The position numbers were made by a program, and so were the translations under genes. A stretch of 64,000 nt of DNA from the NCBI GenBank assembly GCA_022059125.1, contig JAEUWY010000005.1, positions 1,302,001 to 1,366,000 of the forward strand, in the 5' to 3' direction. Of this stretch, positions 1-64,000 are shown one piece after another. Below the pieces are notes generated by a model. The model worked only from the letters and a program-made list of their open reading frames with translations. It was not told the origin of the DNA and did not search any database. Every line of letters begins with the position of its first letter. Position 1 is the first letter of the stretch. Source of the stretch: Corynespora cassiicola. Its lineage: Eukaryota; Ascomycota; Dothideomycetes; Pleosporales; Corynesporascaceae.

Positions 1-429
1 TCCAGAACACCCAGGGTATCATCTTCGTCGTCGACAGCAACGATCGCGATCGTGTCGTTGAAGCGCGCGAGGAGCTCCAGAGGATGTTGAACGAGGACGA
101 GCTGCGGGACGCCCTCCTCCTGGTCTTCGCCAACAAGCAGGATTTGCCCGTAAGCACGCCATCTGCCAAAATGGGCTGATTTGGTCGAGCATCGCTGACA
201 CTGATGGGACAGAACGCCATGAACGCTGCCGAAATCACTGATAAGCTTGGTCTTCACAGCCTTCGCCAGCGCGCCTGGGTACGCCGAACCCCCTTCACCC
301 CCTGTTGCTGCTTGTTTCCGCTAACACCTGGGACAGTACATCCAGTCCACCTGCGCCACGTCGGGAGACGGTCTGTACGAGGGTCTCGAATGGCTGAGCA
401 ACTCGCTCCGCAAGGCTGGCCACAACTAA
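1..429 (+). CDS. ARF1: ADP-ribosylation factor ARF1, 3' part (partial)
   Basis: C-terminal part of a small Arf GTPase, which recruits COPI coat and other effectors to Golgi membranes. The model is join(<1..149, 213..278, 337..429), with introns of 63 and 58 nt, both GT-AG; first full codon at base 3. Visible family signatures are [18 protein letters not shown], the guanine-specificity motif NKQD, and the C-terminal block [17 protein letters not shown]. The stop is at 427-429 and gives the usual Arf C-terminus. The 5' exons with the myristoylated N-terminus and P-loop lie outside the window. Very close to ARF1 rather than to Arl proteins, judging by the SNDRDR and [10 protein letters not shown] segments. 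High confidence. Confidence 0.95.
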
Positions 430-1683
430 GGAACCGGAACGCGTGCGACGTCGTTAATGTCTGCCTATGCCCAGACGACCCTCCTCTTCATGTCGACCCT
501 CCTGAATACCTCCTCAAATTACAAATGACGGGTTCTCTACGAATGACTGTGCTTGCGTGCGTGTGTTTTTCAAATCGGATGGTGGAGCGGACACATTTCC
601 TTTTTCACCATTGGAGTTTGTGAACTGCTATGATCGCTACATCATATGTCACGGATTGTTGGTGGTCTAAACGGAAACAGTCTCTCTGGTTACTTTACGT
701 GCTACTATCCAATTTGAGCCTCTTTTCTCCTATAGACGCCTCAGGTCTACCGCTCTTTCTCTTTGCGATGTGGTGTTTTTGCTCGTTTTTGAATCTTGAT
801 GGTGGTTTTGATGCTCCTTCGAGGAAAAAAAAAAGTCGCATCCTACTATTACTACCCATCAATCTCGTCTGTCCGACCGGCAAAGGGTGGCTCTAGTCGT
901 TTTGGAACATGCTAGTTATCTCTACATACACGGTAGTACACACATTTGTTTTATTGTTTTCAAAATCCCATGTCGGTTCCTTGTCTTTACTTTTATTTTA
1001 TTTTTCCCTTCTCTTCCCTGCGCCGTGGCTTCCCCTCCTCGCACTCTCGTTTTCTCCCCCTCCGAAACTGCCCCCCCCCCCTTTTGTTATGCCTAGGTAG
1101 ATCCGCTATGGAGAGAACGGGTGGTCCGTTTTGGCTTGTGACAAGGGCAGGCCTGCTGCTGGTCCGATGACCATTCCATCACGTAATGTCATCGCATCAT
1201 CCGATCTGCCACCACCACGGTGGCGCTGGACGGGCACTGGACGGCCTCGATTCTCAAAGCACGACATGCGTCCCTGCCGCCTCTTTTAGTCAGGCACCTT
1301 ACGGCACATACATGTATGGCTGTGTTTTCAATTATTTGCTTTTTTGGTCAACTTCTGGTTTTCAAGTTGGGCTTGGAAAAACGTTGGTTCGTTCTCTCTC
1401 GCCGGCTTCTACATCATGATTGATCTTCTATCGTCTTGCATTCGCATTTGCATTCCCAGGGAAAGAAAAAAAAAGACAGACTTCCATAAACGCCGTATTG
1501 TATCGATCCATTTCAATTCCGTCCTAGATATGCAAGGAGAAAAAAAGCCCAAAATGGGGGGCTATCGGGATGCAGTTTTGACTCCCGCCACTAGCGCCTA
1601 GATGCTATATCATGGACCATCGCAGATGGCCCTCTGTTGTTCCAACCTCAGCCAGCCGAAATTTCATGGGAAAATTGGTCGCC
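430..1683. other. Intergenic: ARF1 3' flank and MOB2 3' flank (convergent)
   Basis: A 1.25-kb stretch between two convergent genes. It is pyrimidine-rich on the plus strand, with an 11-C run at 1071-1081 and several T-rich patches, as expected for 3' UTRs. Short ORFs on both strands have no recognisable family features. I see no RNA gene or repeat. Confidence 0.6.
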
Positions 1684-3043
1684 TCAAGATGCAGGAGCGG
1701 CCTGCGGGGTGCCCTGTGCGGGCGCACCATCCTTTGGCGCCTGGGGCGATTGGACCAAGAGGCCCTTTTGGAGCCAAAGGTCAACGAGGGGCTGCATGGG
1801 CTCCACCTCCTTGTCTCCAAGCAGGTTGTACAGCTTGCCGACATTGATAAAGTGGATGAAGCAAGTGTTGAGCTCCTTGTAGGCATTGACGTTCCAGAAG
1901 GGGTCCAACCAATGGCCGTGATAAATGTGGGCATAGCAACGCATCATTTGGCGGTAGATGCTTTTGATATCGGACTCAAAGTTCTCAGGGAAACCCGAAG
2001 ACTTGCCCAGCCAATCACGGCCGGACGCGCTAATGTTTGCTTGACCTGCGGGCTGGGGTTAGACATGCACGTCAAAAGAGCGGGAGGCACAATTACCGGC
2101 TGGGGGGGAGCTGGTGTCGGTAGGGAAGATGCTCGGATCGTTGATCTTGCCGACGATCCACTTCTGGACCAGGTTGATGTACTGGATGGCGGGGATCTTG
2201 ATGGGCTTCTTGTTGTTGTCAAGCCACGTATAGGTGTGGCTGCAAGGTTAGTCCATGCGGTGACAAGAGTTGGGCGGCGGCAAGGTACGTACCCACTGGC
2301 TGACATGGTCGGGCACACATCAGGGTTGCAGAGAGGCTGCTTGGTCCGGTCGTCGATGGCCTTGATAATGTCGATCATCTGCTCCAGCAGGCGGTACTGC
2401 TCGACGACTGGTCACATGTCTCAGCACTCCGTCAGGCCATGCGAGATGGGATGAGGAAGACGTACCTTGGTGGGCAAGCCACTCGCCCTCGTCGACGAGC
2501 TTGGGCTTCGCGGCCAGGGTCATGAAGTTGCCCTTGACAATCAGGTTGGAGTACTCGTCGCGAAAGAAGAAAGGCGGTCTGCGGGAGCCGGCCTGGGCTG
2601 CGGCGTCGGGGGCGCTCTCGAAGGACATGTTGGAGGACAGAGCGGGAGAATGGGGCATGGGCGGGACGTTGGGCGGCTGGCTGGAGGTGGGCGAGGGCGA
2701 GTAGGGCGTGGTGGGTGAAGGCGTGCCCTGGCCGTTGCCTTTGGCCTGCTGGTTGCTCTTATTTGAACGGCCGGCCAGACCTTGGCGTCTGATATGGAGG
2801 TCAGAGAGGGGAGCTTGCTCGGGGCGGGACAGCGGCAGGAGAGCGGCAGCAGAGCAGAGAAATAGGCGAGCGACTAGAGCAGTGCAGGTGCGTGAGACGC
2901 AATGCAGCGTGCAGGCAGGCCCATGAAACAAAGGCTGTTGAGGAGCGTGGGCGACGGGCAGTGCATTACCCAGGGCAGGAGGGGAGAGGACAATTGGGGG
3001 GAAGGTCGCCAAGCACTCACACGCTGGAGAAGAAGGACGCCAT
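1684..3043 (-). CDS. MOB2-type Mob1/phocein family kinase activator
   Basis: Co-activator of NDR/LATS-type kinases (Cbk1/COT-1 pathway: polarity, septation, hyphal growth). Model complement(join(1684..2045, 2097..2239, 2293..2407, 2466..2788, 3021..3043)), 321 aa. The first exon codes for only about 8 residues (MASFFSSV), followed by a Pro/Ser/Asn-rich linker to about residue 85, then the Mob domain. The domain shows NLIVKGNFMTLAAKPKLVDEGEWLAHQ, the zinc-site cysteines in CNPDVCPTMSASG and the histidines in RCYAHIYHGHW. NFMTLAAKP and the C-terminal EVEPMQPLVDLW fit the fungal MOB2 subgroup better than MOB1; assignment to the subgroup is from memory of the families. Divergent from LEO1, with 370 bp between the start codons. 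Confidence 0.85.
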
Positions 3044-3413
3044 GGCCCAGGCTCGAGGGTCGGTATGCGGAGAGTTGCTGGTACAGCTGGTTCGGCGGGC
3101 GGGGGTGGCAGTCGAGGGCGCACTCGGCTGCTAGTGCGGGATGGGCAAACGCAGGAGAATGCAGCAAATGCACGACGGGCAAGACTCTGAGAGGGGAGAG
3201 AGGCGGTCGATGTCGGTGATACGTCTCTAGACCGCCAGCGATTTTGGCCTGCATGGAGAAGGGGCGGGCGTCGGAGAGGACGCGCGCTAGGCCGCTTTGG
3301 GCCCTCGCGACTCCATTGTGCTCGGAACTTTCACCTTGACCTCCAGCTTCACCGCGTCGCCCGAGCCTGCCTCCAGCCCCCTCCATCCCCACACCCACTG
3401 CCTCCCGCCCGCC
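3044..3413. promoter_or_regulatory. Divergent promoter region, MOB2 / LEO1
   Basis: This 370-bp gap separates the two start codons and must hold both 5' UTRs and promoters. It is GC-rich with no clear TATA element. No individual site can be named with confidence. Confidence 0.5.
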
Positions 3414-4912
3414 ATGGCCGACACCCTCTCCGACGACGACCTCCACAACCTCAGCCCGCCCGCCAGCGACGACGACGGCAGCGGCACCCCCGCCGCGCGC
3501 AACACGGTCGAGGACAACGACAATGGCCCTGGCATTGACGACGTCGACGACGACGACGATGACGATCTCTTTGGCGATGGCGGCGACGGCGGCGACGGCG
3601 ATGACGGCGACGTTCAGGAGGAGCCCGCAGCGTGAGTAGCACCCGCCAGGCCACGCCAGGCCGCGCCCTTCAATCCACTAACCCGCACCGCAGCGCGCGC
3701 CAGCTTGACGACGAGGACCTCGATTCGGGCGACGACGACGGCCGCAACGACCGTGTAGAGGCGCAGCAGCATGTCTACGATGAGGAGCAAGAACAACAAA
3801 CGTTCAACTTCATGGACGCCGACATTGCGCGCCACTGCATCCCCGAGCCCACCGACAACGAGCTCTATCTGCTCAAGGTGCCGCGCTTCCTCTCCGTCGA
3901 GCCCACCGCCTTCAGCCACAAGACCTTCCAGCCGCCCTCCACCGACCATCACTCCCGCGGCCCGGCCTCGGAGCACTTCTCCGCCTACGACACGGCCCTG
4001 TCCACCATCCGCTGGCGTCGCTCGCCCTCGAACCCTTCGCAGCTACAGTCCAATGCCCGCATCAACCGCTGGTCCGATGGCTCGCTGACCCTCCAGCTCG
4101 CCAGCGACCCGCAGAACCAATACGAGATCAACGCGAACATGCTTGCGCCGCCGCAGCTCAACCCCAAGCTCCCCACCCCGACCCAGATAACATCCAAGCC
4201 CAAGCAAAACCAGTACAAGGAAAGCTACACCTATCTGGTTGCGCCACATGAGGATGCCAGCGTTGTCCGTGTTACCAACAAGTTCACCACGGCATTGTCT
4301 GTGGTCCCCACGGCGAACACGAAGGATGCCGCGCTTGAGAAGCTACAGAACGACCTGGCCGCCGCCGCATCCCGCGGACGCGACGAGGCAGACCAGGCCA
4401 TTTCGTTTATTAAGGTCGACGAGGATCCAGAGCTTCTTCGAGCGAGGGAGGAGGCTCGATTCAAGGAATCGCAAAAGCAGGCGCGCGCGAGAGAAAAGCA
4501 CCAGATGCGTGAGGCAGAACGTGCCAACAGAGCTCTCGGCCGCAGTGGGGCTCGCTCTGCTGGCTATGGCCTCAGCATGGGCGGTTTGGACGAAAACAGC
4601 AGACGGGGCGGGGCCAAGAAGTCTAAAGCCAAGCAGGACTGGAGCGATGACGAAGACTATGGTATCCGTGGAAAGACACGTGAGGACGACTACGACGAGG
4701 AAGACGACTTCATTGCAGCTAGTGACGAGGAGCCGGAAATCGTCGAGGACGATGATGATGACGATGATGGAATTGTCGAGTCACCGCGCCATCGTAGGGA
4801 GCAGTCCAGTCCGAAGCGGAATCGCGGCGGATACGACGACAGTGACGAGGAGGTGGTTGTTAGCCGGACCAAGAGACGGCGGGTCGTGGATGACGACGAC
4901 GAAGACGAGTAA
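3414..4912 (+). CDS. LEO1: LEO1, Paf1 transcription elongation complex subunit
   Basis: Nuclear subunit of the Paf1 complex, which travels with RNA polymerase II and supports histone H2B ubiquitination and H3K4/K36 methylation. Model join(3414..3631, 3694..4912), 478 aa, 62-nt intron. The order is acidic N-terminus with Asp runs (residues 1-75), a second acidic patch, the Leo1 core (about 100-290, with ELYLLKVPRFLSVEP, then NARINRWSDGSLTLQL and a hydrophobic strand pattern), a basic coiled segment, and a long acidic/Lys-Arg C-terminal tail ending in DDDDEDE. This matches Leo1 order and length in other fungi. The start at 3414 was chosen because it directly precedes the acidic segment MADTLSDDDL; the frame is open further upstream but the extra residues look like 5' UTR. 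Confidence 0.92.
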
Positions 4913-5317
4913 TTCGGGGGGCGTGCACTGCATAATCTACAGGGGTCGATGGTTTAAAGATGCAGTTTCCATTTATCTATCATATCTCCCAAATATTCTT
5001 AACTTCGTAGGCGGAAGGTCGATTTAACGACCTAAATTGGGTGCCACTGCATAGCCCGGAGTTTGGCTGCTTTCCAGCATGTACTGAGTAGGGTTGGGAA
5101 TGAATCAAAAGGGGCGTTTCTTCAATCAACAAGACACCAGCATGTTTTGTTACAATCATGCTTGACCCAATTGAAGACTCAAAAGTTGTTGAAGTACACA
5201 AGTATTACATTGCCATGTCAATATACGAGGAAATAGGAAGCCAACAGCCCCAGGAATGGTCCGCACCGCGTTTTTCTTTTTCTTTTTTCTTTCCTCCCTG
5301 CACTCCCCTCTCACAAT
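4913..5317. other. Intergenic between convergent LEO1 and P450 genes
   Basis: About 405 bp shared by two 3' ends. It contains a T-rich patch at 5270-5290 close to the P450 stop and nothing that looks coding. Confidence 0.6.
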
Positions 5318-6988
5318 CTACATCAAATCCTTCGTCCGCTCCTCACTCTCCCTAATCCACCGATCCAGCGCCGCACGATCCCTGGGCTTGAACCCGACCT
5401 TGAAATACTTTGGCTCCATGGTCAAACTCGTAGGAATCGCATTCGCCTCTAGGCAATCCAAGACGGGCATATCCCTGGGATCCCTGGGGGGCGTAAACTC
5501 AAAGGCAGACAGGAGCCTCACAAAGGCCGTGTACAGCTCGCGGTTGCCCAGGTGGCTTCCGACGCACATGCGACTGCCCGCGCCGTAGCCATAGTGCGGG
5601 GTCCCATCCGTGGACTCGAGGTAGCGCTCCGGGTCGAACTTTTCGGGGTCCTTGAAGTGGGTGGGGTCGTAGTCTGCGGCGTAGGCGTTCATGTAGAAGG
5701 TTGTGCCTGCGGGGACGACGGCGCCGTTCCATTCGATGGGCTTGATGCTCACGCGGGGAAGGCAGATGGGGATGACGGTGAAGTAGCGGAGGATCTCCTT
5801 GTAGAGGGCGGTGATGTAGGGTATCTTTTCTTCAGAGAGGCAGCGCGTCCAGGCGTCGTTGTTGGGGTACACTTTCATGATTTCTTTGTAGGCCCGGGCT
5901 TGGATGGCCTGGCCTTGCGGGGACGCGAGGTAGGCGATGCCCATGATGAGGTTGCCGGGGACGGTGTCGAGGCCGGCCGAGACCATGGTCAGGCAGATGG
6001 ATTTGATTTCGGCTTCGGAATGTTAGGCTTCTTTTCTCTCTCTCTTTGATTGAGAACGGAGTAATGGAGCATGAGAATACATACCTTCGTTCAGCTTTGC
6101 TTCTGGGTCTTTAAGAATGTTTCCGGTGATGCAGGGCTTGTCAGTGCCTTTGGCAACCTTGTCCTTCAGTATTCCCAGCAGCCTGTCCATATACACATCC
6201 CGCCTCTTGCGGAACGTGTTGGCGTCCTGGCTCTGCTTGGGGAAAAGCCGCAGCAGCGGGATATAGTCTTGCCAGTTGTTGCTCGTGCTGCGGAAGTTGC
6301 TGATGCCCCTCTCTACGTTTGTAATCTCCTGCAAAAGCTCGTCCTCCTTGTTGCCGTCGATTCGGTATCCATAGCAAAGAGTCAAGCTCGTGTTGAGGGC
6401 ATATCTTTGCCAGTATGCGCGGGGGTCCAAATCGATTTCACCGCCTTTGCTATCCGCTAGGAGCTCTTTGATAGACACGTTGGATTCGAGGTCAATCAGC
6501 GGCATGTAGGACTGGACCGCGGGTCGGTTCAGGGCCGTGGCTGCAGCCTTGCGCCTTGCCTTACATGACTCGTCCCATGGAGAGGTGCCGATTGTGAAGC
6601 CCTGGGATGACGAGACAACGGTATGGAAAGTGTGCAATGTAGGGCGGGAGATCAGGGCAGACTGGTTCGTGATCCAGAAATGACGGACAGAATCGAATGT
6701 GTTTGCGAATACAATTCTCTGGGGTGTCTTTCAGTAAACTGCTACTCATATCCAGTATATCCGGCTTACCCTATTGCCCATGCGAACCTGGAACACTGGT
6801 CCGTACTTCTTTGCCCATCCCTGGGCCACTTTTGCGTGGTTCTCTCCAAGTTCCAGCAAGCTTCCAAACAGCGGGAGGCCTGGAATCTCCGGGATTCCTT
6901 TGATTCGAGGCGTATCCGTACCGTATAGTAGCTTATAAAGGAAAAACGAGACGACAGCCGCGCTTGCAATGTATATGGGAAGCGTCAT
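5318..6988 (-). CDS. Cytochrome P450, CYP504-like phenylacetate-type hydroxylase
   Basis: Microsomal haem-thiolate monooxygenase. Model complement(join(5318..6012, 6085..6718, 6770..6988)), 515 aa; introns of 72 and 51 nt. An N-terminal membrane anchor (MTLPIYIASAAVVSFFLYKL) is followed by the proline hinge PRIKGIPEIPGLPLFG, I-helix AGLDTVPGN, ExxR in KEILR, and the haem-binding loop YGAGSRMCVGS with Cys ligand. Overall length and the segments fit CYP504 enzymes, which hydroxylate phenylacetate or 3-hydroxyphenylacetate on the way to homogentisate. The position beside fumarylacetoacetase and homogentisate dioxygenase strongly supports that role. The sequence alone does not decide between the CYP504A (2-hydroxylase) and CYP504B (6-hydroxylase) types. 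The first Phe of the haem motif is replaced by Tyr. Confidence 0.85.
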
Positions 6989-7825
6989 TGTGAGGAGGTA
7001 GAGCTCGTGAGCTGGAAGGAGACTGGGCCTGAAGACAGACTCGACACAGAGAGAATAATGACACTCTTATACACCTGCCTACGTTGGCAAAAGCAAGAAG
7101 AAGCTCCAAGGAAACACTGACGCAAGACGCAATTAGACCCCCTCTAACTGGTCCTTACCCGAACACTCTCCTCGATGGACAAGCTTCTTGCTGAGCCCAC
7201 ACTCGTGACCCGCTTCCGCCGAGCTCTCGCCGACATCTCGCAGTAGTTAGTACGCGGGGTCAGCGCACTAAGGAGTGCAGCGTAGGTGTGGAGGAGTTGT
7301 GGCACTTCCTTCGATGTAGGAATGCGGAATTGGACCGCCTTGCATGCGGGGAAAGATCCCCTGCGATGCCCAATGAAATCATCGGGGATAACGCTGTCTA
7401 TGCTTGTTGTGGAATAGCGTGGCAGCTTTCGCGATGCTTCTGAAGCTGTGGATATTGAAACCCTGGTATTTTTTCTCATATCCGAGCGATTTCCGGGACC
7501 GTCAAGCACTACGCCGTCAGATTTGACCATGGTTCGCATAACGGGTCGCAGAATCCACTCTAGTCTCAGACTAAGAGACCCTTGCGGCTATCGTACACCC
7601 GCGATTCCTGGGACACGGCTTAAGAGTCCGATACCGAGGTTCCAATGTCAAAACTTCGACAGTGACGCAGGCTTTGCAAAGTCATGCTTAATGATTGATT
7701 CGGGACATACGTGAATTGCTGACGGTTGAGTCAGAAACCTCTATTATTAAATGTTTTGCCAATTGGCCGGCCCCCAGTCAGCGAACATGATGATGGAACA
7801 CTCGTCTGCTATGCCAATAGGGTGT
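6989..7825. promoter_or_regulatory. P450 upstream region / fumarylacetoacetase 3' flank
   Basis: An 837-bp gap between two minus-strand genes, so it holds the P450 promoter and the fahA 3' UTR. A 131-codon minus-strand ORF at 7144-7539 has no protein-like pattern and is ignored. A short run of A/T near 7740 is the only compositional change. Confidence 0.5.
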
Positions 7826-9173
7826 TTAGAAGTTGAAAGTCACTGGGGGCTCAATCCTGCCAGTGCATTCTCCAAAGCCCACGAGGCCGTCTGGGTCAGT
7901 GCCACAGACGCCCGTGATGGTGATCTCATCACCGTCCTCTAAGAACTTCCTTTCCTCTTTACCATTCAGCGAGACAGTGCTCTTTCCATTTTTTGTCTGC
8001 TCCAAAAGACTGCCAAATTCTTCTGGAGTTGTGCCGCTTATCGTTCCTGAGCCCAACAAATCACCTGGCTGCAACGGACAGCCAGTAATGGTGTGGTGCG
8101 CTATCATCTGGGGGAATGACCACAGGAGGTGTTTCCCGCTGACTTTCGTAATGGTCGAAGAGTTTCCGGATTGTGCTGCAGAAGTCAGTAGGGGTATCTG
8201 CAAACGGGTAAGTTGACTCACTCTTGAGATCGACCTGAAGCTGGATATCGTAAACAGACTTTTCATTCTTCTCCTTGAGATAGGGTAGTATCTCGGTGTC
8301 ATTATCAATGCCTTTTGTTTTGAATGGCTCCAATGCGTCAGCCAACACCACCCATGGGCTAATAGTCGTGCCGAAGTTCTTTGCGTTGAAGGGACCCAAC
8401 GGCACATACTCCCATGCCTGTATGTCTCTTGCAGACCAGTCATTCATGAGCACTACCCCAAAGAGACTCTCCTCTGCCTCTCCAATTGGAACGGGCTCGC
8501 CCTGGCTGTTCGGCTTGCATATGAATGCTCCCAGCTCCAGCTCGAGGTCCAGCTTTTTGCACGGGGAAAATATTGGGATCTTCTTCTCAGCAGTGGGGTT
8601 TGTCAGAATCTGGCCGCTGGGTCGACGAATGGGAGTGCCTGACACGACGATTGATGACGCGCGACCATGATAGCCCACGGGAACGTGCTTGTAATTGGGT
8701 TGCAAAGCGTTTGCGGGGTCGCGGAATAGACAGCCTGCATTGAACGCGTGGTTCATGCCGGCAAAAAAGTCGGTGTAGTCGCCAATCCGGAAGGGTAGGT
8801 GCGTTTTGACTTTATTGAGAGGGATCAGAGCTTGCTTCTGGAGTGCCGCGTTGGTCTTGAGCACGTCAGGGAACGGAGTGTCCTCGGAGAGGATGCTCTG
8901 GATGTACTTGCGCACGACGGAGTGCACTGGTCGGCCCAGAGCTGCGAATGCATTCAGTGACGGCTGGGAGAAGACGGCCTGATGGGGCTGGATGGTGGAG
9001 AGGGCCTTGAAGCCGTCGTGGGCGGCAAAGGCCTCCAGGTCCAGGGCATGGTCCCCAATGGCAACGGCAACCCGCGGCGTCTGCTCCGGGGCGGTCGAGA
9101 TGATGCCAAAGGGGATGTTGGCCAGCGAGAAGTGCGAGTGGCGAGGAATGGCCAGCCAAGAGCGGAGCGACAT
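7826..9173 (-). CDS. fahA: Fumarylacetoacetase (fumarylacetoacetate hydrolase)
   Basis: Hydrolyses fumarylacetoacetate to fumarate and acetoacetate, the last step of phenylalanine/tyrosine/phenylacetate catabolism; cytosolic. Model complement(join(7826..8175, 8222..9173)), 433 aa, 46-nt intron with GTGAGT donor. The N-terminal SH3-like domain is followed by the catalytic fold: DYTDFFAGMNHA, VPVGYHGRASSIVVSG, the metal-ligand glutamates in LDLELELGAFI and the signature NDWSARDIQAWEYVPLGPF. C-terminal GCPLQPGDLLGSGTISG and GFGECTGRI are typical. Length equals the fungal family norm. It diverges from hmgA, and an apparent pathway cluster is completed by the P450 downstream. No broken residues were seen. 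Confidence 0.96.
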
Positions 9174-9689
9174 GACTGCGGAGGAGCTCAGTGACGAGGC
9201 GGGTAGGGCGAGGTGGTGTCTCCGGACATCCGAGGTCTTTCTGCTCAGGGAGGCTCCCGTGGAACAGCTAAGTAGGCCATCAGGGATCGGATCTGACGTG
9301 ACGGGCGGCTCGGTCTAAGGTGTAGCAGGCGGGCGTGGACGGGCGTGGACGGGCGTGGGCGTGCCCCGCGAGCGGAAGCATTCCGTAACTATCCTGCGCG
9401 ACGCGGACGAGGCCCCGGGGCTTAGCGCGCGACTCCACTTCTTTCTCCGCAAGCCGCGCCTTTCCGCCTTTCCGCCTGGCAAGCTTCCGCACCCACAGCA
9501 TGGCCGACCACAATTGTATGGCCTCATCCGGCTACGACTGCTCAGACACGCCCCTGCACCCGAAAAAGCCGCTCGCCGATTTACTTAAGAAACTGACGCT
9601 GCGCGAGAAGAAGCCGCCCAAGAGCGTCGTCCCCTTGACCAAGCGCAACCTCGAAGAATTTGCCAACCCGGACTACACTGACATCCACG
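9174..9689. promoter_or_regulatory. Shared divergent promoter, fahA / hmgA
   Basis: The 516 bp between the two start codons. It holds three near-identical copies of a CGGGCGTGGA-like unit at about 9331-9360 and a GC-rich stretch near 9365-9440. Joint control of the two enzymes by one bidirectional promoter is inferred from this arrangement, which is also known for fahA/hmgA in Aspergillus nidulans. Confidence 0.6.
9331..9362. repeat. Short tandem decamer in fahA/hmgA promoter
   Basis: Three head-to-tail copies of a 10-bp unit, CGGGCGTGGA, the last one diverged. They sit roughly midway between the two divergent start codons, a position where activator sites would be expected, though a plain GC-rich microsatellite is equally possible. 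Confidence 0.6.
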
Positions 9690-9757
9690 ATGCCTTCCTC
9701 CCAGTTCGCACACAAAGAAAGGTATCGGTACATGAATGGCTTCAACTCCTACCATGA
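9500..9757 (+). other. 85-codon upstream ORF overlapping hmgA start
   Basis: An ATG ORF of 85 codons starting 190 bp upstream of the hmgA start codon, in the +1 frame relative to it. It overlaps the hmgA start and its stop TGA ends on the last base of hmgA exon 1. Codon third positions are mostly G/C, like real genes here, and the product (MADHNCMASSGYDCSDTP at the N-terminus, then a Lys/Leu-rich segment) is not low-complexity. I do not recognise a family. It could be a translated uORF controlling hmgA, or chance. It cannot be an N-terminal extension of HmgA because the frame differs and no sensible splice joins them. Confidence 0.4.
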
Positions 9758-11166
9758 GTGCGTCGTCCCCGCCAGCGCTACGTGATGCGTGATTGACCCA
9801 TCGCCCCAGGTCTGAAGCCGTCGAGGGCGCCCTGCCCATCGGCGCCAACTCTCCCCAGAAGCCTCCATACGGCCTCTATGCTGAGAAGCTCTCTGGGACT
9901 GCATTCACGGCTCCGCGCCACGAGAACCAGCAGACGTGGATGTATCGCATCCTCCCAAGCTGCGGCCACTCCAACTTTGAGCCGCGTGAATCCTCAACAT
10001 ATAACACGAACCCCGAAAACAAGCCCTATGAGAAGATCCATCACATCCCAAACCAGCTCCGATGGGACCCCTTCGACCTTGATGAGACGGTGGACTGGGT
10101 GCACTCGCTGCACCTCGTCGCAGGCGCAGGAGACCCCACCATGAAGACAGGGTTGGGCATGTTCATCTTTGCTGCGGGAAAGGACATGGACCCTCATGAA
10201 GCCTTTTACTCGGCCGACGGCGATTTCCTCATCGTCCTACAGCACGGCGTACTCGACATCCAAACCGAGCTGGGCCGCATCTTCGTGCGCCCCAACGAAA
10301 TCTGCGTCATCCCACGCGGCATTAAATACCGCGTCACGCTACCTGAAGGTCCCGTGCGAGGCTACATCCTCGAGCTGTACCAGGGTCACTTCCAACTTCC
10401 GGAGTTGGGTCCTATTGGCTCCAATTGCCTTGCCAACGCGCGCGACTTCCAGGCTCCAGTTGCCGACTTTGACGAAGACACCAGCACACAGTGGCACATT
10501 TTATCCAAATTCGCCGGTCACCTCTTCCAAGCCAAGCAAAATCACACCCCCTTTGATGTTGTCGCCTGGCACGGCCTGTATTACCCCTACAAGTACGACC
10601 TGGGCCGCTTCAACACCATGGGCAGCGTCTCATTTGATCACCCCGATCCGTCCATTTACACAGTGCTCACTGCTCAGTCGGACCACCCCGGCACTGCTGT
10701 TGCCGATTTTGTCATTTTCCCGCCCCGCTGGCTCGTCGCTGAAGACACGTTCCGCCCGCCATGGTACCACCGCAACACCATGTCTGAGTTCATGGGTCTC
10801 ATCCACGGCCAGTACGACGCCAAAACGGGTGGCGGTTTCCAGCCTGCAGGCGCCTCTCTCCACAACGTCATGTCAGGGCACGGCCCGGACGCGGCTACCC
10901 ATGAGAAGGCGTCGAATGCCGAGCTCCACCCGAACAAGGTTGGAGAGGGCAGCATGGCTTTCATGTTCGAGAGCTGTCTGATGGTCGGCGTGACCGAATG
11001 GGGTCTGAAGCAGTGCAAGAAGGTACAAGAAGATTACAATGCCGAGAGCTGGGAGCCATTGAAGCCCCATTTCAAGAGGCCTACGCCCAAAAAGATTGAA
11101 AACGGCCATTCGACCAACGGACATGGTGCATTGGAAGACAAGTCCCAAATGCCCCATTATACTTGA
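9690..11166 (+). CDS. hmgA: Homogentisate 1,2-dioxygenase
   Basis: Non-haem Fe(II) dioxygenase that opens the ring of homogentisate to maleylacetoacetate; cytosolic. Model join(9690..9757, 9810..11166), 474 aa, 52-nt intron. The start is chosen at the ATG giving [20 protein letters not shown], because RYxYxNGF followed by [11 protein letters not shown] is the normal family N-terminus; an earlier ATG at 9500 is in another frame. Family blocks are [34 protein letters not shown], the iron-site region [19 protein letters not shown] (His and Glu ligands) and [20 protein letters not shown] (third His). The C-terminal 25 residues are a loose polar tail. Divergent from fahA. Maleylacetoacetate isomerase is not found next to it. 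Confidence 0.96.
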
Positions 11167-13169
11167 TCCGTATGATTAATAAGTTTGTACTAATGTTTGA
11201 TGATAGCGTTTGTAATTTCTCACTCTACATGGGCGACCCGAGACAAATTGGATAGTCTCTCGATCCAAAGTAATCGAAATGGCAATATATTGATCGACTT
11301 GATCTCGCTGCTTCAATGATTTGAAAATGTGAACTCATAGGTCCCCTTATCTCAAAACAGATGCTTCACAACAGTGACTGACTTGTGCACCCACACTCTC
11401 TACTTACACACCGTTTTCTTCTAACAATCGCCTGACAACCGTCTCACAGCCGTTCTTCTCCGATCTACCTTGACCATCGCCGAACTGTTCACACGAAACA
11501 GTCTCCATAGTTTTTCTCTTTGCCGTTCCTATTTTCTTTTTCATGCGTGCCGGCATAGCATAGCATAACGCCACACAGTACAGCCTCACTCACAGGAGGC
11601 AAGTTAAAGGCAGAAATGAAAAACAGAGCAGTGCAAAAAAAAAAAACCCCCCCACCAGAAAATTCTGTCTTGGTTTTTTTTTCTTCCCAAAGAATGGCTG
11701 AAACGGTTCGCTGCGCAATGTCGTGCATCACATTGCGCGAGCGATCTACAGGAACCACTTAGCAACCCATGCAGACGAGAGACAGATTTTAAGAAGAAAG
11801 CAAATACATGGCGTGTGGCGTATGACGCCCTTCTGGGGGTGGCAAAAAAAACAGAAGGTAAAGGCGCAGTCGCATGCAGTCATGCAAGCCAGAGACAGGT
11901 CCACAAGCAATGCAGGTACCCGCGCGCCGCCATCAGCAGCAGCACCATTGGACAGGTCTGTCTCGACACCGCGACCGCGACAAACGAGACAAAGCACCCA
12001 GACCATTCATCTAGTTAGCCATGCCCTGAATTAGACAGCACCGTCCATGAAACAGCCGCCATGGCCGAGTCGTTCGCTCGCTCAAGATGGCTAAAAATAA
12101 CGCCAAAACTGGCGGGTACGCTGCCAAACGAAGACGGAGAAAGGGAACCAACCAAGCGAAAAAAAAAGGTCAGAGAAGAGACAACGGCATCACTCGCCAC
12201 GCGTGCACGTTTGGAACCTTCAGCCCCAGCTCCAGCCCCAGCTCCAGCCCCAGCTCCAAACACACGCCAGCCATTCGAGCGAGGCGCCCAACCCCCTCCT
12301 TGGAAAATGTGTGCAGCTCACGAGCGTGAGCGACCAAAGAGCAGGGCCAGGGTCCTCGATCCCATCACGCCACAACCCGCAACCCCTCAAAGAATCTGAT
12401 CCGATCCGATCCTGATAGCCCAGGCAGGCATGAAACCAGCTTCCCCATCAAAATAAAAGCCCTGGCCCTGGCCCTTACCGACCGACCAACCCCAACTAGC
12501 CGGGCGATCTGGTTCGGGACTCCGCACGGAAGCGAAGGGAAGGGAAGGGTCTGCGCACGCTCGGCGCCGGTACGATACGAGGAGGCTCCTAGTTAGCGCG
12601 TGTTGCTATCTGGAAAACTAGTTTCCTTGTTGTAGAACGAGCGTCTATGCGTAGGATGGATGTTTCGAGCCTGAGTCAGGGGCTTTTTTTTTAGCGAACA
12701 TCAAACCATGGAGGGTTAAAAAAAAAAAAGAATAGTCAGCGTGGAAGGAACAAGACAAAGGGCCAAGTTTGAAAGAAATCGTATGTTGGTATCTACGAGA
12801 CTAGCCTTCACGACGAGCTATTCTCGCCGTGTGGGTATCGTCGTCGGTCGGTTGGTCCATCCATCCATCGGCTCATTTGTCGATTCATTCCCCCCAAGGT
12901 CATTAGATTATTGATTCAATCTTCCGTATAGAAAGGTGGTGTTGTAGAGAAAACAAAAAGGGTAAAAGGGCAAAGGAAAATAGACATGTACAAAGCCCAG
13001 CTAGGAACTCAGCCTAGGGTCATCCGGCAAGGGAGCTCCATCTGACCGTTCTTTACTTGGTATCTGCCAGAAAACGCCGGTTATGCATTCCGATATCGCG
13101 TGAGGTTCTTACAATCAACCACCACATTAGCACCCAATTGGGCAGATTCGCAATGATGTTGTGGGTCGT
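11167..13169. other. Intergenic, convergent 3' flanks of hmgA and SOD
   Basis: Two kilobases with no supportable gene. The AT-rich first part (11170-11400) is probably the hmgA 3' UTR. Homopolymer A/C runs lie at 11635-11655, short imperfect tandem repeats at 12221-12256, and A- and T-runs at 12680-12730. ORFs here are short and low-complexity. Confidence 0.55.
12221..12256. repeat. Tandem 12-mer, three copies
   Basis: Three perfect consecutive copies of CAGCCCCAGCTC. It encodes Pro/Ser/Ala or Gln-rich peptides in spurious frames. A simple minisatellite in gene-free DNA. Confidence 0.8.
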
Positions 13170-13990
13170 TTAGAGGGCAAAAGCCATGGCGGCCAGGACA
13201 ACGCCCGCACCGCCGGCGACGAGCTTCTGGGCGGCGTTGGTGGTCTGCTGGGCAGGCTCTGAGGGCGCAACGGGGGTACCGGTGGCAGAACCAGTGGAAG
13301 TGGGCGCGACAGTGGAGGTGCCATTGCCAAAGTGGCCGGTGCCAGTTGGCTGGGGAATTCCAGAGGAGCCGGCAGTGCCCGAGGGGGTGAAATCACCACC
13401 CTGGAAGTTGGCGCACCCAATGCGAGTCTTGTTAGACAGATGGAACACGACGGACAAGTCGCCAAAGAAGGCGGGAGTACCGGGAATCGTGGAAGAGTAG
13501 AGGTCAGTGTAGCTGCAAAGAAGATTAGCCTACTCGTGGTGACAGAAGGGGGGGTTGGGGAGCGAACGTACACTTGAGACCACGACTGCTCAGTGATGTT
13601 GCCGAACTTGCCACTCAAGTCACCGGTCTGGCAAGTCTCTGGCTTGGATTCATCGCAAATGGGCACCTCGCCACGCTTGTAAGGATCAATGTGAGCGCCG
13701 GTAGCCGTGCAGTTGCCATCTTCCGGGACGCGCTTCTCGTGGAGATGGTACATGAAAGGACCGCCCTCGGCGGGAAGACCCTGGACGTTGACGGTGAATT
13801 CAACGCCATTTCCGTCTTTGCCGGTGGTAGCATGGACTTCAGCGATGAGGCCGCCTTTGCCCTTGACGTTGGCAACGTACACGGCGCCCCGAGGGTTGCC
13901 TGTGGCAAGGGGAGCCGGAGTGACGGAGGAGGACTGGGCGCCAACAGCGGCAGCCAGGGCAAAGACGGAGAGGATGGACTGAGCAAGCAT
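13170..13990 (-). CDS. Secreted, GPI-anchored Cu-only superoxide dismutase
   Basis: Extracellular superoxide scavenger of the fungal Cu-only SOD type (Candida SOD5-like). Model complement(join(13170..13512, 13572..13990)), 253 aa, 59-nt intron. Signal peptide MLAQSILSVFALAAAVGA; SOD domain to about residue 165 with the two copper histidines in MYHLHEKRV, a third in GAHIDPYKRGE, and the fourth in SVVFHLSNKTRIGCANF. The zinc and electrostatic loops of intracellular Cu/Zn SODs are absent, which is the mark of Cu-only enzymes. A Ser/Thr/Gly/Pro-rich stalk (about 165-225) and a hydrophobic tail (LVAGGAGVVLAAMAFAL) predict a GPI anchor. Likely role: defence against oxidative burst at the cell wall. 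Confidence 0.9.
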
Positions 13991-15493
13991 GGTGAATGAT
14001 GGAACGGTTGGGGTTGTTGGTTGGCGTGAAGCGAGCGGACTGGGCTGGGTTGGATTGGGCGAGGACTGATAGCGACTGAGGGGCCTTTATAGGTGGTCAG
14101 CGGGGAATTGGTCGGAGAAGCGAGGGCGGGCGAGCGGCGTAGGGTGGAGGAGGGTTTGGTGGTGAAGGAAGGCGACAGAAGTTTGTAGGGAGGGGCGCGG
14201 GTTACCTGGGCGTCTGGGTCTGTGCAAGCGCGTCACTGGACTAGCATTCACTCGGGGACAGCAGCCGGGAACAAGGAAGGGCGGAGAATTGCTGGTCAAA
14301 CAGAGGGCAATGCGAGCGACGACGATCTCTGGCGATGGTTCTCTGCACCGGGCGGGGCGTGCAAAGAATAAATATGCGCTGGGGGAGGTTGGGGCCAGGG
14401 CGTGCTCGCAGCCTCCGCCACAGGCCGGTTCCGACCCCATTCCTCGCGGGATCACATCGCAATCAGCTGGATGCAGGCTTTTCGCAGGCTGCTGCAGGGG
14501 TCGACGTCCAAAAGAGTGCCGACTGGGCTGTAAGGCACAGAAACAGCACAGACAAGCTTTCCGCACAGGGCCGAATGTTTTGAAACGCCGCAGCCGCACA
14601 TAGCATACCCATCGCTGCACCGCCGCCCTGCTGCCCTGGCCGTCAGCAGTAGCAGCGCGCAGTCACTGGCGGCGCCTGGCAGCGAATGGCGGGCACCCAG
14701 CCTGCCGATTCCAGGCACGCCCGCCTGGGCACCCTCAGCTGTCGCAGCGCGCGTAGACGCAGGCCGTGAGCGACCTTGTGGTTGACGCTCGCCGGCTGGG
14801 CCAAGCTCTCGGCTGGCCATAGCTCCCAAAGTTACCAATCACCACCCCCGCCTTCCGCCCGATCGTCAGCGCTACTCGCTCTCCACTCGCGCCCTACTCG
14901 CTCTCCAGCCTCCACGCCTACCAGCGCGCCCAGCACTTGCAGGCCCTCCGTGGCCTCCACCACCCTCTACCGCCCACTGGCCATCCGCCCTGGCGCCCCG
15001 GGCCTCGGGCTGCCCTTGCGGCCATGCGGCGTCGTACGGCGAGGGACGCCCGCGCACAAGTCGCCCGCCCGACTCCCAAAACACACGATGACTCTTGCAC
15101 GGCGCAGGCCTATTGACAACGAACGCTGCCAGCACGGCTCACGGCTCACGGCTCACGGCTCACGGCTCCAGCCCGCGGCTCGCGGCATGCAATGATGCAG
15201 CGATGCACCCCTGCAATCCCGCACCACAACGTCCACTCCACTCCCCTAGAACCCCGACGCCCAATCTTCCGCAAATTGCTGGGCGTCCGCCTAAAGGCAC
15301 GGCACATTCTGGAAGAAATGCCATCGCCGTTTGGTTCAGTCGTGCCCGTTTCACCACGTCTAGTGCAAAGCTTGACAAACAGACCTGTTTGTTACCGTCA
15401 TAGACGAAGCGTCTGATACAACGTACATGTTTTCCCTCCCGTTGGTAAATTACATGCTAATATTGGCAGGCCAGGGTGCTGGCTGCATCGCAC
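13991..15493. other. Gene-free GC-rich region upstream of SOD
   Basis: About 1.5 kb comprising the SOD promoter and the 3' flank of the esterase. ORFs are arginine/proline-rich in all frames, as expected for GC-rich noncoding DNA. A 7-bp tandem repeat is at 15133-15167. No RNA gene was recognised. Confidence 0.5.
15133..15167. repeat. Tandem heptamer, five copies
   Basis: Five consecutive perfect copies of CACGGCT. Simple repeat in noncoding DNA. Confidence 0.85.
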
Positions 15494-17653
15494 CTATGCC
15501 GACATGCAGAACACGGCAATCATCACCACCAGAGGAACACTGACCAAACCCCCCCGCTGTATGGTTGGCACGCCGGCACCCAGACCCGCCAGTGTTTCGG
15601 GCGACAGCCCTGGGCCTGCCGGCGGAACCTGGCCTCCCGCTGCTGGTGCTGTCCCATTAACCGATGTCCCATTCACCGCTGTGCCATTGATTGTGGTCGT
15701 CACATTGGTTGCTACACTCGCCGCGACTGTGCCATTGCCAGACAGGACTGCCAGAGTGGGATCTGCCCTGGTACCATTTGCAAAAGCAGGAAGTGCCTGG
15801 CCTTCACGCAGACCCAAGTTGACACGCTTTGCCATATTGGTCGAGAGGCTCACACACCGCTCTCTCTGCTTCATTCCCGCAATGGGCACCTCCCCATCCG
15901 ACTCTCCCATCTTTTCCATGTTGGCCTGCGTATTGTCAAATACGATACGGTTGGGCTCAGCAATGCTCCACGGGCTCCACTCGGGCGATCCAGCTGCTCG
16001 AAGTGTGTTCGGGTTCAGTGTCTTGATAAAAGACACCAAGTAGGCTTGTGTCAAGCGAGCACCCGTGGCGCAACTGAGTGGGTCTGATGGATCCAGCTCC
16101 AGGCATCCTGGATCATTCCCATCGGTGGAATTCTTCCCCCAGAAGGCGTATAGCGCAGACGTGTGCGGCGAAAACAAACCTTGGTCAGCATTCCCTCCGG
16201 GCGTCTCGTCGAGCACATTGTATCGAAATGCATAGTTTGCTGTCTGTCCCGCGGCCGCAAACATGTCCGAGAAGAAGGCGCCAATGCAAATCTCCTTCAG
16301 CTCCGTCTTGATGGCTGCATCGCGCTGCCACTGCGCTCCTGGGCCTCTCCTCAGGCTGGCGTTTGCACGCGGCGAGACATCCCTCCCGAAAACGGATATG
16401 TTGTTCAGACTCTCGGGATAGGCCGCGAGCATGGCATTGACCTCTTCGTCTGTAATACTCGCACCCACCGCCTTCTGAATACTGGCAGCAATCTCTTCGG
16501 TAGTGTTGACCGTCTGATTGGAGATGAAGTCTGGCGTGGCTTCGTCGCTTGCGTAGCCGTATATCACCGGGATGTTCTTTTGAAAACGTCCCTGCTCATA
16601 CATTTGGTAATGTACCGCATTGATGAGTTTTCCGTCAATCGTTGGTCCCCAGCCGTCAGGTGCGGTCTTGTTTTGAAAATCACCAATGGGCATCTGTCGC
16701 ATGCAGTCGATGGGATCTGGCGCGCTCGCGCACCCAGTCGATTCAAGGTTGTTCATCAGAGCCTGGTCGCGGTCGACTGAATACCCTTCCGATCCCCAGG
16801 CAGTAGACTCAGCGATGGCACCGGCAAAGAGATCGGGAAACCCTTCGCCATTGTTCGCTGCCAAAATGATATCGATTGCATTGCCACCTGACGAAGCGCC
16901 GTACAGTACGATGTGGTCTGGATTTCCACCGAATTTCGTCGCGTGTTCCTTGACCCAGCGTGCCGCCGCGATCACTAAAATAAGTCAGCTCAGTACGGGC
17001 AATTTCTGACTAAAACTTCAAAAAAAACCCCGGACGTGTAGGTGAGACTTACTATCGTTAAAGCCGTTATTGGGCACCGCACCATTTGTATCTCCGTCCA
17101 CCATTGTTCCACCTATGAACCCCAGAATGCCAACGCGATAGTTTGCCCGCACTACAATCATGCTCCCTCCGCTCGCTTCAACCACTGCGCTGCCATTAAA
17201 GTTTCCATTCGAATTACTCGAAAAACCGCCTCCTGTTATGAACATGACGATAGGCAAGTTCGACTGCTCGGTAGCATTTGCGGGTGCAAACACGGCTGCG
17301 AAAAGACAGTCTTCTGCCATGAACCGATTGGGATTGTCGTTCAAGAACCCCTCGGGTTGGTTCGCTGCCACACACAAAGGTCCCTCTTTTGTCGCATCCT
17401 GAACTTCATCCTCCTGCACTGGAGCCTGTGGTGCAGCAAAACGAAGTGGTGGGACAGACGGCGCCGCAAAACGCATTCCTAGCCACTGATTTACGTGACC
17501 ATTGCCTACTCTCGCGCCCTGATATTTTGCATATCCAAGATCCACTACAGATACGTTAGTTCTGTGCATGTAAGCAAATGGGAGATATATCTTACCTAAA
17601 GTCTCAACGGCGCCGGCGATGGAGACTAGACCAAGGAGATTCAACACACGCAT
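15494..17653 (-). CDS. Secreted type-B carboxylesterase/lipase, possibly GPI-anchored
   Basis: Alpha/beta hydrolase of the carboxylesterase B family. Model complement(join(15494..16974, 17053..17544, 17596..17653)), 676 aa. The short first exon encodes most of the signal peptide (MRVLNLLGLVSIAGAVETL). Family blocks are WLGMRFAAPSVPPLRFAAP, EDCLFAAVFAPAN, the oxyanion-hole stretch FITGGGFSS, NYRVGILGF, and the nucleophile elbow LYGASSGGNAIDIIL (Ser about residue 211). The elbow reads G-A-S-S-G instead of the usual G-E-S-A-G. Segment QGLFSPHTSALYAFWG carries the probable catalytic His region. The C-terminus is Thr/Asn-rich with a hydrophobic tail that suggests a GPI anchor. Substrate cannot be read from sequence. 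Confidence 0.87.
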
Positions 17654-19647
17654 CTCAGCGGTAGATTGCAAACCCAACAAAGAGGTCAAAAAATTAAAAA
17701 CGAATGTAAAAGCCCAAATACGGCAAACGAATGAAGGCCGATCAACAGCCAAAAGAGAAGAAAAGAACGAACGCGGAGCGTGGGGCGAAAGAGTAGGGTT
17801 TGTGAAAAGACAGAAAGAGGAGCAATAGCAAAGCCATGTTAAATATTAAAAGGCCGAAAGTAAAAAACCCCGCGTTTTGGGCTCTGCTTGTTCTGCTCTA
17901 CTATCGTTGCTCACTACCTCGCTCCCGATGCAATGAGGCCGATTTCTGAGACGCCATTGTCCTTCCGCATGATGCCGCGACCAGGCTTGGCTCATTGGGT
18001 TCGTGTCAAGGAGTTGTGCTGCCAGCAGCGTGTACGGCCCGACTATGGAAGGCCCGGTTACCTGAGGCACCAACTACAACTTTTTTTTTTCGTTCTTGAA
18101 GCAGGTGAGATCTACTGGTTTCTGATTTTGAGGGCGTGAGTGGTTATATGTTGATCGCCGAGGGAGTAAGTTTGCAGGCGACGTATGCACGACTTAGCGC
18201 TATGTGGTGGGCAACGCGTTTGAGAATCGCGGGTGAGTTGATGACAGCTTGTCGCATCATGAACAGCAACAGGGACAGGTGCGGGAAGGAACAGTCGATG
18301 GAACCGTCTTTCGGGGTTCCTTGTGGGGCCCTTTTGGCATCTTACATGTGGGCATGGCAAACGTGAGACCCGTTCCCCAGATGGAGAAGTGGGCCTGCAC
18401 GCTCGGTCTCGCCATCTGGACGCGGATGCCATGTTCTACGAAAAGGGTGGCTGCGCTTAAGTGTCGTAGAGTGGCATATTTTTAGTTCTCATTCGTTTGA
18501 CTTCGCAGCCCTAGGGGGCAGACCATGACGGTGAGGATTTTGGGAAGCATAGCGAGCCAATGCTTGGGGCCTACTTCACGATGAGCCACTGGGTTTCACA
18601 AGGGGTGAAACCAAGAAATATTCTTAATGTGTTGCCCCACAGCTCTCCAGGGCGTTGATAATCATAAAACGTCTCTGGAAGCCTTCTAGTCTCTCCTCGT
18701 GGGTTAGGACATGAACCCACAAACTTTATACAGCATGCGTGCCACTTTGGCACCAAATGATACCATTGCCGGGGAACAACCGAATAAGCATATTTTCCCT
18801 GCAGGCTACAGACATGTAAAGATATTAACCTTTGTATCCCAGGAGCTCCTGAATGCTACGATTTCAGCCTGAGCAGGAGCGAACCTCACGGGACTGAACC
18901 TATACTGCAGCTAGAGCATCCTTGGTCCTACGAGCTACAGTATTGTAAGTGATCCTTATTCCAATATTCACGTGTGCATTGATGATTATGCCCAGCCGGT
19001 GGATTCTTGTAGCATGCTGGCCTACAAGGGCCAACAGTTGCGGGAATGAGCATATTACTCAAACACATGAACCTCGTAGTCAACAAGAACTACAATGGGC
19101 CATGTCATTGTAACACTGAATGACACAGGAAAACTCTGGCACTTTGATTTTTTTTGCATATCGCAAATCCAGAACAGTGTCGGGGGCTTATACTCAGTTG
19201 ATTCTCTCCTTGGTCATCTTGGATAGCAAGGCACTCTGGATGATCTTCTACTCTACCTCACCCCCAACGCTGTTTGGAATTTACCCAAGCATTTAGATTT
19301 CCGAAGTAAACAGACGAGAAATAATACGCCCACCTTTACGAAGCTTATAATCGGTTCTTTACATGACCAAGTATCATACGCTGCCGTGCTCGTCAGGAAT
19401 ATAAAAAAGAAACCATCGCTAATCTCCCTAGATTGCAGGCGTCCCCCCTACGCGCGCAGCCTTGTGCCATCACGCAATATATCCGCAATCCCACATTCCC
19501 CATCACATTACAGAAAGTGGGTGCGTGCAGGTCGCAATCCAAGTGGCCGGCAACCAGGGAAATTGGCATCGTCTCCGATATACACATGCACACGGCTCGC
19601 GTCACACGGGCACAGCAACAGGCCTGCCGTTGCAGCCGCGTCGTCTC
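17654..19647. other. Intergenic between esterase and RtcB genes
   Basis: Two kilobases without a supportable gene. It includes the esterase promoter (from 17654) and the RtcB 3' flank. The part from 18500 to 19400 is more AT-rich. It contains a perfect 7-bp inverted repeat with an 8-nt loop at 18699-18720 and a pair of Pol III box-like motifs at 18890-18937 on the minus strand. Confidence 0.5.
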
Positions 19648-21465
19648 CTACCGCGCCTCTTTCCTAACCTTGTAGCTCACCCTCGCAGCACACACGCCCA
19701 CCACCTCGGCAACCCCCTCCCTCGCCAGATCCTTGCCAACCGCAAAGACATCCTTATACGCCTCGGGCGCCTCCTCAAACACCAAATCTCTCTCCTCGCA
19801 CACCACCCATGTGCCCCGTCGTTCTCCTCCCGTCGCCGTGGGCTCCAGCAACTGGCCCTCTCGGTGCTTGTACTTTTGCCCCAGCGACGCGAGAGCCCTG
19901 GCGCGCGACATGGCCCTCCCCGCGCCGTGCGCGAGGGACAAGGCATTCCGGGCGCCCCAGCCCGTGGCGGCGGAGAAGACGGGCCTGAGCATGAGGGTCG
20001 GTGTGCCTCGGGAGCCGGGGAGGGGCAGGAGGGGGAGGGGGTGCGGCGTGGTGGTCGTGGAGAGCGGGTCGTGCGTGGGCGCCGCGCCTTTGCGGTGGAT
20101 GTAGGCGTAGCGATTTGTCTGGCCATCGTCGTCGATGTCATCGATGGAAGTGGATACGCATCCCTCCTTGACATCCTGATCCGCTGTGCTGGGAGATGAG
20201 GATGGCGGCCCTGGAGGCCACTTGACGCGCTCGACGTGGTTGTGCCATATGTCGACCACCCTCCGTTCCCGCACTCTGGCTTTGGCGCACGAGATGGCGG
20301 CGGCGAGGTCGACGATGGGATCGCTGTCGCCGTTGCCTTCGCCGCCGCCGTCGCCGCCAGCGGCTGGAAGCACCATGTCACGGCTACGCCCCAATTCCCA
20401 TGCCTCCTCGCCCGGTTCTAGGCACGCGAGGAATCGCACGGCGATGAGGTCGCGGTTAGCCTTTGCCCAGCAGCAGGCCCGGTCGTGGTCCGTCATGTAG
20501 TCTTGCATTTCCTTGGTGCCTACCCTAAAGCTGGTGGTTTGCGAGTCCGACGTGTGCTTCTTTAGTATACTCCCTCCATATCCTCGCGAGCCCGAGTGGA
20601 CGAGGAGTATCACTTCGTCTTGGTGCAGGCTTGAATCTTCGTTCTCGGACTTCTCGACGACCTGTATCTCTGCGAAGTGGTTGCCAGCGCCTATGGTCCC
20701 GAGTGCGACGTCCCACTCCGGCCCGGCCGAACAACTGCTAGAGTCGCAGCCATCGTGACCCTGAAGCCACAGTTCTCGCGCAGCCTGCGTTCTCCAGGCA
20801 CCCTCCAGGCCTCGCAGCTTCTCTGCCACTCTCTTGCCCTTGTCGCCGTCGACCTGGTTCCTGGTCAGCTTGGTCTTGTACCAGGCCATGCCGCAGCCGA
20901 TGTCACTGCCGATGAGCGGCGGATGGACCCATTGCTGGGACACAAAGACGGCGCCAATGGGGAACTTGGTGCCTGGGTGTAGGTCGGGCTGGCCGACTCC
21001 AAGTACGATACCGGGCAGCGTGTGCGCGGTGGTCGTGAGCTGAGTGACCGAGAGGCCATCAACTGGAGCGTTTTCTGCGAGTACATAAACTGGACAGTCG
21101 GAGTTTGCCTCCTCTGTTGTGCAATGTGAGCTGGATTCCTCTCAACTTTCCGCAGACGAGTACACACCATGCCGGCCACTCTCCTTCCTCACTCCCACAT
21201 AGTCTTCGCCCGCGGAAACGAGCACGACTGCATCATTGTTCAATTCGTCTTTCCACTCTTGGGCCGTCTTTAGCTCCTGCCCGGTCCCACCAACGAAGAA
21301 TCTCGTGGGCTTCTTTAGCTTCAGTTTGGACTGTGCTGCCTTGACAACATGTGATCGGATGGAGGCGGCAGAAGCAGGATCCGGGGATGCAGAGGTTGGG
21401 ACGAGAAGTGGAGCCCTTTGGGTACGCTTGGCGTTCAAGGCTACCGTGATGCGCATGGACGGCAT
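19648..21465 (-). CDS. RtcB-family RNA ligase (RctB family)
   Basis: GTP- and Mn-dependent 3'-phosphate RNA ligase family. Model complement(join(19648..21113, 21168..21465)), 587 aa, 54-nt GT-AG intron. All catalytic positions of RtcB are visible: metal Asp170 and Cys173 in GSDIGCGM, His245 in GTIGAGNHFAE, His272 in VHSGSRG, His390 in DIWHNHVE, and the guanylylated His495 in HGAGRAMSR. Residues 1-100 are an extra N-terminal domain (IRSHVVKAAQSKLKLKKPTR, then TRFFVGGTGQEL) absent from bacterial RtcB; it has an alternating hydrophobic pattern that could be ubiquitin-like. Fungi normally ligate tRNA exons with Trl1, so the substrate of this enzyme is open: tRNA, RNA repair or other. Confidence 0.9.
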
Positions 21466-21971
21466 TGCGCTAGCTTGTTTGTCGAATTCAGCAGCTAGCC
21501 AGGAGATTTTGAAAGATTTAGTCGAGCTGTCTGATATAAAATAGGGGCGTACGTTGATGATTGTTCAAACAAGATAGGCGTCCTGGAAATGTTGGTGACG
21601 AGTGGCATCAATATTTAATGCAAGCGCACTGTTTGCTCACTTCGACTCATATTACACTCTCTGTGAGTACGGGGCTTAGCTTAGCTCCAATAGCCCCCAA
21701 AACCATCCGCCAATCGACGGTGAATCAATGACTCGAATCATCACTTGAAATTTACCATTGGCGCCGCTTGAAAAGTCGGGTACAGCGGAAAAAATATGAT
21801 GTATTACAGTCCGAAAGGGTATCAGAGCTCAAGAAACCCGACCATGTCCCACCAAGCAGCTAATTTTTTTTTTTAATGAATCCATACCTAAATAATGGCC
21901 AATATTCCCAAATGATTGTCGCCTGAATTTCAAGTTTAAAAATATGATTAAGATGGAAACTCATGTCCAAT
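21466..21971. other. Intergenic, RtcB promoter / CUS2 3' flank
   Basis: 506 bp between tandem minus-strand genes. Includes a T-run near 21865-21876 in the CUS2 3' flank. No other feature recognised. Confidence 0.55.
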
Positions 21972-23038
21972 CTAGTCGGTCGTGGCGGTCATGAAGCGCT
22001 CCAGGCGGTCAGCCTCCTCTTCCTCATCCGACTCGCCGCCCTTGCCACTCTTCTTGAAGCGAGGTCGCTCAACGGCGATGCTGACATCGAGAGCGCGCTT
22101 ATCAAACCAGCGACCGTGGTTCTTCTTTTTGAATTCCTCGGCAGATTTGGCATCCTTGAATCGAACTGCGACGATGCCCTCGGGCTCCTTGTCGTAGACG
22201 GTAACATTGGTGACTTCGCCATGCTCATTGCCCTCGGCAGTCATGTCATCGACAATGTCGAAGATCTCCTCGGGATTGTCCTCAAGCTCGGCGAGAGTGA
22301 AGGCATGCTTGACGATGGCGATCTTCTCCCACTTGCTCTTCTTGGGTGCATAGGTTTCGGCGGCCTGATCTTCGTTATCGGACCATTCGGCAAGCTTGCT
22401 GGACGGTAGTCAGTATTTGTAACAAATGGCGTCCATCAGAGCACGAACCGATTCATCTCAGCGCGGTTGCGCTCGGCAGTTTTCCTGTCCTTGCGCACCA
22501 TTTTGGCGGCAGCTTCATCATTGTCCTTTGTCTTCTTGTAGGACATGTCGGCTTCCTGGACGCGTATGGTGCCGTTGGAGCGGTCGCCCATGCGAAATTC
22601 GTAGTCGTCCATCAGCCTGATGGCAATGTCGACCGAGTCCTTCTTGAAGTAGACGACCAGGGCTGTGCCGTTGAAGTTGCCATCATCGTCGCGGTACAGC
22701 TTGATGCGGGGTGCACCGTCAACGCCCTGGTCAATCATGCCGTATTTCTTGAAGACATCCTCAATCTCCTTGACGGTGGTGTCGTGGGGTAGGTTGGTGA
22801 TGTAGATGGCGCGGTTCTCCTGAACCCTCGGTTTCTTGCTGTTTCCCTAGAGAGAAGAGACGAGTTGGTGACGAGTCGAATGAAAAATCGGAGCGGGAGG
22901 GCTTACCTCTCCGGCGGCGGGCCCCTTCTTGCGCTTCTTCTGTTGCTGGGCATCGGGGCTCTCGCGCTGAGGATCCGGGGAGCCGTTTTCCAGGCCGCGG
23001 TCGGCGCCAGGGCTGCGGGCGGGGGAGCGTCCGGCCAT
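21972..23038 (-). CDS. CUS2: Cus2 / Tat-SF1-like U2 snRNP assembly factor
   Basis: Nuclear RNA-binding protein that helps U2 snRNA folding and SF3a/SF3b joining. Model complement(join(21972..22398, 22449..22846, 22907..23038)), 318 aa; introns of 50 and 60 nt, the first with an unusual GTTCGT donor. Order: basic/Ser-Pro N-terminus (1-45), RRM1 (about 55-150, IYITNLPHDTTVKEIEDVF and ALVVYFKKDSVDIAIRLMD), a charged linker KMVRKDRKTAERNRAEMN, then RRM2 of UHM type (about 200-295, with AIVKHAFTLAELEDNPEEIF, GIVAVRFKDAKSAEEFKKK and the Arg-x-Phe-like GRWFDKRALDVSI). Acidic C-terminus. Length and order match fungal Cus2. Confidence 0.9.
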
Positions 23039-23934
23039 GCTGCGCGGTGCTAAAAGTGAGGCAGTGAGAGGCTAGTCTAACGACTCAAAGTCAAAGGCGA
23101 TCAACAATACATCAGGGCTGCACAGGCAGTTGTTGAAGGTGGTGGAGCACGTGCCACGGGCAGAAAACGCAGGAACGCGTTAGGCGGCAGGCGGTGAGGC
23201 AGAGGCAGCTGGCGCGGCGTTAGAGTTGTTCCGGCCGGTCTCCATGTTCTCGATGGCGGGGGCACCATCTGGACTCGCGATCTGGCGGGTGCAGGTGGAT
23301 CGTACCTCACGGCTGTCGATGGACGGTGGGCCGCGGCGGCTTCGAGATGCTGAGAGTGCTGCGTGCGCTGCGTGGCATGGCGGACCCGTTAGTCTTTTGC
23401 AGGTGCATGCTTTGCAGCAGCGCCGTCCCAAGGGCGCGAAAGGGACCTACACAGAGCAGCCGCGGGGTGCAGACAGCGGGCAGATGGGTCGGGGGACCAG
23501 GCAGCCGGCGGCGGGCGATGGGCGGGTGATGACCGATGCTGGCGGGTTGCGGAAGGTCAGGAGTGTTGGTGATGGCGCTGGTGTTTGACCTTGGGCTGCC
23601 CGCTGCCGCAGCACGTGAAAGAGGCCGCTCGCCCCACCTGCCCGCCCGCGCGCCCGCTCTCACTGGCTCCTGCCCGTCCCAGCCGCCGCCTGTCTGTGAC
23701 GGCATCGACGCGTTCCGAACACTCCTCCGACAGACTCACGACTCACCTTGTCAGTGCTCGCCAGCCTGCGCCCCTCCTGCAGCTGACCCGTGGATCTTTA
23801 ATAGCCATGCGCCCGCCGCCGTTTTTCTCCCTGCATTTCTTATTACCGTCTTGACTTGACTTCCTCCACCACCTTCACACCTTCACCCACCCACCTCTCC
23901 GCGCCCTTTTTCCCTCGACACTTCGTAAGCAGAC
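23039..23934. promoter_or_regulatory. Divergent promoter region, CUS2 / TLC gene
   Basis: 896 bp between divergent start codons. Strongly GC-rich, with pyrimidine-rich tracts at 23860-23930 just before the TLC start, typical of fungal core promoters. No specific site called. Confidence 0.5.
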
Positions 23935-24922
23935 ATGCGCGATCCCATCCCGGCGCCCGCTGCCCTAGTGGACCTCGCCAGGCCCTTCGCGGAGAAGTGG
24001 TCGCTCACCACCCTGCCATATCATGCGCACGAGGTCTTGCTCGGCTTTGTCGGCTACCACTTCATCCTCCATGTCGCGTCGCCCGCCCTGTCGCGACTCA
24101 TCTGCCCCAAGGTCTATCATGGCTTCAACAGGCGCACGCGACTCAACTGGGACATCCATTGGGTCTCCATGATCCAGGCCCTGTTCATAAACACGGCCGC
24201 CCTGTATGTCATCTTTGCAGACCCCCAGCGCAAAGAGATGGACTGGAAGGGTCGTCTGTGGGGATACACGCCTGCCAGCGGCATGGTCCAGGGCTTTGCT
24301 GCCGGCTACTTCCTGTGGGATCTGCAGGTCTCGACGCAGTACATTGCTCTCTCGGGCCCAAGTGCACTCCTGCATGCCATCGGCGCTCTGGCTGTGACTT
24401 GCATTGGCTTTGTAAGTTGCTCCAACACAGAACCGGTGCGTCCCTCGACTGACTGGCTACCAGAAACCCTTTGCAAACTACTACGGCCTTTCCTTCGTCC
24501 TCTACGAGCTCTCGACTCCCTTCCTGAACATCCACTGGTTCTGCGACAAGCTGAACATGACCGGCTCGAAGCTCCAGCTGTACAACGGCATCGCCTTGCT
24601 CGTCTCGTTCTTTTTCTGTCGTCTCGTCTGGGGAACCTACCAGTCTGTACGGATTTATTCCGACATCTACACGGCCCTTACAAACCCTGCGACGCCTATG
24701 GAATCCTTGTTTGATAACGGAAAGTGCGGCGGTAATGTGAACGGGACAGTGGCTGAACACCACAGCAGCTGCGAGGTCGGCGATCTCCCCATGTGGCTGG
24801 TCAGCGTCTATCTCGTTGGAAACACGGCGCTCAGTCTTTTGAACTTTTACTGGTTCTCGCAGATGGTCAAGGCTGTTCGCAAGAGGTTTGTTCCGAAGCC
24901 CGAGGCCAAGAAGGGCCAGTAA
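23935..24922 (+). CDS. TLC-domain membrane protein (TMEM56/TLCD4-like)
   Basis: Multi-pass ER or Golgi membrane protein of the TRAM-LAG1-CLN8 group. Model join(23935..24411, 24464..24922), 311 aa, 52-nt intron, phase 0. About six hydrophobic segments are visible, for example residues 35-55 (VLLGFVGYHFILHVA), 80-100 (WVSMIQALFINTAALYVIF), 125-140, 145-165, 195-215 and 270-290. TLC-typical WDIHWVSMIQ, GFAAGYFLWDL and FYWFSQMV are present. The Lag1 ceramide-synthase His-His motif is not evident, so it is not ceramide synthase. Function of this subgroup in fungi is not established; lipid sensing or transport is a guess. C-terminus is basic. Confidence 0.85.
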
Positions 24923-25128
24923 ACAAGTAGCATTCACAGGTGGGAGACTAGTGGGAAACATATAATGCGGGCCGGAGGATGCGCCCCACCTGATGAGGAG
25001 GATATACCCTGTTGTAAGTTTGAATCTTGCAAGCGCTTCGAGTTATGCTCACGCATGTGGATCGGCCAGAATGTCAAAACATTCGTTGTAATAGTCGATA
25101 GAACTAGGATAGTAGATGAAACTTTTTG

Positions 25129-26497
25129 TCACCACCCATCACTAGTCTCCACAGCTACATGGTCTTCAGCAGCCCCTTGAATCAAGTCACCATCTGTCTC
25201 CGGCTCTCCCGTAACCAAGGGCGCATCCACCCCGACCGTGGTCGTCACCCCAGCCGTGACAGGCACACCCACAGGCCTCACGCTCCCCCACCCCTCGCAA
25301 AACTCCCACTCATCCACCAGCCCAGTAACCTCTGGCGGAACGCCCACCCTGGGCCTATACACATCCCATATCCGCCCACAGTCCTCACAGCAGCTCCCCT
25401 TACAATGCGCACTACTGTACTTCTCCACAGGCACAGTATTCATATCCGCAAAGTCGAAGCTATGCGACGTGAGCGGCCACCCAATACTCAGCTTATTCCC
25501 CTGATGATGCACGCTCGACAGGCTCTGCGGCGCAATCGACAGCGCGGCGTGCTCCACCGTGGGCCCGATGCGCGACCACGAGCTCCGCCTGTTGGCCGCG
25601 CGGTACTGGACCTGCGCCGTGAGCGCGTCGAGGACCAGCACCGCCGTCGGCGACACGAGCGTCATGCCGTTGTACACGGCCGTATTCGGGCTGCCGTCGC
25701 TGGCGGTCGGGCGCGGCGTCAGCGTGGTGCCGCCGTCGTTTGCGCAGAAGTCGCCGCCCGGGGCGGTGGTTATGGGCCAGTAGAAGAGCGTGGCTCCGAG
25801 GTCCTTTTGCTTGACGATGCAGCGGGGGCCGGAGGGATCTGTGGGGAAGGTGACGGGTGGGATGGGCGGAGGGGTCGGGGTCGGGGTTCCGGGGACGCAG
25901 GGGAGGTTCAGGGAGAGGGTTGCTGGGGTTCGGGGTGGGGGTTGTTGGCTCCATTGGGAGGAGGACCAGTCGCGGATGGAGGAGAGGGAGTTGCAGGCCG
26001 AGCAGCGGTCGCAGATGTCGCAGTATACAGAGCTGTGGCTTAGCGGTGGCATGAGGTATAGCGTTCGCGAGGCGTTGTAGTCGGTCGTGGTGATGTATAT
26101 CAGGGACGTTGAGACGGGTGGGTTGACGGCCCGTGGGATGCCATCGCAGAGGGTGGTGAAGGAAGCGAGTGTATCCCAGGAGAGAGAGGAAGTTCTGCCT
26201 GTTGTGGAGGATTCGACGAATGGTGTGCGGTTGTTGTCTGCGCTATGGTATTCCGAGAGGTAGTCGTTGTATGAGGTCCAGCAGTGGTAGAGGGCGTCGC
26301 TGATGATTGGAGGTGGTGGGAGGGATGAAATTGAGGGGGACGGGGGTGGAGATGCTGTTTCTGTTGCTGCGCCTGTGGTTGTGCTCAAGGTTTCTATCGA
26401 GATCAATTCAAGTAGACGATGGGCAGCCCCTAGACTTACGAGCGGCCGCTAGTTGGACGAACCATAACCTTGCAGCATACCGATACAAAGACACCAT
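25129..26497 (-). CDS. Secreted Cys- and Ser/Thr/Pro-rich protein, function unknown
   Basis: Model complement(join(25129..26393, 26440..26497)), 440 aa with a 46-nt intron. The first exon supplies a signal peptide (MVSLYRYAARLWFVQLAAAQ) in correct phase, so the long ORF beginning at 26406 is not the true start. The mature part has an N-terminal Ser/Thr/Pro-rich stretch, paired cysteines (VYCDICDRCSACNS, SCCEDCGRIWDVY), a Pro-rich linker TPTPTPPPIPPVTFP, and a domain with CIVKQKDLGATLFYWP and VYNGMTLVSPTAVLVLDAL that looks like a cell-wall or extracellular beta domain. I recognise no named family; fungal genomes hold many such secreted glycoprotein-like proteins. Confidence 0.75.
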
Positions 26498-27876
26498 CTT
26501 GAACTCGGAAATGCTTTTTTGTCTTTTCTCTCTCTTCCCTATGGCTTTGTCAAAAGCCTTATATCTCCTTACACCGAATAAGCTCGTATTATAGTCTTTA
26601 CTGTCTGCATTAGAGGCTCATATTACGAGAGATTTTCCTGGGAATGCGCGTGTGCCAAGGCATATATAGTGCTTTGTGGGAACATTACTACACGCGAGCT
26701 GCCTTTTGCAGATCACGAAATATAGATTCATATGGGCAAGTATTGAAAAATGCGGGGTTATTGGTTGACAATGCAGGCAAAATCTACGTGAATTCGAAGT
26801 TCCAGCGGACTCAAAATGGATGGCTCCTATTTTCCGCTATATTCTTGCCAGAGGAAACACAAATTGGCCGGGATGCAAAACGTATATCGGTCTAAAACTC
26901 ATTCGACATTGATTTTTTCGCGGGATCAATCTGCAAAAGCAAAGTCCAAGGCCATATGTGACATGTATGTAGCCAATCGTGGCATCTGATGGATACGACC
27001 TGTACTTAGGTGCATATGGAAGTGGAAAAAAAAACTGCATTTGGGAGATAATATAAGATAAGGGTTTGTTCTTCGAAGAACTAATATAATCTGAAATGTC
27101 CTCTTGAATCTGACGTGCTTTTAAGACGATACAAGTAATTTTGCAAGAATGTACAGTAAGAAGGTACGTTCGTGGTGGTGGTAGGTAGCGCATCCTTTTC
27201 GCCGTGCTGAAGGAGCCTTCTCTGATCCCTTTTCGATATCAGCTATGATATCTGACTGTTTCAAGTCTTCATTCATGTGAGTAATCCCGAATGTGTTTCA
27301 TCGCAGAATTATGAAAGGCATCTAGTTGTCCTTGAAGTGTTTTTTCACATTTGTATGTACTGATCAGCTATGCCATACCGGGAAAGAAGGTGTTATAATT
27401 GTTCTCAAAGTCAGGCTTTTCGAAAATTTACATCGCAATTAAGATTCCTGATAACTGGTGACTTGATGAACAATAACCTGTATTTCCCGAGCCATTTATA
27501 AACCACGCAAAGGCCAGAGCCACATGCATATACCGAACAAGACGAGTACATCTGCAATACTACATTGACACACCACAATCCGCCCATTAGACATGTTTTA
27601 TTCCTAAATGCAGGGCCTTGTCAGCTGAGAGCTAGATGCAGCACCGATACGAGGTGCGTAGTCTAGAAGAGGCACGTCCACGCCATCGGAGACCATTCCG
27701 CTAGGTGCAGGACACAAGAATAGCATAGCTAACAACATTAACTCAGGAGCCTCTCTTAATGAATAAGAAGTAGCTCCACTTTTGTTCAGGGGTTAAATAC
27801 CACATCAATGCATCCATATCTCAAGCTGTTGTCGACAACCACTCTCGCTCAGTACATTCTCCAAAGTACATACATT
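26498..27876. other. AT-rich gene-free region
   Basis: About 1.4 kb, clearly richer in A/T than the first 25 kb. ORFs are short, with no protein-like pattern. The last 150 bp before 27877 should be the promoter of the small secreted protein. No transposon ends or terminal repeats were recognised. Confidence 0.5.
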
Positions 27877-28463
27877 ATGATTTCAATCAAGTCGCTCTCT
27901 TTCATTGCGCTCGCGCAGCTTGTAATTGCCAGACCCGGTCCACTTCCTCCATTCCAGGTCACAAATCTCTACACCTTTGAGCCTTCTGGGCGACCGGGCA
28001 ATGCCAACGTCTACCGCGTGTCATTCAACGTGACGGACCCCAGCGACTCGTCGAGCACATATTGCGAAACAAATTGGGATATTACTGAAGCAACCACTGG
28101 TTACCCTTCAAATTATGTCTGTCGTCTTTCTTTGAGATTGAGAGCCAAGCGCTGATGTTTTCCTAGGTGGCTAATTGTACCGATCCGTCTTGGGCGTTCA
28201 AATTCGTGGACTATGTTAATTACTATGATTTCGATCTTGATGTGCAGCATTCGAGGTATGTTGTGTATGGTTTCTTTCCAGAGATGTACTGATGTATCGT
28301 GAGCAGCAAGAAGCACGGCAAAAAGGTTACCAAATACGCAAAGGGCGCCGTAGATGACACGATCATCCAATGTTCGCACGCCGCATCGGGGTTCTCAGTG
28401 TGTAACCAGAGAGATGGTGTGGCATTTCCTTTGCCGGTGTACGAAGTTAAGAAGGAAAAATAA
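27877..28463 (+). CDS. Small secreted four-cysteine protein (effector-like)
   Basis: Model join(27877..28116, 28167..28255, 28307..28463), 161 aa, two introns of 50 and 51 nt. Signal peptide MISIKSLSFIALAQLVIA, then a mature protein of about 143 residues with four cysteines (in TYCETNW, VANCTDP, IIQCSHA and SVCNQRD), so up to two disulfides. Aromatic segments FKFVDYVNYYDFDLDVQHSS suggest a compact beta fold. I chose the second ATG (27877) over 27808 because it begins the signal peptide. The first donor, GTCTGT, is not a strong consensus. No family recognised; a distant link to the Alt a 1-like group is conceivable but not supported. In AT-rich surroundings next to a tRNA gene. Confidence 0.7.
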
Positions 28464-28709
28464 GGTCGGAGTGATGCCGACCTTTCGGAACGTCTTCATA
28501 TCAAGAGAGCAAAAGTTGTTAGTGTATAGCTACTACAGCAAGCCTAGATCTCAAAATATATTGGCTATCAAGCCCTTCGAGTAACTACATGCCAACCATT
28601 GACCCAAAACCTTCGCACCTGCCTCACCTCTATCCTCACTAGACTCATGCAGCCAAAAAAAGACCATTGCAACATTCAGATACGGCTTTCTCCACCCCCT
28701 AGAAAGTGC

Positions 28710-28716
28710 AAAAAAA
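28710..28716 (-). terminator. Pol III terminator of tRNA-His
   Basis: On the minus strand this is a run of seven T, beginning 15 nt after the tRNA discriminator base. RNA polymerase III stops at such runs, which supports the upstream element being a real Pol III gene. Confidence 0.8.
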
Positions 28717-28741
28717 GAATGTACCAATTTTGGCGGTGCTG

Positions 28742-28752
28742 GGACTCGAACT
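28742..28752 (-). promoter_or_regulatory. Internal B box of tRNA-His
   Basis: Reads AGTTCGAGTCC on the minus strand against consensus GGTTCGANNCC. The first two bases are the last AG of the insert, so the insertion has left a nearly consensus B box. Removing the insert gives GGTTCGAGTCC, a perfect match. Confidence 0.7.
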
Positions 28753-28806
28753 GCGAGCTGTTAGCATCGCTGCGGCTATAGATCCACTGGAAGTGGGCCA
28801 ACCTAC
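28751..28806 (-). other. Spliceosomal-intron-like 56-nt insert in tRNA-His T arm
   Basis: On the minus strand the insert begins GTAGGT, contains GCTAACA about ten nt before its end, and ends CAG. These match the donor, branch site and acceptor of protein-gene introns in this window: the Nup120 second intron also starts GTAGGTT and has GCTAAC. Its length also equals that of the local mRNA introns. An internal hairpin CCACT/AGTGG is present. Placement is ambiguous by one base because G precedes it and G ends it. Confidence 0.75.
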
Positions 28807-28839
28807 CCCAGGCTGGCGCGGCCACAACGCGACGTCATA

Positions 28840-28850
28840 CCCCTAGACCA
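28840..28850 (-). promoter_or_regulatory. Internal A box of tRNA-His
   Basis: Reads TGGTCTAGGGG on the minus strand, close to the eukaryotic A-box consensus TGGCNNAGTGG. It covers tRNA positions 8-18 as expected. Confidence 0.75.
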
Positions 28851-28857
28851 CACCACC

Positions 28858-29531
28858 GATTTCTCTTGTGATTGGCTGATTGATGAAAGAAGAACTTTTT
28901 GCAAAATATATATACCAAATTTTTACATCTAAATGGCAAGGTCGGGAACAAGTTTTTACGTCTGCATCTTCATTGCTAGTTCGTTGGCGCCTTCGAGTGC
29001 AGACGGCGACTAGGAAGGCTATGTGGAGTCGCGTTGGGAGAAAATTTGTCGTATGGGTCCACATGGGCGTACGCCACTCGTTGACCGGAACATCGCCGAT
29101 TTGGGGCCATTGCAAACCCGACTGGCGATAGTGAATGGCTGAAGTACTTTGTGAGCAAATATTAGGCTATAGTTGAACCTGTATCGCAATGGAAGAGTTG
29201 TAGTGGAATGGATACCAGCAATTCTTGATTTACCTCTCATCAAGAAACAAGAAAAAAAAACCCCCCCACACAACCATAATAACAATAAGCATGTTTACAA
29301 AGGTGGTGTAGCCGAAGAAGAAAAAGTTCTCTGTATTACACTATTTAGGGCCCTCCACTGAGCCTGATACGTCGAATAAATTTATCCCAAGAGCGCCCAT
29401 CGCTGATGATTGAATCAGAAAAACCAAGCCCCAACACGTCTGGTATCCTGTACATTCCGAACCGTCTATTCAAACACATGTCAAACTATAGACAAGAAGA
29501 AGGAAGAGTAGCGCTCCCGTGGAGCTAAACG
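28858..29531. other. Intergenic between tRNA-His and VPS9/ANK gene
   Basis: 674 bp holding the tRNA 5' flank and the 3' flank of the VPS9/ankyrin gene. An A/C-run at 29250-29268 is the only marked sequence. Nothing coding was recognised. Confidence 0.55.
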
Positions 29532-32500
29532 TTAGTCGTGTAGCCCATTATTGATATGAGAGGTTTCGTTCTGAAGATTGCTCGGAAGGTCGCCGTCTGT
29601 GGAGGATGGAAGTAGTTGGGCTTCTTCCGTGACATCCACGTCTCCGTTTAGCACATTTGGTTCTTCGTCCTGGCTAGACTCTCCATCGATGAAAATTCTG
29701 GCGCCATTTGGGGTAACACCGTAGTCGTGATGTTCCTCTGTGGCGTGTGTCCCATTTGTGATAGGGGCTTCTCCATTCGGTTGGTTAGCCTTGCCCTTGC
29801 GATCACCCGTTATTCCAAGCTCTCGAATCGCCCTCTTCATACTCTCTAGTCTTGCCCTCTCGGATATGACCATCTTGCGGGCGAACTCTTTGAGCGTTTT
29901 CCGACCCATGTCGACTCTCCCCTCTTGCCAACTAGCTAGCTCGCTAGCAACTACTTGCTGCGTATACCGAAGCTCTCTGCCCAACCCTGCCAGCTCATCC
30001 GTAGCACGGTCCATCTTCTCCTGCGCATCCCTTTGCACGCGTGAACGAGCATCGTCGAGAAGCCCAAGGGGCCACCGATCTGAACGTCTGATCGAAAGGT
30101 GGTGGCGATCCACAGCTTTTTGCGTCGTTGACATAGACGTGATCAAGGTGGAAGGGCGATTTAGTGCGACGAGAATCGCATTGATGGTGCTTGAGATGGC
30201 GTGCATGTTATAATAGAATCCGGCAGTAGGACTTGCCTCACTCTGCGTGAGAGTCTTTGTGTATCTGTCAATAGCTCGGAGATGCACTTCTGGCAGGAAT
30301 TTCAACGAGTGCAGCGCAGTGTTAGAAAGCCTGGCAGCCTCGGCATGGTCCAAGGCTGCAGAACGCAATTTGTTGGTACGCCGCAGGACAGACTTGGATG
30401 CATGGTGTAACGAGCGGACAGATTCGCGGGCATGTTGGACGAAGAGCTCTACTTCACGGACATCGTAGATTGGAGCAAAATCCTCCTTTACTCGTTCTGC
30501 ACGAAGTTCCGCTTTGCGGGCCGAACGCTCAGCAAGCATCGATGGGTCGATGTCGGGTACTAGAAAGAACTCCCACACCAATTCGTGCGTGGAAAATGTA
30601 GGATGTGTGAGGAGTATCTTTAGAAAGGCATCGAGGCGAAGCTGGATATCACGTAGGACAGAGCGAGCTGGCCGTGATGGTATGAGGAAAGGGGAAGCGA
30701 GATTGCTGATGGACGGTAGCCACGAAGCCGGGTGTTCTTGAGCCAGCCATTTGGCAAGACTCTCGAAGTCTTGAAGAGAACGCCGACAGGTAGTCACTGT
30801 GATTGTAGCGTTCCCATTTGGCGCACCAGATTTCAACACTAACCGGATTGTTCCATCCTCAACGAAGAACGACCGGACAACGGTGGTAGTTCGCCCGTCA
30901 GGCCCAGGTTCGTTGGAAAGGAGAACAAGGTCATCTATGCGATTGCGAACTTCATCGTCCTTGGCCAATTCTACTGCCGTAAGACCACGGAGGTCTTTTA
31001 CAGAAAGATCTACTCGTGGATCTTGGAAAAGCACCCGTACAAGGTCGGTGCGGCCGTATTTGCTCGCGACCATCAAAGGCGTAAAATGCTTGTCGTTGGG
31101 TGCATTGACATCCGAGTCGCATCTATACAATAGCTTCACAGCAATTTGGGGGTCGTTGATGATATGCAGCAAGCTGTTCCCTTTGTTGTCGATGTGTTCG
31201 TCAAGGTGGAGTGGTTGGCCGTCCCCTTGCGCCCGTGTTGCAGCCAAAAGTGCCTTGTCCACCATGTCGTGGTACTCCTCGTGATCGTAGGACCGGCATA
31301 GCGCAAACACTGGAGTTTGCCCATTCCGGTCTTTCATCCGCCAGTCAACAAGATCGCCTATGCGATCTATGAGATGAGGTTGATTGAATAGGTAGTGCCC
31401 GATACACCTGCCTTTGGCGTCCTGTTTCGCGAAGTACCCTCTGATAACTTCTTCGTCATGGATATTGTCGAATAGATAGGATAGCAATGTATCCGTAGTT
31501 TTCGAATAACCCAACTGGACAGCCGCACTTAACAAGGTAATCCCTTCATTGCTGCAGTCTTCTAGTACGAAGCTCGGCGAGTAGTACTCGCTCAGTCCGA
31601 GAAGATACTGCAGCGCTTTGTCTTGTTTATTCTCTATAGCCATCATCAGCACAGACTCTCCTTCAGATCCTTGGGTCTTGGACAGCTTTTCGATGGATGT
31701 GTCGCCTTCGAACCCGCTGCCTCGTGAATCCAAGGTTGTTCGGGATCTAAAGGATACTGCAGATGAGCTCGACATGCTGCGAGTATCCATGGACACCCGT
31801 TTCTTCACCTTTGGCCGATCCATGGGCGGAGGTGTTTGGGCTCGTTGAAAAGGAAATATATGAGCGAGTGGACCATCTTCTGCTCTGGCCCGCAGCGGAG
31901 ATGGATGCCGGGGGATATGGGTAGAGCCATAGTCGCCTTTGGCGGTGGTTCCTGCCAAAGAAGTCGAATCCGAAAGAAGCGTTGCGAACCTGACTGGTCG
32001 AGATCTCTCCACGACATCATCTTCAGAATCACTTTCGGCGGCCTCATGGAAAGACCTATCGGGTTCTAAAACACCCTGAATTGTGGCCAAGTCGCCCGTC
32101 TTGGTCGCTTGCCACAATTTTCGATTCTGTCGGCTCGCTCTACGTAAGCCTGCTGAATCTCTCGCTAGATATGAAAGGACGGCCTCGAAGGTGCTGAGTG
32201 CATAGCCCATCTCGCCGCTCTCCACGTCATCAATGAAGATGAAGTGCCGCATGTACGACAATCGCGCCTGTAAATGCCGTACTGAAGATCGAATGACGAC
32301 GATAAGCAGTAAAGAGACGAGCGTATCCGCATTTATGGTAAGCAGGTGGTCATGCTTTTCCGAGTATGATTCTGTGCTCGCAGCTGCCTTGCCACGGGCG
32401 CCGTTTGGCTCTGGTGTTGAATCGGGCATTGTGATATTTTTCTGAACAGCCAACAGTATCTCGACCATTTCCTGGGGACTTCCCGCAACGCCCATTTTCT

Positions 32501-33795
32501 TGAAAAGATCAACTGCTTTGGACAGACGTATTGAGAGCTCCTGCTTGCCTTTGCGCCCGTGACCGATATCAATGCCTACTTGAGATATGTCGATATCCAC
32601 CATTTGCTTCATTCGAGCTTCGAGGTCGGCGTCGTCTACTCGACGGATATGGCACACACGTGGGAACAGAATATTGTGGTGGACTTGTTCAGTGATGTAG
32701 CGTTCGATCATGCGCTCTACGATGGGGCCAGTCAAGTCGGTGGTTGCTCCAAGCAGGGACAATTGTTGCTTATCGACCATCTGGAACAGATCTATAGCAG
32801 CGGTTACGGCAGTCTCCAAAGACCTTCGCATGATGTCCTCCTCGTCATCGATTTCCAACGCCGAGATGAAACCATTCGGTCCTTGAGACATGCTGCTGTG
32901 TAACGAAAAGGGCATGCTCTCTGCAGATGAGACCGAGCCCCGTCTCTTAGAGCTCATCGATGATCGCCGTGAGCGTTGCGAGGGTGTCGGTGGCAGAGGC
33001 TTTTCCAACTCTTTCGAGAATTCTTTGAACAGCCTCTCCAGGCCCGGCTGCATCTGGCGGGCAATCATGGGGAAATGATTGAGCAAGTCTCCAAAGGACT
33101 TGACCTCCTTCTTTCGCGGCATAGACGAGCTGGGTCCGCTTGCGCCGGCTGCGCCGACCGAATCGACCTGCTTGGTGGGCACATTATGACCTGGGGCTGG
33201 TAACGAGGCGGTAATTATGGGCGTCGCTTCGTAGGTCCCGATCAGCGGCCGGGTGATGAAATAGACTAGCCAGGGCTGAGCGTCGAAAGCGTCCGGGTAG
33301 AAGATGATATCGTTCAACAATTGAGCCTGGTTTAAAGTTTTGAAGCCTACGCACTGTAAGCTTCACGCTCAGTCCTGGGGTACTGGATACTAGGTACGCA
33401 CCCTTGTTGCTGTAGACAAAGGCATCTTTGATTATGACGGTGCGGCCGTTTGCCGTGGAATATTGCTTTGCCTTCCCCCGGTTCTCCCTAAAAGTGGTCC
33501 CATCTTTGACTTGGTTGTTAGGGCCAACGCCACCCGGCACGCGCAGGACATGGCTTGCCAAAAACTCCTCGGAGCCGCTCAAGTCGGCATAGGAAGCATT
33601 TGTGTCGCGGTCGCGGGAGGTGACGAGGACTTCGGTGGTGGGAACTAAGAGGACCTGGTGTACGGGTCAGCGCAAGTCCCATCAATGCGCCCCTCGGGCA
33701 GACTGGGTGCATACGTGGTGCTGGACTGGCGAGCACTGGCTGGGGAGAGTGCTACGGAAGAAGGCCCGCAAGAAGGGATTGAGAACGGGCGGCAT
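29532..33795 (-). CDS. VPS9-ankyrin-PX-BAR protein (Vrl1/VARP-like)
   Basis: Endosomal Rab5-type exchange factor and membrane-shaping protein; in yeast Vrl1 pairs with Vin1 in the VINE complex. Model complement(join(29532..33346, 33402..33654, 33715..33795)), 1382 aa. The first two exons give MPPVLNPFLRAFFRSTLPSQ and VPTTEVLVTSRD. VPS9 domain about residues 270-505, with LSLLGATTDLTGPIVERM, DTLVSLLLIVVIRS and the end block IDDVESGEMGYALSTFEAVLSY. Ankyrin repeats about 560-870 (NEGITLLSAAVQLGYSKT, FTPLMVASKYGRTDLVRVLF). A PX-like fold follows (RSLQDFESLAKWLAQEHP) and a BAR-like helical region to about 1250. The C-terminal tail is polar. Domain order is that of yeast Vrl1 and fungal orthologues. 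Boundaries are rough. Confidence 0.88.
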
Positions 33796-34370
33796 TCAAT
33801 CGGCATGGATGGGTTTTCGATGGTTATTCAGCGTGCAAGGCGCATGCGTCCTCGCGGTATGGACCGGACGAGCCGGCACTGGGTGCGCTTTCGGGCTGCG
33901 TCGCAAACGGGTGCCTATTTTACGATGACGCGGATGGGCGAGATGCGGAGGACGAAGGGGCGGGTTCGGGGGTCAAATAGCGCTCTCACCCAGAGGCGGA
34001 CAGCGGAGCCGGGCGCGCGCACAGGTCTCGGGGGCGGGCTGGGTGCGATGTGGCACAAAGCAAAGCTTGGAGAGGGTTCGGTGTTTGCGACGGTGGTGAG
34101 ATGCGCTCATCGCCCTGCAAGATACCACATTGGCTTGTGAAGGTGAACGAGTCCCTGCAAGCCGCGCTAGCCGCATGCAGCCTGGCGCCAACACGGCATC
34201 AGGACGAACCTCTGATCCGTTCGTTCCATCGCCTTCTCCACCACGCCAGCCTCCAAGCCTCCTTCATCACGCGCAGCCAGCAGCGGGAACAGGCATTAGT
34301 CTTAGCCATTGCTATGTACTACCGATACAGAGAGAATCCGCCAGCATTCAACCCCAGCGCCGCCTCCCCC
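33796..34370. promoter_or_regulatory. Promoter of VPS9/ANK gene and FAD oxidoreductase 3' flank
   Basis: 575 bp between two minus-strand genes. GC-rich near 33950-34060. No specific motif called. Confidence 0.5.
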
Positions 34371-36363
34371 TCACGACGTCTTCTTGCACAGCTTGGTCCC
34401 GTAGTCAATCACCTCCCAGTCCTCCGTCCCTGGCGTCGTTTGCGTGTAGAAGACGCCCGTGGGATCCCACTTCTTGCGGAGCTCCAACAGCCTGGGGTAG
34501 TTTGATCCCCAGTATGCCTCCTGCCAGTTGGGCTCGTAAAGATCGCCCTAGTTGCTGGGTCAGCACGGGTCGAAACACTTTGGAATGGACTCGGCATTCC
34601 TGACTTACCTCGTTCACATACGCCGCGCCATCTGGACTGGCCTCCCTCAATGCCTTGCCGACGATGTTGGTTTGCACATTCTGGCGCTCCAGCTTCAGCT
34701 CCCAGCTCTCGTCGCCGTTCATGCCAACGTTCGTGATCACAAAGCTGCTCGCATTGCGCCACTTGGGGTGGATGGCATTGTCCACCACTGGTGTACCATG
34801 GCCTGGATACACGATGTGGCCGATGGAGACACCGCTAACACCTTCGGCGGGCGCACCCGCTAAGATGAGTGCATCAGCTATAGCAGTACCATTCTCTGCA
34901 ATGTCCTTTTGCGTGAAAAGGCGGCCACCCACGACCGAGTTCTGGTTCGGCATCTCGTCCGAGAACATGTCGATGTAGAGCTCGAAAAAGGTCGGGAATG
35001 CCTTGGTGTACGATGAATAAGGCACCTTGGCAGCGTCAAGTTGCTCGTACAGAGGCTTCAGCACTTCGTTAAGCTTGGCCTCGTCCATGTTGGGCCCGAC
35101 AAATGGAGCGATGTGCAAGCGGCCGACCGAGAACTCAAAGTACGCAAACATTCCATACTCGGTGTAGTGATTGGAAAGGTTGTGGAAGATGCGGAAGCCC
35201 TCGTTGAACAATGCTGTGTCGTTGGTGTGGGTAGAATTGATGTCGAGGATGGTTCCCGCCGTAGGAACCTCCGGGAAGGTCTTGACAGTGATAGAAGTCA
35301 CAACGGCGAACGTGCTGGGACCGCCGCCCTTCAAGGCCCAGAAGAGGTCTGGGTTCTCATCAGCGTTGGCTGTGACGAATTCGCCGTTGGCAGTGATCGC
35401 GTCAAAAGACAGAACGTTGTCTGCACCCATGCCGTAAATCGAGGTCAACGGGCCGTGGCCTCCTCCTTGGATGTACCCGCCTCCCCATCCTACAGTCTGG
35501 GACACGTTAGAAAAGGCTCGAACATTGTAGCCATCTGCCTACTTACAGGGCATTCTCCTCCGACTATGACGACTTTTGGGTCTTGGGCGAAAGCTTGACG
35601 GTACAGCTCTCGGCCCTGGACACCGGCGCCAACGATGGCAGCACTTCCCGTCCACTCGCCAGGACCCTCGTACTTTGTCACAAACTTGGCCTCCTTGAAG
35701 CTGTGGGTATTTATGATGAGTGACCCATATCCAGTCGAACGACCCAAGAAGTCATGCCCTGTATTCCGAATGATGAGGCGGAGGTTGTGCTCCCGTGCAA
35801 ACTAATGACCGTTAGCTCGATTGCCCCTATGCTGTCATAACAGTCATCGACCCACATCTACACCAGCCTTGATCTGCTCTCTTGCAGTTGCCAAAATGAC
35901 ATAGTTGCCGTAGAATCCCCTCGTACATGTGGCATTTGGGTTGTCGGTAGGCAGGCATGTGTTATTCGTATATAGAGGCCAAAGGTTGGCTATGGGGTGA
36001 TCGGTGCTGTGAAATTTCAGTCATTGTTGGTGTCATCATTGGTTCTATATCTTACAGCCATTGCTCGTTGGTCCAATTCTCCTGGACTTCCGCACACGCC
36101 TCGGCATCGCGGACGTTCAGCGAGAGGTTCCCAACCCTGTTATAACAAGGAGCGCCAGGAGGCAGTGCAACCTCCAATGCGCCCTGGACGGTCGTGTTGA
36201 GGGCGGCCCAGTCATCGGTAGTCGGCCAGCAAGCGTTATCAGAATAGCATTTACACTGGTAAGCCACACCATTGACCTCCTTCTCCTCACCAATCCAAGG
36301 AGCACCAACGACACAATTGGCCGCAGCGATCAGGGAAACAAAGTAAGATGCACGACCCATCAT
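34371..36363 (-). CDS. Secreted FAD-linked oxidoreductase, BBE family
   Basis: Berberine-bridge-type flavoprotein oxidase acting outside the cell or in the secretory path. Model complement(join(34371..34547, 34609..35496, 35547..35801, 35856..36006, 36056..36363)), 592 aa, four introns of 49-61 nt. Signal peptide MMGRASYFVSLIAAANCVVG; FAD-binding domain about 120-310 with the flavin-linking His in NTGHDFLGRSTGYGSL, GAGVQGRELYR and GWGGGYIQGGGHGPL; substrate domain; C-terminal BBE motif NYPRLLELRKKWDPTGVF. The Cys used for a second flavin bond in BBE proper is not seen, so attachment is probably through His only. Similar enzymes sit in secondary-metabolite clusters, but no cluster partners are visible here. 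Confidence 0.9.
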
Positions 36364-38334
36364 GGCTACCTCGCGATAAGGTTGAGGAGCAGAGCTTAGG
36401 AGCCGCTGGAGACCTCCCCCGCAGATCGGCGGCTGAACCCTCTATTTATTGCCTCCAACACAGCTGAATCCATCTTGTGCAGAACCCTGTAGCACTATTT
36501 TCGAAGCTGTACCTGACAAGGAAAAAACCAATTGATTGTTCAGAAGGGCCCACAGCTGGACACTATGGTACCTTTGCAGGCCAATACTAGTAACCGTTCT
36601 GTCAGCCGCGGATCTATCCCATGTCGAGTTCCTGTAAATATCGCTCCGACCCATCGTTGCAGAGCGGCATATAGGCCCTTTTTGGCAATGATCCGCGTTC
36701 AAAACAAAATGGCCGCTGGTGTCGGCACCGGCCCGCTGGATGTGTGGTGGATCGTATTCTGACGCTTGCAGGTTCATGCGGTTAATCTGCCTGTGGCTTG
36801 CAGGGTCTTTGGATCCAGCAAGTAGGCCGAGGGCTTCACAGCTTCCACGGAGTCGCGAATGCGTCGCCCAGACCCCATCGGCTGTGGAAGAAGGCGACGG
36901 GGCATAAAGCATCTACATATGCACAATATCTTGCTTCCTGCCGCAGAGTGTCCCGTTCGCTTGGAGAAAAACGTGCGGCATGGCATGCCTTGGCTTTAAT
37001 TAATATACCCGCGCAAGGGTCGGACTAGGTTGTTAGGTTATTGGCATTGGTTTTCCCGGTAAGATCCAATCATAGAGCAATCTGGGCGGTTGCTACATCC
37101 ATACACCGAATCCTTCGACGCTACATTCTAGACGCATACGTCCTTTGCGCCGACATTCAAGGGCCAGTCTGTCGACCATCGCACGTTGCCCCGCGTAGAT
37201 GAAGGGGAGACGTCGCTGATTGGCCTCGGGGGCATTCCTCGGGATGAGCAGTGAGGGGATTTTAGCCTCTCATGCAGTCAGCGGCCAGCTCCTGTGCTGA
37301 GGGCGAGACGTTTTCTAGATGCCTTCAGAAATGAAGATGAATGGTTCCTTTTTCGGCAGATTTTCCTTGTCTGCTAGCCGCGACTATGCAGGGTATCGGG
37401 GCTGCGGGAAAGGCGACCCTCCGCGCTCGGTCTCGGGACACCAACGGGGGGGTTCGGCAGCCGCTCCGACTCTAGACCTACTCCGACCGGCATTTGGCCC
37501 TGTACGTCCGAATCCTTGATTATCTATTCCGTTTGCATGAACCGGCTTCAAATAGACGCCTCCCATAAACAGGACCAGGTATATCCATTGGATACTTTTT
37601 AGAGTCCAAGGCCAATGACGGTAATCGTGGTTGGAAAAGGACAGAATGGTCGAACGTCGGCCTCATGGCGCAAATTCTGACCATCAGCACTCGGACGCGG
37701 CGTCTGCAGTCTCGTCGTCAGATTAAGTTGGACCATGATCGGGCCTAAGAGATGCACTTTGGTCTTGGAATGCTTCTTGATCAGCATTCACGTGGCGTTT
37801 GCCCGTCGAGCAAATACGAAAGACGTGCATTTGATATCCGAAGAACATCCGTTCGGTGTTATCTGACCGAGCCTGGGATCGGAGCAGAACCTGGATGTCC
37901 CTGGCCGATAACGATTTGAGTTTGTCTGATCCCTAGACGGTTTTCAAAATGGCCAGGCGACCAATATGTGTCTATAGTATCGCTATGTTTGTTGAAACAG
38001 GTTAGTACCGCAAGGAACGAAAGCATTGCTCAAAAGTAACGTCGAAGGAATATATCTCCTGTAATTGTTGCCTGCTCGTGATTCTCTTCGGAATAAGGTA
38101 ATGTAGCTAAAAGCCGCAATCATGGTAGATTTTTCTTTTTACCTCAAGTATTAGGTGGACCATGTACGAGTGGCCCTTTCTAGGACATATTTCCCCCTAT
38201 TCCTAGAGCAACCCTTGATGAGAAAAAAAAAATGCTTCAAACATTAGAGAAAGACCTTGGTATACTGTAAAGAATGTATGCTCCGCATCGAACAAAACTC
38301 GTCATTGCTGTTCCCATATGTTGATGCTCTGGTG
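36364..38334. other. Gene-free region between oxidoreductase and F-box-like gene
   Basis: About 2 kb. The first 200 bp should be the oxidoreductase promoter. A 156-codon minus-strand ORF at 36442-36912 has no coding pattern. The segment from 38000 to 38330 is AT-rich with an A-run at 38222-38231. No repeats with clear ends. Confidence 0.5.
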
Positions 38335-39681
38335 TTACTCTGGCGGAAGCCGATGGTCTTCGCGATTCAACTTGTGACAAAATCCCCCCGACCAATCGCC
38401 ATGGTAAGTGCCCGGTCGGTTTGACGGACCGTTCGGACAATCAATCAACAGGTCTTTTCGCCATCGGATTCTGAGCAGTGCATTACGGACCCGATCTTCT
38501 ATTTGCCTTGTCACATCAATCCCTAGCGGTCCGATATCAATCTGCTCTCGAATGATGGCACTACTTTCATCTGGCACTGCGTGCGGATCTCTTGTTGAAC
38601 AACCGCAACGTCGATAATGCTGTGCAGCCTCAATTTCCAAGCTCTCTAGCGACTTGCATCCTTTGTAAAGTGATTTGTAGGCATCGCTAATTGTGTGCAG
38701 TTGGTGTTGCTTGCAGACTTGAACTGCCAGTACGTGGGGGGAGTATTTCAACGCACGAAGACTAGGGCAATGGTCTGCAATGAAGCGGATAGAGTCGGCT
38801 TGTCGGCGTAATACACGTGCGTAATAGTACCTTGTATGCGATGGGGTCTTGGTCGTAGTCGTGGTGCCGATATTCTTGTGGAGTGCAATACGAGTCAAGG
38901 TCGCCATGGTTGAATTTGAGATGGCCATGCGAGCGAAGTCCGTACTAAGGTCAAGTCAGTATTAAAAAAAACGCTGTGTCAATGAGTCTTCTTACCCCAT
39001 GTGCCTGTGGCCAGCCCAGTAGCGTCTCCCTCCTGTGAGCCACACATCATTGGTGGAATGGACGGCTCGATCGCTCAACTCAAAATCGAACTGGACCGTC
39101 ACTTTCGAGTAGAGCAAATGGCACAACTCCCCATGTATCCGCTTGTTCAAACACATCATGTTTGTCTCGAACCTAGTCCATTGTGATGCACCACGGCAAT
39201 ACTCGCAATTTGCCCAGCATGGCCGTTTACCGTGCCACAGCAGTGCGCCTGCTTGCAGAGGCTCGTTCCCACGGACCCTTCGCGGGGCCGTGTAATCTGG
39301 GTCTGTGTGGACAAGAGTGCCTAGAGACACAGTATCCTTGCCGAATGCGTCGAGGAATCTTATTGTAGACACTTGGCATAATCTTGCGCTTTGCACTTGA
39401 CTTCGCTCCTTCTTGCTGAGGATACCGCGCCCTTTGTAATGATGGCAGTACATCGCATAGAATCGATGGATCCATATTCTGTTTGAAGGAGGGGGATAAC
39501 CGAGGTATTCGTATATGATTTGTCTGATTTCGGCTGGCAAGACCTCAAGTCTCGAGAGTGCACTGGGTCGGCTGCTGGCACCGGGAGACTCCATAACAGC
39601 AGACAATGTGGATAAAGCTTCTCTATCAAGGAGTTTTACGGTTTTCTTTTTACAAGTGCAAGATTTCATGAGGCGAAGCAT
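38335..39681 (-). CDS. F-box/2EXR-like protein, function unknown
   Basis: Model complement(join(38335..38944, 38996..39681)), 431 aa, 51-nt intron joining GG|T. The start is the ATG giving MLRLMKSCTCKKK. Residues about 40-60 (LEVLPAEIRQIIYEYLGYPP) form the short F-box/2EXR motif common in Pezizomycotina, which may link to SCF ubiquitin ligases. Further on are WANCEYCRGASQWTRFETNM, LNKRIHGELCHLLYSKVTV, and a C-terminal half with IRFIADHCPSLRALKYSPH and CKSLESLEIEAA, reminiscent of degenerate leucine-rich segments. Such proteins are abundant, fast-evolving and mostly uncharacterised. Confidence 0.75.
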
Positions 39682-40173
39682 ACTTTTTTGTTCACACCCC
39701 GGAGGGGCCACATATATACAAAGAATGAGTCATAGCGTAACGGGGGCTATGCATGTCGCTTGTTGTCAGAGCTTACATGGCATAGTCATCAAAACTACAG
39801 GCAAACTCTACCTAGAAAACTATAAAAGCCGAAGCCGTGTGAAGACACTCCTCGCTTTTAATGTTGCTTCTTGCACGTACTAATAGCCACTCTCCAGATT
39901 TATTTGCACGTCTATTCTTAAATAATTGGGACCTTTGTGTAGCAATGTAGATGGAAATTGAAATGAAGTAATTTTACTTCTTGAAATCAATTAATCTATT
40001 CATCATGATCTCACCCCAGCGCTGAGGTCAAAGGTCCGCTTGGTGAGTCAGTTTGTCTACGAGTCCTTGATAAACCACCCTCTCCAAAAACCCAAACGTT
40101 CCTTTGACCTTCATTCATTCTAATATCTCTCTTTTACAATAACTTTTACATAACTCAATTTGTAGCTTCAGTC
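39682..40173. promoter_or_regulatory. Divergent region between F-box-like gene and secreted protein A
   Basis: 492 bp between divergent start codons, AT-rich, with a pyrimidine-rich and AT-rich stretch just before 40174. No motif assigned. Confidence 0.5.
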
Positions 40174-40933
40174 ATGAAATTCTATTACCTACTCTTCGCC
40201 GCCTCAGTGGCGCCGGCTTTGACTTACCCGACTACGGGGAAAGCCACATCCGCCTTACACCCGCGCACGGATGCCACTTTGTACATTCGACTTTCTGAGG
40301 ACAATAAGAGAAAGGGAAGGATGACTGTGGGTAATCTTCTCAGTCAACAACTCTATGATGTTGTGTACTCAGCGGTGTCCAAATTGTGTCCCTACGACGA
40401 GCAGGTTGATCGGATGAAATGTACACCTTCTGCAGCAAAGCCAGTAGACCTTGGACCCATCATTGGCTTGGGGCAACAAGGAAATTTGACACTAGAACTT
40501 GTCAATGGCTGGTTTGCGCACGGCTACCCAGGAATCGACAATTTGATATACAAGCAAAGTAAGATACTGTTTGTTTTGGGGATGGCAGCAGACATTGGAG
40601 CAATAATATTCCCTAACGAGCATAATAGTTGCCGGAACTCTCAAAGCCCAGTCCGAAATAGAGGAAAATTGCCACCGTGGTGAACAAAACCGACTTTTTT
40701 GTAGTGTTATGGAACATCTGGGTGTGCGCGAAGACAAAACGGGCTCATATATGGATGTCAAAGTCTCTAGTTGGCGTGAACCTGACAAGTTTAACTGCGA
40801 ATCTTCGAAAAATGCTGCAACACAATTCTTTGATGCCAATGTTAGGGACGATCTGAGTAAGCTCGTGGGGGTCAAGAATATGGGAACCTATGCCCACTGT
40901 GATGCCTTTGAGGACAAACCGCCACCTCACTAA
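40174..40933 (+). CDS. Six-cysteine secreted protein, family member A
   Basis: Model join(40174..40558, 40629..40933), 229 aa, one phase-1 intron of 70 nt. Signal peptide MKFYYLLFAASVAPALT; then a short pro-like segment ending HPRTDAT, shared with members B and C. Six cysteines: two in exon 1 spaced C-x10-C (LCPYDEQVDRMKC) and four in exon 2. Conserved blocks are GYPGIDNLIYKQ at the end of exon 1, GVREDKTGSYMDV, FFDANVRDDLSKLV and a C-terminal GTYAHC. The intron splits the same codon in all three paralogues. I recognise no named family. Secretion, disulfides and tandem duplication in AT-rich DNA fit an effector or antimicrobial role, but that is inference only. Confidence 0.8.
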
Positions 40934-42444
40934 GGCTCCCTATTAGAGACGATACGGGAATATATGTATACGATAGATTAGTTGACCTAATCGAATACAA
41001 AGTCAAGTACACAATAATGAGTTTTAATGACGTAAAAATGATTTTAAATAATACTCTAGTAGACATATCTAGACTTCATGTCCATGTTGCTGATTAAGAT
41101 GTGCTGCGCTCTCGAGATATTTCGTAATTTGTATATCAAAACCTTGCTTTACGCAAAAATTATATGCCCCCCTTTCATAACCACAATCACAAAGCTAGAT
41201 TCTCTCTTTTTAATGATCTTGACAGGGATTTTCTTGGCTCCCACCTTAAACTAATCCGAGAGCTGTTTGCTTCCCTAATCTAATCATAACGTCTGCACCT
41301 TGAGTATTCGTCTTGATACAGTATCGAAAGGTAATTTCAATACAATAATGTGGGTGATCTTCTATGTCAAGCGCTACAATACTAAGTTTGCAAGACAAGA
41401 TTCAAAGAATAGGACGGAATCAGATGTTACGACCCTTTACTATATATACAAATGAGACTGCGCTGGTGAACACTTCAAATAAAGCACTAATACGCCGACG
41501 AATTATTTTTCTGCAAGATAGCTAGTTTAACCCAGAATATGCTGATATCGGAAATTTTATGTATAGATGATAAGTATAATCAAATTCCTTAGCTGCAAGA
41601 ATATCTGTAGAGAGAATGCTCGCAATAATATTTCTTATTAAAGTTGATTTAGGAGTCAGTGAAGAACCGTGGTTCCGAAGCTACCAGAATATAAGTATAA
41701 TAACTAACAAGGAGATAGACAATAGCTGAAAGCGTTTGGGCATTGTAATACACACATAATCATTGAGTTGGTAAATACTTTGTATAAGGAAACTCATTAG
41801 GCTGTAAAGATATCCTTTAATCATAATGTTCAAGTGTAAATAATGAAACCGGCCGGTATTTGCAACCTGCATTGGAACTATTAGCCACCAGATAATCTTT
41901 TTAATCTCTCTCCAATGGTATACTTTAATACTACTATTTCAAAGCAGAAATAATGGAGGGTACTCGGTATGGTCAAGTTCTTGTGTAATGTGACTAACAA
42001 AGTTCTTGTCTGTTTGTGGCCTGCTCATCTTGTGAATCTATCGTTTTAGGTGGCACAACAGACTAATCTTTTCGAGTTTATAAATCACTAGCAAGGTGTA
42101 CTGTATACAAAATATAAGTGTATCACGAAACAAAAGCTCATAAGCCACTACCCGGCTTGAAAACACGATATACGAATGTCGAGCTGATCACCTGACGGGT
42201 ACAACAAACTAATATTATTGAATATAATGTTTATGTAAGAAAACTTTTGAAGTGTATGAAATCTTCTTTCAATGACTCAATGTGATCAAAATTCCATTGT
42301 AGATGTCTTAATTAACAAAGCCCCTTCCCGCACAGCTTCTTTGACTCAACAACAAGATAAATAGAGCAATCTTATCAAAAAATTCTACTCCTTTTTCAAC
42401 ATAAAAATTCCGTTCAATTTAGATCCGTTGACAACCAAATAAAT
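40934..42444. other. AT-rich gene-free spacer between paralogues A and B
   Basis: 1.5 kb of strongly AT-rich DNA with many TA steps and stop codons in all frames. It could be a decayed repeat mutated by RIP, but no repeat unit, terminal repeat or transposase-like ORF remains visible. Confidence 0.5.
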
Positions 42445-43225
42445 ATGAAGCCTTTATCCCTTCTGGCCTTTTTTATAGCAACACTCACCTCAGCCTCAGC
42501 CTCGTCTCCCCCCCCCCCCCCCCCCGCACCGACTCCACATTCTACATTCGTCTAGGCGCCAAGCATAGAAATGTTGGAACGCTAGTAGGCCAACCCCTCT
42601 ACGATGTGATATACAGGAAGATTTCCCAGTTTTGTTACTACAATAAAGAAGAAAATAAGGTGACGTGCATAAATGATTCAGCAAAGGCCGCCACAGATGT
42701 TGAAGGGCCATATGGGGAGAAAGGTGACTTGATGGTTTTTTTGGAAAGCGCTAATTTCCCAAGTGGGTATCCGGGGATCGAAAAGCTTCTTTATGAGCAA
42801 GGCAGGTGGTGTTTCCTGAGTAGTTAGTCTAGCTGGAACGTGCTTTCTCATCTCGAGGGAGCACATTTCATGTTCTGATTATGGGGTGCTCTCCAATGCA
42901 ATAACAGTTTGATAGAGCTAATGTTGATTTAGTTGCCGGAACTTTCAAAGTCATGTCAGAAGACCAGAGCAACTGCTATGATGAGGACATAAAGCGGCTT
43001 TGCAACGTCGGGTACTTCGTGGGAGTACGCGAAGCGAAAACGGGTGCTCATTTTGATGTTAGTGTACGCTGGGGTGTCCGGAGTTTAAAAGGGAAGTTCA
43101 ACTGTAAAGCAGCCCAAAAATCCGCTACAAAGTTCTTTGACGAGAATGTGAGGGGCGATTTGATGAAGGTGGTAAAGTCAGCTGATATGGGGTCGCACGC
43201 AAACTGTGAAGAACGACCTGTGTAA
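42445..43225 (+). pseudogene. Six-cysteine secreted protein, family member B, frame broken by poly-C
   Basis: Paralogue of A and C with the same layout. Exon 1 begins with a signal peptide (MKPLSLLAFFIATLTSASA), then hits an 18-C run at 42508-42525. As written, the frame after the run ends at a stop at 42553-42555, while the family sequence (RTDSTFYIRL, LYDVIYRKISQFC, SGYPGIEKLLYEQ) continues in another frame. The intron would run 42802-42932 and its donor is GC instead of GT, at the position where A and C have GT; exon 2 (42933-43225) is intact with VGVREAKTGAHFDV, FFDENVRGDL and GSHANC. The body carries all six cysteines and no other stop, so the break is recent, a length-variable switch, or a sequencing error. 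Confidence 0.75.
42508..42525. repeat. 18-C homopolymer inside coding region of member B
   Basis: Eighteen consecutive C directly after the predicted signal peptide. Tracts of this length are prone to slippage in replication and to miscounting in sequencing. A change of one base in the right direction would restore the family frame. Confidence 0.9.
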
Positions 43226-43474
43226 TAGTGCTGGAGAAGCAGGATATCCTAGATAGACGTAGAGTTTTCAGAAGTAGCTGTCCTCCGAGTTATGGATGTT
43301 GGTCTTTCTTGAGTTGGGTGACTCTTCAACCCCTGACTAAGCATCCTATGATTCACGCATTGTGCAACATTTAAACACTCACCATTCTCCAGAATTCCCT
43401 ACGCATTCCTTCATACCAAACTTTGATTTCTTTCCTATCACAGAGAGCCCGAAAATTTTACCCGCCACAGCATT

Positions 43475-44153
43475 ATGAAAATCTCGTGCGTTCTGGTAGC
43501 ACTCGCCTCCGGGTTATTGGACCCAGTAGATAGTTCTCCCATTCTTTACCCTCGTACGGATGCAACATTCTATACCGATATATCAATCCACAAAGTCAAG
43601 GCCGGAAGTATTGCCGGTCAGAAACTTGCCGACCTTATTTACGACCACACATTGACCCACTATGCCTGCCAGTGGAACGCAGTGGAGCAAAAGGAGACAT
43701 GTGAACAGAATAGCAAAACCCGCTCTCTTGGGAGAATTCCAGGGGGTGACCTTATGATTCATTTCATAGGCGGGAATTTCCCCAAAGAATACCCGGGTAT
43801 CCGCGAATTGTTGACTGAACAGGGTGAGTCACGACCATTTCTGTGTCAAGAACTATACGGCATGAAAATGGAAGCTGACAAAATAAACAGTATCATCTAT
43901 TTTCAGAGACCTATCCGATCTCAATGCTTGTACGGATAACTGCACTATTCCCGGTTATGTCGGCGTTCTAGAGGACTCCACGGGCGCCTTTTTGCGAATT
44001 TTTGTACGTACTCCTTCGACTGGCAAACCCTTTCCCTGCGATGATATCAAGAGGCTTTCAATCGGGAATTTCGACAAGAACATCAGAAGCCGTTTAAGCA
44101 CACTCATCCGTAAGAACGACATTGGGTCATTCGTCACTTGTAAAACTCCATAG
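43475..44153 (+). CDS. Six-cysteine secreted protein, family member C
   Basis: Model join(43475..43823, 43891..44153), 203 aa, one phase-1 intron of 67 nt with GTGAGT donor. The acceptor at 43890 (AAACAG) was preferred to one at 43906 because it preserves the frame and aligns with the paralogues (VSSIFRDLSDLNAC against IAGTLKAQSE and VAGTFKVMSE). Signal peptide MKISCVLVALASGLLDPVDS, then YPRTDATFYT. Exon 1 has the same C-x10-C pair (YACQWNAVEQKETC); exon 2 has ACTDNC, FPC and a terminal VTC. VGVLEDSTGAFLRIF and NFDKNIRSRLSTLI match blocks in A and B. It is the most diverged of the three. Confidence 0.8.
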
Positions 44154-44397
44154 TGAACGGCAGCCTTGACATCTCTTAGGGCCGAGCTTCTGCGAAGCCC
44201 CAATAGCTCCCGGATCAGATCAGGACATGAGATGATGGAATACAAAGGACAATCATTTACTTCCAAATGTAATTTTCATTTCAATCAGATGGTCTTTTTC
44301 CCATGCCACACTCTCAAGCCCATAATGCCATCCGACGCCCGATTTTTCAGTCGGAAGTAACCTCTGAAAACGCCAGCGCTAATCCAAAAACCTACAC

Positions 44398-47300
44398 CTA
44401 CAAGATATCCATCTCATCCGCAGCCTCCGCAAACGGATAGTGACCAGACTCGAGTGCCCCCATACGATCAAGCTCGGCCTGATATTCCTTCCGAAGTGTG
44501 TCCAATGTGATAATCTGCCTTTTGAGCATCTTCTTCGCCTTCCCGATACCCCATTGAGGCGGTCCGACCTCATCAATACGCTTGTCTGCAAGGATGTATG
44601 CATCCTCCTCACCGACGCACGATAGGGCACTGATGATCATCAAGTAGCAGTGCGTTAGTGATTCGTCTGCTGGGTCGTGGATCTTGGACGAGCTACTCTT
44701 CAGTCTTTGCAAACGCTCATGTAGTATGGAAGCTGCACCGCGGAAATCGTTACGAGATATGCGAAAGGAATACAGGATCTGATGATAAGCAGGACCCGAT
44801 GCGAGGTTTAGTGTCTTGTGGCACAGTGACGCGAGGATGGCATCGACCTCGTCAGCGAGACCAACAAATGGAAATTTGAGTAAGATTTCGGTCTGGCTCT
44901 GCTTGACCATACTTTCGACGAGTTTTTGAAGTGCTGCGTGTTTCCTATTTTCAAAGTTAGCTTGGATTGCCAAACGGTGTATATAGAAAACCTACAGGGC
45001 AATATCCGAGTGTCTAGTCATTGCTGAGTATGCTTCATCGAACCTAGACGTCTGCATGGAGGCTGTGAATAGTCGTTGTAGTAGATCCGTCCTCAGCCCG
45101 TTTTCTTCCCTTCCCCTAAGTGTCCGAAGGCCCAACCGAGCGAAATCAGCAACATAGGAGTACGCCTTTACTTTTTCGAAAAGACCCAAGATATGAAGAT
45201 AATACCTGGGTAGTCCTTCCGAAAATGAGTTCCTTTCTAGTTCGGAGATTAGAACTGCCGTGTCTGCATCCTCGACGCTGAACAGTCCAAGCGCTACCCA
45301 TGTCAGTTGGTCGTCATTTGTCTTTCTCTAAGAGACTTACCAAGATTGTAGGCAGCCTTTTGGAAGCATACTGATGCAAGCGTGTTTTCACCCAAGGCAA
45401 CATGCATTCGGCCTTTGAGATACGTTGCCCAGCTGTCCTCTGGCAAGAATTTCGAAAAATCCAGTGCAAGCTCATACTCCTTCTGAGATAACAATTTGCC
45501 CATGATGTCTTCGACCAGAGGATCGAAGTTCTGGTCTTTGAACGGCAACGCTATCCATGCACGAGCCCAATGTGTGAGAAGACCGCTCTTGAGTCCCGAG
45601 GAAAGAGGAAAGTCGAATGCGCACTCTCCATAGATTCCTTCTAGAACAGTCTGTGTGATAGGAAGCTTCCAGCTTCTCAAGCTCTCAGCTAATGTCTTCA
45701 TGACAACCTCTGAGCTGGGTCCAGTAGGGGTTTGACGCGACCATACTGTTCTAGCCAGCCAACCAAGAATCATGTTGTCCTTGAACTGATCCACAAGCTC
45801 TACAAAGATCTCTGAGGCATCGAACTCCTCCGAGACGTCTTCGTCGAACTGCATGAAAAGAATAAGTACCAACAGGTCCACTAGCGTGTTGTAATTGGCT
45901 TCAAGTGTTTCTTGAGAAATCCTGACCAAAGCATTCAAGCCGTAGCGCGCAATTTGCCTTCGGCTCCGGTTAGTCCGGCCCTGCTCCTCGTGACTCAGGG
46001 ACTGCATCGCCCTCCGGAATGTTTCTGTAGTCAAATCTTTGACATCTGTGCCGAGTTCCTCGACCAACAATGAGAGGTCTTCATCAGAAACCTGCTGTGC
46101 AAGATCACTGTTCTGCTCCATCAACGCCATACGATCCAACACAGAGAGTGATCGGCTCTGGAGCAATTCGTTCTCAATCTCACGCTTGAAATCGATCTGG
46201 AAAGAGGTAGGCAATCGTCTCCGGAAGGAAGCCGCCGCATTGAGCAGTCTTGATATGTCTCGTACTTCGGAGCCGGCAATGGCTTTGCGGAGGGGAGCTG
46301 AAAGGCGTGTAGGAGTAGACAATGCGGGAGCATTCAAAGCGATGGCCTCTGGATCGCTCGCTCTACGTATGGCGGAGAGATAGTCGCTCATGACAAGCCA
46401 CGGCATATCCAACTTGTGGTCATACACAAATGACAGAGATTCGCCGCGGCGCTTGTGCAGGTCCTTGACGAGTCCGTAAAAGGCCTGCCACTGTACTGCT
46501 GTGGCGCTTTGATATTCATCGAGATCAGCCGGGCCATTCTGTGCTCTTGTCGCAAAGTTTGTGACTGTTGAGCAAATCCGTTCCTTAAGAGAGGATCGAC
46601 TCGATAACTTAGTAGGCTGCGACCGATCAATCCCTCTACGGAAAATCGAGAGAGCTGTTTCCAATGTTGCAACGGTAAAACGTCCGGGGTAGAAGAGAAA
46701 CTCCAGCCACTGCTCGGATAAGCCGCTATCATAAATCTCTGAGAAATCGAGATCCGACTCGCTAGGATTGGACGGGTTTTGCTTCAGTACATCTACAGTG
46801 AGCGGTCCTGAATCCACGGAAATCCAGTTGTGCTTCCATGTCTGCGCGAGATGGGCAGCATCATCCCCAAGATCGAATTTCAGCATATAAATCTTGCTGC
46901 TAGGCCCGGATCTTGCGCGAATCCAGAGCTCCGTTCCCCTCCACCCAGCAGGTGGAGGAACAAAGACAAACTCTTCCATAGTCCAAACAGTTGCTTCCAT
47001 CAATTCATCAACTGGAGGTATGAAGTCCACGTCGGGCTGAACATCGTAGATGCCCAGATTGGCATCGTCTGCGTCGCGGATTCCCCAGAATTTGAATTGG
47101 TGCTGCTTAGGCGAGTAGGTCACCACATGGTATTCTGCCCCATCCAATCCTCCAGGTGTGTTGATTACAGCCATCAGAGTCGAATGAGAGGGCCCAATCA
47201 GATACGACGCCACCTTTTCGTTTGACAGTTCATTTGCGCCCAGAAGATCTGTTTGAATTCCAACTCTTCCTGTCTCGACATTCCACGCCCTCAGTTTATG

Positions 47301-48131
47301 GTCCAAGGAAACGGAAAGGATGTGCCTGTGATCCGGGGAAACAGCCAGGGCGGCGGGAGTCGTGACCTCAAGGTCGGTATTGTCGAATCGCACAAACTGA
47401 TGTCCCTTCCAAGGTAAAAAGCCTCGAACAGAAAGCGACCAATTAGTATTCTGGTAAAGTGCCTCGTTCCATCCCGCATCATCCCTGCCGCTTCGGGTGA
47501 GTCGCACGATGCCGCCAGATTCGAGCGACACTAGCAGCTCATTTGCATTGACAGCGACCAGCCGATACACGACGTGATTCTGGAAGAGGTTAATCCAGCT
47601 CCTCTTGCACCAGTCGCCAATATCCTGTTCGGAAGCGGACGGTTTGATGAAGAAGTCGCGATGAAGGGTCATCGTGTAGAGTTCGTTCGTGGTCGTTATG
47701 GCGAAGATGGTCAGATCATCGCGGTCCTCCGAATCTGCAAAGGCGAGGCAAAAGGGACGGATTGGCGCGGCGAACTGAAGGATGATGGTCAGATTAGCCT
47801 CGAAGTTGTGTCCAGCATCATGGTCTAGATCTGCTGCTTGGATCTCGAGCGCCCTTCTGCTGTCCAAAATGCGCCATAAGAAGCTCCGAGGGTATTCATG
47901 GTGCTGCCTGAAGAAGACCGAGCCGTCGCTGGCCAAGTGTCGCTTCGCAAACGCCTCGTCGTCTTGGTCGCTATGTGTTTCGGATACTACAGCGCGTTTC
48001 GCCTGCGTACGCGCGCCGAAGGTCGAGGTGCTGGTTGCCGGGAGCGTGATGGAGATGGTGGAACCGGGGAAGGCAGGCTCAATGTTCAGCCGCGCCTCTT
48101 TGTAGAGACACGTGCCTCCGTTTCGAACCAT
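44398..48131 (-). CDS. NUP120: Nucleoporin Nup120 (Nup160 orthologue)
   Basis: Scaffold subunit of the Y-shaped Nup84 (Nup107-160) complex of the nuclear pore. Model complement(join(44398..44944, 44996..45293, 45341..48131)), 1211 aa. The start chosen is the ATG giving MVRNGGTCLYKEARLNIEPA, the normal beginning of fungal Nup120; the ORF stays open upstream but that part is Ser/Arg-rich and not conserved-looking. N-terminal seven-blade propeller to about residue 420 (FPGSTISITLP, LASDGSVFFRQHHEYPRS, LAVSPDHRHILSVSLDHKLR), then an alpha-helical solenoid ending in YPFAEAADEMDIL. Length is typical. The 51-nt last intron has donor GTAGGT and branch GCTAAC. Confidence 0.92.
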
Positions 48132-48540
48132 ACTTATCCCATGCGGTTGTCGAGGATGGTTGGGGATCGATGTGCGCGAGCGCGTGGACGGGCGGGGTGA
48201 GGTGCAGAGTAAGAGGCTGGATCGCGCTGCAAACAAACTTTGGGAAGTCGCGACTGGGATGGCGGAGCTTGCGCCACAGGTCACCAGCCACAGGTCACCA
48301 GCCACCCTGGAGCCGATGCAGTTACCGCCTCGCTGGAACACAGTTGAATCGACGATATCGTCACAGCAAGATTTCGAATTTACAAGACATCGTAATCATT
48401 ACAGCATAGACACTAGAATACAGGTACACCGAAACGGAAATGTACCATGATCCCATCTTTATACCCCGCCATACGGCTTTGAATGCAAAAAAAAGAGCCA
48501 TGAACAGTCACCGGAAACAAAACTCACTCTACTTTGCTGG
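48132..48540. promoter_or_regulatory. NUP120 promoter and RAD51 3' flank
   Basis: 409 bp between two minus-strand genes. Contains a short direct repeat of GGTCACCAGCCAC at about 48278-48303 and an A-run near 48487-48494. Nothing coding. Confidence 0.5.
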
Positions 48541-49723
48541 TCAACGGTCTTCTAGATCCTTCTCCTTTGGATCTCCTATACCATCCTCATTAATGGCGAA
48601 TAGGCAGTCGCTCTCAGGTAGACACGGACTGTCGTAGATTTTGCATACTCGCGTCTCTCCCCTGCCTTTGCGCAAGCTGAGACGCGTTGTGCTCGCGTGT
48701 GCGATGATGTTACCTCCTATAGGCTTCTTGGGATCAGGGTTGAACATGGCGCTTGGTCCACCGTCTACTTGGGCGACGACTTGATTCGTGATGACAACGG
48801 CGATACCAAACTCGTCAGCCAAACGCTGGAGAGTCCGCATGAATTTCGCCAGATGCGTTTGTCTGCTAGAAAGCTCTCCACGGCCAGAGAAGTCGGTTCG
48901 GTAGAGCGAAGTAGCTGAGTCGACAACAAGCAGCGAAAAGCGTGTTTCTGTCATCATCTGCGCTGCCTGGTTGAGGAGTTCCAGCTGGTGATCAGAGTTG
49001 TAGGCGCGTGCGTATGCGACGTTGTCCAGGACCTCTTCCCCAGACAAACCGAACCTATTCGCAACCGCAAGGCAACGCACGGGTCTAAAAGTTCCCTCGG
49101 TATCAATGTAGAGGCACTTGCCCTCGCCACCGCCCATATCGAACGGCAGCTGGCATGTTACTGCCAGCGTGTGACAAATCTGACTCTTTCCGGTTCTAAA
49201 TTCGCCGAAAATCTCTGTTATCGAACCAGTTTCGATTCCGCCTGCGAGTAAAGTGTCCAATTGCTTAGAGCCTGTGGTGATTGAGATCAATTCGCTTCGT
49301 CGCTGATGCATCTCGGTCGCCGTGGTGAAACCCATGGGCACGAGTTTTGAGGCTATAGAATATTAACGAAGACTCCTCTGTGACATTCTATAAGGCTCAC
49401 CCTCAACAAGCAGCTTCGATGCCTTTTGCTCGGAGATTCCTTTTATCTGCTCCAACTGTTTCCGCGGCCTGCATCTGTGTTAGTGGCGGAATTGCAGTTG
49501 AGAGCCCGAAAAGCATACGTATATGCGATAGACTCCACGGTGTGGTATCCACCCTCAACGATAAGCTTTATGTCGCGGCTAGTGAGGCCATTCACACCCT
49601 ACATTGTCAGTTGAGCTTTCAAGCCGTCTGATGAGCGGCGCGTACCTCGAGCGCGGAGACTGGAGTGGGCGCGCCTGGGGCACCCATAGCGCCGTCTTCG
49701 TATTGCTCCTCTTCGGCGCTCAT
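48541..49723 (-). CDS. RAD51: RAD51 recombinase
   Basis: RecA-family ATPase that forms the filament on single-stranded DNA during homologous recombination; nuclear. Model complement(join(48541..49352, 49401..49468, 49519..49598, 49646..49723)), 345 aa, three introns of 47-50 nt. N-terminal acidic leader [14 protein letters not shown], HhH domain ([39 protein letters not shown]), then [16 protein letters not shown]. Walker A is GEFRTGKSQ, Walker [16 protein letters not shown], and L2 region [32 protein letters not shown] identifies Rad51 rather than Dmc1. All key residues are present. Confidence 0.97.
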
Positions 49724-50764
49724 GATGAAGGTATCCTACTAAAGACTTTGAAATTGGGTGGATAGTGAGGAAAGTCAAATAGTGGGTGATGAGGTGGAAA
49801 GACAAAGTGGCGAGGGGTCGACGCGCGAAAGTCAAACATCCGCGCTAGCGCGCGACGCGACATCACATGATGGCTGCCTTACCAATCACCATTAGCTGCC
49901 TAACGTCTGGAAACGGATAGAAATCGATGCTGCCAAGACAACGAGAAGTGTCCCTCTGTGTTCATCTATCTGGTTGTTATATTGATTTTTTTTCTTAAAA
50001 AGACTAGAACTTGAAATATACAGCGCCTGAGTGCTCCAATCTTATATATCTGGGTACGTTTGTTGAGAGGTACCTAGATACATGTTTCCAGGTCGAGCCA
50101 CGCTTTGTGTCATTCAAAGCTTGCAGGTGGAGCCTACCAAACAAAAAGCCCCGCAGGAAATATATTAACCTGGATTTAAGATTTGGCACCTTTAGATATG
50201 TAACGTTTCCTAAGATGCCATCAAGTCCTAGAGCATTCACCTGTTCCTGCTCCCAATGCAAGTGACCCAGCCTTGTCTTTAATTTTATCAACATGTACAT
50301 GATGAGTCTTGAAACACCTGAGACGAGCCTGCATAGCCTTGAGGGCGGGGGAAATAAGTTCTGCTGTAAAAAATATGTGGATATGTCTGTCCATGGTCCA
50401 TCAGATTGTTGTAGCGAAAAGGCTCATGATGAGCGTAAAATCGGGTATCTCTACAATAATAGCGCATAATTTCTTGAGAATTGTCTTACATGATGCTAAA
50501 AATGTATGGAAATTTTGCACGGTTGAAGAAAGTAAATTATATAAAGATGCCACAACAAGGTCGCCTCTTACTTCATCCTCTGAGAACACCCAGGCATCAG
50601 TCAACTCTACATCCTATCTTAAGCTTTCCATCTGTGAAGAAAGCAAACATCTTCTCACCAACAAATAAATTCCAGCAAGCATTATTTTTGTTTTATCGGA
50701 ACGACAGCAGAAGCCACGAACCATCCGTCTCACCACGACCTCCATCAACAGCGAAGGCATAGAC
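49724..50764. promoter_or_regulatory. Divergent region RAD51 / coiled-coil gene
   Basis: 1.04 kb between divergent start codons. The first 150 bp upstream of RAD51 is CpG-rich (GCGCTAGCGCGCGACGCG), the rest AT-rich from 49970. No site is named with confidence. Confidence 0.5.
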
Positions 50765-51379
50765 ATGGCCAATAACAACACCCCACCTTCACAGAGCCCA
50801 CCAGCTTCAGTATCTGAAGTTAGTACTGAAGACCCAAGGCAAGGCAACTCGGGACTTCTAAATGGACGTATCGAACGGTTGGAACAAAGATCCAGCCACA
50901 CAATGGCGCAACTCACAGACCTCGCCCGAGTGTGCAGCCGAAGATTCCAACAACTAGACGAGGACATCCGGGCGCTACTTGGCAGTAATACCTCTGCCTT
51001 GGTTCGTGGTCAGTTGAACCTGCAGGCGGATCTTTACTCGCGACTTGGAGCCCAAAGCGATCGCATCGACGACATGGAGCAGATGATCTCCACCCAACTG
51101 GATAGGCTGGAGAAGCAGACAAACAACGACTCGGAAGCCGCACGTAAACGTCACGGCCAGCTTACTGAGGATGTGGAGCTACAGCGTAGGCAGAGCCAGA
51201 CGCAGATGGCCCTTGTCGACCGCCTGCTCTTGCACTTCCAAAATCTGTGGCAGAGCAGATCGAGCAGTGGAGTAGCTGCGCTTACTCAGCGCCTTGAGGA
51301 GCTTGAGAAGGCCCAGGAGCAGATCAAAAGGGATTTGCAAAGCACCAGGGACGCTGTAGCCATACTTGAAGCCACGTAA
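50765..51379 (+). CDS. Coiled-coil protein of unknown function, possibly truncated
   Basis: Single-exon ORF of 204 aa. Pro/Ser-rich start (MANNNTPPSQSPPASVSE), then long heptad-type helices from about residue 30 (LLNGRIERLEQRSSHTMAQL) to the end (LTQRLEELEKAQEQIKRDLQ). The frame stops at TAA 51377-51379. Right behind it, in a different frame, 51384-51474 continues the same style of Glu/Lys/Leu coiled coil (VKDEQVEQLEKEMKELQVRL) to a stop. This suggests a one-base frameshift has cut about 30 residues from the C-terminus, or a sequencing error. No family recognised. Confidence 0.65.
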   Translation: MANNNTPPSQSPPASVSEVSTEDPRQGNSGLLNGRIERLEQRSSHTMAQLTDLARVCSRRFQQLDEDIRALLGSNTSALVRGQLNLQADLYSRLGAQSDRIDDMEQMISTQLDRLEKQTNNDSEAARKRHGQLTEDVELQRRQSQTQMALVDRLLLHFQNLWQSRSSSGVAALTQRLEELEKAQEQIKRDLQSTRDAVAILEAT

Positions 51380-54300
51380 AAGTAAAGGACGAGCAGGTTG
51401 AACAGCTGGAGAAGGAAATGAAGGAGCTGCAGGTTAGGCTGGAAGAAGAAGAGACAAACCCCTTGCCAGTATAATGCTAGACCCTATTATACTCAGACAG
51501 CCTTGCTTATACTCCACGGGATATCTTGATCAAGAGAACTGGCGCTCCAATCCACCTAAGAAATCTCATCTTCTGGCATTCATAGACCGACGTGCCCTCG
51601 GCAATTAGTTTCTGTGCAGCTAAGCTTTACTGCCAAATCAGAAGTAGAGACGCCGTCTGGCCATGGCCCTCGCAAGCAAGTTTCCTTACGGCACTAGATA
51701 CGACACTAGAGAGGCGGGAACATGTGTTCTTCGCCTTCTCAAGTTATACGACCCGTCATCGTTCCCTTGCGGGACTACTCCGGCGCTACTAAACCGGCGT
51801 CTTGTGGCCTACCATTCTCCTCGTGGCATTGGCGGTTCGTTCGTTCGCGTATCCATCATCAGAATATCTCTCGGCATTCACCATTGTATACTTCTCTGCC
51901 AACACCCAAAGACGCCCAGTCCATTGGCAATCCTCCTCAACGACACATACTCTCGGCACAGTTGTGCCTCGCACACGAGCCACAGGTTCTTCTTCCGTTT
52001 CATCTTTTCCTCCGTTCGACATTGGTGACTTAGCGCAAGCCATTGTGGCTATCCGGAGAGATCTAGGTCCTACGATCAACCAAAGCCAAACCATCTCCCC
52101 CCCAAACCCTCAACCCGTTAGTTAGCCGCCCTCGAAATAAGGATATACATCTCCATGAACCATCCACAATCCCATGCCTTCCGTTCCGTTTCTCCACACG
52201 TGCTTACTTAGCTACGTACGTGCTAAACTGGACGCCTCTCCCATCCAATCTCCCCCCCTCGTATTGCAACGTCATGCACCAATTCCCATCCCCACTCTCC
52301 ATCCCTCGCGTCCCCTCGGACCCGTGTGCCGCGCGATCCGTCTCTTCCAACGTTACGCCACAGGCACCACCCCCATACCAACCAACATGGTGCGGACGCA
52401 AACGCGGGCGTAAGCGCGGCGCGCAAGATTTGACCTCCTAGGGCTACACAGCCCGATGAAAGGAAAATGCTTCCCCCGCGGAGGCGCTTGCTTGCTTGCT
52501 TGCTTACTTGCTCGCTCGCAAGAACCCACAAAAAGAGGGATTCGTGGCACAGTTGCCCAGGAGCATGGAAAGGAAGGGGGGGGGGAAGCAAACATCTTCA
52601 CGCTCGCTGCACAAGAGAGAGAAAGAAAGTGAGCCAAGGCGTTGGACCTGCTGGCCCATTTCCATCTCGGCCCATTAACTCGGTGCCTCGGAGGTCAGCG
52701 CGAAAGGAAAAAATAATACGTACCAGGTACGCATGATGGCTTAATAGCCAGGGAAGTAGAGCGTGAATAATGCAAAAAGAAAAGGTCGACGGACCTGCGC
52801 TGTGGCTCGCCGCCCGACTCCGCTCCAATAGGTACTTTTCTCCCCTTCTTCTCTTCTCGATCAAACGATCTCCCCAACGCTCGGACGCTCGGAGCATGGA
52901 CAAGTGTTTGCTTCGTGCGGAAGGAGCAGCCGCCACAGCCCGCGCAGGGAAGAAGCAAACAGAACGCGAAGGCGAGACGCATGCAAGCTGAGCGCGAGAA
53001 GAAAAAAATCCTCCCAAGGCGTCCAGGAAGGACATGACCCACCCGCTCACCATCAATCACATCGCATCGAGACGCGAAAGGACGGGCGCTGCGTTACATA
53101 ACGCGATCGAAACCCACTCGCCACTCGCTCAGGCCCGCTCCCCTCGTCATCTCCCCATCTGCTCATGGCTCCATGCAGATTTCTGCACCTGACTGCTAGC
53201 TACCAAGTTGGCATAGTAGTACTGCAACTACCCATTTCCTTCTCCGGCCGGGACAATCTTCTCCAACGGGCGGCCAAATAAACGGAGACTTTGAGGTTTC
53301 AAGGCTAGGTAGGTAGGTAGGTAGGCTGAAAGGAAGGTCGCAGCCACACTCTCCGCCAAGCAACCCCCTCTCCCATCCCCATAGCTAGCATGATAGAACC
53401 TTCCCTCCCTCTCCCAAAGAGCGCACAAAAAAAAAGGTCCAAGATGCTTCCCGCCGATCCCCGCGCATTCTTCTAGCGCCTTCGGAACCTCGGTCGAACA
53501 CGACTCTAGCGCTCTTCCTTTTCTTCATCTCCGATTCGCTGGCCTTGGATGGGCGAGCGCGCGCGGCTATTAAGATGGAGACCAGGCCAGACCAGGCCAG
53601 ACGACAGCAGAGGCAGGAAAAAAAACGACGTGACGATTACATGGAGCGCGTGCGGCTGGTTTTTCCAGCCTTGAACAGCCTTTGCCGACAAAATCCTTCC
53701 CGCCGTCAGGCCGGCAGCCCGTCAGCTGCCCAGCCAGCCTCGTATACGCTCGGAGAAACTCTAATTGCTCGACATGCCATGGGGGCGCACCATCATCCGA
53801 CCAACGACGCCAGGGGGGTAACTAGGAGAAAAGAAATGGCCAAATGAAACGTCAACGTAACATGAAACAATGTAGACGGACGACGATTGTTCGAGGTAGA
53901 AAAAACGGTAAGATAGTAGTAATAGCTCGGGTCGTGAATAAGGTGAAATGAATATACGTATCAGTATCCACAGGTATCATTACTGTAAATGTGCGTGCCT
54001 AATGCATCAAAACGCCTGGTGTATAATGCGACTTTTACGTCTCCACCCTGCGGAGTGCGCGCGTCCCGGGGGAAAAGGACGGGAGAGAGAGAGGATGCCA
54101 GACCAGTAGTAGTTCGTAATCAGAAGACCTAAACCTCAACACATGCATGCCAGAAACAAAACCAATAGTCCCCCCAAAGAAAAAAATCATCCCATTGTTA
54201 TATGCAAACGCTTCAAACTCCGGATGCAGGTAAAGGAACAAGTGCCACGTCGGTCAGTCGATGCGACTCCAGAGCCTCGCGTAGAAACAAGCAACGCCGG

Positions 54301-54418
54301 TCCATGGGGTTGTACAAACGAACGAGCAAGGGATATCCAGGACAGAGGTCGCGTCGCGTGCGCGTAAGGGTACCAATGTCTCGGGACACGTCATGTCGGC
54401 GGTTTCCATGTAGGGATT
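51380..54418. other. 3-kb gene-free region with simple repeats
   Basis: Holds the out-of-frame coiled-coil tail (to 51474) and the 3' flank of the gene at 54419. Short tetranucleotide repeats lie at 52488-52516 (GCTT-like) and 53305-53325 (AGGT-like). A 107-codon ORF at 51802-52125 starts with a hydrophobic stretch but overlaps equally open frames and is not called. No RNA gene recognised. Confidence 0.5.
53305..53325. repeat. Tetranucleotide (AGGT)n repeat
   Basis: About five consecutive AGGT units. Simple microsatellite in noncoding DNA. Confidence 0.8.
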
Positions 54419-55925
54419 TTAGACCTGCTCGACGAAGTTGGAGGCTCTGGATCCAGCGGAAGATCTCCGCTTCTTTTGCAGGCGCTTCGACTGGCGCTTC
54501 TCGCTGTTTGGAGACTTTTCTTCTTCGGGGCTCGGGGGCGCAAAAGTTCCTGGACGGAGGATTTCGAAGCCGGAGTTGACCTTGCGGATGACATGGTCTT
54601 CACGTTGGTTTTGCTCCGTCTGAACCTCATAGGGCAGAGTCTCATACGAGAATTGGTGGCCAGGGCCCGTGGGCTGGTAGGACTCAGGGACCAATTGTGC
54701 TTTGGGAGCGTACGTCTCAAGCAGCGGAACGGCTTGCCTGGCCTGGTTCGAAGTGTGGCCGTCCTGATTGGAGACTGGTGCAAGCGGAGCGGCTGTCTCT
54801 TGCGAGTGGCCGGCATTGGGCGCAAGTGGAGGAGATGGCGTCTTCTGGGGCACAAAATAGTCAACACCGTTGGTCGTGGCAATCTCTTGGGGCAACCTCA
54901 GGTTCTCCGCTACGCTGGCCCATTCTCCGCTATTGCCTGGTCGGCGGACTCTTGGAGTGAGCTGACCGGTCTCGGCAACGTGGGACAGACGATGGTTGTG
55001 GAGTAGGTCGAGATCAGTGCGTGGATCAACGGGGACAGTGAGAGAGGTGTGCCTGCTGGGGTTGATGTAGGCTGCTTCGTATGGTCGGCCGTCCTGGAGA
55101 TTCATGTAGTCGGTCTCGTCGCTAGTGCGATGAATGCTGGACTTGCCCGAGTTGGACGAGCTGGCCTGGGCAGTGTAGGGTTCGTAACGTGCTGCACCAT
55201 TGTTAGCGTTCAGCCACCACGCTAGAGACGCATGGAATCTTACATGTAGGAGACCCTGAGTCCTGGCCTTCTAGGGCATGGAGAGCGGTGGAGTTTCTGA
55301 TGATATTAGAATTACTGTATCGGGAGTTGGCGGCAATTGGGCGGCCGCGGGCATCGTATAGGTTCTGGCGGCCAGGCGACGACGAACGGGAATCGTTGGT
55401 AGGGATGCGCTCGGCAGAGACGGCGCGGTCAAAGGAGCTCGGGGCCTGTGAGCTGTTGCGACTGGAGGCGAGAATGGCGGCAGGGAGTTCGAGCTGAGAG
55501 TTGTTCTGGCTCTTGGGCAGCTTGAAGTCGTTGATGGAGGATGGTCGGCTGCTTGCAGGGGTATTGCTGCGCGAAATCCAAACGCCGTCCACTTCGATGC
55601 CGCTCTCGATGGCACGGATACCAAACGGAATTTCTTCCTTGGTCTCTTCCCGTGCGACGGGCTGCGACTCGAGCATCTCCGGGGTCTGGGCTTGCTTGCC
55701 CTTGTCGACCTTGGTGTACTTGCGAATGCGGTACTTGTCATACTGCAGCTTGCACAGACCGAGCAAGACAGTGACGACAATGCCGCATGCGAGGACCTGG
55801 GTGGGCACGTCAGTAGTCGTTCAGGCGCCATGTGACTGCTGCTGCTGCGGCGGCGGCGGCGGTGGCGAACTCACAAAGGTCATCTTCTGCCATAGCTCCC
55901 AGTCGTTGAAGAAAACCTTGCCCAT
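54419..55925 (-). CDS. Single-pass membrane protein, conserved in fungi, function unknown
   Basis: Model complement(join(54419..55191, 55244..55796, 55875..55925)), 458 aa; first exon 17 codons (MGKVFFNDWELWQKMTF). A transmembrane helix follows at about residues 17-35 (VLACGIVVTVLLGLCKL), then a basic stop-transfer YDKYRIRKYTKV. The conserved core is EIPFGIRAIESGIEVDGVWISRSNTP; the rest is a long, polar, disordered cytoplasmic part ending with a Lys/Arg-rich stretch (EKRQSKRLQKKRRSS). I recall this N-terminal arrangement in many Pezizomycotina hypothetical proteins, with no function known. The phase-0 and phase-1 introns fit well. The intracellular compartment cannot be read from the sequence. 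Confidence 0.8.
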
Positions 55926-56466
55926 GACTGCGGCGATGGGGAGTGATTAAAGATTTAGGGTGGGGGTAACAATGCTGGCGACGGCGGTGGTGAGGCGGTC
56001 GAGGCAGAGGCAAGGTGGGAAGGTACCACACGGAGCGGATTCCGCGGCTGGGAGGGTCGGCGGCAGAGTCAAGGTTGAAGTATTCAGAGCAACGGTGGGG
56101 GGTCGTGGGCGGATGTCGCTGCCGGCGGGGAGGCAAGGCCGTGGTGATAAGGTTGGCGGGAGGGCGGGAGCGACAGTGAGTTTGATCGTGGGCAATTAAT
56201 CTAAAGTGATTCACATGCACGCGGCGTGGTGGTTGCTTGATGTGTGTGAGGGCGTGGTCCCGTGACTGGCGAACGAGGGGACTGCAACCACGGGATGGAA
56301 AGCGAGGGTCGAGGAGCGGAGGAGAGGATTAACAGGCCACGATGGGGGACGTGGAGACGAGGGGTTAAGTGGTGCTTGTGAAGTAGCGAGCGGCGAGGCG
56401 GCGAAGCAGAAACGAGTGTGGAACAGCCAGGCTTGGGGCGAGGAGCGGGCTCAGAACCGGTGTCAC

Positions 56467-56498
56467 CAGTGAATCAGTGAATCAGTGAATCAGTGGAT
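56467..56498. repeat. Tandem octamer, four copies
   Basis: Four consecutive CAGTGAAT units, the last CAGTGGAT. Simple repeat. Confidence 0.85.
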
Positions 56499-56720
56499 CA
56501 ACGACGGCAGGCTCTGGTGTTTTCGACGGGTCCAGGGGCAGCGTGCAAGCCTCGTGCTCGGCGGTGGCTATCCGGTGCGTGGGTTTTCCTGTGGTCCTGG
56601 GGCAGAGGCAAGCAAAGCAGAGGCAAAGGCAGGCTCAGGACATGGGGGCAGCAGAAATATACGTATGGCGTGCAGCCGTCAGGAGACGATCTACGACAGC
56701 TTGGACTGGACGGCTTGGAC

Positions 56721-56756
56721 AGGGCCAGCAGGGCCAGCAGGGCCAGCAGAGCCAGC
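56721..56756. repeat. Tandem nonamer, four copies
   Basis: Four consecutive AGGGCCAGC units, the last with one change. Simple repeat. Confidence 0.85.
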
Positions 56757-57494
56757 GGGCAGGAAACAACGGAACCTCTTTGCAGGCTCAGAACCCACCA
56801 TCCATGGCGGCCCAGACAGTCCGCGCGCTCGCGACATGCCATCGCCCATGCCATGCTTGCCATCCCGCCTGCTGGACACCAGCCGCCGCGCCTCTAGCAG
56901 GGGGGTCCTCGGACGCGGCGACAGGGCCTGGGGACGGCGCGCCCTGGCCCACCGCCTGGCACTGGCGCACGGCAGAAGAGGCGTCTGGAAATAGATCGAG
57001 GGCCCTCACAGGCCATCAAACGTTGACGGCCTGCGGATCGGCACACGGAGACGTCTCGCGTGAATACGAGCGGCCATGCCACGATGGGGGGGGGAGGGTG
57101 CTTGGGGGGTGCTGGGCTCGCAGTCGCAGTCTGCCATGGGCCGCCAACCACGTCTTCCACATGCACCACCAGCCCAAGTCACCCGCTGCATGTCGCACCG
57201 CCTGCAGCGCACTACACGGCTGCGATGGCAGATGCGACGTCGACAAAAGAAGGCCGTGTGCCCAGCGCCACCCTTGCGCCCGACGCCGCACGCCAGGACG
57301 GTTCCGGGCCTGGCGCTCGCCCTGCCGCTGGGATCGTCGCTGTGCCTTTTTTTCATCCGACGCCCGGAGAAGGCCTGTCTGAGCGGCTCGCCTGCCCTCG
57401 CCTGGCCGTCGCCTGGCCCTCCTTAATCTCAACGGCGCAGAAAAGAAACACCGACGCCCAGCGACGAGTGTCCGGAGAGGCTCCGCCTAGGTAA

Positions 57495-57495
<1 letters not shown>

Positions 57496-57525
<30 letters not shown>
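57496..57525. repeat. (CTG)10 trinucleotide repeat
   Basis: Ten perfect CTG units. On the minus strand it reads CAG. Not within a supported gene. Confidence 0.95.
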
Positions 57526-57526
<1 letters not shown>

Positions 57527-58139
57527 CGTCGACCTGCCTGCGCTGCAAACTCAGAATCTTCGACGAGGCAGACAAGCGCCAACGGCCACCAGCTCTAACC
57601 ACTAGGCGCCCCCTCTGCCTTTGCCATGGCCTGTCCAGGTCCGATTTGCAGCTTGTCCATGTTGACGCCGCACGCCGGTCCGCCTGCCACTCGACGGCCG
57701 TCTATAATGACGCAAAAATTGCCTACGTTGCGTTGCCCTCACTGCTCGGTGCGTGCGCCTCGTGTTCACGGGGCCCTCGGTCGTCGCCCAGGCGTCGCCT
57801 CTCAACCAATTTCCCACCCGCCCAGCGACGTGCTCCACGCGGGCACATGCCTTGGACGCTGCACGCCGGTGGTGTTCGCCGGAAGCTAGTTTTGCCTCCC
57901 CCTCTCTTGACATCTCCAACTTCACGCATTGGCTAGCCCTGGCGCGATGCTACCCTCAGAGCCCGCCATGGCCGTCACAATGCAGCGCCTCTGCCCTGTA
58001 TTGGGAGCGGGGCTGCCCGATTCTGCTCACTCGACTTGGCGCCAGGCGGAGAGCACAGCATCGCAATCCTCATCTTGATGCCACCGCCCGCCGACCACCG
58101 CATCCATCCGTGCAACTGCCCTCACGACGCACGCACACC

Positions 58140-58143
<4 letters not shown>

Positions 58144-58173
<30 letters not shown>
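58144..58173. repeat. (CTG)10 trinucleotide repeat, second copy
   Basis: Ten perfect CTG units, the same length and orientation as the repeat 650 bp upstream. It would code poly-Leu or poly-Ala in spurious ORFs. Confidence 0.95.
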
Positions 58174-58175
<2 letters not shown>

Positions 58176-60451
58176 CCCGTGGTACTGGGTCCCATTGCCC
58201 TCTGCACGTCCTGGATGGGCCGCTGTCTCCAGAGAAAACGGGCGAAGATCCTGCTGCAGCGTTCCAATATTAGGCCCTCGGGCTATCGATTGGACAACGC
58301 AGAGGTCAACTTCACCCTTGGCCACCCGACCAGGCTGCTTTGCTACTAGCAGTTTGCGCCCACCGAGCATCGACCGCCACGCTGAAGTATACCACCACCA
58401 TGCCCCCTCCTGTCGCCTCGGCCACGTCTGCCGCGAGCCAGCCCGGAAGAGTAGCACGTAGCCTACATGTACAGCATGACGAGCGCCCGCAGCCGCACCC
58501 GCCTGCTCAATATTTGCGAAACCAGAGCGTGGCGTAGGTAAGCCGGGTGCCTGCCGAGTCAGCTCTCGCTTGACCTGTGCCGAACCATCTTTAACTTTTG
58601 CTTGTGCTTGTCACCGTCGCAGCCTCCGCGCCGCCCGCTCCCAGATGCCATTGACTTCGCGGATTACTCGTGTCCATTTTTCCATCCCATGCAGGGCCCG
58701 CCCAATGTTTCAGTCGTCCATCACAAACGATGCTGCCGCGCCGGCAGAGCGACTCGACGGAAGCTTCTGTGGACGGCGTGATAGTCGCCACTAGCCTGTT
58801 CGGTACACGGATGGGCGTGCAGCCTCCCCTGCCTCCCCTGCCTGCCCGCATCTCAGTTCCAGACCCTGATCTGGCCGAGACTGTCCTCAGGCCACCAATA
58901 GAGCACACAAAGTGCCTGTACACAAGACGAGCTACAGCCAGATGCGCTGCTCACTGCGGAACCTGGTTGCTGGAGAGGGCGACGATACGAGATGCTTTAC
59001 GAGCCTCTATGCCTCCTTCGTCTCGGCCTCGCCATGAGAATACACCGCATCGGCCCATGGGTGCATGCCATGTATTGGGCGGGGGCCAGCTCTAAGATAT
59101 AAATGTATCCTTGAGCATTAGTATACTGCCCAGACCAAGATTTTCCTTCACCTGTCCCGCTCGCTTCCGGTGGAGCTGAGTACAGGTACCTCCTGTCAGC
59201 TTTTTGAGGGCAGACACAGTCAGCTACCGCGCATCCCGCTGCCATCTGTTTCTCCTCGATTTAACCGCAGGCCGCGTTGGAGTTGCGCAATCCGATGCAC
59301 GACGCGCCCTGCGATCCGAGGCCCACGTGAAGCGAGTTTTGGATACAGTTGACCTACGTGCCCTACGTACTGTATACTCTACACGCACCGCCAAACTGTC
59401 ATGTCGCGCCCAGAAGACGCACTCAATCTTGCCCTGAGCCCTGGGTCCACTCCCTCACTAACTTCCTAAATCATCGTCAGGAGCATGCGTTTTGGGCCAA
59501 CCCTTGGTCTTTGCCAAACAGGCTTTGCCTTGCCCTTGGCCGCATGCGGGGAAGATTGGCATTCCACCCAGCAAAAACGCTGGCACAGTCTGGTACCGGT
59601 AGCGGTCGCCAGGGACCAGCTTAGGAGACTTGGAGATGGCCCTCTGGAGCAGCCAACAGCGAAGCCTCGCTGTTTTGCAAATATGGGATGACCCGCCCCG
59701 AGGTGGCCTGGACTGGGTGATCGTCAGACGATGGGGCTGCATCGCTGGGGTCACGAAGCACGGTGCGTCACGCCGCAGTGGCATGGGTGTGGCGCGAGAT
59801 GGCTTCGGCGCGATGAAGCAGCGGAGGTCTGGGGCGGCGCAGCGGCGGGTTTGCTACGAGGATTGACTTTGAGAGCCTCACGATAGGGGCCCGCAGAGGG
59901 CACGGCGAAGGCTTTGGAGGGCCATGACAGCCAGCTGAGGGCGCACGTCTTGTACCTGTTGGTTCCTGGCTCCAGTTTTTGTTCCATGCAGGGACCGGGG
60001 CGACGTGTGAGGCTGGCTGGCCTCGTCCGATCCCACTCCAGCAATCTGGGCACACCAGGTCGCAGCGCACTCTGCCAGTCTGATGCTGCCACACGCCCGC
60101 CGATCTGCGTTGATACACGCAGACAGGCTCGTCTCGCACGAACTCGTCCGCCCGAGGCCCGCCCCGAGAGGGCAAACCCCCAAGAAGGCCACAGGGCGAG
60201 GGTGCAGGGCCGGAGGCCGAGCATCCGTTGCTCTTGCCCACACTGCCATGATTCGGCAATCCGGGCCTTGGCGCATCCCAAGTCATGACGCTTGTGAGAT
60301 CCCACTTGCGCTCGACGTCTGACGAGCTCAGATCCAGTTCTTCTTTCTTCTCCCTGCTGCGCACGCACACGTCCTCGCCCTCGCACTGAAACACCCCACA
60401 CCGCACCCCCTCAACGCCCTCGCCGTTTCTTGCCCCCGTCTCGTCGCAGCA

Positions 60452-61445
60452 ATGCCTATCCGCAATCCCTTCCGTCGCGCTGGTGGTGCCGAGATTGTAG
60501 ACGACGGCCAGCGGGGCCCCGCGGAAGCTGGATTCAAGACGACTGCCGTGACCGGATCGAAGCCCCTACAGATCAAGGAGCCGACTGAATACAAGCTGAG
60601 CGGTAAGAGCCCCTGCCCTGCACTATGCGCCCGGAACTGCTTCTGGTTCCGCTTCGCATGTACGAGCGCTTACGCCTGGAATAGAGATCAACGACAGCGG
60701 AGTCTACCTGCCCGTAAGACATGCCCCCTCGCCCTGCCCCTCGATGCGACGCACAATATGCGGCCGCGAGGCATGGTTGCACGGCGGAGATTGTATCATG
60801 CCGACACAGTGAGCTGACATTGCGCAGCCGTCTCCGCAGGAGAAACCCAGCTTTTGGCACTCGAAATCAAACACCTCGACCACCTCGTCTAATCATAGAA
60901 GCTTGCTGAGTGAGAATGAACCCTTCAACATCTCGCGCGAGAGTTTCGACTCGTACAGGCGGTCCTTTGTATGTTTGCGCCCGCGACAAGAATACCCCGC
61001 AGAATGCTCATGAAACAAGGACATATCCGCCCGTTCTCCCATTCAAGAAATAGACCCATTCCCCCGCCAATCTCTGGATGCTCGGCGCTCGCTAGATGCC
61101 AGACGCTCTCTTGATGTCCGTCGCTCGCGCGCCCCACCTCGCTCCTCGTTCCAGGAGCGCCGCAGCGAGAGCCGTGACGAGGTTACGCCCGAGGAGGGTT
61201 TCGAGGACGTCGGGCTCAACGACGAGCCCAAGCCGCAGCCGAAAAAGCGTGGCATCTTTGCCCGCTTCGGTGACAACAATAACAGCAACAACAATGAAAG
61301 TGCATCGCAGGAACGTCCGACGTCCAGTCATCTTCATTTCAACTTTACGGGCCGAAAGCGGGCGCAGAGCGGCCAAGGCTCTGAATTGAAGAGCATGGAT
61401 AAGCCTGCTGCTGCGAATACTGAAGTTTCCGTCGAAACACGATGA
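60452..61445 (+). CDS. Conserved fungal protein of unknown function with SLDARR repeats
   Basis: Model join(60452..60602, 60685..60713, 60828..60968, 61020..61445), 248 aa. Exon 2 has only 29 nt and codes EINDSGVYLP; introns of 82, 114 and 51 nt, the last with a weak AACAAG acceptor. The N-terminus MPIRNPFRRAGGAE, KEPTEYKLSEINDSGVYLPP and SPQEKPSFWH form the most protein-like, probably conserved part. Residues about 125-150 contain three copies of a six-residue S-L-D-A/V-R-R unit; further on come EEGFEDVGLNDEPKPQPKKR and GIFARFGDNNNSNN. The tail is Ser/Thr-rich. Mostly disordered, no signal peptide or membrane segment. No function known to me. Confidence 0.78.
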
Positions 61446-63478
61446 ATTACGCCGACGAAACATCACCAGACACGAAGGAAATGAGAAGTCATGTACGAGT
61501 ATAGGCGACCTACGGGTAAGAAGTAGGCCGACACACGGGAATTTGGGACTGGATCGGATACGGGAAATATCATGGAGTTGATGGGTTTCTTTTGTCATTG
61601 CAGCATATCCCCTGCATCTGGGGTTCGGGCATGAGGAGTGGTGGTTCGCTGTCGCTGTTGCCGTTGCTGCATCCACGATCGCTAACCCACAAACCAACCT
61701 TTGCGGCGTTTTGTCTTTTTTTTTTGGTTTGGCCCTCCATCCGAACTCATCACGGATATTCACCAGATCATCGGGTGCAAGCCTCCCTGGATCCGACACT
61801 TTACAGGCAATTCGCTCTAATAATTAACTGTAATGCTATGATGTTTTATCTTCCAATCTCCAAGGTCCAAAATCTTGGACCTAAATCTCCAGTGTTCGTA
61901 TCAACCCCACATGCTCAACCGTCCGGTTCTTGAGCCTCAAGCGTGCACGACTGTAATCTCGGCGCTGAATCCTTCCAGAAGGCCTGGCGAAAACGCAATT
62001 TACCCAGCCTTGCTGCCGGCGTTGTCGTCATTTCCCACCCGACAACCTTGTCCCTACAACCGCCTTACGATCGATTCACCGTTCTTTGGTGCGTGCGTGC
62101 ATGCGCTCATATAATCTAATCTCACAGCAACGCAATCAACCCACCCACCCAACCACGCCCCATCCTCCCCTCCCCTCGGCGCAAACACCCACCGAAGCGG
62201 TCCCCATCTTCCCTCCTCCCCAAAGCCAAGGCCAAGGCCACAGCGTTTTAAAAAAAAAAAAAAGACACCTCCCCGCCCATCCAGAATCTTGCCTTGATTG
62301 ACAGCTTGGCCGCTCCGCTCGCACCCTCTCACAGTTCGCCCAGCCATCCGCCACCAATTTCCCAACTTTTTTATTTTCATCACCCTCCCCCCTCCTCCCC
62401 TTCTCTCCGCTGGTTCCGGGCCCGTCATTGTGCAGGAGTGGCGTGAGGCCGGTTTAGTAGTAGTAGTTGGTCGTAAGGCTTGTGGCGCACCACCATTTGT
62501 GAGGGTTTGATGCGCGCGCGCGCGAATGCATGCACGCCCATCTGTCTGCCTGCCTATCTGCGCGAATGCAGGTTCCGCGCGGCAGGCAGGTACGCAGGCA
62601 TGCAGGCTGGTAGACGACGGTAGGTGGCCCATGGTGCGGTACGGTACGGTACGGTACGGTGGCTAGGCGGCTAGAGTCTATCTACCAGACAGCCAGCCAG
62701 CCGGCCAGCCAGCCGGCGCGAAGGCGAAGGCGAACCCAAGGCCGCGGGGAAAAAAAAAAGGTTATCGGTCGTTTGCATGCGGCTGTCGCGCTTGCGAGGA
62801 GGCGTGGCGGGGTGGCTGAGGGGGGGGTTGGGATGGATGCTTATAGTGGCGCCCTCGTTTTTTTTTCGGAGTTGTTCCGAGAGGTGAGGTTTTGGGGGGC
62901 GTTTGCCATTGACGCCGCGTGTGTGAGAGGGGGGCGGGGTCAGGCTTTGGAATGGGGATGGGGAGGGCTGGGTGGCTTAGATGGATGGGTGGATGGGGAC
63001 GGGGCGGGTGTGGTTTGCTTGCACGTGGGAGGTGGAAGGAAGGGGTGGGCTGGGGAATGTTTGTGGTGGAGGGGGCGTTTTGAGGCGTGGGGAGGGGCTG
63101 GGCTTGGATCTTGTGCTGGGCTGTTGGGTAGGTGGTGTTATTGAAGGCGATTCGCAAGGTTCCATTTGGCTTTTGGTGGAGCTGCTTGTCTGTTCTGAAT
63201 CAGTGGCTTTTGTAAAGGGGCCTGGCAAAAGTCGTTGGCTTTCTAAGCGTACGCTATTGTCACGTTGGAGTCTCGTGTTGATGAAACCTAAGAAAATAGA
63301 TTATTCCAAGAGGAAAAGCTCACGGGAGAACTAAAGCATGGTCATGTTTAGGATCGCTTCCTTCTTGTAATAAAATACAATGTCTGTTTCTATGATAGAT
63401 TCCCATATGCGATCGCTCGTGATGCTGCTAGGACCAAAAGTCAAACCCTTCCAGCCGTCAACTTGACGCCCAAACATG
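61446..63478. other. Gene-free region with strong strand asymmetry
   Basis: 2 kb downstream of the SLDARR gene and of the P450 3' end. It contains a C-rich plus strand at about 62130-62410, an A-run at 62251-62263, (GCGC)n at 62513-62524, the ACGGT pentamer repeat at 62636-62660, and a G-rich plus strand at 62800-63130. Proline-rich ORFs on the minus strand mirror the G-rich tract and are not called. Confidence 0.5.
62636..62660. repeat. Tandem pentamer ACGGT
   Basis: Four perfect ACGGT units preceded by GCGGT. Simple repeat. Confidence 0.85.
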
Positions 63479-64000
63479 CTAAGCATCCCTGGATTTGAAT
63501 TGGATAAAAGGTCCCTCCTTTGCACTTGTGAAGTGAGCTTTGAGCTCAAAGTCAATACCGTACTTGGTGTGTGCCTCGCCAATCTTTCCCAAGGGACCAT
63601 CTGCCAACTGCCAATCTGACCTGTACATGATCTGCGCTAGCACAGTAGTGAGCTCTATGTATGCCAGATTCTTCCCAATGCAGCCACGAGCTCCCAGTGA
63701 AAAGGGTAGGAAAGCCCTCTTGGATAGCTCTGTTTGCTTTTCGTCCTGAAATCCCGGGAGCCACCGCTCAGGTATAAACTTATTTGGTTCCGGGAAGTAT
63801 TCAGGATGACGCTGGATGGAAGCAATGCAAGTTCCAACTTCGGTTCCTTTGGGTAGAGCGACTCCAGCGACCATTTCTTCATCTTTCATCTCTCTCCACA
63901 ATGGAGCACCCACTGAGGGTGACAGACGCATGGACTCGTCGATACAAGCTCGAAGGTAAGTACATCCTGTCAATTTAGGCCCAGAGCGGATCTCCTCCGC
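63479..64000 (-). CDS. Cytochrome P450, C-terminal part (cut by window edge)
   Basis: The reading frame is open from the right edge to a stop at 63479 and encodes the last 173 residues. It shows the ExxR helix (ACIDESMRLSPSVGAPLWRE), the PERF-like region (FIPERWLPGF) and the haem loop FSLGARGCIGKNLAYIE with Cys ligand. The sequence resembles fungal secondary-metabolism or xenobiotic P450s of the benzoate-hydroxylase/isotrichodermin-hydroxylase style and is clearly different from the CYP504-like gene at 5.3 kb. Its N-terminus, membrane anchor and substrate region lie outside the window, so no substrate can be proposed. Confidence 0.92.
   Translation of the reverse strand, partial: AEEIRSGPKLTGCTYLRACIDESMRLSPSVGAPLWREMKDEEMVAGVALPKGTEVGTCIASIQRHPEYFPEPNKFIPERWLPGFQDEKQTELSKRAFLPFSLGARGCIGKNLAYIELTTVLAQIMYRSDWQLADGPLGKIGEAHTKYGIDFELKAHFTSAKEGPFIQFKSRDA

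Follow-up and report, generated by a model that had tools for sequence, protein, structure and literature searches.

Probable spliceosomal introns in the T arm of nuclear tRNA genes of Corynespora cassiicola

In textbook accounts, a protein endonuclease excises tRNA introns and a ligase joins the ends, and the spliceosome acts on mRNA and a small number of other RNAs, U6 among them. In Schizosaccharomyces pombe, the Pol III–made U6 snRNA is described as being interrupted by an intron with normal spliceosomal signals (PMC8917221), and according to one account, no small structured RNAs other than U3 and U6 are known to be split by introns with any frequency (PMC5832005). T-arm introns in tRNA genes, which a preliminary description of the present locus had attributed to archaea and some algae, are indeed recorded there (PMC4090602, PMC9602550). 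Archaeal tRNA introns occur at positions 53/54, 56/57, and 59/60, with bulge-helix-bulge and related motifs that are cut by the archaeal endonuclease (PMC4090602), and tRNA genes of the red alga Cyanidioschyzon merolae and of nucleomorphs have T-arm introns, even at 53/54, alongside an intron at 37/38 (PMC9602550, PMC4090602). For the T-arm introns of C. merolae, one source points to the splicing endonuclease and to bulge-helix-bulge motifs (PMC4090602), and the mechanism for its tRNA-Ile(UAU) is described as little known (PMC9602550). Inserts in the nucleomorph of Guillardia theta measure 3 to 24 nt (PMC4090602).

Here, we describe tRNA genes of Corynespora cassiicola (Dothideomycetes, Pleosporales) whose T arm is interrupted by short inserts that are very probably small U2-type spliceosomal introns in functional nuclear tRNA genes, judging from sequence comparison. 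What had been presented as a single odd gene is instead a feature of at least 16 tRNA genes. The window, that is, the whole 64-kb stretch analyzed, corresponds to G000:C5:1302001-1366000 of a 44.35-Mb genome. The open reading frame adjoining the interrupted gene matches BS50DRAFT_542377 of C. cassiicola Philippines at 100% over the query, and a second window open reading frame matches a protein of C. cassiicola Philippines at 93%.

An interrupted tRNA-His gene

The tRNA-His(GTG) gene (window 28857-28731, minus strand) has exons of 51 and 20 nt on either side of a 56-nt insert (Table 1). Its initial description as a tRNA-His split at 53/54 by 56 nt on the minus strand holds, and the insert does start with GTAGGT, contain GCTAAC, and end in CAG. 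As was also claimed, the T-stem halves CTGGG and CCCAG pair fully (5/5) once the insert is removed. The acceptor stem then forms 7/7 pairs. The cloverleaf is not flawless, as the uppermost pair of the anticodon stem (27-43) is read as a T-C mismatch. With the insert in place, ARAGORN reports no tRNA; without it, the call is tRNA-His(gtg). Neither ARAGORN nor Rfam detected a tRNA across the whole 64-kb window. Exon 1 and the insert both end in G, so that a joint placed one base earlier would yield the same product; 53/54 was chosen because it gives the insert GT-AG ends.

Table 1. Features of the interrupted tRNA-His gene; positions refer to the window unless a contig is named
Feature	Position	Strand	Basis
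tRNA-His(GTG) exon 1, positions 1-53	28807..28857	-	Identical across three genomic copies
Anticodon GTG	28823..28825	-	Sequence; ARAGORN tRNA-His(gtg) after insert removal
Pol III A box region TGGTCTAGGGGT	28839..28850	-	Sequence; presumed from the consensus
T-arm insert, 56 nt, spliceosome-type intron (probable) at 53/54	28751..28806	-	Similar but diverged inserts in two other tRNA-His genes
Putative 5' splice site GTAGGT	28801..28806	-	Sequence
Branch-site motif CTAAC, with its presumed branch A (28761) 10 nt before the insert end	28760..28764	-	Sequence
Putative 3' splice site CAG	28751..28753	-	Sequence
Hairpin CCACT-TCC-AGTGG within insert	28784..28796	-	Sequence; comparison of copies
Pol III B box rebuilt across 3' joint, AG + TTCGAGTCC	28742..28752	-	Sequence; presumed from the consensus
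tRNA-His exon 2, positions 54-73	28731..28750	-	Identical across three copies
Run of 7 T, likely Pol III terminator	28710..28716	-	Sequence
Upstream CATCAA	28880..28885	-	Sequence
Exon 1 of the other two tRNA-His copies	G000:C5:281750-281800 and C2:4564054-4564104		Exon BLAST

One A-T pair of the hairpin within the insert is replaced by T-A in the other two tRNA-His copies, a compensatory change, and its fifth pair is absent from both. Upstream of the gene lies an A+T-rich, TATA-like stretch. The CATCAA motif occurs within 40 nt upstream of 10 of the 16 split genes, compared with 9 of 29 tRNA genes without a T-arm insert.

About 8 kb from the split tRNA-His, the window also contains an RtcB-type RNA ligase gene (Pfam PF01139; 19651-20943, minus strand), whose protein has relatives in many Dothideomycetes among the 120 matches listed. 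Fungi are usually said to lack RtcB and to employ Trl1.

Split tRNA genes across the genome

BLAST of the joined tRNA-His exons against the genome identified three loci, each matching exon 1 at 100% and none continuous through the joint, with inserts of 56, 58, and 59 nt at the same position. The three copies are identical over all 71 exon positions (0/71 differences), their inserts differ by 3-9 substitutions plus 3-5 gap columns, and the 30 bases upstream show 19-23 matches and 6-10 gap columns between copies. Intact tRNA-His was found neither by this genome BLAST nor among the at least 53 Rfam tRNA matches listed, nor by ARAGORN over the loci inspected; a pattern for the intact gene gave 16 genome matches, none of which proved to be a tRNA in the 16 contexts inspected. 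The Rfam tRNA covariance search of the genome scored 63 of 1206 candidates, and its tRNA list is a lower bound.

All copies found of tRNA-Ser(GCT) are split as well, exon BLAST yielding three such genes (3/3) and five further matches at 81-83% that represent other Ser tRNAs. Their exons are again identical (0/81 differences), and the inserts are separated by 11-16 substitutions plus 3-13 gap columns. In the genetic code, tRNA-His is the sole reader of CAC and CAT, and tRNA-Ser(GCT) that of AGC and AGT. Provided that no intact gene of either kind was missed, all nuclear tRNAs of these two kinds would derive from split genes, and CAY and AGY codons would be readable only after splicing.

In total, 16 split genes were identified. 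The insert lies at 53/54 in 12 of them (three tRNA-His, six tRNA-Lys(CTT), and three tRNA-Ile(AAT)) and at 58/59 in the remaining four (all three tRNA-Ser(GCT) genes met, together with one tRNA-Ile(TAT)-like gene). No T-arm insert uses the canonical nuclear position 37/38, at which the split Lys and Ile genes carry a canonical intron in addition. The weakest Rfam matches included a tRNA-Lys(CTT) carrying an insert at 53/54 besides its normal 37/38 intron, and a tRNA-Ser(GCT) interrupted after TTCGA. Among pattern searches of the genome, CTAAC...AGTTCRANNC gave 17 matches (58 for the reversed control), of which all were inspected in context and 11 are tRNA genes (three His, five Lys(CTT), and three Ile(AAT)). 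The pattern GTTCRAGTRNG...CTAAC...AG gave 10 (control, 12), all likewise inspected, with four tRNA genes (three Ser(GCT) and the Ile(TAT)-like gene), and CTGAC...AGTTCRANNC gave 30 (control, 40), of which the one inspected, in a Lys cluster, is the sixth Lys(CTT) gene. These patterns, including that for intact tRNA-His (16 matches, control 27), are no commoner than their reversed controls; the evidence resides in the tRNA context of the matches and not in their number.

For two of the five isoacceptors, uninterrupted copies also exist. Exon BLAST with tRNA-Ile(AAT) found five genes, two continuous through the T arm and three split, and one tRNA-Lys(CTT) gene without a T-arm insert was met (L023); the tallies for Lys(CTT), six split of seven, and for Ile(TAT), one of one, are of genes met and not a census by exon BLAST count. 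The intact copies display the empty site and indicate that the insert is dispensable in these tRNAs, which also means that their split genes need not be used. Exons differ at 0-4 of 83 positions between tRNA-Lys copies and at 2-3 of 76 between tRNA-Ile(AAT) copies, with inserts differing by 5-14 substitutions plus 0-14 gap columns and by 6-7 substitutions plus 7-14 gap columns, respectively. Two of the split Ile(AAT) T stems contain a G-U pair and one contains a mismatch, whereas the two intact copies pair fully, and these weaker stems make the use of the split Ile genes less certain. In the Ile(TAT)-like gene, the anticodon stem could be fitted only with one mismatch, and ARAGORN calls the spliced form Glu, a miscall that seems to be due to its long anticodon intron.

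The distribution of intact and split copies bears on whether the 16 genes are disrupted pseudogenes that arose by insertion of a small element, a reading that would extend the disrupted-copy option of the preliminary description. The intact sisters of Lys(CTT) (L023) and Ile(AAT) (two of five), together with the T-stem mismatch in one split Ile, would be in keeping with it. However, no intact His or Ser(GCT) gene was found in the genome searches made, and the insert is kept in all three tRNA-His copies. Exons of the His and Ser copies show no differences while their inserts diverge, the T-stem halves pair across the insert, and neither stems nor promoter have decayed. Disruption would also not preserve GT, CTRAC, and AG in 16 of 16 inserts, and 14 of the 16 genes retain a T run no more than 22 nt downstream. 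We consider the pseudogene reading very unlikely; the disrupted-copy option for tRNA-His likewise fails, as far as these searches reach, the check that the preliminary description had proposed for it.

Phe, Tyr, Pro, Glu, and elongator Met tRNAs are absent among the genes met, with 63 of 1206 candidates scored; they were either missed by the search or are split at sites outside the patterns. Two further loci drew attention for other reasons. Near a contig end, a TTAGGG telomere array directly abuts a mitochondrial-like tRNA-Met region (L097, G000:C18:126400-127100), so that either mitochondrial DNA has inserted at a telomere or the assembly has joined the two, and an rDNA-like remnant that is rich in A+T and scores below the 5.8S family cut-off (L079, G000:C19:735981) has apparently been mutated by RIP.

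Putative splicing signals and promoter context

All 16 inserts are 48-59 nt long, start with GTANG, and end in AG. The branch-site motif of filamentous fungi is CTRAC, and this is present in every insert (15 CTAAC, 1 CTGAC), placing the presumed branch A 10-14 nt from the end. Although six of the inserts were found only via searches requiring CTRAC, the other ten were recovered without any splice motif (three His, three Ser, and three Ile(AAT) by exon BLAST, and Lys_C20 by the covariance search), and the motifs are present in all ten. In composition-keeping shuffles, the GT, CTRAC, and AG marks occur together at a mean of 2.8e-5 per insert, as tested post hoc with the motif already seen. ARAGORN recognizes a tRNA in 16/16 genes with the insert removed (the correct identity in 15) and in 0/16 with it present, and the spliced forms have 5/5 T-stem pairs in 15 genes, 4/5 in one Ile(AAT), and 7/7 acceptor-stem pairs in all 16. 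With two further tRNA-His copies and 13 genes of other identities carrying like inserts, the observation goes beyond chance.

The inserts were compared with two mRNA introns nearby. A neighboring VPS9-domain gene has two introns of 60 and 55 nt, with branch distances of 12 and 10 nt and the branch motifs GCTGAC in the first and GCTTAC in the second, the latter thus containing CTTAC and not CTRAC. The T-arm inserts are similar to these two measured introns in length (48-59 nt versus 60 and 55 nt) and layout but are poorer in G. The two mRNA introns contain 29-32% G, the His inserts 24-29%, and the 13 non-His inserts only 6-18%, which also lies below the median of 26% for 54-base pieces drawn at random from the window. 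The RtcB gene was tried as a second source of mRNA introns and set aside, as its spliced alignment was poor (score 218 of 1142).

As regards a common origin of the inserts across tRNA families, alignment between families scores near shuffle level (mean z 0.05 to 2.0), except for Ile(AAT) versus Ile(TAT) (mean z 3.1, three pairs); within families, mean z is 9.8 for His, 4.1 for Ile(AAT), 3.0 for Lys, and 1.0 for Ser. An origin of the insert as a dispersed repeat was rejected, its 12-base start GTAGGTTGGCCC occurring five times in the genome (three tRNA-His and two unrelated sites) and a reversed control seven times. Group I and II self-splicing introns span hundreds of nucleotides with a conserved core; the inserts measure only 48-59 nt, and no Rfam family was detected in the window. 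The His inserts fold with minimum free energies of -13 to -17 kcal/mol, and for 11 of the 13 non-His inserts the fold is no more stable than -3 kcal/mol. Selection for unfolded non-His inserts was considered and discarded, as they are mostly no less structured than shuffles of their own G-poor composition, and selection against Pol III terminators, considered because TTTT occurs in 0/16 inserts, is only suggestive (shuffle probability 0.054).

Cleavage by the tRNA splicing endonuclease, another of the options originally offered, would make the inserts non-canonical tRNA introns of the C. merolae and archaeal type, with incidental splice-like motifs. Position 53/54 is indeed used by introns of C. 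merolae tRNA-Ile(UAU) and of archaea (PMC9602550, PMC4090602), and the endonuclease would be expected to work on the Lys and Ile transcripts, whose genes have the canonical 37/38 intron as well. The four-pair substrate, however, does not appear: in a test confined to the strict form, a 4-bp central helix between exon 1 and the 3' part of the insert with 3-nt bulges, the bulge-helix-bulge helix forms 1-3 of 4 pairs in strict register, at most three with one-base slides, and never four in the 16 genes. Such cleavage also neither predicts nor explains GT, CTRAC, and AG in 16 of 16 inserts, and the weak folding of most non-His inserts speaks against it as well. We regard it as unlikely. Removal of a spliceosomal intron from a Pol III transcript is by far the best supported of the three options that the preliminary description had put forward.

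The positions of the inserts relative to the internal promoter are consistent with such a transcript. The Pol III B box, GGTTCGANTCC, covers tRNA positions 52-62. In the 12 genes interrupted at 53/54, TTCRANNCC follows the terminal AG of the insert, which re-forms the B box across the 3' joint except for an altered first base. The four genes interrupted at 58/59 have GTTCGA running into the insert GT, which takes positions 59-60, and they lack the last two B box bases. The GTTCRA core stays whole in 16/16 split genes because the intron AG replaces 52-53 at the first site and the intron GT replaces 59-60 at the second. This may mean that introns could become established only at sites that spared the internal promoter. 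A run of at least 5 T is found within 22 nt downstream of 14 of the 16 genes, the exceptions being one Ser locus, with 24 nt of flank examined, and the first gene of the split Lys pair on contig C6, which has none within 80 nt before its neighbor. All nine U6 snRNA copies above the cut-off (L080-L088) are free of introns, indicating that Pol III transcripts in general have not been invaded in this genome.

Two tandem arrangements were observed, an intact tRNA-Ile followed by a split tRNA-Ile (L126/L110, G000:C20:1493937-1494190) and the two split tRNA-Lys genes (L106, G000:C6:1322960-1323280); in each, the 80 nt that follow the first gene are free of any run of 5 T, and both probably give dicistronic precursors. 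The nine U6 matches have diverged from one another, with at least two differing just after ACAGAGA.

The split genes could alternatively be Pol II transcripts that are ordinarily spliced, with the tRNA a by-product or the RNA not used as a tRNA. Spliceosomal introns are usual in Pol II transcripts, and the TATA-like stretch upstream of the window copy would suit this reading; yet it leaves unexplained why the A box and B box core, with its unbroken GTTCRA, are kept, and why T runs follow so closely in 14 of the 16 genes. We consider it extremely unlikely.

We infer transcription by Pol III, removal of the insert, the spliceosome as its agent, and the following order of steps. The split tRNA gene, with its intact A box and whole B box core, would be transcribed by Pol III, and the major spliceosome would recognize GTANG, CTRAC, and AG and remove the intron from this transcript. 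Because the T arm could fold only after removal, splicing should precede T-loop modification and probably end trimming too. In Lys and Ile, the second, canonical 37/38 intron would presumably be left to the tRNA endonuclease. This suggests that the mRNA-splicing machinery is needed to make essential tRNAs. It is likely, as far as sequence can tell, that the spliceosome took over part of tRNA maturation in this lineage, with all CAY and Ser AGY decoding dependent on it, and that there was more than one intron gain, at both edges of the B box core, the intron AG or GT completing the promoter.

Comparison with described introns

If true, tRNA genes that work only via the spliceosome would cross the divide between endonuclease and spliceosome and tie translation directly to pre-mRNA splicing, such that a spliceosome fault would stop translation at the level of tRNA. 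They would also provide a fresh natural case of intron gain in non-coding genes, in which the Pol III internal promoter acts as the selective filter. As ARAGORN recognizes none of the 16 genes with the insert present, a tRNA finder can miss such genes, and fungal genomes seemingly without tRNA-His or tRNA-Ser(GCT) may hold more of them. We found no report of spliceosomal introns in tRNA genes in an open-licence PMC library, which mostly leaves out subscription papers, and no split or intact versions of these tRNA genes from other organisms in IMG/VR and GTDB contigs, collections that do not contain fungal genomes. The inserts may represent a new class among tRNA introns, although on a stricter reading they may be a variant of the U6 case.

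Canonical fungal 37/38 introns are likewise nuclear tRNA introns and are present in the same Lys and Ile genes, but the T-arm inserts differ from them in position, length, signals, and presumed enzyme. Archaeal T-arm introns share the T-arm position seen here in His, Lys, and Ile(AAT) at 53/54; archaea are not known to have a spliceosome. The introns of C. merolae and of nucleomorphs are T-arm introns in eukaryotic tRNAs that, as here, can accompany a 37/38 intron in the same gene. Unlike those of C. merolae, the inserts described here lack a bulge-helix-bulge and carry spliceosomal signals. As a class of tRNA intron they have no precedent that we found, and as spliceosomal introns in a Pol III RNA they have one relative, U6. 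The introns of fungal U6 and U3 likewise split a short structured non-coding RNA and have spliceosomal signals; in contrast to U6 and U3, however, the host here is a tRNA, and the introns, present in 16 genes for five isoacceptors, occupy two fixed positions in the T arm that adjoin the internal promoter.
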